This document shows positions 1-48,172 of a DNA stretch of 48,172 bases, one piece after another. A model generated the notes under the pieces. The model saw only the letters and a list, made by a program, of their open reading frames with translations, did not search any database and was not told the DNA's origin. Within the stretch, counting starts at the first letter, position 1. Every line of letters begins with the position of its first letter. This stretch comes from Bacteroidota bacterium (GTDB lineage Bacteria > Bacteroidota > Bacteroidia > Bacteroidales > B18-G4), in the NCBI GenBank assembly GCA_018831055.1, contig JAHJRE010000122.1:1-48172 (forward strand). Direction: 5' to 3'. The position numbers were made by a program, and so were the translations under genes.

Positions 1-81
1 AAATTTTAAAAGAAGAAATAAAACTATAGCTTATTTTCCCTCTTTATTTTGTATCTTGGGGATCCAAATCAATTATTGTTT

Positions 82-1188
82 ATGAACTACAGATTCCCTC
101 TTATAGTCAGGTTAACCTTTATCCTACTTTTCATTTTCTTGTTCTTTTATGGAGTAATCGTTGCCAGGAATTTCCTTGGCCCTTTGGTTTTGGCCGGCCT
201 TTTCAGTTATCTTTTGCTTCCCCTGGTGAATTTCCTTGAAAGACATCATATTCACAGGGTTATTGCCAGCCTTTTCAGCCTTATCCTGCTGATTGGCCTG
301 TTAACATTTATACTTATTCTTATGTATAAAAATGTGGTAGTCCTGGTTGACGACCTCCCCACATTAAAAGCTAAAGCCATTTCAAACATCGACCATATGT
401 CGGTATTTATCCAGGAAACATTTGGATTTACCATCGAAAATCAGAAGAGTTTTCTGAAAGAAAGCGTGAACAACCTGTTCAAAGCCGGAAGTGAGTTTAC
501 CAATTCTATTCTGAACACTACCACCTCCACCATTTTCAAGCTTGGCATTTTGCCAGTATTCATCTTTTACCTGCTCTATTACCGGCATCATATCAGAGAA
601 TTTCTCGAAAAAGCCATTCCTGCAAAGCACAGTGAAAACGTCCAAAATATCATCCGGAAAGTTTCTTTCATCACTCCGCGCTATATAGGCGGTGTTTTCA
701 CGGTGGTTATGATCCTGTGTGTGTTGAACAGCCTTGGATTATACATCATCGGAATGAAACACGCTATTGTATTCGGTATTATTTCCGCTATGTTTTGTTT
801 CATACCCTATTTCGGCACATGGATTGGTGCAAGCATTCCGTTTCTCTTTGCTTTGCTGACCGGCGACAGTCCAAATCTTGCACTGCATGTTATTTTTGTA
901 TTCCTGATCATTCAATTCACTGAAAACAATATCCTTACCCCTAATATTACCGGAAGCTATGTCCACCTGAATCCACTTTCCACTATTCTTTCCCTTATTG
1001 TTGGTGGTATGATCTGGGGACTGATAGGGATGTTTGTAATAGTACCCATTATGGCCATAATGAAAATAATATTTGATCAGTTCGAACCGCTGCAACCATA
1101 TGCTTTCCTCATCGGGGAAAGGGTTTCAGAAGGACCTGGTTGGTTGCTCAGGCTTAGGAGCATGCTTACAATCAAGAAAAATAAATGA
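82..1188 (+). CDS. AI-2E family (PerM/YdiK-type) membrane permease
   Basis: A 368-residue integral membrane protein of the AI-2E/UPF0118 transporter family. These proteins are thought to export small molecules or ions; the substrate cannot be told from sequence. Two hydrophobic segments near the N-terminus (reading FILLFIFLFFYGVIV and LLPLV...) are followed by a soluble, helical region of roughly 110 residues, then a cluster of C-terminal membrane segments with family-typical text such as FIPYFGTWIGASIPF, ENNILTPNITG and PLSTILSLIVGGMIWG. The frame is open from 49, but ATG at 82 (MNYRFPLIVRL) gives the usual N-terminus, whereas the first 11 residues upstream look like untranslated leader. No clear ribosome binding site is visible. 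The following methyltransferase gene starts 31 bases downstream with its own promoter-like element. Family assignment is fairly sure; the role is not. Confidence 0.85.
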   Translation: MNYRFPLIVRLTFILLFIFLFFYGVIVARNFLGPLVLAGLFSYLLLPLVNFLERHHIHRVIASLFSLILLIGLLTFILILMYKNVVVLVDDLPTLKAKAISNIDHMSVFIQETFGFTIENQKSFLKESVNNLFKAGSEFTNSILNTTTSTIFKLGILPVFIFYLLYYRHHIREFLEKAIPAKHSENVQNIIRKVSFITPRYIGGVFTVVMILCVLNSLGLYIIGMKHAIVFGIISAMFCFIPYFGTWIGASIPFLFALLTGDSPNLALHVIFVFLIIQFTENNILTPNITGSYVHLNPLSTILSLIVGGMIWGLIGMFVIVPIMAIMKIIFDQFEPLQPYAFLIGERVSEGPGWLLRLRSMLTIKKNK

Positions 1189-1189
1189 T

Positions 1190-1197
1190 TACTTTTG
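1190..1197 (+). promoter_or_regulatory. Bacteroidota -7 promoter element (TACTTTTG)
   Basis: The octamer TACTTTTG matches the Bacteroidota -7 consensus TAnnTTTG. It sits 22 bases before the proposed TTG start of the THUMP methyltransferase, which would leave a short leader. It overlaps the end of the AI-2E gene region. No good -33 TTTG box is evident, so this is a motif-level call only. Confidence 0.45.
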
Positions 1198-1219
1198 CCC
1201 GGCTTTAACGATAATTACT

Positions 1220-2395
1220 TTGGATTTCCTTGATAAGACATTTACCATCATTGCTAAAACCCTTTTCGGGCTGGAAGAGGTTTTACTTCAGGAATTACAG
1301 GAATTGGGAGCCGAAGAGGCAGTCACTATTACCCGAGGGGTTTCCTTTCGTGGTGATCGTAAGCTATTGTATTCCTGCAATTACGCCAGCCGCCTCGCTT
1401 TGCGCTTTCTTGTCCCCATTGCCGAATTCCCTGCCAGAGACGAGGAAGAGCTGTATAACCGTATTAAGAGAATTCCATGGGAACAATATCTCGACATTCG
1501 CCAGACTTTTGCCATAGAAAGTAATATTTTCCGTTCCCGGTTAAACCATTCAAAATATATCGCCTTAAAAGCCAAGGATGCTATTGCTGATAGGTTTCGC
1601 GACAAAAGAGGCCAAAGGCCATCGGTAGATACCATTGAACCGGATGTTCGTATCAGTCTCCACATTCAGCAGGATAATTGCACGGTTCTGCTCGACAGCT
1701 CCGGAAGCTCCCTGCACCTGAGAGGTTACCGCAACCGTACCAGCCCGGCCCCCCTTAATGAAGTCCTGGCAGCAGGAATGATAAGGCTTTCGGGTTGGGA
1801 CACCACAACCGACTTCGTTGATCCCATGTGCGGATCCGGAACTCTTCCCATTGAAGCATGCCTTATGGCAATGCACGTGCCTCCGGGAAAGATTCGTCAG
1901 GATTTCGGGTTCATGAAATGGAAAAACTTTGATGCTGATCTGTGGATGAAGATCCGGGAATCATTGGATAGCAAAATTCTATCCCGCCCTCCCTGCCGAA
2001 TACAAGGATATGACAATAATCCGGATATGGTGTCAATATCACGCACACATGCAACATCCGCCGGTGTTAAGGCTTTTACGGATTTCGCCAAAAGAGATTT
2101 TTTCACTGCAGAACCTCCCTATCCTTCAGGTTTCATGATCACAAATCCTCCTTATGGTGAACGGATACAGGTTGAGAATGGTGCGTTATTCTACAAGAAT
2201 ATTGGCGATACCTTAAAAAAAATCTATGCAGGATATACCGCCTGGATATTAAGTGGTGATATGGATTCACTTAAACATCTGGGTTTAAAACCAAATAAAA
2301 AAATATCATTGCTAAACGGACAGCTTGAATGTAAATTCCAGAAATTTGAATTGTATTCAGGAAGCAGGAAAATCACAAAACACACAGAAGATTAA
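1220..2395 (+). CDS. THUMP-domain class I SAM-dependent RNA methyltransferase (RlmL N-terminal-like)
   Basis: A 391-residue RNA N2-guanine methyltransferase of the YcbY/RlmL-N (UPF0020) family, which modifies 23S rRNA in Escherichia coli. The N-terminal part is a THUMP RNA-binding domain. The C-terminal Rossmann domain carries the SAM motif DPMCGSGTLPIEA at about residue 201, an acidic ribose-binding motif GYDNNPDM, and the catalytic NPPYGER at about residue 309. The frame is open back to 1073, inside the AI-2E gene, but the first 49 residues do not resemble the family. I chose TTG at 1220 (reading MDFLDKTFTIIAKTLFG) because family N-terminal similarity begins there and there is no in-frame ATG nearby. 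A TACTTTTG promoter element lies just upstream. The single-domain form lacks the second (RlmK) methyltransferase domain found in gammaproteobacterial RlmL. The exact target base is inferred. Confidence 0.87.
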   Translation: MDFLDKTFTIIAKTLFGLEEVLLQELQELGAEEAVTITRGVSFRGDRKLLYSCNYASRLALRFLVPIAEFPARDEEELYNRIKRIPWEQYLDIRQTFAIESNIFRSRLNHSKYIALKAKDAIADRFRDKRGQRPSVDTIEPDVRISLHIQQDNCTVLLDSSGSSLHLRGYRNRTSPAPLNEVLAAGMIRLSGWDTTTDFVDPMCGSGTLPIEACLMAMHVPPGKIRQDFGFMKWKNFDADLWMKIRESLDSKILSRPPCRIQGYDNNPDMVSISRTHATSAGVKAFTDFAKRDFFTAEPPYPSGFMITNPPYGERIQVENGALFYKNIGDTLKKIYAGYTAWILSGDMDSLKHLGLKPNKKISLLNGQLECKFQKFELYSGSRKITKHTED

Positions 2396-2401
2396 ATCAT
2401 T

Positions 2402-3385
2402 ATGATGAATAATTTAAAAAGAATTGGAGTGTTTACTTCCGGAGGAGATTCCCCCGGTATGAATGCGGCTATTCGCGCAGTCGTCAGAACAGCCATCTAT
2501 GAAAATATTGAACCTGTTGGTATCTACAGAGGATACCAGGGGCTCATTCACGGAGAAATGGAAATCATGCACAGCCGGTCTGTATCGAACATTATTCAAC
2601 GTGGCGGCACCATCCTGAAATCGGCCAGAAGCGAGGAATTCAGGACTGAAGATGGAAGAAAAAAAGCTTACAACAATCTTATAAAACATAAAATTGATGC
2701 CCTGGTAGCAATAGGTGGGGACGGCACTTTTACAGGAGCCAGGATTTTCGGGGAAGAATATGACTTCCCTATTGTCGGGCTGCCAGGCACCATTGATAAT
2801 GACCTTTTTGGAACGGACTTTACCATAGGCTACGATACAGCCATCAATACGGTTGTACAGGCAGTCGACAAGATCCGTGATACTGCCGACTCACACGACA
2901 GGCTTTTCATCATAGAGGTTATGGGACGAGATGCCGGGTTTATTGCCCTGCGAAGCGGTATTGCCACCGGCGCTGAAAAAATACTCATACCCGAAACCCC
3001 AACCTATATCGATAACCTGATCCGCCTGCTCAAACACGACTGGAGTAAAAATAAAACTTCAGGAATCATCATTGTTGCAGAAGGTGATGAGTCGGGTGGC
3101 GCCATCGAGGTAGCCAAAAGAATCAACGAAAAATTCACCCAGTATGAAACCAGGATATCCATCCTGGGACATATGCAACGTGGCGGTTCACCTACAGCCA
3201 TGGACAGGGTTTTGGCGAGCCGTCTGGGTTATGAAGCTGTAAAAGCTTTGATAGATGGACAAAGAGATATCATGATCGGTGAGATTAACCACCACATCGT
3301 CCATACTCCTTTTGAAAAATCGATCAAGCACCATCAGACCGTGGATCTCGGACTGCTTGAAATAGCAAGGGTTCTGGCACTCTAA
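2402..3385 (+). CDS. pfkA: ATP-dependent 6-phosphofructokinase
   Basis: A 327-residue cytoplasmic enzyme that phosphorylates fructose 6-phosphate to fructose 1,6-bisphosphate, the committed step of glycolysis. Visible motifs are the N-terminal phosphate loop TSGGDSPGMNAAIR, the ATP site GGDGTFTGA from residue 105, the catalytic PGTIDND from residue 128, MGRDAGF, and GGSPTAMDR. The glycine in GGDG and the glycine in PGTIDND (rather than GGDD and PKTIDND) are the residues that mark ATP-dependent rather than pyrophosphate-dependent enzymes. The length matches the bacterial homotetrameric type. The start is one of two adjacent ATG codons. The gene is 6 bases after the methyltransferase stop, so the two are probably cotranscribed. 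Confidence 0.96.
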   Translation: MMNNLKRIGVFTSGGDSPGMNAAIRAVVRTAIYENIEPVGIYRGYQGLIHGEMEIMHSRSVSNIIQRGGTILKSARSEEFRTEDGRKKAYNNLIKHKIDALVAIGGDGTFTGARIFGEEYDFPIVGLPGTIDNDLFGTDFTIGYDTAINTVVQAVDKIRDTADSHDRLFIIEVMGRDAGFIALRSGIATGAEKILIPETPTYIDNLIRLLKHDWSKNKTSGIIIVAEGDESGGAIEVAKRINEKFTQYETRISILGHMQRGGSPTAMDRVLASRLGYEAVKALIDGQRDIMIGEINHHIVHTPFEKSIKHHQTVDLGLLEIARVLAL

Positions 3386-3387
3386 TA

Positions 3388-3403
3388 TACGGGTATTCCC
3401 GTA
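3388..3403 (+). other. Small inverted repeat between pfkA and priA
   Basis: TACGGG, a four-base loop TATT, then CCCGTA forms a perfect 6-bp hairpin in the 31-base gap between pfkA and priA. There is no T-run after it, so it is not a standard intrinsic terminator. It could modulate transcript stability or be chance. Confidence 0.3.
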
Positions 3404-3416
3404 AATCCAATCCATC

Positions 3417-5894
3417 ATGGAAACATCAACCCTTTTTGCCGATGTAATCTTACCCCTGCCCATTCCTGGTACTTTCACCTACAGGATACCCAGAGACAAG
3501 GCAGAAGAGATTATGGCCGGAAAAAGAGTGGTGGTTCAATTTGGAAAGAGAAAGATCTATTCGGCAGTCGTATTGGATGTCCATGACCGTATCCCGCAAA
3601 GCTATGCAGTAAAGTACATCCTGGATATCCTCGATGATCTTCCTGTTGTAAATGAAGTCCAACTACGGTTCTGGAGATGGATGTCGGAGTATTACCTCTC
3701 TACCCTCGGGGAAGTTATGCATGCCGCCCTTCCTTCAGGATTCAAACTTGCCGGTGAAACAAGGGTATTGCTCAATCCCGGGATGACTGCCGACCCGATC
3801 ACATTAAATGAAAAGGAAACGCGAATCCTGGAGGCTCTTGGCTATCAGCATTCACTCACTATCCATGAGATCAGTAAGTTGCTCGATCAGAAAAAAGTCA
3901 TGAACGTGGTAAAAACCCTTCTCGACAAATCCTTGATCATTACTGAAGAAGAGATCCACGACCGATACCGGCCCAGGCAGGAAACCTTTGTTTATCTGAA
4001 TCCGGAGTATGAAGCTGAAGATAAACTCCATCAACTCTTTGATGAACTGAACCGCAGAGCGTTCAAGCAACTTCAAATGCTTGTCTCTTTCCTGAACCTT
4101 GCCCATGATGCGGCTACAAGGGAACAGGGTATCAGAAAAACAGACCTGATCAAAAGTGTTGATGCAACCTATGCCCAGTTCAATGCCCTGGAAAAAAAAG
4201 GAGTGTTCCTTACACGCGAGCAGGTGGTTTACCGCATGGCTTCTTTCAATGCAAGCCTTAACCCAAAGGAAATAATATTTACCGGATCCCAGGAACAGGC
4301 TTTGAGTGAAATCCGGGAAGTTTTTGCTCACAAGGATACTGTCCTGCTTCATGGGGTAACTTCCAGTGGTAAAACCGAAATCTATATACGGCTGATCCAG
4401 GAAACCATTGAAAAAGGCGAACAGGTTCTGTATCTTCTGCCGGAGATAGCCCTAACAACACAGATTATACAACGGCTCCGAAAATACTTCGGGAATAAGG
4501 TCGGTGTATACCATTCCCGGTTTAATGAGCACGAGCGTGTGGAAATATGGAAACGGTTATTAGAACCTAACAACGACCTCCCTATCATCCTGGGAGCCCG
4601 TTCTTCACTCTTCCTTCCCTTTAGTAATCTTGGTTTAATCATCGTTGACGAGGAATACGATACATCGTTCAAGCAATTCGACCCCGGTCCCCGGTATCAT
4701 GCACGCGATAGCGCAATATATCTTGCACATCTTCACAAAGCCAAAACCATCCTGGGTTCTGCGACACCATCCTATGAATCATACTTTAATGCCCTTTCAG
4801 GAAAATATGGTCTGGTCTCGCTGAATGAACGATACGGCAATATTCAGTTGCCGGAGACAAAGTTCGTCGACCTCCGGCGCGATCATATCACCGGTAAGAA
4901 AAAAGCTCACTTTACCAGCACTCTTCTCCATCACATCAGAGATGCCCTCGACAATCATCATCAGGTGATACTCTTCCAAAACCGGCGGGGATTTTCAACA
5001 AGGCTGGAATGTCACCATTGTGGCTATACACCATCCTGCACCCGTTGCGATATTACCCTCACTTACCACAAAAGCCATGATCAGCTTCGTTGCCACTATT
5101 GCGGTTATTCCACACCCGTGCCTGCCCGATGCCCTTCCTGCGGTAGCAATGAAATCTTTATGAAAGGATTCGGAACAGAAAAAGTGGAAGAAGAATTGCA
5201 GATATTTTTTCCACAAGCCAGGATACGCAGAATGGACCTTGATACAACACGCGGGAAATTCTCACACCAGGAGATCATCAACGAATTCGAAGCCGGCAGG
5301 ATCGATGTCCTGGTTGGAACTCAAATGGTAACCAAGGGACTGGACTTTGATAATGTAAGCCTTGTTGGGATCATGAATGCCGATAACCTGTTGAATTTCC
5401 CCGATTTCAGGTCGTTCGAGAGAGGATTCCAACTCATAACACAAGTGAGTGGGCGGGCAGGACGAAAGAATAAAGTGGGAACAGTTATCATTCAAACCTA
5501 TAATGCCGCTCACCCAATATTGCAGTACATTGCTCAAAACGCATACCATCCAATGTTCCTGGAACAAATGAAGGACAGGCAGAAATTCCGCTACCCTCCC
5601 TACTACCGCTTGATCCGGATCCGTGTGAAACACCGCGACCCAGACCTGCTCAACGAAGCCAGCGGATTATATGCCCGTATCCTGAAAAAAACCTTGGGAA
5701 ACCGCATCCTGGGCCCCGAATACCCCCTGGTCGCCAGGATTAAAAACCAATATATCAAAGACATCCTGGTTAAATCGGAAAAAGATGCTTCCATTTCCTG
5801 GGTTAAATCAAAAATACTTGAGGGAACCCAGGAACTACAATCGGAACATAAATTCAAAGGGATAATGATACAGATGGATATTGACCCGGTTTAG
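3417..5894 (+). CDS. priA: Primosomal protein N' (replication restart helicase PriA)
   Basis: An 825-residue superfamily 2 DNA helicase that recognises stalled replication forks and reloads the replicative helicase. In order: an N-terminal 3'-end-binding domain; a winged-helix linker; helicase lobe 1 with Walker A GVTSSGKT at about residue 313 and the DEEYD box at about residue 411 (DEEH/DEEY form typical of PriA); a zinc-binding insert with paired cysteines running from C532 (CHHCGYTPSC) to C572/C575 (CPSCG); lobe 2 with VGTQMVTKG and QVSGRAGR; and a C-terminal domain. Length is normal for the family. The ATG at 3417 gives the expected N-terminus (TLFADVILPLPIPGTFTYRIP). It converges with the DivIC-like gene on the other strand, 10 bases away. 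Confidence 0.96.
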   Translation: METSTLFADVILPLPIPGTFTYRIPRDKAEEIMAGKRVVVQFGKRKIYSAVVLDVHDRIPQSYAVKYILDILDDLPVVNEVQLRFWRWMSEYYLSTLGEVMHAALPSGFKLAGETRVLLNPGMTADPITLNEKETRILEALGYQHSLTIHEISKLLDQKKVMNVVKTLLDKSLIITEEEIHDRYRPRQETFVYLNPEYEAEDKLHQLFDELNRRAFKQLQMLVSFLNLAHDAATREQGIRKTDLIKSVDATYAQFNALEKKGVFLTREQVVYRMASFNASLNPKEIIFTGSQEQALSEIREVFAHKDTVLLHGVTSSGKTEIYIRLIQETIEKGEQVLYLLPEIALTTQIIQRLRKYFGNKVGVYHSRFNEHERVEIWKRLLEPNNDLPIILGARSSLFLPFSNLGLIIVDEEYDTSFKQFDPGPRYHARDSAIYLAHLHKAKTILGSATPSYESYFNALSGKYGLVSLNERYGNIQLPETKFVDLRRDHITGKKKAHFTSTLLHHIRDALDNHHQVILFQNRRGFSTRLECHHCGYTPSCTRCDITLTYHKSHDQLRCHYCGYSTPVPARCPSCGSNEIFMKGFGTEKVEEELQIFFPQARIRRMDLDTTRGKFSHQEIINEFEAGRIDVLVGTQMVTKGLDFDNVSLVGIMNADNLLNFPDFRSFERGFQLITQVSGRAGRKNKVGTVIIQTYNAAHPILQYIAQNAYHPMFLEQMKDRQKFRYPPYYRLIRIRVKHRDPDLLNEASGLYARILKKTLGNRILGPEYPLVARIKNQYIKDILVKSEKDASISWVKSKILEGTQELQSEHKFKGIMIQMDIDPV

Positions 5895-5904
5895 GAAAGG
5901 CTCC

Positions 5905-6189
5905 TTATTCTTTGATGATCAAAAATAAATCTTCATCATCCTTTTTCATCAGATATTTTTCGCGGGCGAATCGTTCCAGCACTTCCTTATCGGTCATAAG
6001 CTGATGCGAAGCGGTTTTATTCTTCTCTATTTCCTCCCGGTAAAAATCCATTTCACGCTCCATCTCTTTCAAAGAAGAAGATAACCTGTACTGATTTACC
6101 AGGCTGTTGTTGTCGAAAAAAGCAAGCCAGACAAAGAAGATCAGGGTAGCGTAAACGTATTTATTTTTGAAGAATCCCGGAATCCGCAT
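5905..6189 (-). CDS. Septum formation initiator family protein (DivIC/FtsB-like)
   Basis: A 94-residue bitopic membrane protein. A short cytoplasmic basic N-terminus precedes one membrane helix (about residues 12-28, reading YATLIFFVWLAFFD), followed by a periplasmic coiled coil (SSLKEMEREMDFYREEIEKN) and the family-typical tail LERFAREKYLMKKDDEDLFLI. Members of this family join FtsL and FtsQ in the divisome. Size and layout fit Bacteroidota DivIC/FtsB proteins. A TACCTTTG promoter element lies 18 bases upstream of the start. Which divisome paralogue it is cannot be settled by eye. Confidence 0.85.
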   Translation of the reverse strand: MRIPGFFKNKYVYATLIFFVWLAFFDNNSLVNQYRLSSSLKEMEREMDFYREEIEKNKTASHQLMTDKEVLERFAREKYLMKKDDEDLFLIIKE

Positions 6190-6206
6190 ATTATTTGAGC
6201 TTTACA

Positions 6207-6214
6207 CAAAGGTA
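6207..6214 (-). promoter_or_regulatory. -7 promoter element TACCTTTG for the DivIC/FtsB-like gene
   Basis: On the minus strand the octamer reads TACCTTTG, an exact match to TAnnTTTG. It ends 18 bases before the ATG at 6189. A CTTG about 20 bases further upstream (plus-strand 6235-6238) could serve as the -33 box. The same octamer precedes moeA, ppk and guaB in this window. Confidence 0.55.
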
Positions 6215-6276
6215 ACCTAATGTTTTACTGGTTTCAAGCACAATATAAATATTTTTTCAAATGCACGATGTTCATA

Positions 6277-6831
6277 TCATAAACCCAGCTGGTCGCTGAT
6301 CCTGCTCATGGCCTGAATGCTTAGTGCAGCAAATTCATCCAATGGTATCCCTGCTTTTTCACATTCCAGGATAGTATCGCGGTTCACCGAAGCAGCAAAG
6401 CTTTTTTCTTTCATCCTTTTAGTCACGGATTTCGGCTTTACACTTGCGATTTTTTTATCCGGGTAAACCATTGCTGTTGCCATAACCAGTCCTGTTATGG
6501 TTTCTCCGGCAGCCAGGGCATGATGGAATAATTCTCTCCTTCCGTCGCTATGCGCGTACTCATTATGCAAACGTATGGCTTCAATAATTTCTTCATCAAC
6601 CCCCTTCTCCCTGAGTATTTTAACCGTCTCATGTGTATGGGTTAATGGATCCGCGTTGGTGATCTCCACATCCAGGTCGTGCAATAAACCCGCCAGACCC
6701 CATTTTTCAACATCCTGACCGAGTTTTTCTGCCATTGCTCTCAGAACAGCTTCCGAGGCCAGGCAATGGTTTATCATTCGTTCATTTTTTACATAATGCC
6801 GGAGCAAATCAAGGGCTTCCTGTCTATTCAT
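6277..6831 (-). CDS. HD-domain (HDIG-type) predicted metal-dependent phosphohydrolase
   Basis: A 184-residue soluble protein with a compact HD fold: H22 in an N-terminal helix, the metal-binding pair H51-D52 in LLHDLDVE, a downstream LHNEYAH, and a C-terminal helical tail. Small stand-alone HD proteins of this kind (the YedJ/HDIG group) hydrolyse phosphoesters, often of nucleotides, but the substrate is unknown. It is the last gene of a minus-strand run, 11 bases after the GNAT gene, so it is probably cotranscribed with the GNAT and the MOSC-MogA fusion. Nothing in it points specifically to molybdenum cofactor chemistry. Confidence 0.8.
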   Translation of the reverse strand: MNRQEALDLLRHYVKNERMINHCLASEAVLRAMAEKLGQDVEKWGLAGLLHDLDVEITNADPLTHTHETVKILREKGVDEEIIEAIRLHNEYAHSDGRRELFHHALAAGETITGLVMATAMVYPDKKIASVKPKSVTKRMKEKSFAASVNRDTILECEKAGIPLDEFAALSIQAMSRISDQLGL

Positions 6832-6842
6832 GATTTTACTTA

Positions 6843-7316
6843 TTAATAATTCCCGAACTGATCTTTCTTAAGCCTCACATTGATCCATGAAGGGTCAAAA
6901 ATTGCATTGTATTTCCGGTAAAAGGAGATAGCAGGTTCATTCCAATCGAGGACCTGCCACATTAGTCTTGCCACATTTTCCTCCCGGCTGATGCGAATTA
7001 TCTCCCTGAACAGTTCACCCCCTATTCCCTTTCTCCTGTAATCCTGTTTAACAATAATATCTTCCAGGAAAATACATTTACCTTCCCAGGTAGAGTAAGA
7101 ATAATAGTAAAATGCCATTCCCACTGTTTTTCCTTCCAGGATGGCAAGGATGACATGGAAAAAGGGGTGATCGCCAAAACCGTCCTCCATGAGTTTTTCA
7201 ACCGTCACCGTCACAGCATCTGGGGCTTTTTCATAAACGGCAAGTTCACGTATAAGATTAAGCACTTCAGACATATCGGCTGCTTCCGCTTTCCGGATTA
7301 TGATGTTCTCTGCCAT
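6843..7316 (-). CDS. GNAT family N-acetyltransferase, spermidine/spermine acetyltransferase (SSAT)-like
   Basis: A 157-residue acetyl-CoA-dependent acetyltransferase. The acetyl-CoA pyrophosphate-binding motif A is QDYRRKGIGGELF. The preceding strand FYYYSYSTWEGKCIFLEDI and the later WNEPAISFYRKYNA are characteristic of the SSAT/thialysine acetyltransferase subgroup, which acetylates polyamines or small lysine-like amines. It lies 14 bases after the MOSC-MogA gene and 11 before the HD gene, within a probable operon. The exact acceptor is inferred only at the subgroup level. Confidence 0.85.
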   Translation of the reverse strand: MAENIIIRKAEAADMSEVLNLIRELAVYEKAPDAVTVTVEKLMEDGFGDHPFFHVILAILEGKTVGMAFYYYSYSTWEGKCIFLEDIIVKQDYRRKGIGGELFREIIRISREENVARLMWQVLDWNEPAISFYRKYNAIFDPSWINVRLKKDQFGNY

Positions 7317-7330
7317 TTCCCTGATTAGAT

Positions 7331-8266
7331 TTAATGTGAATCAATACCATGAAGCATAAAAACCATATGTCTGAGTGATTTGGCTATTTCCGTCATATAT
7401 TCATTTACCGCCTTAACACTACCGGGCAGCGCAAAAATCAGGGTATCACCCATGACCCCGGCTATACTGCGGCTGAGAAGAGCGTTGGCTTTTTCCATTC
7501 CATAGCGTATCCTTATACCTTCCATAATACCAGGTATCTCTTTATCCAGATTTTCCCTTATCACTTCCGGCGTAATATCGCGAGGCCCGATACCGGTACC
7601 ACCGGTGGTGAAAACAAAATCAAGGCCTGAAACCGTGGCATCTTTAAGCAAAAGGTCTAATTGCACGGGATCGTCCGGAATAATATGATGCACAATATCA
7701 AATGGCCATCCTTCAAACCGGAAAAAAGTCTCCATAGCAGAAATAACTGCAGGGCCACTCAGGTCTTCGTATTCCCCGGAACTGGCCCGGTCACTCAGAG
7801 TGATCACAGCAGCCCTGAACTGATACGGGATGTATTCCAGGATGTCGCCTTCTTTTAACTTTCCTCCCCGTATTACCCTGCAAAAGATACCTTCCTTTGG
7901 CATCACACAGTTGCCAACCTCCCTGAATATGGCACAGGAATCCCCATGGCATTTCTTACCGATCTGCGTCACCTCCAGGATAACATCTCCTGAAACGAAG
8001 ATATCCAATGGATGAGACTCATACAATAACATACCTTCTGTAGTAATATTTTCGGCAAACTCACCAAAAGCAATTGTCCTGCCGGCCAGTGCTGAAAACT
8101 TGTTCACGCTCTCCAACGCAAGCAGACTGATTTGGCGATGCCATTTACCCGAATGGGCATCCCCTTCTACCCCATTGTCATTCAAACTGATCTCCGCTAC
8201 AGGCTTTTTAATCGTGCCCTTTTCCTCAGAGATATTTACCGAAACAATCCTGATTTTTTCCAACAT
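7331..8266 (-). CDS. MOSC domain - MogA/MoaB fusion, molybdenum cofactor handling
   Basis: A 311-residue two-domain protein. Residues 1 to about 147 form a MOSC domain, with a glycine/histidine-rich region (GVEGDAHSGKWHRQ) and cysteines C106, C111, C120 and C129 around GKKCHGDSCAIF and GIFCRVIRGG. MOSC domains bind molybdopterin or carry its sulfur. Residues from about 150 to the end are a MogA/MoaB molybdopterin adenylyltransferase domain with SDRASSGEYEDLSG and TTGGTGIGPRDITPEVI. MogA adenylates molybdopterin before MoeA inserts molybdate. It heads a three-gene minus-strand operon and is separated by only 2.4 kb from moeA-moaA-moaC. Both domains look complete. The natural pairing suggests that adenylation and cofactor binding are physically coupled. 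Confidence 0.9.
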   Translation of the reverse strand: MLEKIRIVSVNISEEKGTIKKPVAEISLNDNGVEGDAHSGKWHRQISLLALESVNKFSALAGRTIAFGEFAENITTEGMLLYESHPLDIFVSGDVILEVTQIGKKCHGDSCAIFREVGNCVMPKEGIFCRVIRGGKLKEGDILEYIPYQFRAAVITLSDRASSGEYEDLSGPAVISAMETFFRFEGWPFDIVHHIIPDDPVQLDLLLKDATVSGLDFVFTTGGTGIGPRDITPEVIRENLDKEIPGIMEGIRIRYGMEKANALLSRSIAGVMGDTLIFALPGSVKAVNEYMTEIAKSLRHMVFMLHGIDSH

Positions 8267-8282
8267 GCGCTAAATCTTTTCC

Positions 8283-8301
8283 AATCCGGTATTACCGGAT
8301 T
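8283..8301. promoter_or_regulatory. Perfect 19-base palindrome in the leader of the MOSC-MogA operon
   Basis: AATCCGGTA, a single central T, then TACCGGATT is a perfect 9+1+9 inverted repeat. It lies between the MOSC-MogA start (8266) and the candidate minus-strand promoter element at 8330-8337. It could be an operator bound by a dimeric regulator or an RNA hairpin in the 5' leader. No regulator gene is adjacent, so the role is open. Confidence 0.4.
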
Positions 8302-8329
8302 TACAATGTTATTGATTATTTTTACCTGA

Positions 8330-8337
8330 CAAATTTA
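8330..8337 (-). promoter_or_regulatory. -7 promoter element TAAATTTG for the MOSC-MogA operon
   Basis: On the minus strand this reads TAAATTTG, matching TAnnTTTG. It is 63 bases upstream of the MOSC-MogA start, which would leave a leader of roughly 55 bases containing the 19-base palindrome. No -33 box is obvious. Confidence 0.4.
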
Positions 8338-8354
8338 CCTAAAATTAACCCGAC

Positions 8355-8723
8355 ATGGAAAATACACAAGATCAAAACATGCTGATCCGGGAGATAGCCT
8401 CTCCTCTTTACAATGGAAAAGGATGGATGAAATTCCTCGGGATATTATCGATTATTTACGGGGTGTTTCTTGCATTAACTATTATTGGCATTCTGATCGC
8501 CTGGTTGCCGATCTGGCTGGGGATTCTGATTTACAATGCTGCTGTTTCCTGTGAAAATGCATACATGAACGGAGATAAGTACTCTTTGATGAAATCTATG
8601 CAGCAATTGCAAAATTATTTTGTTATTAACGGGGTACTTGCTTTAGTCGGAATAGTTTTCACAGCCATTGCACTCGGACTGGGATTGATCAGCACAATTT
8701 ACCAATATCTCAATTTTTACTAA
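8355..8723 (+). CDS. Small membrane protein, DUF5362-like
   Basis: A 122-residue protein with two long hydrophobic stretches. The first (about residues 27-62) includes FLGILSIIYGVFLALTIIG and IAWLPIWLGILIY; the second is near the C-terminus (INGVLALVGIVFTAIALGLG). A soluble segment with ENAYMNGDKYSLMKSMQQLQNYF lies between them. The motif set resembles DUF5362 membrane proteins common in Bacteroidota, for which I know no function. It is the only plus-strand gene in this region. It diverges from the MOSC-MogA gene with 88 bases between starts, and its stop abuts the stop of the TPR gene with no gap. Confidence 0.7.
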   Translation: MENTQDQNMLIREIASPLYNGKGWMKFLGILSIIYGVFLALTIIGILIAWLPIWLGILIYNAAVSCENAYMNGDKYSLMKSMQQLQNYFVINGVLALVGIVFTAIALGLGLISTIYQYLNFY

Positions 8724-10730
8724 TTACTTATAGCAGAACCGGCTGATGGCTTTATAGGCATCCTGTATACCCAGTTCACCTGCTTTGCTAAGATCGGCGC
8801 ATCCTTCCTGAAGCCGGCTCACATATATCTGCGTTAATCCACGGTTGTAATAAGCTTCCGCAAGCCTGGGATCTTTTTCATAGGCTGTCAGGAAATCCTT
8901 TATGGCTTTTTCAAACTCTTTCATGCCCAGATAAATGTTGCCTCTGTTATAATATGCGATACCAAGTCCGGGCCTTAGTTCGATCACTTTTTGAGCATCA
9001 TGCAAGGCTTTGGTTAAATCAGGTGATTCAGGTTCCTGATTCAATATCTGAGGATCGGCCTTTCCAAGACTTATGGTTACCTTGCTGCTGTACATGCCTT
9101 CAGAGAACCTCATCATCTCCAATTCATAGGCAACCAGGGAACGGTTCATAAAAGCAAGTTCATTCAGGGGATCCATTTCAATAACTTTACTATATGCTTC
9201 ATAAGCATCCCGGTAATTTCTGAGCATGCTGCTCACCATGCCTTTGAAAAAATAGGATTTTGTCGAAAAAGGATCGTAAATGACCAGGCTATCGCTCAGT
9301 CTGAGAAGCCTTTCAGAGTCATGGTCGCTCAAAGAAGGAACTTCTCCTCCAAAGACCACCGGAATGCTTTCCTTTTTTTTCAGTGTCAGGTCATATAGTT
9401 TCTCATACCGTTTACCGGATCGTGATAATTCTATGAACCGGTCTTCATCAGTCACCACAAAACACGACAAGAGGGGTGCCGGGACCAGAGATTTATCCAT
9501 CTGGGCAATTTTGCCTTCCTCCGACCGGGTTGTACGGAAATCTGCCTCAAACTGGATAATCTTATGGAAATACGATGAATCGGCGTATTTTTTAAATATA
9601 TCATCGCTGTTTTCCCCTGTCCCATGCAAGGCATTGATTATGTCCATCGCCTTTTCATAATCGGCTCTGGCTCCGGCATTATCACCGGCACTTCCCCGTG
9701 CTGCCGACCGGTTAATATAGGCACCGGCAAAATCAGGAAAGAGTTCAATGGCTTTGGTGTAATCCTCGATGGCTTCAGGATATCGTTTAAGCTGATGACG
9801 CGCGGCAGCACGATTATATAAAGTATATACGTTTCTTGGATTAAGCATCAGAACGCGGTCAAAATCCAGGATGGCCCCTTCAAGATCCTCCATGTCCGCC
9901 TTTAACAGAGCACGGTTGTAATAAGTCAGGGCATTGTAGGGATCCATTTCGATCACTTTATTGAAATCAGCCATAGCCCCTGTAGAATCGTGCAATTCCA
10001 GCTTAACCATTGCCCGGGTGAAGTAAGAATAAGGATCATTGGGATCCAAACGAATGGCTTGTTGAAAATCCTCCAGTGCACTCTCATATTCTTTAACCTC
10101 CAGCCTGATTAAGCCCCGCTTTATGTAAGCTCCCGTATTGAAATAATCAAGCTGTATGGCTTTATTACAATCCTTGATGGCACCTTCGTAATCTTTCAGC
10201 TGGTTTCTGGCAATGGCCCTGTTAAGATATGCTGTTGCATCACTTACATCATATTTAATGGCCTGGTCGAAATCATCCCTGGCGCTGATATAGCTCTTCA
10301 TATGAATTCTTGTTGCACCACGGCTTACATAAATTCCTGCGTTAAAAGGATCTATCTCCAAAGCCCTATTAAAATCCTGAAGTGCACTGTGATAGTTCTG
10401 CATCTGATCACGTGTAACTCCACGGTAATGATAGGCATGGGAATAAAGAGGGTGCATTTCTATGCTCCGGGTGAAATCACTCTCTGCACCCAGGTAATCA
10501 CCAAGGTTGTATTTGGCAATACCACGAAGAAAGTAAGGCTCAAATAAGTCAGGTTTGTATGTGATTACAACATTAAAGTTCTTCAGTGCATCCTGAAAAT
10601 TATTTTCCCTTAACGCATTTTCACCCAGGGTCATGAAATGCTTAATATTCACCTGGGCTGTGAGGTTGAAGGTCAACATCAACAGAATCAACACACTTAC
10701 TATTCTTTTACTTAAATTCACAACATTCAT
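8724..10730 (-). CDS. Exported tetratricopeptide-repeat protein
   Basis: A 668-residue protein with a signal peptide (VSVLILLMLTFNLTAQ, cleavage near residue 26), so periplasmic or outer-membrane associated. Most of it is TPR: about nine or ten tandem 34-residue units from residue 30 to about 365 (recurring cores such as AYYNRGLTQ, YTLYNRAAAR, GAYINRSAA and ALEDFQQAIRLDPNDPYS). A non-TPR segment follows (about residues 370-470), then at least three more TPR units to the end. TPR arrays act as protein-binding scaffolds; the partner is unknown. Its ATG overlaps the moaC stop as ATGA, so it is translationally coupled to molybdenum cofactor genes despite having no obvious link to them. No catalytic domain is seen. 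Confidence 0.88.
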   Translation of the reverse strand: MNVVNLSKRIVSVLILLMLTFNLTAQVNIKHFMTLGENALRENNFQDALKNFNVVITYKPDLFEPYFLRGIAKYNLGDYLGAESDFTRSIEMHPLYSHAYHYRGVTRDQMQNYHSALQDFNRALEIDPFNAGIYVSRGATRIHMKSYISARDDFDQAIKYDVSDATAYLNRAIARNQLKDYEGAIKDCNKAIQLDYFNTGAYIKRGLIRLEVKEYESALEDFQQAIRLDPNDPYSYFTRAMVKLELHDSTGAMADFNKVIEMDPYNALTYYNRALLKADMEDLEGAILDFDRVLMLNPRNVYTLYNRAAARHQLKRYPEAIEDYTKAIELFPDFAGAYINRSAARGSAGDNAGARADYEKAMDIINALHGTGENSDDIFKKYADSSYFHKIIQFEADFRTTRSEEGKIAQMDKSLVPAPLLSCFVVTDEDRFIELSRSGKRYEKLYDLTLKKKESIPVVFGGEVPSLSDHDSERLLRLSDSLVIYDPFSTKSYFFKGMVSSMLRNYRDAYEAYSKVIEMDPLNELAFMNRSLVAYELEMMRFSEGMYSSKVTISLGKADPQILNQEPESPDLTKALHDAQKVIELRPGLGIAYYNRGNIYLGMKEFEKAIKDFLTAYEKDPRLAEAYYNRGLTQIYVSRLQEGCADLSKAGELGIQDAYKAISRFCYK

Positions 10731-11179
10731 AAATCCTTCTTGATCTTTTCTACAAGTCTCACATCCTCGATCACCATTGCCTTATCGACCGCCTTACACA
10801 TGTCATATACCGTTAGCAGGGCAACCTGAACGGCCGTTAGCGCTTCCATCTCAACGCCTGTGGGACCGGTACATTTAACCTCGCTGTTTATCCTTATCCC
10901 TCCCTCTTCCTGGATAGCTTTAACGGAGATTCCTGTTAAGGACAAAGGATGACAAAGTGGAATGAGGGTGCTTGTCATCTTTGCTCCTGAAATCCCTGCA
11001 AATTCAGCAATAGCTAAGACATCACCCTTTTTTATGCTGTTTTCCCGGACCAGGCGCATGGCTTCCGTGCTTAACCGGATGAAACCGGTTGCCCTGGCAA
11101 TCCGATGCTGTTGTGACTTATTGCTTACATCCACCATCCTTGCTTTGCCTTGTTCATCCGTATGACTTAATTCTCCCAT
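10727..11179 (-). CDS. moaC: Cyclic pyranopterin monophosphate synthase MoaC
   Basis: A 150-residue cytoplasmic enzyme that converts 3',8-cyclo-dihydro-GTP, made by MoaA, to cyclic pyranopterin monophosphate in molybdenum cofactor synthesis. Family motifs are clear: KGDVLAIAEFAGISGAKMTS, LIPLCHPL, CTGPTGVEMEALTAV and YDMCKAVDK, containing the usual catalytic lysine/aspartate and histidine positions. Length is normal. It lies 57 bases downstream of moaA on the same strand, and its stop overlaps the start of the TPR gene. Confidence 0.96.
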   Translation of the reverse strand: MGELSHTDEQGKARMVDVSNKSQQHRIARATGFIRLSTEAMRLVRENSIKKGDVLAIAEFAGISGAKMTSTLIPLCHPLSLTGISVKAIQEEGGIRINSEVKCTGPTGVEMEALTAVQVALLTVYDMCKAVDKAMVIEDVRLVEKIKKDL

Positions 11180-11236
11180 TGATTATCTATTGATAGGATA
11201 AAAATAATCATTTTCCGGTTCAAAGCGTGTAACCAT

Positions 11237-12037
11237 TTATCCACCTATATTATAAAACCTTCCCGTATGGTTTTCCGAGCCGCATCGGGGTTTATTCTTC
11301 AAAGCTTCCAGGATGGCTTTTTCGGCTCCCAATTCCCTGACATTGTATGCCAAATCGTTAAACAAACAGGGTTGAATCATCCCGTTAGCAGTAAGCCGCA
11401 AACGGTTGCATTTTGCACAATTGCCGCCTTCACCGCCAATAACCTTGGAGAAATAACCTCCACTGAGGCTCATCTGGCGAATGTATCTAACCTGTAATCC
11501 TTTGGTAGCAGCGTATTCCGCTACCATCCGGGCATCTTCCTCAAATGGTGATTGCCTTATCACACAATTGAGTTTTACCGGAGCAAGACCAGCTTCCAAT
11601 GCAGCATTAATTCCATCCAAAACTGCGTACAGGTCACCTCCACGGGTTATCTGGCGGTATTTTTCAGGGTCTGTAGTATCCAGACTGACATTCACCCTGT
11701 GCAGTCCAGCCCTTTTTAATGACAAAGCAAATTCACGCAGAAGTATCCCATTGGTCGTCATCCCGAAATCTTTCAGTCCTTTCAGCGCAGCAATCTTTTC
11801 TATCAGATAAACTATATTTCTTCTCACCAAGGGTTCACCTCCTGTAATACGGACCTTGTCAACACCCAAACGAACAGCCACTGTAACAACCTCCAGGATT
11901 TCATCATACGTAAGGATGGATTCGTGGGATAGCAAACGTATCCCTTCTGCAGGCATGCAATAGACACAACGCAGGTTACACCGGTCGGTGACCGAAATCC
12001 GGAGATAGTTTATTTTCCTGTTAAAGCTGTCGAACAT
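11237..12037 (-). CDS. moaA: GTP 3',8-cyclase MoaA, internally shortened
   Basis: A 266-residue radical SAM enzyme that cyclises GTP at the first step of molybdenum cofactor synthesis. The N-terminal iron-sulfur cluster motif C20xxxC24xxC27 (TDRCNLRCVYC), the SAM-binding GGEP, the C-terminal cluster motif C207xxC210x13C224 (NCAKCNRLRL...QPCLF) with its GTP-contacting arginines, and the C-terminal Gly-Gly (FYNIGG) are all present. MoaA proteins are usually about 320-340 residues. Here only about 16 residues separate VRYIRQM from the C-terminal cysteine motif, where the family normally has nearly 70, so roughly 50 residues are missing in frame. The start overlaps the moeA end by 17 bases, consistent with coupling. 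All known catalytic motifs are kept, so I expect it to be active, but the shortening is unusual. Confidence 0.9.
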   Translation of the reverse strand: MFDSFNRKINYLRISVTDRCNLRCVYCMPAEGIRLLSHESILTYDEILEVVTVAVRLGVDKVRITGGEPLVRRNIVYLIEKIAALKGLKDFGMTTNGILLREFALSLKRAGLHRVNVSLDTTDPEKYRQITRGGDLYAVLDGINAALEAGLAPVKLNCVIRQSPFEEDARMVAEYAATKGLQVRYIRQMSLSGGYFSKVIGGEGGNCAKCNRLRLTANGMIQPCLFNDLAYNVRELGAEKAILEALKNKPRCGSENHTGRFYNIGG

Positions 12038-13196
12038 GAACTCTGGCGCCTTCTTTCAATATAGTTTCTCCGATGGGTATAGCAATCATACCATCAGCAC
12101 TGCTTAATGAATGGATATGTCCGGATCCGTGATATTCGAGAGGAATAACAAAGCCTTCCCGGTTGATGGACACAGGTATCCACGACATACGGTCGGATCT
12201 TTTCCTCTGATAGGTAACCCCCATAGGTAATATCAACCTCTTATCATTCTCTTTCATACCCATCATTCTTCGTATCATCGGTTTGACGAAAATGTTGAAT
12301 GTATTGTAGGAGGAAACAGGATTACCGGGCAGGCCAAAAATTCTTTTGTCGCCAAGGTGCCCGAATACAGTTGGTTTACCGGGCTGCATGGCTACTGTCT
12401 CAAAAATGATCCTGATACCTAGTTTTCTGAATACTTTGGGAATAAAATCAAAATCACCCATAGATACACCCCCGGTAAGCAAAACCACCTGATTCTCATG
12501 GATTGCTTTATCAAGTATCCTGTAACTTTCATCCTCAGTATCGGGTGCAATACCATAATAATAAGGCTCTGCACCAGATAGTTTCGCCTGTGCCAGAAGC
12601 TGCCATGAATTGCTGTTCCGTATCTGTGATGGACCGGGCTTTTCATCAGGTTCCACCAATTCATCTCCTGTGGAGATAATTCCAATTTTCGGCTTCACGG
12701 CTACCCTGGGTTTTGTGCAGCCAACCGAAGCCATCACTGCAATATGTGGCGGTTGCACCCATGTTCCGGCCGTTAATACTATATCACCTTCCCTGACATC
12801 TTCACCGAGCCTGGAAATATTGGTCTTAACCTTATCTGCTAAAATACGGATACTATCTCTTCCTGCAGGTTCTGTATCTTCAACCGGGACTACTGCATCC
12901 GCACCCTGAGGTATCATTGCTCCGGTCATGATCTTCGAACACTGACCTTCTCCAATCGCCTTTTCAGGAACCTTACCCGCAGGAATTGTTTCCCGGATTA
13001 ACAACTCTTTATCCATGTCGCTCATCCTGAAAGCAAATCCATCCATCGCGGATTTATCAAATGGCGGCATATTCAAATCTGATGTTACGGGGGCAGCAAG
13101 CACACGGCCTATAGATTCCATGAAAGGAATCTCCTCGGAAGGGAGGACAGGCACATTTTCCAGTACCAATGCAAGGGCTTCTTCAAATAATATCAT
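12021..13196 (-). CDS. moeA: Molybdopterin molybdenumtransferase MoeA
   Basis: A 391-residue cytoplasmic enzyme that inserts molybdate into adenylated molybdopterin. Visible motifs are DKSAMDGFAF near residue 48, the substrate-site text GGVSMGDFDFIPKV in the MogA-like central domain, and MQPGKPTVFG and GLPGNPVSS. A C-terminal beta domain ends at HVRQL. Length is typical. It is the first gene of moeA-moaA-moaC-TPR, preceded by a TACCTTTG promoter element, and its end overlaps moaA. Its MogA-type partner domain is encoded in the MOSC-MogA fusion about 4 kb away. Confidence 0.95.
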   Translation of the reverse strand: MILFEEALALVLENVPVLPSEEIPFMESIGRVLAAPVTSDLNMPPFDKSAMDGFAFRMSDMDKELLIRETIPAGKVPEKAIGEGQCSKIMTGAMIPQGADAVVPVEDTEPAGRDSIRILADKVKTNISRLGEDVREGDIVLTAGTWVQPPHIAVMASVGCTKPRVAVKPKIGIISTGDELVEPDEKPGPSQIRNSNSWQLLAQAKLSGAEPYYYGIAPDTEDESYRILDKAIHENQVVLLTGGVSMGDFDFIPKVFRKLGIRIIFETVAMQPGKPTVFGHLGDKRIFGLPGNPVSSYNTFNIFVKPMIRRMMGMKENDKRLILPMGVTYQRKRSDRMSWIPVSINREGFVIPLEYHGSGHIHSLSSADGMIAIPIGETILKEGARVHVRQL

Positions 13197-13229
13197 GACA
13201 AACCAACGGGAATAATGTCAATTATTGCA

Positions 13230-13237
13230 CAAAGGTA
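13230..13237 (-). promoter_or_regulatory. -7 promoter element TACCTTTG for moeA-moaA-moaC-TPR
   Basis: The minus strand reads TACCTTTG 33 bases before the moeA start. A TTTG (plus-strand CAAA at 13260-13263) lies 22 bases further upstream and could be the -33 box, making this one of the better-formed promoters in the window. That -33 box falls inside the 3' end of the preceding carboxyltransferase gene. Confidence 0.55.
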
Positions 13238-13253
13238 GGGTAAACAATCTCGT

Positions 13254-15143
13254 TTAGCGCAAATTTGCAATACGTTGATCTCCGATTTTCCGGAAATCAC
13301 GGATTCGGCCTTTGCATGCTCTGATGGTTGGATATTTCAGATCATAGAAAACATCCATATAAAATGAAAGAGTTTCTTTCAGCTCGCGGCGATGAACCAG
13401 GTGTTGTATTTTTCCTGTTTCGTATAGCTTATCGGTAGTAACAATATTCCTGTCAACATCAAATCCTGCGCCCATAACTACCCTGGGCCCTGCAAATTCA
13501 ACCAGAGCACCCTTTTCACCAATGATGATATCCCCCTGTGTAACATAACTGGCGTAAGCACCCCCCGTCGTCGGCCCGGGTATAACAGATATGTACAGAA
13601 GGCCTTCATTTTTCAGATCCAAAAGTGCCATGTTCATTTTAGCCATCTGGGCGAGTGACATAGGCCCTTCGTTCATCCTGGCCCCACCCGATGAACAAAT
13701 AGAAATAAAAGGATGACGGTATTTAACGGCAAAATCCACAGCCCTCTTGAATTTCTCCCCAAAAACAGCCCCAAATGAACCTCCAAAAAACTTTAAGTCG
13801 GTGATAACAAGCACAACCTGACGGCCATTGATCTGGGCAGTACCGGTGACCAATCCTTCCGTTGAAAAGGTTGTGCCCTTCAGTTTCTCCAATGATGATT
13901 TATATTGTCCAAAGTAATAGCGCTCCTTTCCAATAAGTTTTTCCAGGGTCAAATGGCCTTCAATCTCGTGGAAAGTATCGCGATCGCATATTTTCTCGAT
14001 TTGCTCCTCAACAGCTAAATATTCTCCTTTACCGCATTTGGGACAAGCATAAAAATTCGCTATGTAATCTTCAACAGGAATAAATCCACACCCACCGGCT
14101 ACACGAAAAACATTCATATCCGGATCCCATTCCTTTTGACAATGATAAACTTCCGTCCCTTTTATCCCTTCTTTTTCAAGGTGAGCTTTGATCAGGAACA
14201 TTGTATGGAAATCCTCCCTGTCAATATCTATAGTATTGATCTTTGCATGATCAATCGTTTTTATCTTTCTCTTGGCAAGCTTATCAAGCGTATCATTGAA
14301 AATCCCGTAGTGTAACACTTTATTCCTTCTTTCCTCAAGCAACTTCGGGATGACCTTGGTTTTCACTGAACGTTTTTTGCTTTTCGATGAGGTAAGCCAT
14401 TCATTTAGTGTTTCTGATAAAGCTTCTTTGATTGTACCGATAGTAAAATTATAATCGGTATGTGCACCTTCCGGCGGTTCCGGCAGGATTTCATCAATCA
14501 TACCGATTTCTTTAATATGAACAGCACCCGGTCTCAACACTTCCAGTGAATCTTTGAGAGTGCCCTCCAAATCTTCTCCCGCTGCAAGCCTTTTATGGAA
14601 AATGATACGACTGCAACTCTCCGGGGCAATTACCGAATACAAAGCATTCTCGAGCATATAACCTTTATCGGCCACCTGCAGTGCCAGGGCACCTCCGCTA
14701 CCTCCTTCACCAATTACAAAAGAAACAGTAGGTACGGCGATCTGGCAATACCGGCTGATGCAATCTGAAATTAAAAAGGATTGCCCTCCCAGTTCCGAGT
14801 TCATCGAAGAATCACCCCCAAAAGTATCTATGAAAGAAATTACAGGAAGCTTTTCTTTTTCAGCAACATCAAGCATTTCAAGCGCATAGCCATAGCCTGT
14901 GGCCGTCATCATCCCGGTAGCCCTGCTTTCTTTCCCTAATCTCTTCTTTTCCTGGCCAAGCAGCATACATTTTATGCCATCAAATACTCCCAACGCCGCA
15001 ATAAGCGTCGGATCAGGTGAATCCATGTAGTGAAGATCACTGAAAACTCCTTCAATGATATCAGAACTTCGAATTCTTTCCGGATGTCTTACCAGATCAT
15101 ACCTTTCTTTGTAATTACGGGAAGGAACTATATCTTTTTTCAT
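13254..15143 (-). CDS. Single-chain acetyl-CoA carboxylase carboxyltransferase, AccA-AccD fusion
   Basis: A 629-residue protein combining both halves of the carboxyltransferase that moves the carboxyl group from biotin to acetyl-CoA for fatty acid synthesis. Residues to about 245 resemble the alpha subunit (ATGYGYALEMLDVAEK, FIDTFGGDSSM, GEGGSGGALAL, YSVIAPESCSRI). Residues from about 330 resemble the beta subunit (GLVTGTAQINGRQVVLVITD, SICSSGGARMNEG, SVIPGPTTGGAYAS, GDIIIGEKGALVEFAGPRV). A charged linker lies between. The order is alpha then beta, and the total matches the sum of typical separate subunits. The zinc ribbon of the beta half is incomplete: C352 and C367/C370 are present, but the partner of C352 is alanine; C335 may substitute. 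It follows ppk by 82 bases on the same strand. A related acyl-CoA substrate is possible. Confidence 0.82.
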   Translation of the reverse strand: MKKDIVPSRNYKERYDLVRHPERIRSSDIIEGVFSDLHYMDSPDPTLIAALGVFDGIKCMLLGQEKKRLGKESRATGMMTATGYGYALEMLDVAEKEKLPVISFIDTFGGDSSMNSELGGQSFLISDCISRYCQIAVPTVSFVIGEGGSGGALALQVADKGYMLENALYSVIAPESCSRIIFHKRLAAGEDLEGTLKDSLEVLRPGAVHIKEIGMIDEILPEPPEGAHTDYNFTIGTIKEALSETLNEWLTSSKSKKRSVKTKVIPKLLEERRNKVLHYGIFNDTLDKLAKRKIKTIDHAKINTIDIDREDFHTMFLIKAHLEKEGIKGTEVYHCQKEWDPDMNVFRVAGGCGFIPVEDYIANFYACPKCGKGEYLAVEEQIEKICDRDTFHEIEGHLTLEKLIGKERYYFGQYKSSLEKLKGTTFSTEGLVTGTAQINGRQVVLVITDLKFFGGSFGAVFGEKFKRAVDFAVKYRHPFISICSSGGARMNEGPMSLAQMAKMNMALLDLKNEGLLYISVIPGPTTGGAYASYVTQGDIIIGEKGALVEFAGPRVVMGAGFDVDRNIVTTDKLYETGKIQHLVHRRELKETLSFYMDVFYDLKYPTIRACKGRIRDFRKIGDQRIANLR

Positions 15144-15225
15144 TGTTTTCCAATTAGTTAAAATCAGTTTGCATGATTAACGGATTCCAGGAAACCAAAA
15201 ATGCGCAGCAAGATAATAAATATCA

Positions 15226-17283
15226 TCAAACCTTCTTCAGCTTTTTATTGAAGTAATCATATATCTCAAACTGTGATCTGTGTTGTTTCTTTCCATTACC
15301 CTTTTTATATTGGTTCAGGTTATCTTGTCCAAGATACCGTGCCTTGGTATTATCGCGAAGCTGGATCTGGAGCATATCCATTAATTCCTGCTTTATACCC
15401 GGATCAGTAATAGGACAGGCAATTTCCACTCTATGATCGAAATTTCGGGGCATCCAGTCGGCCGAAGCAATATAATACCGGTTATCGCCATTATTACAAA
15501 ATACATAAACTCTGGAGTGCTCGAGGAACTTATCTACAATACTGATGGCTTCAATATTTTCGCTTAATCCCGGAACCCCTGGCACCAGAATGCAAATCCC
15601 CCTCACAATCATTTTTATTTTTACCCCTGCCTCACTGGCTTCATAAAGCTTCCGGGTGATTTTCGTGTCTGAAAGACTGTTCATCTTCAGGATGGCCCAG
15701 GATTCCAGTCCAGCTTTGGCATTTTCTATTTCATTATCCAGCATTTTCATAAAGAAACTGCGGATATAGAAGGGTGCTACAATAAGGGTACTGAAAGTGG
15801 GCATAATAAACTTCGACTCAAAAAGATGAAAGACTTTGTTCACTTCCAAGGTGATCTGCTGGTTACCGGTAAGAAGGCTATCGTCGGCGTAAACTTTTGC
15901 AGTTGATTCGTTGAAATTTCCGGTACTGATGTTGGCATAGTAAACATTGACACCATCTTCCTTTCTGCGAATCAGGATCAGCTTGCTGTGAACCTTAAAA
16001 CCCGGGATGGTCTGAATCACTTTCACTCCTTCTTCCTGTAACTTTTGTGTCCAGTAAATATTGGCTTCCTCATCAAAGCGGGCCTGTAACTCCATAAAGA
16101 CCGTTACTTCCTTGCCGTTCCTGGATGCATTAATAAGTGCATTCATTACACTTGAATCCCTGGCTGCCCGGTAAAATGTCATTTTTATTGCTCTTACCAG
16201 CGGATCAATGGATGCTTCGCGTAAAAGATCAATAATATACTGGAACGACTGATAGGGATAGTGAAGCATAATATCCTTTTCCCGGATGGTTTCTATGATA
16301 CTCCGGTTGGGAGGCAATCCGGGATGTGGCAATGGCGGAGACGGCGGATAACGGAGATCTTTCCTGCCAATGATAGGGAAAGCCATGAAATCCTTGAAGT
16401 TATGATAGCGGCCACCTGCCCGTAAATGATCCTTCTTGGTGATGTTGAATTTCTTCATCACTTTTCTCAGGAAAGCTTCCGGCATCCTCTTGTCATATAC
16501 AAAACGAACCGGCTGTCCTTTCTTCCGCTGCTTAACGCTTTCACCGATTATCTCCAGGAAACTTTTCGATACGTCGTTGTCTATATCCAGCTCTGCATCG
16601 CGGGTAAACTTTATGGTATATGCTTCAAACAGATCAAATCCAAAGACGGAAAACACATCATTAAGGCAATAGCGGATCACATCATCCAATAGAATAAGAA
16701 ATTTTTTCCCGTCATCATCCGGTAATTGCAGAAAACGGGAAACTACATTAATAGGCAGACTAACCAGGGCAAATTCACATTTAGCCTTATCGGTCGATTT
16801 ACGAAGAGATACCGCTAAATGAATCGTATCATCCTTTAAATTGGAAGCATCCCTGATACTGTCCAGCATCAGCGGAAATAGATAAGGACGTACCTTTTCC
16901 CTGAAATAATTTCGGACTATCTCTCCCTGTAAAGGGTTTAACTGCTTTTCATTCAGTAAAATAATGTCATTTTCATGAAACAATCGCACTAAATTTTCAT
17001 AGGCAGCAGTAAACTTCCCCTCCTGTTTCTCCACGATTTCGTTAATTCTTTCTAGGGTATTGGCTGTCTGGCTGATATCAATCCCTTTTATCTCCTCTAT
17101 ATTCAAAAGCCTTCTTAAAGTAGCCACCCGAACCCTGAAAAACTCATCACGATTGTTCGAATAAATACCTAAAAACTTCATCCTCTCAATAAGCGGGGTT
17201 GACTCATCCATCGCTTCCTGAAGCACACGCTCGTTGAAATCCAGCCAGCTTCTTTCCCTGTTAACCATCAAAGGAGCTTCCAT
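15226..17283 (-). CDS. ppk: Polyphosphate kinase 1
   Basis: A 685-residue enzyme that polymerises the terminal phosphate of ATP into inorganic polyphosphate, and the reverse. It has the N-terminal domain (RERSWLDFNERVLQEA), the head domain, and two phospholipase-D-like catalytic domains. The autophosphorylated histidine is H432 in FKVHSKLILI; the second essential histidine is H589 in EHSRVYVF. Other family text includes HYPYQSF, ISTGNFNE and ADWMPRNFDHRVEIA. Length and histidine positions match the E. coli enzyme closely. A TACCTTTG element lies 18 bases upstream. A SixA-like phosphohistidine phosphatase gene precedes it on the same strand. Confidence 0.96.
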   Translation of the reverse strand: MEAPLMVNRERSWLDFNERVLQEAMDESTPLIERMKFLGIYSNNRDEFFRVRVATLRRLLNIEEIKGIDISQTANTLERINEIVEKQEGKFTAAYENLVRLFHENDIILLNEKQLNPLQGEIVRNYFREKVRPYLFPLMLDSIRDASNLKDDTIHLAVSLRKSTDKAKCEFALVSLPINVVSRFLQLPDDDGKKFLILLDDVIRYCLNDVFSVFGFDLFEAYTIKFTRDAELDIDNDVSKSFLEIIGESVKQRKKGQPVRFVYDKRMPEAFLRKVMKKFNITKKDHLRAGGRYHNFKDFMAFPIIGRKDLRYPPSPPLPHPGLPPNRSIIETIREKDIMLHYPYQSFQYIIDLLREASIDPLVRAIKMTFYRAARDSSVMNALINASRNGKEVTVFMELQARFDEEANIYWTQKLQEEGVKVIQTIPGFKVHSKLILIRRKEDGVNVYYANISTGNFNESTAKVYADDSLLTGNQQITLEVNKVFHLFESKFIMPTFSTLIVAPFYIRSFFMKMLDNEIENAKAGLESWAILKMNSLSDTKITRKLYEASEAGVKIKMIVRGICILVPGVPGLSENIEAISIVDKFLEHSRVYVFCNNGDNRYYIASADWMPRNFDHRVEIACPITDPGIKQELMDMLQIQLRDNTKARYLGQDNLNQYKKGNGKKQHRSQFEIYDYFNKKLKKV

Positions 17284-17300
17284 ACCTGTAATTTATTGAA

Positions 17301-17308
17301 CAAAGGTA
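17301..17308 (-). promoter_or_regulatory. -7 promoter element TACCTTTG for ppk
   Basis: The minus strand reads TACCTTTG 18 bases before the ppk start, predicting a leader of about 10 bases. The -33 region is poorly matched. Confidence 0.5.
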
Positions 17309-17376
17309 AAAGAAAGTTTTCGAACACGAATAATCAGATTTATCATTCAAAAATGAAATCTAACAGACGATCCTTA

Positions 17377-17868
17377 CTAAAGCTTTTTTGGATAGATAAC
17401 GAAATTGGTTTTGTTCCTGGCCCGGATGATGTCGGTCCAGCTATCGGTTTTGAACGATATACTCACAATCCCGGAGGTAGGCAGCCAGTCGATCTTCTTA
17501 TCAAGAAAGAAATTGGCAAAATTTGTGAATGTGGGATTATGACCCACCAGCATCAATGATTCCACCGAATCGGGTAAATCAAAAAACTGATCAAACAACT
17601 GATCTGCACTGGCATGGTAAATCTGCTTTTCAACTTTGATATTGTCAACGGGATATCGCAAAGCATGGGCTATAATTTTTGCTGTTTCCATAGCCCTCAC
17701 GGCATGGCTGGATTTGATGTAATCAACCGTTACCCGATTTTTCAGTAAATAATCAATAACCTTTTTGGTCCTTCTTTTCCCTTTTTCCAGGATGGGTCTT
17801 TCCTCATCCATAAGTTCAGGGTAATTCCACGATGATTTTGCGTGACGAACCAGGTAAAGAGTCTTCAT
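17377..17868 (-). CDS. SixA-like histidine phosphatase family protein
   Basis: A 163-residue protein of the phosphoglycerate-mutase-like superfamily. The N-terminal LVRHAKSSW carries the catalytic histidine (H9), and a second family histidine lies in VGHNPTFTNF. SixA proteins dephosphorylate phosphohistidine in signalling or phosphotransfer proteins. The short, single-domain size fits SixA rather than a sugar phosphatase. I start at ATG 17868 (MKTLYLVRHAKSS) rather than the ATG nine bases upstream, because it places the histidine motif at the usual distance. It lies 93 bases upstream of ppk on the same strand, so a functional tie to polyphosphate or phosphate metabolism is possible but not shown. 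Confidence 0.85.
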   Translation of the reverse strand: MKTLYLVRHAKSSWNYPELMDEERPILEKGKRRTKKVIDYLLKNRVTVDYIKSSHAVRAMETAKIIAHALRYPVDNIKVEKQIYHASADQLFDQFFDLPDSVESLMLVGHNPTFTNFANFFLDKKIDWLPTSGIVSISFKTDSWTDIIRARNKTNFVIYPKKL

Positions 17869-18060
17869 ATAAAGCATTTTGGACTAAAACTCACTATAAC
17901 GACAAATCCCCTACTCAGATTTCCGTTCTTTGTGATTCAACCCGTTATATAGAAACCGGCATAAATCTAATTTTTTTAACAGCAGGCGTAAATCTTTCTC
18001 TGTTAAATTATTATTAAATTTTTCCAGCCAAAAGACTCAGGATATCTGGAATACCTTATT

Positions 18061-19341
18061 TTACCATGCAAACATGGGAAAATCCTTCATCATCTTATTC
18101 ACTTTCAGTTTTACTGCTTGTAAAACTTTTTCATCTTCAATATTGGTGATCACTTCATCGATCAACTCAACGATCGGTGCCATATGCTCTTCTTTCAGTC
18201 CACGGGTGGTAACAGCCGGTGTACCTACTCTTAATCCTGAGGTCTGGAAAGGATTCCTGCTGTCGAAAGGCACCATATTCTTATTAACGGTGATGTCGGC
18301 CAGTACCAGGGTGTTTTCTACTTTACGACCGGATATTTCCGGGAACTTATTCCTGAGATCTATCAGCATAAGATGGTTGTCGGTACCACCCGATATCACA
18401 TGATAGCCCTTCTCTACAAATGCTTTGGCCATGGCTGAGGCATTTCTCTTCACCTGCAGGATGTACTCGAAGAACCCATCGGTCAGAGCCTCTCCGAAAG
18501 CTACGGCCTTGGATGCAATCACATGCTCCAGTGGCCCTCCCTGTATACCGGGGAATACGGCTGAATTGATAACCTGCGACATCATCTTTATCTCTCCCTT
18601 AGGAGTAGTCTGCCCCCAGGGATTTTCAAAATCCTTTCCCATGATAATAAGTCCACCTCTCGGGCCGCGTAAGGTCTTGTGTGTGGTGGTAGTGATGATA
18701 TGACAATGAGGAACCGGATCATTCAATACTCCTTTGGCAATGAGTCCGGCCGGGTGAGCAATGTCAGCCATCAAAATGGCTCCGACCTGGTCGGCAATCG
18801 CTCTCATGCGCTTAAAATCCCAGTCGCGCGAATATGCAGAGGCTCCGGCCAGTATAAGTTTCGGTCTTTCCTTTAGGGCAAGCTCCTCCATCTTATCATA
18901 ATTGATCACACCGGTTTCCTGCTCCACGCCATAAGCAACAGGCTGATAAAGAATACCGGAGCTATTTACCGGCGATCCGTGTGAAAGATGCCCCCCATGT
19001 GCCAGATCTAACCCCATGAATTTATCACCCGGCTGAAGGCAGGCCAGGAAAATCGCCATATTGGCCTGGGCTCCGGAATGTGGCTGTACATTGGCATACT
19101 CCGCTCCAAAAAGCTCACAGGCCCTGTCGATAGCAAGCTGCTCGGTCTCATCAACGAATTGGCATCCACCATAATACCTCTTACCCGGATATCCCTCGGC
19201 ATACTTGTTGGTCATCACAGATCCCATGGCTTCCAACACCTGATCACTGACAAAATTCTCAGAAGCAATCAACTCAATCCCGTCAAGCTGTCTTTCCCTT
19301 TCCTTGTGGATAATCTCAAAAACTCTGGTATCTCTTTCCAT
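18061..19341 (-). CDS. glyA: Serine hydroxymethyltransferase
   Basis: A 426-residue cytoplasmic PLP enzyme that interconverts serine and glycine, loading the one-carbon unit on tetrahydrofolate. Motifs include [35 protein letters not shown], the PLP-lysine region [14 protein letters not shown] with K222, and [13 protein letters not shown]. Length is normal. A TAATTTTG promoter element lies about 58 bases upstream. The 183 bases downstream, between this gene's end and sixA, hold no gene and are AT-rich. Confidence 0.97.
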
Positions 19342-19398
19342 AATATTGATATTTATAATTTGAACTTTGTATCAAGTTTTCTCAGATATAAGGCAGCA

Positions 19399-19406
19399 CA
19401 AAATTA
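19399..19406 (-). promoter_or_regulatory. -7 promoter element TAATTTTG for glyA
   Basis: The minus strand reads TAATTTTG, matching TAnnTTTG, 58 bases before the glyA start. No clear -33 TTTG is seen. Confidence 0.42.
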
Positions 19407-19549
19407 CTTGAAAATTTTGAGAACTGCTAAACAGAAAGTTAAATTTGCATTGTATCAACTGACTTCTTAATATTCTGGTTATACTTTCATATACAGTTAC
19501 AGTATACACAATGAATCAGAAGATAAAGAGTTAATACAAAAACATTCTT

Positions 19550-21580
19550 ATGGGCGGAATCCGAAATATCCTTTTCAGTCTTACCCTGCTTTTCCTGGCA
19601 TTGAGGATATTTCCGCAATCCGTCCCATATTTGCGCTGTCTGCAAACCGCCTCCGATCAGGTTACCCTTAGCTGGATCAGCCCCGTTAATGCTGGTAATT
19701 TCACTGCATACAACATCTGGCATGAAGGCACCGGCTCGCCGGGCATATTCACCTTCGTGACTTCAATTACCAACTATGGTATTAATAGTTTTACCCACAT
19801 CCTGCCCGGAGCTTCCCAGGAAAAACAAAGATACTTTCTGATCACAGATGTCATCTCAGGTAACCCCATCCTATCCGATACCCTGTCAACAATGCTTTTA
19901 AATGCTGAAGATCAGGGGAACGGACTTATCCAGCTTTCCTGGAACACACAGCATGATCCTGAATTGCCCTCCTGGAACGGTAATTATTATGTTCTGGTCG
20001 AATACCCCCAGGGAAACTGGCAGATTACAGGTTTAAGCAATACGAACAGCTATACCTATGAAATAACTGTTTGCGACGATAGCCTCACCTTTCGTGTGGA
20101 AGCCCCCGATGCATCCGGATGCACTTCGGTTTCCGGATTTGCCGGAGGGCATTACCGCGATAACCGGAAACCTCCCATGCCGGTAATTGATTCGGTAAGT
20201 GTCAATACATCTTCAGGAAAAGCTACCCTGGGCTGGCAGGTCAACCCTGCCATGGATACAGAAGGGTACCTTGTATACCGATACATCAATAACAACTGGA
20301 TCATTATCGATACAGTTTGGGGAAGGTCTTCCACCTTTTACGAAGACCCGGGGTCATTTCCCTGTAGCCTGCCGGAATCATTTGCGCTGGCCGCTTTCGA
20401 TAGCTGCGGAAACAAAAGCCTCGGTACTTTTCTGGAACCCCAGAATACCCTGATCATCGATTCATACAATTATAATCCCTGCGATTTATCGGTAAATATT
20501 TCCTGGAATACCTACCAAAACATGCAGGGAATACTTGCAGGCTACCAAATACTGGTTAGTCGCGACGGAGGCCCCTTTTACCTGGCAGGTACAACAGCTG
20601 CCGGCACCAACTCCTTTCAGGTTCAGAATCTTATACCAGATGCTTCATACCGCATCATGGTTAGAGCTTATAGCAGTGGTAGCCAAAGTACTTCTTCCAG
20701 TTGCTTCCTGGAGATATATACACAACAGTACAACCAACCATCGTATAACTATTTGGCCAACGCCAGCGTCACAAATGGGAACCACATCAGACTCACTTGT
20801 CTGACAGATACGACCGCAACTGTGAACAGCCTTCTGATCCTGAGATACGATGAAGATGCCGGCCAGTTTTTGGAAATCGGAGCGATTGAACCGGTAACCA
20901 GCGATCTCAGTTACTATGACGACCTTAGCGCTATTGCTTCACAAAGAAGTTATATCTATGAAATCAGGGTGGTTGACAGTTGCGGTAAACAAATCCTGAC
21001 TTCAAACATTTTCCGGACAATTTTTTTAAAAGTCACACTGGAAGGAACACAACAGGTCAACCTCGACTGGTCACATGTGGAAGGACTTGCGGGCGGTATC
21101 GAACATTATGAGGTTTACCGGCAAACAGAAGACCAACCGGCAAACATTCCCATTGCCATCCTGCCGGCAGGAACACATACTTATGAAGACAATATCAGCA
21201 GTGTAAATGGCAACTTTTCATACCAGGTGGCCGCAAAGGAAGGAAACACCAATCCCTGGGGCCTTAAAGAAACCGTTTGGTCGAATGAAGCCGTTGTGAA
21301 TGCACCTCCACGACTTTTCTTCCCCAATGCCTTCCATCCTGCTGGTATTAACGGAGTCTTTAAGCCCGTGGGAATATTTATCAACCAGACAAATTACCAG
21401 CTCCGAATATACAACCGCTGGGGAGAACTGGTTTTTGAATCCGAATCGTTTTCGCGGGGCTGGAATGGCGACTACAAGGGAAATACTGCTCCCACCGGTG
21501 TGTATGTATATCACGTCACCTACCTCGACGCTCAGGGTAGGTTCTTTGAAGAAAAAGGGAGTTTTGTGCTGTTAAGGTGA
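19550..21580 (+). CDS. Secreted fibronectin-type-III-like protein with CHU_C (type IX secretion, gliding motility) C-terminal domain
   Basis: A 676-residue exported protein. A signal peptide (LFSLTLLFLALRIFPQS, cleavage near residue 24) is followed by several beta-sandwich FN3-like modules (recurring cores such as VTLSWISP, LIQLSWNT, ATLGWQVNPA, LSVNISWNTYQ and QVNLDWSHVEG). The C-terminal 90 residues (from about 586) form a gliding-motility-associated domain: FFPNAFHPAG, YQLRIYNRWGELVFES, GWNGDYKG, APTGVYVYHVTY and a final KGSFVLLR. This is the type B sorting signal that directs export through the type IX secretion system and attachment to the surface. No catalytic motif is visible; adhesion or matrix structure is the likely role. 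It stands alone between glyA (divergent) and the AlkD-like gene. Confidence 0.88.
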   Translation: MGGIRNILFSLTLLFLALRIFPQSVPYLRCLQTASDQVTLSWISPVNAGNFTAYNIWHEGTGSPGIFTFVTSITNYGINSFTHILPGASQEKQRYFLITDVISGNPILSDTLSTMLLNAEDQGNGLIQLSWNTQHDPELPSWNGNYYVLVEYPQGNWQITGLSNTNSYTYEITVCDDSLTFRVEAPDASGCTSVSGFAGGHYRDNRKPPMPVIDSVSVNTSSGKATLGWQVNPAMDTEGYLVYRYINNNWIIIDTVWGRSSTFYEDPGSFPCSLPESFALAAFDSCGNKSLGTFLEPQNTLIIDSYNYNPCDLSVNISWNTYQNMQGILAGYQILVSRDGGPFYLAGTTAAGTNSFQVQNLIPDASYRIMVRAYSSGSQSTSSSCFLEIYTQQYNQPSYNYLANASVTNGNHIRLTCLTDTTATVNSLLILRYDEDAGQFLEIGAIEPVTSDLSYYDDLSAIASQRSYIYEIRVVDSCGKQILTSNIFRTIFLKVTLEGTQQVNLDWSHVEGLAGGIEHYEVYRQTEDQPANIPIAILPAGTHTYEDNISSVNGNFSYQVAAKEGNTNPWGLKETVWSNEAVVNAPPRLFFPNAFHPAGINGVFKPVGIFINQTNYQLRIYNRWGELVFESESFSRGWNGDYKGNTAPTGVYVYHVTYLDAQGRFFEEKGSFVLLR

Positions 21581-21620
21581 AGCATTGTTTGTGTTTTTAA
21601 AATAACCGATCCAGGATATT

Positions 21621-22328
21621 ATGAACAACATTATTGAAGTCGTAAGAAATGAGTTAAGATTCCGCTCCGATGCCAAAAACCGTGAAAGCGGCCGGCGCTT
21701 TTTCAAAGAAACGATTCAACTATACGGAGTCAGATCTGCTGAAGTGAAAAGGATCAGCAAAGAGAATTTCAAAGCAGTCAGACACCTGTCAAAGAAGGAG
21801 ATATTTGATCTTTGTGAAATCTTCTGGCAATCGGGAATGATTGAGGAGAATTTCATTGCCTGCGACTGGTCATATTTCCTGAATAAACAATATGAAACGG
21901 CTGATTTCGCTGTTTTCGAAAGATGGGTAGACAAGTACATTTCCAATTGGGCGACCTGTGATACACTTTGCAATCATAACATGGGAACTCTGATCATGAT
22001 GCATCCCGGATTCCTGAAGGAACTGAAACGTTTTGCAGAATCAGAAAACCGCTGGAAAAAACGTGCAGCTGCCGTGTCATTGATCGTTCCCGCCCGCAAA
22101 GGATATTTCCTTCCCGAGATCCTGGATATTGCCAATATCCTCCTTACCGATATAGATGATATGGTTCAGAAAGGATACGGATGGATGCTCAAAGAATCAA
22201 GTAAAGCCCATCGTCAGGAGGTATTCGATTACGTGATAAGTAAAAAAGCCATAATGCCCCGGACGGCCTTGCGTTACGCAATTGAAAAAATGCCGGAAGA
22301 AATGCGGAAAAAAGCGATGGAAAAATGA
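21621..22328 (+). CDS. DNA alkylation repair protein (AlkD-like HEAT-repeat glycosylase family)
   Basis: A 235-residue all-helical protein of the AlkC/AlkD HEAT-like repeat family. AlkD enzymes remove N3- and N7-alkylated bases without a base-flipping pocket. Family text includes ISNWATCDTLC, carrying the conserved tryptophan and aspartate; RWKKRAAAVSLI; and VQKGYGWMLKE, carrying the second tryptophan. Length is as expected. It starts 40 bases after the surface-protein stop. Some family members bind unusual DNA structures rather than excise bases, so glycosylase activity is likely but not certain. Confidence 0.87.
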   Translation: MNNIIEVVRNELRFRSDAKNRESGRRFFKETIQLYGVRSAEVKRISKENFKAVRHLSKKEIFDLCEIFWQSGMIEENFIACDWSYFLNKQYETADFAVFERWVDKYISNWATCDTLCNHNMGTLIMMHPGFLKELKRFAESENRWKKRAAAVSLIVPARKGYFLPEILDIANILLTDIDDMVQKGYGWMLKESSKAHRQEVFDYVISKKAIMPRTALRYAIEKMPEEMRKKAMEK

Positions 22329-22361
22329 TGCAAGCACCAGTTTTGCAACCTTTTCAATTAA

Positions 22362-23891
<1,530 letters not shown>

Positions 23892-23930
23892 AACCTTGTT
23901 TAATTAATCTTTATAAGTAATCCTGATCCC

Positions 23931-25967
23931 ATGAAAAAAGTAAACATGTTGAATGTAATTGTATTGTTTTTTACTCTGTTTTTCATCTCTAACCTTTTTG
24001 CCCAAAACAAGGGCGATGAAAGAGTGTTGATGACCATTGGCGGCGATGAGGTCTCCGTGGCCGAATTCATGAATGTTTACAATAAAAATAACGTGAATAA
24101 CGATATGGTCGATAAAAAATCCATCCAGGAATACCTCGACCTTTATATCAATTTTAAGCTGAAAGTAAAAGAAGCCAAAGACCTTGGCATGGATACGGCT
24201 GCCACTTTCGTGAAAGAACTGGATGGTTACAGAAAACAGCTTGCCGAACCCTATTTTATCGATGAAAAAGTAAATGAAAGTCTCCTCCGGACGGCTTACG
24301 ATAGAATGAAAATAGATATCAGAGCAAGCCATATCCTGGTCAAATGCGATGAAAATGCACCACCCGCTGATACGATGGCAGCCTATGAAAAAATCATGAA
24401 AATCCGCGAAAGGATTATGAATGGCGAAGATTTTTCAGTGATTGCAGCTACGGAAAGCGACGATCCTACTGCTGCTGACAGGCCCGGACAGGAAGGCAGA
24501 CCCGGAAGAAAAGGCAATCATGGTGATCTTGGTTACTTCTCCGTTTTTGATATGATTTATTCATTTGAAGAGACTGCCTACAATACACCCGTTGGTGAAA
24601 TGTCAATGCCCGTCAGGACAAATTACGGATACCACCTGATCAAGGTTACCGACCGTTCCGAAGCTCTTGGAAGAGCCCAGGTAGCTCATATTTACCTGTC
24701 ATTCCCGAACTTCCCAACCAAGGAAGACTCTTTGAATAATGAGAAAAAGGCAAAAGACATCTATCAGGAGCTGATGAACGGTGCCAACTGGGACGAAACG
24801 GTAAAAAAATATTCTGCCGACAAAGGGACAATAGACCGGGGTGGTGTTCTTCCCTGGTTCGGCTCAAACCGTATGGTCCCCGAATTCATCCAGACTGTTA
24901 AAACTCTCCGGGATTCCGGGGATATCTCCCAACCCATACTTACCATCTTTGGATGGCATATCATTCAACTTAAAGACAGGAAAGTGCCCGGAACCTACGA
25001 GGAGGAAAAGGAAAACCTGAAACGCCGCCTGATCAAAGATTCCCGTGCGAAAAAAAGCAGAGAGGCCGTGATCGCCCGGATTAAAAAAGAATACGGATAC
25101 CAGGAATACCCGGGAAATTTCCGGGAAGTCCTCCTGGCCATCGATTCCAGCTTCCTGAAAAACCAATGGAAAGCCTCCCAGGCATCAAACCTCAGTGGTC
25201 CTGTTTTTATCCTGGGAGATGAAACAATCACTCAGCTGGATTTTGCTGATTACATCGAGAAAAACCAGATCAAAAGGGGAATCAAACAGCAAGATCCTTT
25301 TTTGAAAGAATTGACCCAAAATTTTATCGATGAAAACTGCCTGGAGTATGAAGATAAACGATTGGAAGCCAAATATCCTGAATTCAGAATGCTCATGCAG
25401 GAATACCGCGATGGTATCCTCCTGTTTAACCTTACCGATGAAAAGGTATGGTCAAAAGCTGTTAAAGATACCGTTGGACTCAATGCATTTTACAAGGCCA
25501 ACAAGAATAATTATATGTGGAATGAACGTATAGATGCAACAATATATATCATCAATGAGGGCACAGACCCCGATCTGCTCCGGGACAAAATCAAATCAGG
25601 CAGCACGGATGAAGAAATACTGAACGCTTTCAATACCGATGGGAAAGAAGTTGTTTTCATTGAATCAGGGAAATTTGAAAAAGGAGATAATCCTTTAATT
25701 GATAACACATCCTGGTCGAAAGGGATATCCAAAATATATAAAGTAAGCGATTATCCCGGTTTAAAAAGCAAACCCGGTATTTCCGACAATGCACTTGCCG
25801 TTGTTAAAACCAACCGCAAACTGAAACCCGAACCCAAGACTTTGAAAGAAGCCAGGGGAATTATCACATCCGACTACCAGAACTCTCTTGAAGACGAATG
25901 GATCAAAGAACTGAAAGGAAAATACGAAGTGGTTGTGAATCAGGAAGTCTTATCTGCAATCAAATAA
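23931..25967 (+). CDS. Periplasmic peptidyl-prolyl isomerase with two parvulin domains (PpiD/SurA-like)
   Basis: A 678-residue exported folding factor. After a signal sequence (VLFFTLFFISNLFAQ) comes a SurA-N-like chaperone segment (ISVAEFMNVYNK-type helices). A first parvulin domain begins near IRASHILVKCDENAP (about residue 124) and a second near AQVAHIYLSFPNFP (about residue 247) and ends near GWHIIQLKDRK. The C-terminal 300 residues are helical chaperone-like sequence without a further catalytic domain. Proteins like this guide outer-membrane proteins across the periplasm. It is the first of three related genes (with the following lipoprotein and SurA). It lies 39 bases after guaB. Confidence 0.87.
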   Translation: MKKVNMLNVIVLFFTLFFISNLFAQNKGDERVLMTIGGDEVSVAEFMNVYNKNNVNNDMVDKKSIQEYLDLYINFKLKVKEAKDLGMDTAATFVKELDGYRKQLAEPYFIDEKVNESLLRTAYDRMKIDIRASHILVKCDENAPPADTMAAYEKIMKIRERIMNGEDFSVIAATESDDPTAADRPGQEGRPGRKGNHGDLGYFSVFDMIYSFEETAYNTPVGEMSMPVRTNYGYHLIKVTDRSEALGRAQVAHIYLSFPNFPTKEDSLNNEKKAKDIYQELMNGANWDETVKKYSADKGTIDRGGVLPWFGSNRMVPEFIQTVKTLRDSGDISQPILTIFGWHIIQLKDRKVPGTYEEEKENLKRRLIKDSRAKKSREAVIARIKKEYGYQEYPGNFREVLLAIDSSFLKNQWKASQASNLSGPVFILGDETITQLDFADYIEKNQIKRGIKQQDPFLKELTQNFIDENCLEYEDKRLEAKYPEFRMLMQEYRDGILLFNLTDEKVWSKAVKDTVGLNAFYKANKNNYMWNERIDATIYIINEGTDPDLLRDKIKSGSTDEEILNAFNTDGKEVVFIESGKFEKGDNPLIDNTSWSKGISKIYKVSDYPGLKSKPGISDNALAVVKTNRKLKPEPKTLKEARGIITSDYQNSLEDEWIKELKGKYEVVVNQEVLSAIK

Positions 25968-25976
25968 AACATAAAA

Positions 25977-26819
25977 TTGAAGTTTGTCACAATAATCTTA
26001 GCTGTAGTTTTTTTAACCGGGTGCAGGAATTCGTCCGATGACGGGGAATCCAGCATACTGGCACGGGTCAACGATGAATATCTCTATGAATCGGAGATAA
26101 GAGACCTCATCCCCGACAATATTTCCCCCCGTGACAGTATCGTGCTTGTTAAGAATTACATCAATAGCTGGATTACCAAACAAGTCCTCATCAACCAGGC
26201 TGAAAAGAATCTTTCCCGGGAGCAGATGGATTTCAACCGCCAATTGCAGGAATACCGCAATTCGCTGCTGATTTACCAGTACGAAAAAGAACTGTTGTAC
26301 CAAAAACTTGATACCGTTGTGAAAGATTATGAAATCTTTTCTTACTACAACGATTTCAAGGAAAATTTCATCCTTAAGGAAGATATTTATACAATCAACT
26401 TTTTACAAATGCCAGAAGGAAGCGAGGCTGCAGAGGTTATTGAGGATCTTTTTACCAGCGGTAATCCCGAACTTAAAGATTCTATCATCACGCTGATGGT
26501 AAACGTGGCTGGTATGTATGATTTCAGTGATAAGAACTGGTTATCGCTCAATAGTCTCAAAAGTATTTTTCCTGGAATATTTTTAACCAGGGATGATCAG
26601 GAAATATCAAATTCCAACTTCAGGGACACTAACGGTCAGGTTATCACGCTGATAAGCATCGGGGAAATGAAAAATGAAGGACAAGTTGCCCCATTATCAT
26701 ATGTCTCCGATAATATCCGTGAAATAATAATTAACAAAAGAAGAGCCGACTTCATCAAGAACATGCATAATGAAATTGTCAGGAAGGCTTATCAGAACGA
26801 AGAGGCTGAAATATATTAA
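25977..26819 (+). CDS. SurA-N-like lipoprotein, no parvulin domain
   Basis: A 280-residue predicted lipoprotein. The TTG start at 25977 gives MKFVTIILAVVFLTGC with a lipobox ending at C16. The rest is mostly helical. The segment ILARVNDEYLYESEIRDLIP followed by YINSWITKQVLINQAEKNL resembles the N-terminal chaperone domain of SurA/PpiD, but no parvulin motif follows. It is 9 bases after the PpiD-like gene and 76 before surA, in the same direction, so it is likely part of the same folding-factor unit, anchored to a membrane. There is no in-frame ATG that would keep the signal peptide. The product name is inferred from helix pattern and neighbourhood. Confidence 0.72.
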   Translation: MKFVTIILAVVFLTGCRNSSDDGESSILARVNDEYLYESEIRDLIPDNISPRDSIVLVKNYINSWITKQVLINQAEKNLSREQMDFNRQLQEYRNSLLIYQYEKELLYQKLDTVVKDYEIFSYYNDFKENFILKEDIYTINFLQMPEGSEAAEVIEDLFTSGNPELKDSIITLMVNVAGMYDFSDKNWLSLNSLKSIFPGIFLTRDDQEISNSNFRDTNGQVITLISIGEMKNEGQVAPLSYVSDNIREIIINKRRADFIKNMHNEIVRKAYQNEEAEIY

Positions 26820-26895
26820 AATCCGGTATACATTAACCGGAGCAGACAATATTATCCAAACAGATTGGTTATAACCTATGTTATCAGGACTTGTA

Positions 26896-28248
26896 ATGAA
26901 AAACCGTATTCTTCTAGTTACACTCTTAATCGGGTTATGGCCGTTATTGGCTTATAATCAGGATAATATCGTCGACCAGGTAGTGGCTGTGATCGGAAAA
27001 AACATCATCCTCCAATCGGATGTTGAAAACCAATACATACAATATCGACTTCAGGGGAATATAAAAGGCGGAGAGCAAAATGTAAAATGCCAAATCCTGG
27101 AGAACCTGCTTTTCCAAAGCCTGATGCTTAACCAGGCAGAACTCGACTCTATAGAAATCACCGATAGTCAGATCGACCAGACCATGGAACAACGTTTGCG
27201 TTATTTCATAGCCCAGTTTGGATCCAGGGAGGCCTTTGAGGATTATTACGGCAAGAGCATTTCGGAGTTTAAAAACGAATTCCGAGAAGACATCCGCGAC
27301 CAGCTGATGATTGAAACAGTACAACAGGGCATTACCGGTAAAGTTAATGTCACGCCCGCAGAGGTGAAAGCCTATTTTAAATCCATCCCTACCGATAGCC
27401 TTCCATTGATCAATTCTGAAGTGATGATCGGACAGATTGTGATCAATCCTCCTATCAGCCTTGAGCAAAAACTGGAAGTTAAAGACAAACTCAGAGGGTT
27501 CCGTGACAGAATACAAAGAGGTGAAAATTTCTCTGCTTTAGCCGTACTTTATTCTGAAGATCCGGGGTCGGCGCGTAAAGGAGGAGAACTGGGCTTTTAT
27601 GGGAGAGGTGAATTATATCCTGAATTTGAAGCAGTTGCTTTTAAACTAAAAGACGGGGAAGTGTCCGAAATCGTGGAAACGGAAGCCGGCTTTCATATTA
27701 TTCAAATGATAGAACGACGAGGAGAATACGTGAATGTCAGGCATATTCTTATCCGGCCTAAAGTATCTCCCATCGACCTCCAAAAGGCCAAAGAAACCCT
27801 TGATACGGTTGCTTTGCTGATCCGAAGCGATAGCCTTACTTTTGAGGAGGCTGTTGCAAAATATTCGGATGATCCGGGAAAAAATAACGGAGGGCTGCTG
27901 ATTAACCCAATGACCGGTAATACCCGCTTTGAAGTTACACAGTTGGATCCCAGCGTTTCATTCACTATCGATAAAATGAAAGTAGGGGAAATATCCGATC
28001 CCGTTCCTATGGAAACGGAAGATAAAAAAGAAGCATATCGCATCCTGTATCTGATGAAAAGAACTCTGCCCCATCGCGCAAACCTGGAAGAAGATTACCA
28101 AAAGATCCAGGAATGGGCGCTGATGGAAAAGCAGGAAAAAGCAGTCAGAGAATGGATTTCGAAAAAGGTGAAAAAAACTTATGTGAAAATTAGCGAAACC
28201 TTCCAGGATTGCGAGTTTCAAAACAACTGGTTTGTTAAGGAAAAATAA
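26896..28248 (+). CDS. surA: Periplasmic chaperone / peptidyl-prolyl isomerase SurA
   Basis: A 450-residue exported chaperone for outer-membrane protein biogenesis. A signal peptide (ILLVTLLIGLWPLLAYNQ) precedes the SurA N-domain (IVDQVVAVIGKNIILQSDVE). Two parvulin domains follow: the first has IGQIVINPPIS, YSEDPGSARKGGELGF and EAGFHIIQMIERRG; the second starts at VRHILIRPKVS and contains KYSDDPGKNNGGLL. A basic C-terminal tail completes it. I prefer the ATG at 26896 (MKNRILLVTLL) over ATG 26878, because it gives a cleaner signal peptide. The domain order matches SurA better than any other parvulin family. Confidence 0.9.
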   Translation: MKNRILLVTLLIGLWPLLAYNQDNIVDQVVAVIGKNIILQSDVENQYIQYRLQGNIKGGEQNVKCQILENLLFQSLMLNQAELDSIEITDSQIDQTMEQRLRYFIAQFGSREAFEDYYGKSISEFKNEFREDIRDQLMIETVQQGITGKVNVTPAEVKAYFKSIPTDSLPLINSEVMIGQIVINPPISLEQKLEVKDKLRGFRDRIQRGENFSALAVLYSEDPGSARKGGELGFYGRGELYPEFEAVAFKLKDGEVSEIVETEAGFHIIQMIERRGEYVNVRHILIRPKVSPIDLQKAKETLDTVALLIRSDSLTFEEAVAKYSDDPGKNNGGLLINPMTGNTRFEVTQLDPSVSFTIDKMKVGEISDPVPMETEDKKEAYRILYLMKRTLPHRANLEEDYQKIQEWALMEKQEKAVREWISKKVKKTYVKISETFQDCEFQNNWFVKEK

Positions 28249-28343
28249 TCTTATGATACCCACATAATTTATTATCACAGATACAACAATTATGAAACCA
28301 TTAACACGTGGGTTCCATCATATCTTTAAAAACAATTTCTTCT

Positions 28344-29315
28344 ATGACTAATTATACATCTGACGTTGAAGCTATTGATGCAATGGTTGAAAAATACAGA
28401 TTGCTGAAAGATGAAGTAGCTAAGGTTATTGTCGGGCAGGATGAAGTTCTGAAGAACATCATTATTTCTATCTTCAGCAAAGGTCATGGTTTGCTGGTTG
28501 GTGTTCCCGGTCTTGCAAAAACACTGATGGTGAACACGATAAGCAAAGCTCTTGGTTTAACCTATTCCAGGATTCAATTCACACCCGACCTGATGCCGAG
28601 TGACATTATTGGAACGGAAATCCTGGATGAAAACAGAAGATTTAAATTTATCAAAGGCCCCGTTTTTGCCAATATCATATTAGCAGATGAAATAAACCGT
28701 ACACCCCCAAAAACGCAGTCGGCTTTGCTGGAAGCTATGCAGGAAAAAGCCATCACAGTTGCCGGGCAAAATTACAAACTGAGTGAACCCTTCTTTGTTC
28801 TGGCTACCCAGAATCCTATTGAACAGGAAGGCACCTACCCTCTGCCGGAAGCACAGCTCGATCGTTTCATGTTCAATATCTGGCTCGATTATCCTTCTGA
28901 ACAGGAAGAGATCAATATCGTAAAAAGCACAACCGGCACCGATATGGCCGAGCCGTCCGTGGTACTGCAGGGAGAAGAGATCCTGTTTTTCCAGAAGCTT
29001 TTGCAAAAAGTACCGGTACCTGAAAATGTATATGAATATGCAGTAAAACTGGCTGTTAAAACACGCCCCGGTCAACCCGGTTCCCATCCCTGGGCAGGTG
29101 AATACCTGACCTGGGGCGCTGGCCCCCGTGCCTCCCAGTTCATGATCATAGGTGCCAAATGTCACGCGGTGATCAATGGAAAATACTCTCCCGATATAGA
29201 AGATGTACAGGCTGTTGCTTTGCCCATACTCCGACACAGGATAGTTAGAAATTACAAAGCGGAAGCCGAAGGTATCGGTGTGGAAAAAATCATCAAAGAA
29301 TTGTTGAAAACATAG
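28344..29315 (+). CDS. MoxR family AAA+ ATPase
   Basis: A 323-residue cytoplasmic AAA+ ATPase of the MoxR group, thought to act as a chaperone in maturing metalloenzymes or membrane complexes. Walker A is GVPGLAKT at residues 53-60; Walker B is IILADEINR with D115-E116. The sensor region LATQNPIEQEGTYPLPEAQLDRF is typical. The frame is open from 28308, but ATG 28344 (MTNYTSDVEAIDAMVEKYR) is the family-like start. MoxR genes usually sit with a DUF58 and von Willebrand factor A genes; none follows here. Instead it is preceded by surA, an arrangement I recognise from Bacteroidota. Confidence 0.93.
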   Translation: MTNYTSDVEAIDAMVEKYRLLKDEVAKVIVGQDEVLKNIIISIFSKGHGLLVGVPGLAKTLMVNTISKALGLTYSRIQFTPDLMPSDIIGTEILDENRRFKFIKGPVFANIILADEINRTPPKTQSALLEAMQEKAITVAGQNYKLSEPFFVLATQNPIEQEGTYPLPEAQLDRFMFNIWLDYPSEQEEINIVKSTTGTDMAEPSVVLQGEEILFFQKLLQKVPVPENVYEYAVKLAVKTRPGQPGSHPWAGEYLTWGAGPRASQFMIIGAKCHAVINGKYSPDIEDVQAVALPILRHRIVRNYKAEAEGIGVEKIIKELLKT

Positions 29316-29340
29316 ACTATATTTGAAGCTTTCCTGAATA

Positions 29341-29398
29341 TTCCGGAGCCTATGCTCTGAAATTAGCTTAAAACACCCCCGGAGCCGACAAGCTCCGG
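29341..29398. other. Two adjacent hairpins between the MoxR and efflux genes
   Basis: The 102-base gap after the MoxR gene holds an imperfect hairpin (29341-29361, core CGGAGC/GCTCTG with one G-U pair) and a perfect 7-bp hairpin CCGGAGC, loop CGACAA, GCTCCGG (29379-29398). Both share the CCGGAGC arm. No T-run follows, so these are not classical terminators. They may be a REP-like repeat or an mRNA processing signal separating the two transcription units. Confidence 0.45.
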
Positions 29399-29417
29399 CA
29401 AAAAATATTACGCAACT

Positions 29418-30815
29418 ATGAAAAGAAAAAGGATTATTTCCATCATCTCAACCGCTGTCCTGGTGATTATCATCATTGCCATTATTTTTTCCTCCGGAAG
29501 TAAACCGTCGGAAACCATTATGGTTGAAGTTAAACAAGGTGAATTCAGGATCAATGTGACAACTACGGGAGAACTGGAAGCAAAAAACTCGGAAAAAATT
29601 ATAGGTCCCAGTAATCTAAGAGAATTCAGAATATGGGAACTTAAGATCGAAGACATTATCCCCGATGGAACCGTCGTGGATTCCGGTCAGTATGTCGCCC
29701 GCCTTGATAAAACCGAGTTCGCCAACAAACTTAAAGATAAAGAAATTGAGCTGGAACAAGCTCTTACACAGTTTACCAAAACCCAGCTTGATACTACCCT
29801 TGAACTAAGGGAGACACGTGACGAACTGATAAACCTGAAGTATAACCTCGAAGAAAGGCAAATCGCCGTAGATCAATCGATATATGAGCCACCCGCTACA
29901 CAACGACAGGTGCAGATCGATCTCGACAAAGCCCAACGTGCTTACGAGCAGGCTACCAGTAACTACAAGGTGAAACGCGATAAAGCCATTGCCAATATGA
30001 GCGAAATCGCTGCCGAACTCAGAAAAAACCAACAGGAATACGACCAGATGAAGGCCCTCGAAGAAGAATTTACCATCGTGGCACCACAGTCAGGTATGGT
30101 TATCTATAGAAGACGATGGGATGGACAAAAACAGGGTATCGGATCCACCATTAACATGTGGGATCCGGTTGTGGCCGAACTGCCTGACCTTACAAGAATG
30201 ATATCCAAAACTTATGTGAATGAAATCGATATAAGCAAGGTTAAATCAGGTCAAAATGTCGAAGTGGGTGTTGATGCCTTTCCGGATAAAAGATATTCGG
30301 GCGTTGTCAGCGAAGTGGCCAATATCGGAGAACAGCTTCGTAATTCCAACGCAAAAGTCTTTGAGGTGATCATAGAAATTAACGAATTCGACTCCATCCT
30401 TAGACCTGCTATGACCACAAAAAATATCATCATCACCGACATCGTCGACAGTGTTTTTTACCTCCCCATCGAATGTATCCACGGTAACGACAGCATCACG
30501 TATGTTTATAAACCGGGTGTGAAACAGCAAGTGATTACAGGTAAATCAAATGAAAATGAAATTATTATACGTGATGGTCTCAAAGCCGGAGATGAGGTTT
30601 ATTTGCTTGCGCCTGAAGGTGCCGAAGACTACCGCTTGAAATTCCTGGATGAAGACATCCTGAAAAAATACGAGGAAGAAAAACAAAAAGAAAAAGAACG
30701 ATTGGAGGCAGAGCAGTTAAAAAACGAAGAAAAAGCCAGGGAAAAAGAAAACAGGAAATTTGATCCGGCGGCTATGGAAAAAATGCGGCAGGGCAAGAAA
30801 CGTCAGGGTAATTAA
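29418..30815 (+). CDS. HlyD/MacA-type periplasmic adaptor subunit of an efflux system
   Basis: A 465-residue membrane-fusion protein. One N-terminal membrane anchor (IISTAVLVIIIIAIIFSS) is followed by a lipoyl-like half (VKQGEFRINVTTTGELEAKN), a long helical hairpin (about residues 105-205), the second lipoyl half (FTIVAPQSGMVIYRR), a beta-barrel (YVNEIDISKVKSGQNVEVGVD), and a membrane-proximal domain. The last 60 residues are an unusual lysine/glutamate-rich coiled coil. Adaptors of this type bridge an inner-membrane ABC permease and an outer-membrane channel. The next two genes supply those partners. Substrate is unknown. Confidence 0.88.
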   Translation: MKRKRIISIISTAVLVIIIIAIIFSSGSKPSETIMVEVKQGEFRINVTTTGELEAKNSEKIIGPSNLREFRIWELKIEDIIPDGTVVDSGQYVARLDKTEFANKLKDKEIELEQALTQFTKTQLDTTLELRETRDELINLKYNLEERQIAVDQSIYEPPATQRQVQIDLDKAQRAYEQATSNYKVKRDKAIANMSEIAAELRKNQQEYDQMKALEEEFTIVAPQSGMVIYRRRWDGQKQGIGSTINMWDPVVAELPDLTRMISKTYVNEIDISKVKSGQNVEVGVDAFPDKRYSGVVSEVANIGEQLRNSNAKVFEVIIEINEFDSILRPAMTTKNIIITDIVDSVFYLPIECIHGNDSITYVYKPGVKQQVITGKSNENEIIIRDGLKAGDEVYLLAPEGAEDYRLKFLDEDILKKYEEEKQKEKERLEAEQLKNEEKAREKENRKFDPAAMEKMRQGKKRQGN

Positions 30816-30831
30816 GCCAAACAATACTATC

Positions 30832-32193
30832 ATGCAGAGATATTACCTTATATTCAATATTGCTCTGGAGGCGGTTATGGCCAATAAGTTCAGGTCATTC
30901 CTGACAACCCTCGGGATCATTTTCGGTGTGGCTGCGGTTATCTCCATGATGGCTATCGGAAATGGAGCCAAAAAAGAAATTCTTGATCAGATGAAACTGG
31001 TGGGAGTCAACAATATAGTTATTACCCCATCCGAAGAGGAAGACCTGGGCAGTGAAAGCTCCGACACCGATGAAGAAGGGAAATCAATGAGCAAAAAGTT
31101 CTCCCCGGGGTTGACTCTGAAAGATGCCGAATCATTGAAAGAAATCATCCCAACCGTGGTTTCCGTCAGTCCTGAAGTTACCTACGAATCAGTTATAATC
31201 AAAGACGGTCGCAGAAAATCCGCACGCCTGAATGGGGTTACCCCGGCATTTTTTGATGTGTATAACATGAATCTGGAAAACGGGATTTTCTTCAACGATG
31301 AACACATGAGGAATTCTTCGCCCGTTTGTATTATCGGACCTACTATTAAAGCCAATTTCTTTCCGAATGAAAACCCGCTGGGAAAATACCTGAAATGCGG
31401 TCATGTCTGGTTTAAGGTTATTGGCGTTCTGGAAGACCGAAAGGTTAATATTGGAGACGGCAAAGACCTTGGCGTCAGCAATTATGGAAACGACCTTTAC
31501 GTCCCGCTGCAAACTGCTTTGATACGGTTTAAAGACCGCGCCCTGATCAATGCCCAGTCAATATACGGCGGGGGATCAAGCGTTACCATAAGAGGAGGTT
31601 TTGTCTCCTTCTCCAGTTCAGGCTCTTCAGGAGATGTCGAAAAAAACCAACTCGATAAAATTGTAGTTCAGGTAAATGAAAGTAAAGAACTGATACCGAC
31701 AACTGAGGTAATACAAAAAATGTTGTTCCGCAGACACTCCGAGGTTAAAGACTTTGAAGTTAAAGTCCCGGAACTGTTACTAAAACAGGAACAACGTACT
31801 AAAGACATCTTCAACATCGTACTTGCCGTTATTGCCGGTATTTCGCTGATCGTGGGTGGAATTGGCATCATGAATATCATGCTTGCCTCGGTTCTGGAAC
31901 GTACCAAAGAAATCGGTGTCAGACAAGCTACAGGAGCAAGAAGGAAGGACATTATTGTGCAGTTCCTCATGGAAGCCATCCTTATCAGTATATCCGGTGG
32001 GTTTATCGGTATTGTTACCGGTGTGGCCTTTTCCAGGATCATCATGGAAACAACCGGCATACTCACCATAATCTCGTTTTTGTCAATCGTCATCTCCTTC
32101 GGGGTTTCAGCTGCCATTGGTATCCTCTTCGGATATATGCCCGCGAAAAGGGCTGCAGAACAAGATCCTGTTGTTTCATTGAGATATGAATAG
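30832..32193 (+). CDS. MacB-like ABC transporter permease (FtsX fold), ATPase domain absent
   Basis: A 453-residue inner-membrane protein. An N-terminal membrane helix (FLTTLGIIFGVAAVISMMAIG) is followed by a large periplasmic MacB-type core domain (about residues 45-320), then three membrane helices of the FtsX domain (IVLAVIAGISLIVGGIGIMN; LMEAILISISGGFIGIVTG; FLSIVISFGVSAAIGILFG). The signature ERTKEIGVRQATGA is present. The frame is open from 30760, inside the adaptor gene, but ATG 30832 (MQRYYLIFNIALEAVMANKF) is the family start. MacB normally has the ATPase in the same chain, or as a neighbouring gene; neither is found here. The periplasmic domain holds a short acidic serine-rich stretch. 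Confidence 0.88.
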   Translation: MQRYYLIFNIALEAVMANKFRSFLTTLGIIFGVAAVISMMAIGNGAKKEILDQMKLVGVNNIVITPSEEEDLGSESSDTDEEGKSMSKKFSPGLTLKDAESLKEIIPTVVSVSPEVTYESVIIKDGRRKSARLNGVTPAFFDVYNMNLENGIFFNDEHMRNSSPVCIIGPTIKANFFPNENPLGKYLKCGHVWFKVIGVLEDRKVNIGDGKDLGVSNYGNDLYVPLQTALIRFKDRALINAQSIYGGGSSVTIRGGFVSFSSSGSSGDVEKNQLDKIVVQVNESKELIPTTEVIQKMLFRRHSEVKDFEVKVPELLLKQEQRTKDIFNIVLAVIAGISLIVGGIGIMNIMLASVLERTKEIGVRQATGARRKDIIVQFLMEAILISISGGFIGIVTGVAFSRIIMETTGILTIISFLSIVISFGVSAAIGILFGYMPAKRAAEQDPVVSLRYE

Positions 32194-32204
32194 ATTATTG
32201 CATC

Positions 32205-33692
32205 ATGAAAAAACTTGTATTACTATTAGTTATCCTTTTACCGGGATTTTTATCGTATTCCCAGGAAAACATCAACAGGCTCTCTCTGGATGATGTAATT
32301 TATATCGCGCAGCAACAATCTCCCGAAGCCCTTATTGCCAAACACCGCTTCAGAAGAAGCTACTGGGAGTACAGAACTTACAAGGCAAATTATCTGCCTT
32401 CCCTTCGGCTTGATGGTACTATCCCAAACTTTAACCGGTCAATCGATAAAATCACTCAAAACGATGGTACCGATATTTATCGTGACAGACAATATTCCAA
32501 TTCATCCCTTAATCTATCCGTGAACCAGAATGTAGGTTTCACCGGCGGCCAGCTTTTTCTTAGTTCTGGTTTGCAGAGACTGGATAATTTCACAGACTCC
32601 ACAACGCAAACATCCTATCTGTCAACCCCGGTCAATATTGGATACAGCCAGCCCATCCTGAAGTATAACCCTTATAAATGGGATAAGAAAATCGAGCCTC
32701 TGAAATATGATCTTGCAGGACGGCAATACCTGGAAGACATGGAAGATGTCGCGATCACAGCCACAAATCATTTTTTCAACCTTCTCCTGGCACAGATTGA
32801 GAAAAATATCTCTGTTAAAAATTATCACAATTACGATACTTTATTCAAAATTGCAACAGGCCGTTACGTATTGGGTAAAATTGCTGAAAACGAATTGCTT
32901 CAGCTTGAATTGAACCTGTTGAGAGCAGAAGCGTCTCTGGAAACAGCCCAGCTTAACCTCGAAGACAATCTTTTCCGTCTGAAATCATTCCTGCGCATCC
33001 AGGATGAAATACCGGTGGAACTGATCCCCCCAAAAGAAACGTATCATTTTCCCGTTGAATCGGCTAAAGCAATAGATGAAGGCAAAAACAATACCTCCAC
33101 AGCACTCGACTTCCAACGGCGCATGCTGCAAGCCGAAAGCGAAGTAAACAGAGCTAAACTGGATAACCGTTTTGATGCTGAGCTATACGCCGTGTTCGGA
33201 CTTACACAAACTGCCAATCTCGTCCCGGAAGCTTATAAAAACCCCCTCGACCAGCAACAGGTTAGCCTTGGAATTCATATCCCTATCCTTGATTGGGGGC
33301 TGGCAAAAGGTAACATCAGAATGGCAGAATCAAGCAGGGAACTGACCCGCACTTCCATCGAACAGGAACAGATAGATTTTGAACAAAACATCTTCCTGAC
33401 TGTTATGAAATTTAACATGCAGAAAAACCAGCTTCTCATTGCAGCCAAAGCCGACACAGTAGCCCAGAAACGCTTTGAGGTTACGCAGAAAAGATATATG
33501 ATAGGCAAAGTCAATGATGTGCTGGAGCTGAACAATGCACAGATAGATAACGATAATGCAAAAAAAGACTATTTCCGTGCATTACAGCAATACTGGCTGA
33601 ATTACTATGATCTCAGGAAATTAACTCTGTACGATTTCAGGCAAAATCAGCCTATTAAATTCGATATTTCCGAAATAGGATATCTGAAATAA
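32205..33692 (+). CDS. TolC-family outer membrane efflux channel
   Basis: A 495-residue exported protein with a signal peptide (LVLLLVILLPGFLSYSQ) and the duplicated OEP structure: N-terminal SLDDVIYIAQQQSPEALIAKHRF, then helical hairpins rich in glutamine, alanine and glutamate, with the second repeat around YMIGKVNDVLELNNAQIDNDNAKKDY (quoted in parts: GKVNDVLELNNAQID). TolC trimers form the channel across the outer membrane. It lies 11 bases after the permease gene and completes the adaptor-permease-channel set. Confidence 0.9.
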   Translation: MKKLVLLLVILLPGFLSYSQENINRLSLDDVIYIAQQQSPEALIAKHRFRRSYWEYRTYKANYLPSLRLDGTIPNFNRSIDKITQNDGTDIYRDRQYSNSSLNLSVNQNVGFTGGQLFLSSGLQRLDNFTDSTTQTSYLSTPVNIGYSQPILKYNPYKWDKKIEPLKYDLAGRQYLEDMEDVAITATNHFFNLLLAQIEKNISVKNYHNYDTLFKIATGRYVLGKIAENELLQLELNLLRAEASLETAQLNLEDNLFRLKSFLRIQDEIPVELIPPKETYHFPVESAKAIDEGKNNTSTALDFQRRMLQAESEVNRAKLDNRFDAELYAVFGLTQTANLVPEAYKNPLDQQQVSLGIHIPILDWGLAKGNIRMAESSRELTRTSIEQEQIDFEQNIFLTVMKFNMQKNQLLIAAKADTVAQKRFEVTQKRYMIGKVNDVLELNNAQIDNDNAKKDYFRALQQYWLNYYDLRKLTLYDFRQNQPIKFDISEIGYLK

Positions 33693-33744
33693 GCAAACCC
33701 GTTCTCAGAATAAAATAAATCATTGGTAATAAAAATTTAACATT

Positions 33745-34386
33745 ATGGCAGTTTTAGTAGGAAAAAAAGCACCTTTATTTGAAGCCGATGCAGTAATCAA
33801 CGGCGGAGAATTTGTGGAGAAATTCTCCCTTGAGCAGTTCATCGGGAAAAAACATGTAATTTTCTTCTTTTATCCTCTCGACTTCACCTTTGTTTGCCCG
33901 ACCGAAATCCTTGCATTCCAGCAAAAACTGGATGAATTTGAGAAAAGGAATGTGGCTGTTGTCGGTTGTTCCATCGACTCCAAGTTCTCTCACTGGGCCT
34001 GGCTTAACACTCCGGTAGATAAAGGCGGTATCCAGGGCGTTACCTTCCCCATTGTTTCCGACCTTTCCAAAACCATTTCTGAAAACTATGATGTGTTAGC
34101 CGGTGAATATGATTATAACGACGATGGTGAAATGGAATTTGAAGGAGAACCGGTTGCTTACCGCGGTCTCTTCCTCATCGACAAACAGGGGATAGTCCGC
34201 CACCAGGTAGTCAACGACCTTCCGCTTGGCCGTAGCGTAGATGAAACGCTCCGTATGGTTGATGCCCTGCAGTACTTCGAAGAACATGGTGAAGTTTGTC
34301 CGGCCGACTGGCATAAAGGCGACGAAGCCATGCAGGCAACCGCAGAAGGTGTGGCTAATTACCTTGGGAAAAAACATGGTCATTAA
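33745..34386 (+). CDS. 2-Cys peroxiredoxin (AhpC/Prx1 type)
   Basis: A 213-residue cytoplasmic thiol peroxidase that reduces hydrogen peroxide and organic peroxides. The peroxidatic cysteine is C51 in FYPLDFTFVCPTEI and the resolving cysteine is C185 in GEVCPADWHKG. The GG-x-G region (DKGGIQGVTFP) and the C-terminal tail (VANYLGKKHGH) are the features linked to sensitivity to over-oxidation in typical 2-Cys enzymes. Length fits. It is followed directly by a strong terminator. Its reductase is not in the window. Confidence 0.95.
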   Translation: MAVLVGKKAPLFEADAVINGGEFVEKFSLEQFIGKKHVIFFFYPLDFTFVCPTEILAFQQKLDEFEKRNVAVVGCSIDSKFSHWAWLNTPVDKGGIQGVTFPIVSDLSKTISENYDVLAGEYDYNDDGEMEFEGEPVAYRGLFLIDKQGIVRHQVVNDLPLGRSVDETLRMVDALQYFEEHGEVCPADWHKGDEAMQATAEGVANYLGKKHGH

Positions 34387-34401
34387 TTAATTGAGCATTC
34401 T

Positions 34402-34436
34402 AAAAAAAAGACCGGTTACAACCGGTCTTTTTTTTT
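34402..34436. terminator. Bidirectional intrinsic terminator
   Basis: A run of eight A, a perfect 8-bp stem GACCGGTT/AACCGGTC (34410-34427; in practice a 7-bp stem with a TACA loop), then nine T. It works in both directions: it ends the peroxiredoxin transcript on the plus strand and the glycosidase cluster on the minus strand. It overlaps the stop codon of the GH20-GH92 gene by two bases. Confidence 0.92.
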
Positions 34437-37400
34437 ATTCCACAATAATCTCATCCGCGAATATCCATGCCTTATTCCCCGCTCCTACATGCCATTCGGG
34501 GCAAACACCACGGTTCCGCGCTATTATCTTTATGTACCGGACCTGTTCATTAAGTCCTTGCAACATGAAATCCTTGATGATGCCTCCTTCATACTTCTCA
34601 TCCACATCGTTTTTCACCGTTCCGGCCGCTTGGAAATCATTCTTATCATCCGAGAAATAAAAGCTCACTTCTTCCGGCATAAAAATCCAGGATTTCTGAT
34701 CCTGCAGGAAACCTATCCCAATGACATGGATATCCTGAATCTTTCCTAAATCAAGAATAACCTCAAGGTCAACTCCATAATATCCCTGCCAGAAGCCTGT
34801 CCTGAAATTATCACCTCCCCGCAATTGGTCGATGAGAGCAATATCTCCCCCGGCAGTATATTGAGTGTTGTATGGATTCCTGATCTCCAGACTCCGTCCT
34901 TCCGGCATCTTGTTAAAGGATGCTTCCACAACTTTGCTGGGGACCAGACCTTCTTTCACTGCAAAGGCCTTCAATGTTGTGTTTTCCGTAATAACAAAAG
35001 GAGATGTGTATGTCATCGATTCTGTTGTTGGCTCACTATCATCCAGCGTATAGTAAATGGTGCATCCATCCAGGATGGTTCCCAGCGAAACCTCCATGCT
35101 TTGTGTAAACGTTTTCCCTGTTGCCTTGACAAATGGGACGGGTGTGATCAGAAAATCACGGATGGCCGAATGTGGCCTGTTTTCAGGAGCAACTCCCCAG
35201 GTCGTTGATGGCTCTTTTCCCATATCCAGGATCAGCTCCCCTCCATCCATAATGTCTTCCTGGGTTATGTAACACTTCTCCAACAAAATACCGTTCAAAA
35301 CGGCAGACTGGATATACGGATTGCCTGGGCCGTTGCCCTTTGCTATGAGGGTGAAGGTTTTGCCATTCTCAAGGTTGATCCGTACCGTATCGAAGAGCGG
35401 ACTGCCAATCGCATATTCAGGGATGCCGGGAACCACAGCATACAATCCCATGGCACTCAACACATACCAGGCCGACATTTGTCCGCAGTCTTCATTGCCG
35501 CATAAGCCGTCAGGTTTGTCTGTGTACATCTCTTTCATGATCCTGCGCACAAGCTCCTGTGTTTTCCAGGGCTGGCCTGAGTAATTATACAAATAGGCCA
35601 TATGGTGGCTGGGCTCGTTCCCGTGTGCATACTGCCCTATCAACCCGGTGATATCCGCCTGCTGACGGCCAGCCAGATCCTGAGGAGCATTGAACATCTC
35701 GTCCAGCTTCCGGTTGAATGCTTCCTCTCCTCCCATCAGCTCCATTAAACCTGCAACATCCTGGGGGACAAAGAAATTATATTGCCATGTGTTGGCCTCG
35801 GTGAGCATGAAATTTACTTCGGCCGGGTTAAACGGCTCTACGAACATGCCGTTGATCTTTCCACGCATAAAACCAGTGGATGGATCGTAAAGGTTCTTGT
35901 AATACTGGGCCCGTTGGATAAACTCCTCGTATGTCCCGCTCTTACCAAGCCATTGCCCCATCTGTGCTATACACCAGTCATCGTAAGCGTACTCAAGAGT
36001 TTTGGAAACCGATTCGCCTTCTTTACCTGCCGGGATATACCCATACTGCCTTAAATACTTTAATCCGTGATGATCCTGCCCGGCACTTCGTATCATGGCC
36101 CGTAATGCCAGATCAGCATCATATCCCCGGATACCCTTGGCATAGGCATCCGCAATAACAGGGATAGAATGATAGCCGATCATGCACCAGGTCTCATTGG
36201 CAGCAAGTTCCCATACCGGCAGCAAACCTCCGGTCCGGTATATGTCAAGCATGGTGTTGATAAGCTCGTTGGTCCTCTCCTGCTGTATGATCGTAAAAAG
36301 CGGATGAAGCGCCCTGAAGGTATCCCAGAGCGAAAAGACCGTATAGATATTACCCGTTTTGCTCTCATGTACCTGCAAGTCATGCCCCCGGTATTTGCCG
36401 TCTACATCAGAATATAGGTTCGGTGCTATAAAAGAATGATACAGTGCAGTATAGAAACTTATCCTCTCCTCTTCACTGCCCCCTGATACAGATATCCTTC
36501 CCAGTTCGTCATTCCATTGCACCAGCGCATCCCTGCGTACCTTATTGAAATCAAAACCCGGTATCTCCTGCATCAGGTTTTTGCGGGCATTCTCAGCACT
36601 AACGGCAGAAATTCCCGTCTTGACCATTATAAGCTCGCTGCTGTCGGTACTGAAACTGACATAAGCCTTGAGGTCGTTCCCTTTGGCATGATCCTTACCT
36701 TCCTTTACCTCTCCTGATTCTGCAATTCCAAAATCTTTAAAAGCTTTGCTGAACTCTGCGTAAAAATAGAGGTATTGGTCATCTGCCCAGCCCCTTGTAC
36801 GGCGAAATCCTTCCACCGCCCTGTCGCTCACAATCCTTACCTCCGATTCAATGACCTTATCGCTGGTTACGCCTTCTTTCAGGTCTATCAGCACATGCGA
36901 TTGACCGGATTTGGGGAATACATATCGTTGCAATCCGGCCCTCGGTGTAGCTGTCAGTTCAACGGAAACACCGTAGTCATCCAGAAAAACCTTGTAATAT
37001 CCCGGGGAGGCCGATTCGGTATCATGACGGAAGCGCGACCGGTATCCTGACCCGGGATCCTCCTCACTGCCGGGCATTATTTGCACTTCTCCCGTTCCTG
37101 GCATGAAACGGAAATCACCGTAATCACCTACCCCGGTTCCGCTGAGATGTGTCATACTGAATCCCAGGATGGTACTGTCGGAATAATGATATCCCGAGCA
37201 TCCGTCCCAACTGTCTTTTCGTGTATCCGGACTGAGTTGTACCATACCGAAAGGGGTAGTGGCCCCGGGAAATGTATGCCCGTGACCATCTGTCCCGATG
37301 AAAGGATTCACATAACGGGCATATTCATTGAGTACCTCGAAACGGGTACGGGCTTCTATGCTTTGCCGCCCATCAGGCATGACAGTGCGGGCCCTAACGG

Positions 37401-39159
37401 TCATATCCCTGTCTACCACAAGTTTCCCTGAATATAGTTTTCCTGTACTGTCATCGTCAATGGCTACCCAGACTTTAGCCTGGTGAAAAGGACTTTCCAG
37501 CGTAATAACTGTGTCGTTGGTTAAAAACACTTCACCGTGTGGTAAGCCGGGTTCAGGGATCCTGTAATGATAACCCATGGCATCCAAACGGTCAAAAAGA
37601 TAACCCAGTCTTTCCAGGAAAGAGTCATAATCCCTGCGCTTGGAGGAAGTCCACAGCACCTCCGATAACGCCGACATCCTGGGCAGGGCCATGTATTCAA
37701 GGTGGCTCCAGGTTGGGATGTATTCTGTCCAAAGGTTTCCCTGGCCACCCAGGATAAAGTTCGCCTCTTCTTCATTCAGTGCGGCAGGAACAGGATCAAA
37801 CCCGTAAACCTTTTCCAGGGGAGTAAACCCTCCGATAGCTTTGGGTTCCTGAGAAGGATCACCCTGGTAATAATCAAAATAACAGTGCGATGTCGGACTC
37901 ATCACCACATCATGTCCCTGCTGTGCGGCTTCAATACCGCCGCTGACACCGCGCCACGACATTACGGTGGCTTCCGGCGCCAAACCGCCCTCCAGGATCT
38001 CATCCCAGCCTATGATGCTCTTGCCTTTTCCATTCAGGTATTTCTCCATCCTCTTGATGAAGTAACTCTGCAATTCATGCTCATCGGCCAGTCTTTCTAC
38101 CCGTATCCTGCGCTGGCAATCAGGGCATTTTTCCCATCGGGCTTTCGGACACTCATCCCCACCGATATGGATGTATTTCCCGGGGAACAGTTCCGTCACT
38201 TCATCCAAAATCCCTTCCAGGAAGGTAAAAGTGCCTTCTTTACCGGCACAGTATACGTCTTCGTACACACCCCAGCGGTCGGTGACCTGGAACGGCCCGC
38301 CGGTACAGGAATATTCCGGGTAAGCGGCCAGGGCAGCCAGGCTGTGACCGGGCATTTCAATCTCCGGAACTATGGTTATGTACCGGCTTGATGCGTAATC
38401 AACAATATCCCTGACTTCATCCTGGGTATAATAACCCCCGTAACGGCTTCCGTCGCGGTTCTGTCTCCAGGCAGACACCTCAGCCAGCCGCGGGTATTTT
38501 TTTATCTCTATCCTCCATCCCTGGTCTTCGGTCAGGTGCCAGTGAAAGGTGTTCATCTTGTGCAAAGCCAGCAGGTCAATGAATTTCTTCACCGAGTCGG
38601 CCGGAAAGAAATGCCGGCCTACATCCAGGTGCATGCCGCGCCATTGGAACGCGGGCTTGTCGCGCACGAAGACACAGGGTAAGCGCAGGTCAGATCCTGC
38701 AAGACCACCCTTGCACTCTATCTCCGGAGGCATAAGCTGCAGCATGGTCTGAACCCCGTAAAAAAGCCCCCTGGCTGTGTTAGCCTGCAGGATTACATGG
38801 TTTCTTTTGATCTGCAGGAAATATCCTTCATCTCCCAGGAGGCTGTCGGCCCCCTGCAAAGAAAACAGAATATCATTACTGATACTCTTTACATTGGTAA
38901 CATCTTCTATGGCCAACTCTGTTCCCGTTGATGCAGCGATTTTTTCGGCAAAATAAACTGCCACCTCTTTAGACTCAGGCGCCAACCCATCATATAAAAT
39001 CCTCGTATCTCCGCTAAAATCAAAATATCCTTTATTATCCCAAACATTCCAGGGCTTGGGTATGATGTGGATCTTTTTTACATCGTTCCGGTTGCAGGAT
39101 GTAAAGGCCAACAGGATAATGATTGCCAGAGGGATGGAAATGCGGAAGGAGAGTTTCAT
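34435..39159 (-). CDS. GH20 beta-N-acetylhexosaminidase fused to GH92 alpha-mannosidase, lipoprotein
   Basis: A 1574-residue lipoprotein (signal peptide ending at C22, FTSC). Residues about 30-160 are the GH20 N-domain (IHIIPKPWNVW). The GH20 catalytic domain follows, with FHWHLTEDQGWRIEI and the catalytic pair D335-E336 in HIGGDECPKARW. A small chitobiase-C-like domain spans about 545-610. A GH92 domain begins at YVNPFIGTDGHGHTFPGATT (about residue 611) and contains FSMTHLSGTGVGDYGDF, NEPSHHMAYLY and GNEDCGQMSAWYVLSAMGLY (about residue 1220). A second chitobiase-C-like domain (KAFAVKEGLVPSKVVE) and a C-terminal F5/8-type (discoidin) module complete it. GH20 releases terminal GlcNAc; GH92 enzymes are calcium-dependent exo-alpha-mannosidases. 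Both active sites look intact. It is the last gene of the cluster, 132 bases after the glycosylasparaginase. Confidence 0.9.
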   Translation of the reverse strand: MKLSFRISIPLAIIILLAFTSCNRNDVKKIHIIPKPWNVWDNKGYFDFSGDTRILYDGLAPESKEVAVYFAEKIAASTGTELAIEDVTNVKSISNDILFSLQGADSLLGDEGYFLQIKRNHVILQANTARGLFYGVQTMLQLMPPEIECKGGLAGSDLRLPCVFVRDKPAFQWRGMHLDVGRHFFPADSVKKFIDLLALHKMNTFHWHLTEDQGWRIEIKKYPRLAEVSAWRQNRDGSRYGGYYTQDEVRDIVDYASSRYITIVPEIEMPGHSLAALAAYPEYSCTGGPFQVTDRWGVYEDVYCAGKEGTFTFLEGILDEVTELFPGKYIHIGGDECPKARWEKCPDCQRRIRVERLADEHELQSYFIKRMEKYLNGKGKSIIGWDEILEGGLAPEATVMSWRGVSGGIEAAQQGHDVVMSPTSHCYFDYYQGDPSQEPKAIGGFTPLEKVYGFDPVPAALNEEEANFILGGQGNLWTEYIPTWSHLEYMALPRMSALSEVLWTSSKRRDYDSFLERLGYLFDRLDAMGYHYRIPEPGLPHGEVFLTNDTVITLESPFHQAKVWVAIDDDSTGKLYSGKLVVDRDMTVRARTVMPDGRQSIEARTRFEVLNEYARYVNPFIGTDGHGHTFPGATTPFGMVQLSPDTRKDSWDGCSGYHYSDSTILGFSMTHLSGTGVGDYGDFRFMPGTGEVQIMPGSEEDPGSGYRSRFRHDTESASPGYYKVFLDDYGVSVELTATPRAGLQRYVFPKSGQSHVLIDLKEGVTSDKVIESEVRIVSDRAVEGFRRTRGWADDQYLYFYAEFSKAFKDFGIAESGEVKEGKDHAKGNDLKAYVSFSTDSSELIMVKTGISAVSAENARKNLMQEIPGFDFNKVRRDALVQWNDELGRISVSGGSEEERISFYTALYHSFIAPNLYSDVDGKYRGHDLQVHESKTGNIYTVFSLWDTFRALHPLFTIIQQERTNELINTMLDIYRTGGLLPVWELAANETWCMIGYHSIPVIADAYAKGIRGYDADLALRAMIRSAGQDHHGLKYLRQYGYIPAGKEGESVSKTLEYAYDDWCIAQMGQWLGKSGTYEEFIQRAQYYKNLYDPSTGFMRGKINGMFVEPFNPAEVNFMLTEANTWQYNFFVPQDVAGLMELMGGEEAFNRKLDEMFNAPQDLAGRQQADITGLIGQYAHGNEPSHHMAYLYNYSGQPWKTQELVRRIMKEMYTDKPDGLCGNEDCGQMSAWYVLSAMGLYAVVPGIPEYAIGSPLFDTVRINLENGKTFTLIAKGNGPGNPYIQSAVLNGILLEKCYITQEDIMDGGELILDMGKEPSTTWGVAPENRPHSAIRDFLITPVPFVKATGKTFTQSMEVSLGTILDGCTIYYTLDDSEPTTESMTYTSPFVITENTTLKAFAVKEGLVPSKVVEASFNKMPEGRSLEIRNPYNTQYTAGGDIALIDQLRGGDNFRTGFWQGYYGVDLEVILDLGKIQDIHVIGIGFLQDQKSWIFMPEEVSFYFSDDKNDFQAAGTVKNDVDEKYEGGIIKDFMLQGLNEQVRYIKIIARNRGVCPEWHVGAGNKAWIFADEIIVE

Positions 39160-39179
39160 AAGTGCGGGGTTTTTGGATA

Positions 39180-39217
39180 CGGATGAATTATTTTGTAAAT
39201 ATAAATAATTTCATCCG
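39180..39217. promoter_or_regulatory. Long AT-rich inverted repeat upstream of the GH20-GH92 gene
   Basis: CGGATGAATTATTT (39180-39193) and AAATAATTTCATCCG (39203-39217) form a stem of about 14 bp with one bulged base and a 9-base loop. It starts 20 bases upstream of the GH20-GH92 start, in the 132-base gap after the glycosylasparaginase gene. It has no T-run, so an operator, attenuator or processing site is more likely than a terminator. Confidence 0.5.
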
Positions 39218-39291
39218 ACTCGATATTCTTACATAACAAAGCAGTTTCTGATTATCAAACCGATTTACAGTGCTCATCGATAATCATTCCC

Positions 39292-40266
39292 TTATTCCAT
39301 ATAACACTCCGAATCCACAAGCCTGTTTTCACCATCCTGATAAACGGCAAAATCAAATCCCTTGTGGATCGAATAAGCAGCAAATGTACCATCTTTGCGC
39401 AAGGCGAGATAGCCAACCTGCATATTGGAAAGATCGGGATTCTGTTTAATGATCCTGGTTACGGCTTCTTTAACGGCTTCTTCCGGGGTAAGGCCATTAC
39501 GCATCAGCTCTACCACCAGGAAAGACCCCAGTGTCCGCATTACCAGCTCTCCATTGCCTGTAGCCACCGCTCCTCCCACTTCATTGTCGAGAAAAAGCCC
39601 TGCCCCGATAATGGGACTATCCCCTACCCTGCCATGCATCTTGAAACCCATTCCGCTTGTCGTACAAGCCCCGGCCATATTCCCTTGCCCGTCGATGGCC
39701 AGCATGCCGATGGTATCATGGTTCTCAATATTGATCACCGGCTGGTATTTGGCATCTATCAGCCACTCTTTCCAGACTTTTTCCATTTCAGGTGTCAGCA
39801 GGTTTACTTCCGGAAATCCATTTTCCCTGGCAAACTGCAGGGCACCTTCGCCGGCAAGCATCACATGGGGTGTTTTTTCCATCACCAGCCGGGCAACTGA
39901 AATGGGGTGTAATATGTTTTCCAGGAAACATACGGAGCCACAATTGCCATTTTCATCCATGATACACGCATCGAGGGTTACATGACCGTCGCGGTCGGGA
40001 TATCCCCCTATGCCAACACTGTGATTGTCAGGGTCGGCCTCGGTGACCATAACGCCCTTTTCTACGGCATCAAGGGCCCTGCCTCCGGCAGATAACACCT
40101 TCCAGGCTTCTTCATTGGCCTCCAACCCATGATTCCAGGTGGAGATCACAATAGGAGCTCCTTTGCTAACGGTTATTGGATTGGCCGATATCACCGGCTT
40201 CCGGAGTAAAGCGGCCCCGGCAAGCGCCATGGATGAACGTACAATAAATTTCCTTCTGTTGATCAT
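39292..40266 (-). CDS. N4-(beta-N-acetylglucosaminyl)-L-asparaginase (glycosylasparaginase), Tat-exported
   Basis: A 324-residue Ntn-hydrolase precursor that cleaves the bond between GlcNAc and asparagine, the last linkage of an N-glycan. The N-terminus has a twin-arginine signal (INRRKFIVRSSMALAGAA), so export is probably in the folded state. Autocleavage would occur before T185 in NHDTIGMLAIDGQGN, making T185 the new N-terminal nucleophile of the beta chain. Further family text is ACTTSGMGFKMHGRVGDSP, GAGLFLDNEVGGAVATGNGE and the early WNHGLEANEEAW. Layout matches the Flavobacterium enzyme. It begins 6 bases after the sugar permease gene, so the two are cotranscribed. Confidence 0.92.
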   Translation of the reverse strand: MINRRKFIVRSSMALAGAALLRKPVISANPITVSKGAPIVISTWNHGLEANEEAWKVLSAGGRALDAVEKGVMVTEADPDNHSVGIGGYPDRDGHVTLDACIMDENGNCGSVCFLENILHPISVARLVMEKTPHVMLAGEGALQFARENGFPEVNLLTPEMEKVWKEWLIDAKYQPVINIENHDTIGMLAIDGQGNMAGACTTSGMGFKMHGRVGDSPIIGAGLFLDNEVGGAVATGNGELVMRTLGSFLVVELMRNGLTPEEAVKEAVTRIIKQNPDLSNMQVGYLALRKDGTFAAYSIHKGFDFAVYQDGENRLVDSECYME

Positions 40267-40272
40267 GATGGT

Positions 40273-41445
40273 CTAATTGATGCGTAAATTCCTGAACCCC
40301 ACATACAAGATATAGCCGATACAGGCCAGTGGAACAATGAAACTAAACAATACAGAGGTGACCTCCGATAACCCGTTCATCAGCAAGGGTACCAGTGCAC
40401 CCCCCACAATGGCCGTTACCATAAGTCCTGAAAGCTCATTGCTGCGCTCCGGTAAACGTTCGATGGTGATAGAAAAAATCAAGGGGAAAACATTGGCAAA
40501 TCCCAACCCTGTGATGAAAAAACCACTCACAGAAAGGCTTTCATTGCCGGTGAAGATACCCAGTATCCCCAGGATGCTGATCAATGCCGTGATAAGCAGA
40601 AAGGTTTTCGGTTTCAGCCAGTTCAGGATCAAACCACCGGAAAACCGGCCAATGACCAGCGCTGTAAAAAACAATCCGGTACCGAGTAATCCCTTTTCAG
40701 CTATGTTGATGCCAAACTGCTCTTCCAGATAAAGAGGAATGCCCTGACTAACAGACACCTCAGCGCCAACATATAAAAATATCCCCGTCACCATCAACAA
40801 TACATATGGATTTTTAAACAGCAACTCCATGCAGCTTTTAAAAGAGGCATGGGGAGCTTCCTCGTGCCGCTTTTCATTCACCCTGCTCAACGCCAATAAA
40901 ACGATGGTCAGCAAGATAAAAGAACTGTAAATCGGGAAAAGGATCTTCCAGTCGAGACCGAAATAGCTTACCGCTAATGGTGGAATCACCGCGCCCGACA
41001 AAGAACCTATGGCCTTGACAAACTGACCAAGCGACAGATTCCTTGAATATTTTCCTTCCGGTGAGACATCCCGCATGATGGGATTGCCGGCCACCTGAAG
41101 AGTGGCTGCACCGGTGCCCAGGAGAAAAATGGTCACTATAAATACCTCAAACGAATTCAAACTGCCAAATACAGGTATAATCAATCCTAAAAGCGCAATA
41201 ACCAGTCCCAGCATCAATACGAACTTCTTGCCTTTCCTGTCCTGGAATATCCCCATAGGTATCGACAATATCCCGAACATGATAAATCCGAAAAATGTGA
41301 TAAATCCGGCGGTAAAATTCGAGAGCGCAAACTCTTCACGGGCCAGTCCGACAAAAGGACCCACAGCATCACCAAAACCCATGCACAGAAAAGAAAGAAA
41401 GACCGGGACGGTGGCAAACTGAAATTGATTTTTACTTGTTGTCAT
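40273..41445 (-). CDS. Sugar MFS permease, FucP/NagP-like
   Basis: A 390-residue inner-membrane protein with about 12 hydrophobic segments and major-facilitator text: FLSFLCMGFGDAVGPFVGLA, GILSIPMGIFQDRKGKK (the loop 2-3 motif), AATLQVAGNPIMRDVSPEGK, and a second half beginning near KNPYVLLMVTGIFLYVGAEV. The AGNP sequence and overall pattern fit the fucose/glucose/GlcNAc proton symporters (FHS family). Its position directly before a glycosylasparaginase and with hexosaminidase and mannosidase genes suggests GlcNAc or mannose as cargo. This is inference; the residues do not define the sugar. Confidence 0.87.
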   Translation of the reverse strand: MTTSKNQFQFATVPVFLSFLCMGFGDAVGPFVGLAREEFALSNFTAGFITFFGFIMFGILSIPMGIFQDRKGKKFVLMLGLVIALLGLIIPVFGSLNSFEVFIVTIFLLGTGAATLQVAGNPIMRDVSPEGKYSRNLSLGQFVKAIGSLSGAVIPPLAVSYFGLDWKILFPIYSSFILLTIVLLALSRVNEKRHEEAPHASFKSCMELLFKNPYVLLMVTGIFLYVGAEVSVSQGIPLYLEEQFGINIAEKGLLGTGLFFTALVIGRFSGGLILNWLKPKTFLLITALISILGILGIFTGNESLSVSGFFITGLGFANVFPLIFSITIERLPERSNELSGLMVTAIVGGALVPLLMNGLSEVTSVLFSFIVPLACIGYILYVGFRNLRIN

Positions 41446-41514
41446 TGTTCATTTTTTAAACCACACAGAAGAGAGGACTTTCCTTTGCCTTCTCATCCCC
41501 ATGGTATGTTAAAT

Positions 41515-42396
41515 TCAGTTGATTATTATAAATACGGGCTTGTGGTCAGAGATAAAAATCTCTCCCGGCATATTCCCGATTACCCTGTAATCTGAAACAT
41601 TAAAATCTTTCGAAACAAAGATAAAATCAATCAGCGCGTCATTTTCCGGTTTATTGTCAAAGCCGGTGAATGTCGGCAATTCACTTTCTCCGGAACTATG
41701 CGCCATCCTGGAATCCCTCAGGGGGGTACCCAAAATGAGTATTTCCTGATATGGGGTTGTTCCGGGTGAAGTATTGAAGTCGCCGGTTAATATGACCGGC
41801 AATCCTGCGGCCTGCTCCCGGAGACTGTCCTTGATCATTCGGGCACTGTTCAGCCTCGCGGTCTCTCCCACATGATCAAAATGCGTATTGCATACAAAGC
41901 AGCGTTTTCCATCCTGCTTATTTTCCAGGATGGCCCATGTCACTATCCTTTCACAGGCAGCATCCCAGCCCTTGCTTCCGGCAACATGAGGGGTTGCGGA
42001 AAGCCAGTAGTGTCCGTTTTCAAGCATCGTGAATTTATCCTTCAAATAAAGGATAGGAGCATATTCCCCTTTCTCCATGCCATCCAGCCTGCCAACACCA
42101 ACATAATCATAATCCGGCAAGGCTTCCAGGATATCGTTTAACTGCTTGTGCAAAACCTCCTGCAAACCGGCTATATCAGGCTGATAATCCGAAATAACAT
42201 TGCAAACCAAATCTTTCCTGGCTTGCCAGTCATTGGGCTTATCATCCGGGTTATCATAACGTATATTAAAACTTATAACCCTCAATTCCCCGGCTTCCTG
42301 GGAGAATAACCCTGATGCCAGTAAAATAAAGAAGATCATGTGCAAGCACCGTGACCCTATCCCTCTGTTGAAAAAAATCAATGCCCTGTTTCCCAT
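41515..42396 (-). CDS. Secreted endonuclease/exonuclease/phosphatase (EEP) superfamily enzyme
   Basis: A 293-residue protein with an N-terminal hydrophobic export segment (MIFFILLASGLFSQ) and the EEP fold: VISFNIRYDNPDD, GLQEVLHKQ (metal-binding glutamate), CNTHFDHVGETARLNSA (catalytic histidine region), VILTGDFNTSPGTTPY (aspartate/asparagine pair) and ISDHKPVFI (final aspartate-histidine). All key residues are present. EEP proteins cleave phosphodiesters or phosphomonoesters in nucleic acids, lipids or sugars. The gene overlaps the end of the beta-mannosidase gene by 19 bases; an alternative start at 42339 would remove the overlap. In a glycosidase operon a phosphosugar substrate is plausible but unproven. 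Confidence 0.88.
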   Translation of the reverse strand: MGNRALIFFNRGIGSRCLHMIFFILLASGLFSQEAGELRVISFNIRYDNPDDKPNDWQARKDLVCNVISDYQPDIAGLQEVLHKQLNDILEALPDYDYVGVGRLDGMEKGEYAPILYLKDKFTMLENGHYWLSATPHVAGSKGWDAACERIVTWAILENKQDGKRCFVCNTHFDHVGETARLNSARMIKDSLREQAAGLPVILTGDFNTSPGTTPYQEILILGTPLRDSRMAHSSGESELPTFTGFDNKPENDALIDFIFVSKDFNVSDYRVIGNMPGEIFISDHKPVFIIIN

Positions 42397-44906
42397 AACG
42401 ATCTTACCTCTGGTTTTTGAATGTCAAACTGAATATTTCCCTTGGTAAATGCCGATATTTCAATGGTATCACCCGGCAGGAGGTCAAAATAATTCCTGTC
42501 AAACCATACATCCTCACCCGGGTAACTCAGGTGAACATAACGGGCCGGCTTTTCACTGGAGATCAGTATCCTTATCACTTTATCATCCTTTGCAACCTGC
42601 AACCTGAAACCTGGTTCCCTCAAAGATATATTTTTAGCAACAGTAAAGTAATGTATTGCATTGTACTCATCTCCTGCGGCATCAAGCGTGGCTTCCAGTA
42701 TCGCCTTTCCCTCGCCTCCGGCCATTTTTACCATTCCACTTCTGCTTCCTGACCAGATCAGATCAGAACCCGGCTTAACCTGTATATCTCTTTTACTTTC
42801 TTCATAAAGCTTTCCATCGGTATCAAAGAGTTTTATTTCCAGGATGGCGGAAAAGGGCTGATAAACGTCTGAAACAGAATATACAAGCACACTATCTCCC
42901 TTTTCTTCGAATACCAGGATACTTTCCCTGTAGGCTTTTTCCACAAAGTACTGCAAGGCTTTCCAGCGGCCAAAATAATCCCTTCCCGACCAGGAAATCA
43001 CCGGCCAGGTATCGTTCAACTGCCAGTACAAGGTTCCCATGCAACGGGGCATGGCTTTGCGATGTGCTTCCAGGGCTATGCGTATGCCTTCCGCCTGCAG
43101 GATCTGGCTCACATAAACATAATCTTCAAAGCTCTCCGGAACTTCAAACCATCGTTCCATATATTTATCAATCAGCTCAAAGCCTCTCGGGTGCTTTTGA
43201 TGTACTGCCATTACTTCCGAATCCAGCGTTTTGTCCTCCGGTCCGGCAAATGCCTCAATGGTTTGTATATCAGGAAACCCCTGGAAACCATATTCGCTCA
43301 TGAACCTCCCGGTCTTCTCACGGTAAGTCTCAAAAGGGGCTTCCCCCCACCAAACACCCCAGTAATGCGAGTCTCCCTCGGTGTAGGCAATGTCGCGGCC
43401 CCATCCATGCCTGGGTGAAGAGGGATGATATGGCCTCCCGGGATCCAACCGATCCAGCAGACCGGGCAGAATATCATGGAACAGTTCTGTATATGCCTTC
43501 CAGACCGCAGCAGAATCAGCCGGTGAATATCCCAGTTGCTGCTGCCAGCCCCAGTTGTGCCATCCTTCATCAACTTCATTGTTGCCGCACCAGATCACAA
43601 CCGAGGGATGGTTGCGTAAACGGATCACCTGCTCCTCAGCTTCAACCCGCGCATTTTCCAGGAATCCGGCATTCCCGGGATACATATTACAGGCATACAT
43701 GAAATCCTGCCATACCATGATCCCGTATTCATCACATAAATCATAAAATATATCACTCTCGTAAATACCTCCGCCCCAAACCCTTAACATATTCATGTGG
43801 CAGGCGTGGGCATCCAGGATTAAATCCCTGTATTCCTCCTCCGTTACCCGGGTGGTAAAATGATCCATGGGAATATAATTGGCTCCTTTGATAAAAACAG
43901 GCAAGCCGTTGATCCTGAAATAAAAACTTTCACCGAACTCATCTTTTTCCGTGACGAGTTCGGCTGTTCGCAAGCCTATCCTGTCGTCCCGGAAATCCTC
44001 CCGGAGACCGTCGTCGACACTGCATCTCAATGAGTATAATTCAGGACTGCCCATTCCATTGGGCCACCACAAACGTGGATTATCAATGGTGAAACCGAAC
44101 CTGATTTTCTGAATGCCTTTTTCAAGGGAAATTACTTCCTGTGCATATTGCACCCCATTTCCCTTGTCTTTGATGCATATTCTGCATTTCCCCTTGCCGT
44201 CCGAAATGAGCGTAACCCTTGCGCTGATAAAGGCTCTGTCATCGTCAAGGGAATCCACGGTATATGAAACATCATCCAAACGCCACGATTCCCAGGCCTC
44301 CAGGTAAACCGGTTTCCATATGCCGGAGGTAGCCAGTTCCGGCCCCCAGTCCCAGCCAAAATGATAGGGCGCTTTGCGCAGATAGGCCCGGGGATCCGGC
44401 AAGGGTATGCTTGCGGTATCGGCTGCATGATGAATAAATTCCACCGGGGAGTAAAACATCAGGCGGAGAGTGTTGGAACCGGGATTCAGCATGTTTGCTG
44501 CATCCAGTCTCCACTGACGGAACATATTATCCGCTGCTAAAACCCGTGTATCGTTCAGGTAAACATCGCAGCGGGTGTCCAATCCTTCAAAAACAAGGTC
44601 GATATGCGAATTATTCAGGATGTCACCAGCCAGATTGAAGGTATCATAGTAAATCCAATCGTGTTCGCCTATCCATTGGACTTTTTTTTCGTTATCGCCA
44701 TAAAAAGGATCCGGAATGATCCCGGCTTTCATCAGATCGGTATGAACAAAACCGGGAACCTCTGCCGGGCAGGTGGCCAGGGTATCGGACGCACTGACAT
44801 ACCAGCCCGTGTTGAGATCCTGCCTGATAAGTGCCGGTTTCCTGGAAGAACAGGACCCAAGAAGAAGTCCCGTCAAAGCAATAAAAAACAGTGAATAGCT
44901 TTTCAC
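42378..44906 (-). CDS. GH2 beta-mannosidase, lipoprotein
   Basis: An 842-residue exo-glycosidase removing terminal beta-linked mannose, such as the core Man-beta-1,4-GlcNAc of N-glycans. The lipoprotein signal ends at C19 (LLLGSC). It has a jelly-roll sugar-binding domain (WIYYDTFNLAG, FEGLDTRCDVYLND), an immunoglobulin-like domain, and a TIM barrel with acid/base E444 in VIWCGNNEVDEGW and nucleophile E538 in MSEYGFQGFPD. RAYLRKAPYHFGWDWGPEL and LYWQLNDTWPVISW are typical of beta-mannosidases rather than other GH2 enzymes. The C-terminal beta domain is present. It is the first gene of the minus-strand cluster; its promoter should lie in the 88-base divergent gap with mutS2, but no TAnnTTTG is evident there on the minus strand. 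Confidence 0.92.
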   Translation of the reverse strand: MKSYSLFFIALTGLLLGSCSSRKPALIRQDLNTGWYVSASDTLATCPAEVPGFVHTDLMKAGIIPDPFYGDNEKKVQWIGEHDWIYYDTFNLAGDILNNSHIDLVFEGLDTRCDVYLNDTRVLAADNMFRQWRLDAANMLNPGSNTLRLMFYSPVEFIHHAADTASIPLPDPRAYLRKAPYHFGWDWGPELATSGIWKPVYLEAWESWRLDDVSYTVDSLDDDRAFISARVTLISDGKGKCRICIKDKGNGVQYAQEVISLEKGIQKIRFGFTIDNPRLWWPNGMGSPELYSLRCSVDDGLREDFRDDRIGLRTAELVTEKDEFGESFYFRINGLPVFIKGANYIPMDHFTTRVTEEEYRDLILDAHACHMNMLRVWGGGIYESDIFYDLCDEYGIMVWQDFMYACNMYPGNAGFLENARVEAEEQVIRLRNHPSVVIWCGNNEVDEGWHNWGWQQQLGYSPADSAAVWKAYTELFHDILPGLLDRLDPGRPYHPSSPRHGWGRDIAYTEGDSHYWGVWWGEAPFETYREKTGRFMSEYGFQGFPDIQTIEAFAGPEDKTLDSEVMAVHQKHPRGFELIDKYMERWFEVPESFEDYVYVSQILQAEGIRIALEAHRKAMPRCMGTLYWQLNDTWPVISWSGRDYFGRWKALQYFVEKAYRESILVFEEKGDSVLVYSVSDVYQPFSAILEIKLFDTDGKLYEESKRDIQVKPGSDLIWSGSRSGMVKMAGGEGKAILEATLDAAGDEYNAIHYFTVAKNISLREPGFRLQVAKDDKVIRILISSEKPARYVHLSYPGEDVWFDRNYFDLLPGDTIEISAFTKGNIQFDIQKPEVRSLWETGH

Positions 44907-44982
44907 AACAGCCCGGTTTTATTCCGTGCTAATTTATAGAAAAAACGGCAGCCAGGCATCCTTGTCCTTCCTTCATTATTCG

Positions 44983-44990
44983 TAATTTTG
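44983..44990 (+). promoter_or_regulatory. -7 promoter element TAATTTTG at the start of mutS2
   Basis: TAATTTTG matches TAnnTTTG but ends only 4 bases before the mutS2 ATG. If used with normal spacing, transcription would start at or beside the ATG, giving a leaderless or nearly leaderless mRNA. Confidence 0.4.
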
Positions 44991-44994
44991 TTTT

Positions 44995-47406
44995 ATGGTC
45001 TACCCTGATAATTTTGAAGAAAAGATCGGCTTCACGCAGATCTGCCGGCTCCTGGAATCATATTGCATCAGCAGGCTTGGACAACAACATATTACAAAGA
45101 TATCTTTCAGTTCCGCTTTGGAAGAGATATCGGAAAAACTGTATGAAACCGAAGAATTCCGGCAAATCCTGCTTTCACCAGAGCCCTTTCCTCAACAGGA
45201 TTACTTTGACCTTACCCCTGAGTTTTCCAGGATTAAGATACCCGGCACTTTTATCGAGATCCAGAGCCTTGTCGACCTGCGTCTCTCACTGAATACCATA
45301 AATCTATGTGCCGGATATTTCAGGAAAGCCGAAAAGAACCTCTATCCCACACTCCGGAAGCTGGCTGAGGAGATCATGATCGATCCGGCCATTATCAGCT
45401 ATCTCGACAAACTCCTGGATGAAAAAGGCAAGATCAGGGATAATGCTTCACCCGGACTTGCCAAAATCCGCAAAGAGCTGAATTCCAGGCTATCGCAGAT
45501 TGACCGCATGATCAATAAAGCCCTGGCTTCTGCCAAATCCGAGGGTATTACCCCCGATGATGTGGAGGTGACCATCCGGAACGGACGGATGGTGATCCCC
45601 GTGCTTGCCCAGAATAAACGCATGATCCGGGGTTTTATTCACGATGAATCATCAACAGGTCAAACGGTATACATCGAACCGGCGGAGGTCTTTGATGTAA
45701 ACAATGAGATCCGTGACCTTGAGAATGCCGAAAAAAGGGAAATAATCAAAATACTGACTGCATTCACCGACTTTCTTCGTCCCTATCTTGGCGACTTACA
45801 CCGGGCTTATATTATCCTTGGCAAGCTGGATTTCATCCGCGCGAAAGCCAGGCTTGCCCTTCACATAAATGCCGTGTTGCCCCAGATCGTGAACGAGCCC
45901 CATATCGACTGGATCGATGCCGTCCATCCGCTTTTGCACCTCTCCCACAAGGCCAGAAAAATGGAGGTCGTGCCATTGAATATCCGTCTCGACCGAAAAC
46001 AAAGGATTTTGGTTATTTCCGGTCCGAATGCAGGAGGAAAATCCGTTTGCCTGAAAACCGTCGGATTACTGCAATACATGTTGCAATGCGGCCTGTTGAT
46101 CCCCTTGCAGGAGCATTCCCGGGCAGGGCTTTTTAAGGATATCTTCATCGATATCGGTGATGACCAGTCACTGGAAAACGATCTCAGCACCTATAGTTCT
46201 CATCTGAGGCATCTGCGCTTCTTCCTGGAAAATGCCGGTCCCGAAAGCCTGTTCCTCATCGATGAATTTGGCACGGGAACCGAACCTCAGCTCGGAGGTG
46301 CCATTGCAGAGGCATCCCTGGAACGGCTCAATGAAAAGAAAGCCTTTGGCATTGTAACAACCCATTATGCCAACCTGAAACTGCTTTCCGGTGAACAGGA
46401 AGGCATCATCAACGGGGCCATGCTCTTTGATACACGGGAAATGCGACCTTTATTCCAGCTTCTCACCGGTAAACCCGGCAGTTCCTTTGCCTTCGAAATA
46501 GCAGGAAAGATTGGATTCCCGGCCGATGTGCTCGAAAAAGCAAGCCTGAAAACCGGGAAATCACAGCTCGACTTCGATAAACAACTGCAGCAACTTGAAG
46601 TTGAAAAGGAAGAAATTATCCGGCAAAGGCAGGAATTTACCGTTGCCGACACTTTCCTGTCGGAGATGATTGAAAAATACCAAAAGCTGGTTGCCGACCT
46701 GGAAGCAAAAAAGAAAGACATCCTGGAAAAAGCCAGGGAAGAAGCCCTTGATATTGTTAAAACCAGCAACCGCCTGGTGGAAAACACCATCCGCGAGATC
46801 AGGGAATCAAATGCCGAAAAGGAAAAAACAAAAGAGGCCCGCAAGATCCTGGAAGAACACAAAGAGGCCATTGAAAAACCGAAACCGGAACCCAGGGTAA
46901 AAAAGATACCAAAAAAACCCGTCAGGCCCAAACCGTCAGAAGACCCTATCGTTGCCGGAGACATGGTAAAGCTGAAAAATCATAATGCACCCGGGGAAGT
47001 AGTTGAAATACGAGGCAAAATGGCTACCGTCTTTACAGGATCCATGAAACTAAATATTCCTCTTGACCAGTTGGAAAAATCAGATCAGAAAAATATTAAG
47101 CCCTTCTCCGCGAACAGAAAGTACGGGCAAATTGTTAATGATCTCAACGAAAAGCATTCGCGGTTCAGCCTGAGCATCGATCTCAGAGGGAAAAGAGCCG
47201 AAGAAGCGTTGGGAGAGCTGGGCCGGTATATCGATGATGCCCTGCTGCTGGGAATAAGAGAGTTTAGCATCATTCACGGCAAGGGTGACGGGATACTGCG
47301 GACGGTAGTAAGAGATATGCTGGCAGGAATGGATGAAGTTAGGCAATACCGGGATGAGCATGTGGAACGCGGAGGTTCGGGCATTACCATTGTAACATTG
47401 AAATGA
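44995..47406 (+). CDS. mutS2: MutS2 family endonuclease / ribosome-rescue ATPase with Smr domain
   Basis: An 803-residue protein. Core and lever domains (residues 1 to about 320) lead to the MutS-type ATPase with Walker A GPNAGGKS at about residue 343, DEFGTGTEP at residue 423 and the TTHYANLK segment. A long charged coiled coil follows (about residues 515-640), then a KOW-like segment (GDMVKLKNHNAPGEVVEIRG) and the C-terminal Smr domain with LRG at 730-732 and HGKG at 761-764. MutS2 lacks the mismatch-recognition domain. It has been linked to suppression of recombination and, in some bacteria, to splitting collided ribosomes, with Smr as the nuclease-like module. Length and domain order are normal. 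Confidence 0.95.
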   Translation: MVYPDNFEEKIGFTQICRLLESYCISRLGQQHITKISFSSALEEISEKLYETEEFRQILLSPEPFPQQDYFDLTPEFSRIKIPGTFIEIQSLVDLRLSLNTINLCAGYFRKAEKNLYPTLRKLAEEIMIDPAIISYLDKLLDEKGKIRDNASPGLAKIRKELNSRLSQIDRMINKALASAKSEGITPDDVEVTIRNGRMVIPVLAQNKRMIRGFIHDESSTGQTVYIEPAEVFDVNNEIRDLENAEKREIIKILTAFTDFLRPYLGDLHRAYIILGKLDFIRAKARLALHINAVLPQIVNEPHIDWIDAVHPLLHLSHKARKMEVVPLNIRLDRKQRILVISGPNAGGKSVCLKTVGLLQYMLQCGLLIPLQEHSRAGLFKDIFIDIGDDQSLENDLSTYSSHLRHLRFFLENAGPESLFLIDEFGTGTEPQLGGAIAEASLERLNEKKAFGIVTTHYANLKLLSGEQEGIINGAMLFDTREMRPLFQLLTGKPGSSFAFEIAGKIGFPADVLEKASLKTGKSQLDFDKQLQQLEVEKEEIIRQRQEFTVADTFLSEMIEKYQKLVADLEAKKKDILEKAREEALDIVKTSNRLVENTIREIRESNAEKEKTKEARKILEEHKEAIEKPKPEPRVKKIPKKPVRPKPSEDPIVAGDMVKLKNHNAPGEVVEIRGKMATVFTGSMKLNIPLDQLEKSDQKNIKPFSANRKYGQIVNDLNEKHSRFSLSIDLRGKRAEEALGELGRYIDDALLLGIREFSIIHGKGDGILRTVVRDMLAGMDEVRQYRDEHVERGGSGITIVTLK

Positions 47407-47419
47407 CATTGATTTAATT

Positions 47420-47683
47420 ATGGAAGAGAAGGAAACCCACATTCCTATTATCAAAAGAATCCCCTGGCTATCTGTTGCCGGAATCGCTCTGGGAGCCCTG
47501 GGCGGCTATATCTACTATATCAGGATCGGCTGTAACTCAGGATCCTGCCCTATTACCAGCAATCCATGGATGAGTATGCTCTGGGGTGCGGCAATAGGAT
47601 ATCTTTTGTTTGATATGTTTTCAGGAAAAAAGAAGAAGAGAATGCAGAGAGAAGATCGCAGATCAGAGATCGCAGATCAATAA
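47420..47683 (+). CDS. Small membrane protein, DUF6132-like
   Basis: An 87-residue protein, 13 bases after mutS2. Two membrane helices (WLSVAGIALGALGGYIYYI and MLWGAAIGYLLFDMF) flank the motif IGCNSGSCPITSNPWMS, with two cysteines. The pattern matches small DUF6132-type Bacteroidota proteins often found near rhodanese or thioredoxin-like genes; function is unknown. The natural C-terminus seems to end around the lysine-rich KKKKR. The last ten residues (REDRRSEIADQ region) are encoded by the AGATCGCAGATC repeat, so the tail was probably altered by repeat insertion or expansion. Confidence 0.78.
   Translation: MEEKETHIPIIKRIPWLSVAGIALGALGGYIYYIRIGCNSGSCPITSNPWMSMLWGAAIGYLLFDMFSGKKKKRMQREDRRSEIADQ
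47653..47678. repeat. Two-copy tandem repeat AGATCGCAGATC(AG)
   Basis: AGATCGCAGATC occurs at 47653-47664 and again at 47667-47678, a 14-base period. It encodes the last residues of the DUF6132-like protein and ends at its stop codon. It looks like the edge of an intergenic repeat that has run into the gene. Confidence 0.7.
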
Positions 47684-47714
47684 AAAGCATCCTCATCTTC
47701 CTCCACCAAACACC

Positions 47715-47852
47715 ATGATTTGCAATTCTGTATTCTGTATTCTGTATTGTCAATCGGATTGTCAATGGGCGATTTAATATTGCCAATGCATTGCAAATAG
47801 AAAATATTCAATTGCCCATCCTATTGTACATACAGAATACAGAATACAGAAT
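47715..47852. repeat. Palindromic repeat element, copy 1 (MITE-like)
   Basis: A 138-base element. The 22-base perfect terminal inverted repeats are three TTCTGTA units preceded by A (47725-47746) and three TACAGAA units followed by T (47831-47852). Inner arms ATGGGCGATTTAATATT (47765-47781) and AATATTCAATTGCCCAT (47803-47819) pair with two mismatches around a near-palindromic centre containing AATGCATT. The whole can fold as one long hairpin. It matches copy 2 at 137 of 138 positions (the difference is A47724 versus G48037). There is no coding capacity. Confidence 0.85.
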
Positions 47853-48027
47853 TGAGAATACACTCTGCCTCCCACCACCTTCACCGCCTCCTTTTCTTTC
47901 CCGTTTACGCTAATAGCCACAACATAGGCTTTCTGGCGGCAGTCTGTTCCCGGGATCATCTTTGTTTCTCATGGAAAAGGGATGGGGAAGACAACGTTGT
48001 AGCGAAAGATGGAGAGGCGAATCGGGA

Positions 48028-48172
48028 ATGATTTGCGATTCTGTATTCTGTATTCTGTATTGTCAATCGGATTGTCAATGGGCGATTTAATATTGCCAAT
48101 GCATTGCAAATAGAAAATATTCAATTGCCCATCCTATTGTACATACAGAATACAGAATACAGAATACAGAAT
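48028..48172. repeat. Palindromic repeat element, copy 2, reaching the window end
   Basis: Direct-orientation copy of the element at 47715, 313 bases downstream. The right end here has four TACAGAA units (48144-48171) rather than three, and the array may continue past the window. This is a copy-number difference in the heptamer, as expected from slippage. Confidence 0.85.

Follow-up and report, generated by a model that had tools for sequence, protein, structure and literature searches.

The described enzyme nearest to the GH20 half of the protein considered here is BT0459 of B. thetaiotaomicron (PDB 6q63), which is the closest solved relative of residues 20–601, including a chitobiase-C-like (CHB) module, and which acts on antennary GlcNAc and cleaves the chitobiose of N-glycans (PMC9522356, PMC10154615). 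B035DRAFT_00421 of B. massiliensis resembles the same half and also acts on the antennary GlcNAc of N-glycans (PMC9522356, PMC10154615). Unlike the protein described below, neither carries a GH92 domain in its chain, which for BT0459 is 774 aa long. On the other side, Bacteroidales enzymes of the GH92-CHB-discoidin type share the domain set and domain order of residues 610–1574, but they are free-standing enzymes with a signal peptide of their own. Within GH92, an α1,2-mannosidase subgroup is recognised by a Trp+Glu+His rule, in which His and Glu belong to the +1 subsite (PMC9522356). The two families meet in a Winogradskyella gene cluster, GH92-GH20-GH2-CE4, which is not a fusion, and literature queries worded exactly for a GH20-GH92 or GH92-GH20 combination turned up no fusion. 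In the window analysed here, the whole stretch of 48,172 nucleotides, GH20 and GH92 occupy one reading frame.

Domain layout of the fused gene

The gene opens with ATG and runs through 1574 codons with no internal stop (Table 1). The frame being unbroken and Pfam finding both GH20 and GH92 in it, the original prediction of two complete, unrelated catalytic domains in a single lipoprotein-like frame holds. At the N-terminus, Cys22 in LAFTSC fits a lipoprotein by inspection alone. Membership in GH20 follows from a GH20b domain together with a GH20 catalytic domain that has the Asp-Glu pair; D335-E336, whose position had been predicted exactly, is invariant across an alignment of 18 sequences. 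Homology to GH92 starts at about residues 610–612, and this half also matches TIGR01180 (1e-222). It combines the GH92N beta-sandwich with an (alpha/alpha)6 domain holding a candidate acid, E1121 (TEANTW), and a candidate base, D1224 (GNEDCGQ), both in motifs that align with solved GH92s and place it in that family.

A chitobiase-C-like module was expected after each catalytic domain. The second is clear, and the first is real but degenerate: CHB_HEX_C_1 gave it an E value of 0.08, below the Pfam cut-off, for a query in which 17 residues of the GH92 start were placed in front of the first-module stretch. This module aligns with the post-GH20 module of BT0459 (phmmer to residue 601; Foldseek over 608 columns), and a fold model of residues 1–860 predicts it as a small beta-domain with strands at 550–607 and pLDDT mostly 60–83; the GH92N part of the model is poor because its alignment had only GH20 rows. 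A discoidin-like domain closes the chain, much as had been proposed, by homology of the terminal ~150 aa to segments of related proteins recognised as F5/8 type C (discoidin), while the protein's own copy does not reach Pfam E ≤ 1e-3.

Table 1. Features of the fused gene and its neighbours in the window
Feature	Position	Strand	Residues, evidence or remark
GH20-GH92 fusion gene	34435..39159	−	1574 aa; ORF and Pfam
Signal peptide, lipobox-like LAFTSC, Cys22	39094..39159	−	residues 1-22; sequence and motif position
GH20b	38659..39072	−	residues 30-167; Pfam PF02838, 2e-20
GH20 catalytic domain	37645..38649	−	residues 171-505; Pfam PF00728, 2e-122
GH20 catalytic pair D335-E336	38152..38157	−	GGDEC at 333-337
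First chitobiase-C-like module (degenerate) and fusion joint	37333..37542	−	residues 540-609; sequence, fold
GH92 N-terminal domain (GH92N)	36607..37314	−	residues 616-851; Pfam PF17678, 1e-93
GH92 catalytic domain	35215..36591	−	residues 857-1315; Pfam PF07971, 5e-185
Second chitobiase-C domain, CHB_HEX_C_1	34927..35118	−	residues 1348-1411; Pfam, 2e-20
Terminal discoidin-like domain, of GH92 origin	34438..34899	−	residues ~1421-1574; tree, F5/8 matches in homologous regions
AhpC/peroxiredoxin, convergent	33745..34386	+	also stands at the GH92 end of the locus in relatives
Glycosylasparaginase (GlcNAc-Asn amidase), just upstream of the fusion gene	39292..40266	−	match to 3ljq, E 6e-123
MFS transporter, FucP/GluP/NagP-like	40273..41445	−	
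Endonuclease/exonuclease/phosphatase-family (EEP) protein	41515..42396	−	kept in the cluster
GH2 beta-mannosidase, BtMan2A-like	42378..44906	−	match to 2je8, E 6e-200

The locus in relatives and the origin of the joined gene

The window has the order GH2 beta-mannosidase, EEP, MFS, glycosylasparaginase, fusion gene and convergent ahpC. In genomes of the same family the gene order is the same, but GH20 (735–795 aa) and GH92 (993–998 aa) are two genes with about 2–15 kb between them. G004, of another genus, has GH2 beta-mannosidase, EEP, MFS, glycosylasparaginase and GH20-CHB-discoidin, then a block of EamA, GH3C/PA14, a CHB/discoidin protein, GH97, MFS, a nucleotidyltransferase and more genes including a LacZ-type GH2, and finally GH92-CHB-discoidin and convergent ahpC, so that about 14 kb lie between GH20 and GH92. 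The GH20 side of this arrangement is present in G006, while in G005 a single GH3 gene (2 kb) stands between GH20 and GH92, with ahpC next. Glycosylasparaginase is directly upstream of GH20 in G004 and G006, and convergent ahpC comes directly after GH92 in G004 and G005. The window locus is that of the relatives minus the block between GH20 and GH92. The nearest relatives of the GH20 half are GH20s of same-family genomes (clade support 0.93), and a same-genus GH92 is the sister of the GH92 half (support 0.998), so both halves look vertically inherited.

G001, a genome of the same genus, has glycosylasparaginase followed by one ORF (L033:7587-10742, G001:C21), whose GH92-CHB-discoidin end is cut by the contig end. 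This ORF opens with a GH20-type start that matches the GH20 signal region of the window (NACDRNDVQKTCIIPRP / IILPLLAVWFLLNACDRNDVQKTCIIPRP; related start NACDRNDVQK), continues with a GH20 scrap, EKVYEFDPVPEELNKE, that matches window residues 449–464, and has a PA14-tail-like stretch before GH92-CHB-discoidin. Start and scrap score best among 138 GH92 N-termini compared with window residues 1–609, the others matching only in signal peptides or weakly. The GH20 domain is absent from the G001 genome and from that of G002, the third of the genus, in which a contig ends inside GH92. The label of the PA14-tail-like stretch reflects a by-eye resemblance to the PA14 ends of two other GH92 fusions (L183 and L192, see below); searched alone, the stretch has no Pfam match, and a comparison with the intervening GH3, which has PA14, as its possible source gave no convincing match. 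On the simplest reading of these sequences, the joined gene would be older than the split between the window and G001, and the GH20 core would have been lost later in G001. Two independent joinings are possible, because the CHB-like linker of the window and the PA14-tail-like linker of G001 do not align.

Taken as a whole, the locus is likely best explained by a genuine head-to-tail fusion within one genus, with a collapse of the locus as its origin and an N-glycan-trimming protein as its product. The ancestor would have been an N-glycan/glycoasparagine cluster made of glycosylasparaginase, GH20-CHB-discoidin, a gene block, GH92-CHB-discoidin and convergent ahpC, and the gene order suggests that the block was lost together with the discoidin of GH20 and the signal peptide of GH92, joining the two frames. 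A sub-case of this explanation, not exclusive with it, is that a real fusion arose as a neutral side effect while the cluster eroded, persists without any advantage of tethering and may be losing its GH20 as in G001. We take this as a serious possibility that falls a little short of probable: G001 lost GH20 by internal in-frame loss, the first CHB module of the window is degenerate and the other enzymes of the block have disappeared, but the catalytic motifs of GH20 are preserved and match those of relatives. It seems to us rather unlikely that the protein is a bifunctional exo-glycosidase with real GH20-GH92 coupling, selected in one genus after block loss as part of a lysosome-like glycoasparagine pathway. 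Were the coupling real, removal of GlcNAc would expose mannose to be taken at once by the second site, and beta-mannosidase and glycosylasparaginase would be the partners of the coupled enzyme in that pathway.

A chimera of two contigs or loci wrongly joined at the domain boundary might be suspected in a draft assembly of 342 contigs whose relatives as a rule keep GH20 and GH92 as separate genes. We consider it very improbable, because both flanks fit the locus order of the relatives and because in G001, an independent assembly, a related joined gene at the corresponding position still has pieces of GH20 in one frame with GH92. At the domain boundary the reading frame is preserved exactly, no N is present, and GC is similar on either side of the joint. 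In the genome of the window itself GH20 occurs once and the missing GH3 has no orthologue (best match 35%), which argues against a mere displacement of the block and so also against misassembly.

The internal order of the domains had been predicted to result from insertion of GH92 and the second chitobiase-C domain between the CHB module and the discoidin of GH20. In a tree of 135 terminal domains, with 126 GH92-linked and 8 GH20-linked ones for comparison, the copy of the fusion protein lies inside the GH92-linked clade, at a distance of 0.29 from its nearest GH92-linked neighbour and 1.65 from the nearest GH20-linked one. In dozens of genomes, free-standing GH92-CHB-discoidin ORFs of ~950–1000 aa match residues ~612–1574 over their full length. 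Since the discoidin is of the GH92-linked clade and GH92-CHB-discoidin is a standard layout, the gene joins, head to tail, a GH20 without its own discoidin and a complete GH92 without signal peptide. The entry of a GH92-CHB cassette into a GH20-CHB-discoidin gene, although compatible with the linear domain order taken alone, is contradicted by this clade and by the end-to-end alignment of residues 610–1574 with free-standing GH92s, as well as by the ahpC that follows the GH92 end in relatives too, and is hardly credible.

Distribution of the architecture

Full-length or junction-spanning queries were run over 149, 395 and 393 genomes in overlapping sets. Among the matches listed (about 780 distinct Bacteroidota genomes), the window alone gave one that spans GH20 and GH92, in a search that scored the best few candidates per genome and scarcely sampled phyla beyond Bacteroidota. 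Likewise, among 144 distinct GH92 ORFs of at least 700 aa in the fetched loci, GH20 is present only in the window frame and its copies. The original prediction left room for the combination being already common; in the Bacteroidota genomes sampled it is not.

As separate genes the two are often neighbours. GH20 is directly upstream of GH92 in L157, L161, L162, L164, L189, L193 and L194, and GH92 is upstream of GH20 in Chitinophaga, where five loci (L090, L092, L096, L098 and L099) taken as full-length fused matches are really two adjacent genes, GH92 then GH20. Another candidate, a 1542-aa fused open frame in G716 (L191:2900-7525, G716:C65), was rejected on direct translation, which shows three in-frame stops; its GH20 and GH92 share a frame but are separated by 66 nt that contain these stops, and make a near fusion. 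The GH20-GH92 fusion is real, and apparently rare and lineage-specific. As far as we have checked, the architecture is new, while the two families are well known, the parts are ordinary, and multicatalytic glycosidases have been known before.

Predicted activity and comparison with known systems

The genes at 39292–44906 make up a compact cluster for glycoasparagine degradation that has no SusC/SusD close by and recalls the lysosomal enzyme set. Among the neighbours scanned, at about 22 to 47 kb, SusC/SusD are absent, and by this measure there is no polysaccharide utilisation locus there. An N-glycan context, as proposed originally, is suggested by the adjacent glycosylasparaginase and BtMan2A-like beta-mannosidase and by the closeness of the GH20 half to BT0459, and together with the transporter these neighbours support a predicted role in N-glycan/glycoasparagine degradation. 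A search of the genome for PNGase F gave no match, but the control likewise matched nowhere, so this negative carries no information.

Judged from sequence, the fusion protein probably removes GlcNAc and mannose from sugars linked to proteins. The product would be one lipoprotein anchored via its N-terminal Cys, presumably in the periplasm or at the surface. Its GH20 half is predicted to release non-reducing beta-GlcNAc, both antennary and, once beta-mannose is gone, from the chitobiose core, and its GH92 half to release alpha-mannose. From the known activities of relatives we infer that trimming could begin with antennary GlcNAc (GH20) and pass through alpha-mannose (GH92), beta-mannose (GH2) and chitobiose (GH20) to the last GlcNAc, taken by glycosylasparaginase. 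With the beta-mannosidase and glycosylasparaginase, the N-glycan core on asparagine would thus end as Man, GlcNAc and Asn.

The solved GH92s nearest to the GH92 half are 6f91, BT3130 (6f8z) and 7zgm, a plant-N-glycan alpha1,3-mannosidase of B. massiliensis with which it has the stretch QADxTGLIGQYAHGNEPSHH in common. The His-Glu pair of the +1 subsite in alpha1,2-enzymes we take to be the HE of VIHEI in 2wvx and 2wvy. At this presumed position the window reads GRQQADI, without the His and Glu of the alpha1,2 subgroup. This hints that the GH92 half probably does not have the alpha1,2-specific pattern and may act on another linkage, as in 7zgm.

The steps by which two unrelated glycosidases fused can be read from living relatives, as a series from separate genes with a large gap, through separate genes with a small gap, to a gene fused with both domains and one fused with one of them decayed. 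The protein also lends itself directly to testing whether N-glycan trimming becomes faster when two sequential exo-enzymes are joined.

Four other Bacteroidota frames met in this analysis join GH92 to a different catalytic domain, in part with CHB/PA14 modules, and none of the four has GH20. L183:1429-7440 (G030:C14) is a 2004-aa ORF of DUF3089, GH92, chitobiase-C, PA14 and a second GH92, and L192:1453-5220 (G015:C28) a 1256-aa ORF of GDPD (glycerophosphodiester phosphodiesterase), GH92, chitobiase-C and PA14. L185:3762-7298 and L186:349-3927, whose two genomes belong to a different class within the phylum, are GH92-GH47 fusions that unite two mannosidase families, and a GH20 gene also lies near the former. 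Two described proteins also invite comparison. EndoE of Enterococcus faecalis (GH18-GH20) has, like the fusion protein, a GH20 and a second N-glycan-active domain in one secreted chain, the two acting in concert (PMC8894350), but there GH20 is paired with an endo-acting GH18 instead of an exo-alpha-mannosidase, and the helical linker is unrelated. StrH of Streptococcus pneumoniae (SpGH20A + SpGH20B) likewise brings two exo-acting domains for N-glycan trimming into one surface chain (PMC10154615), in this case two hexosaminidases that both belong to GH20.
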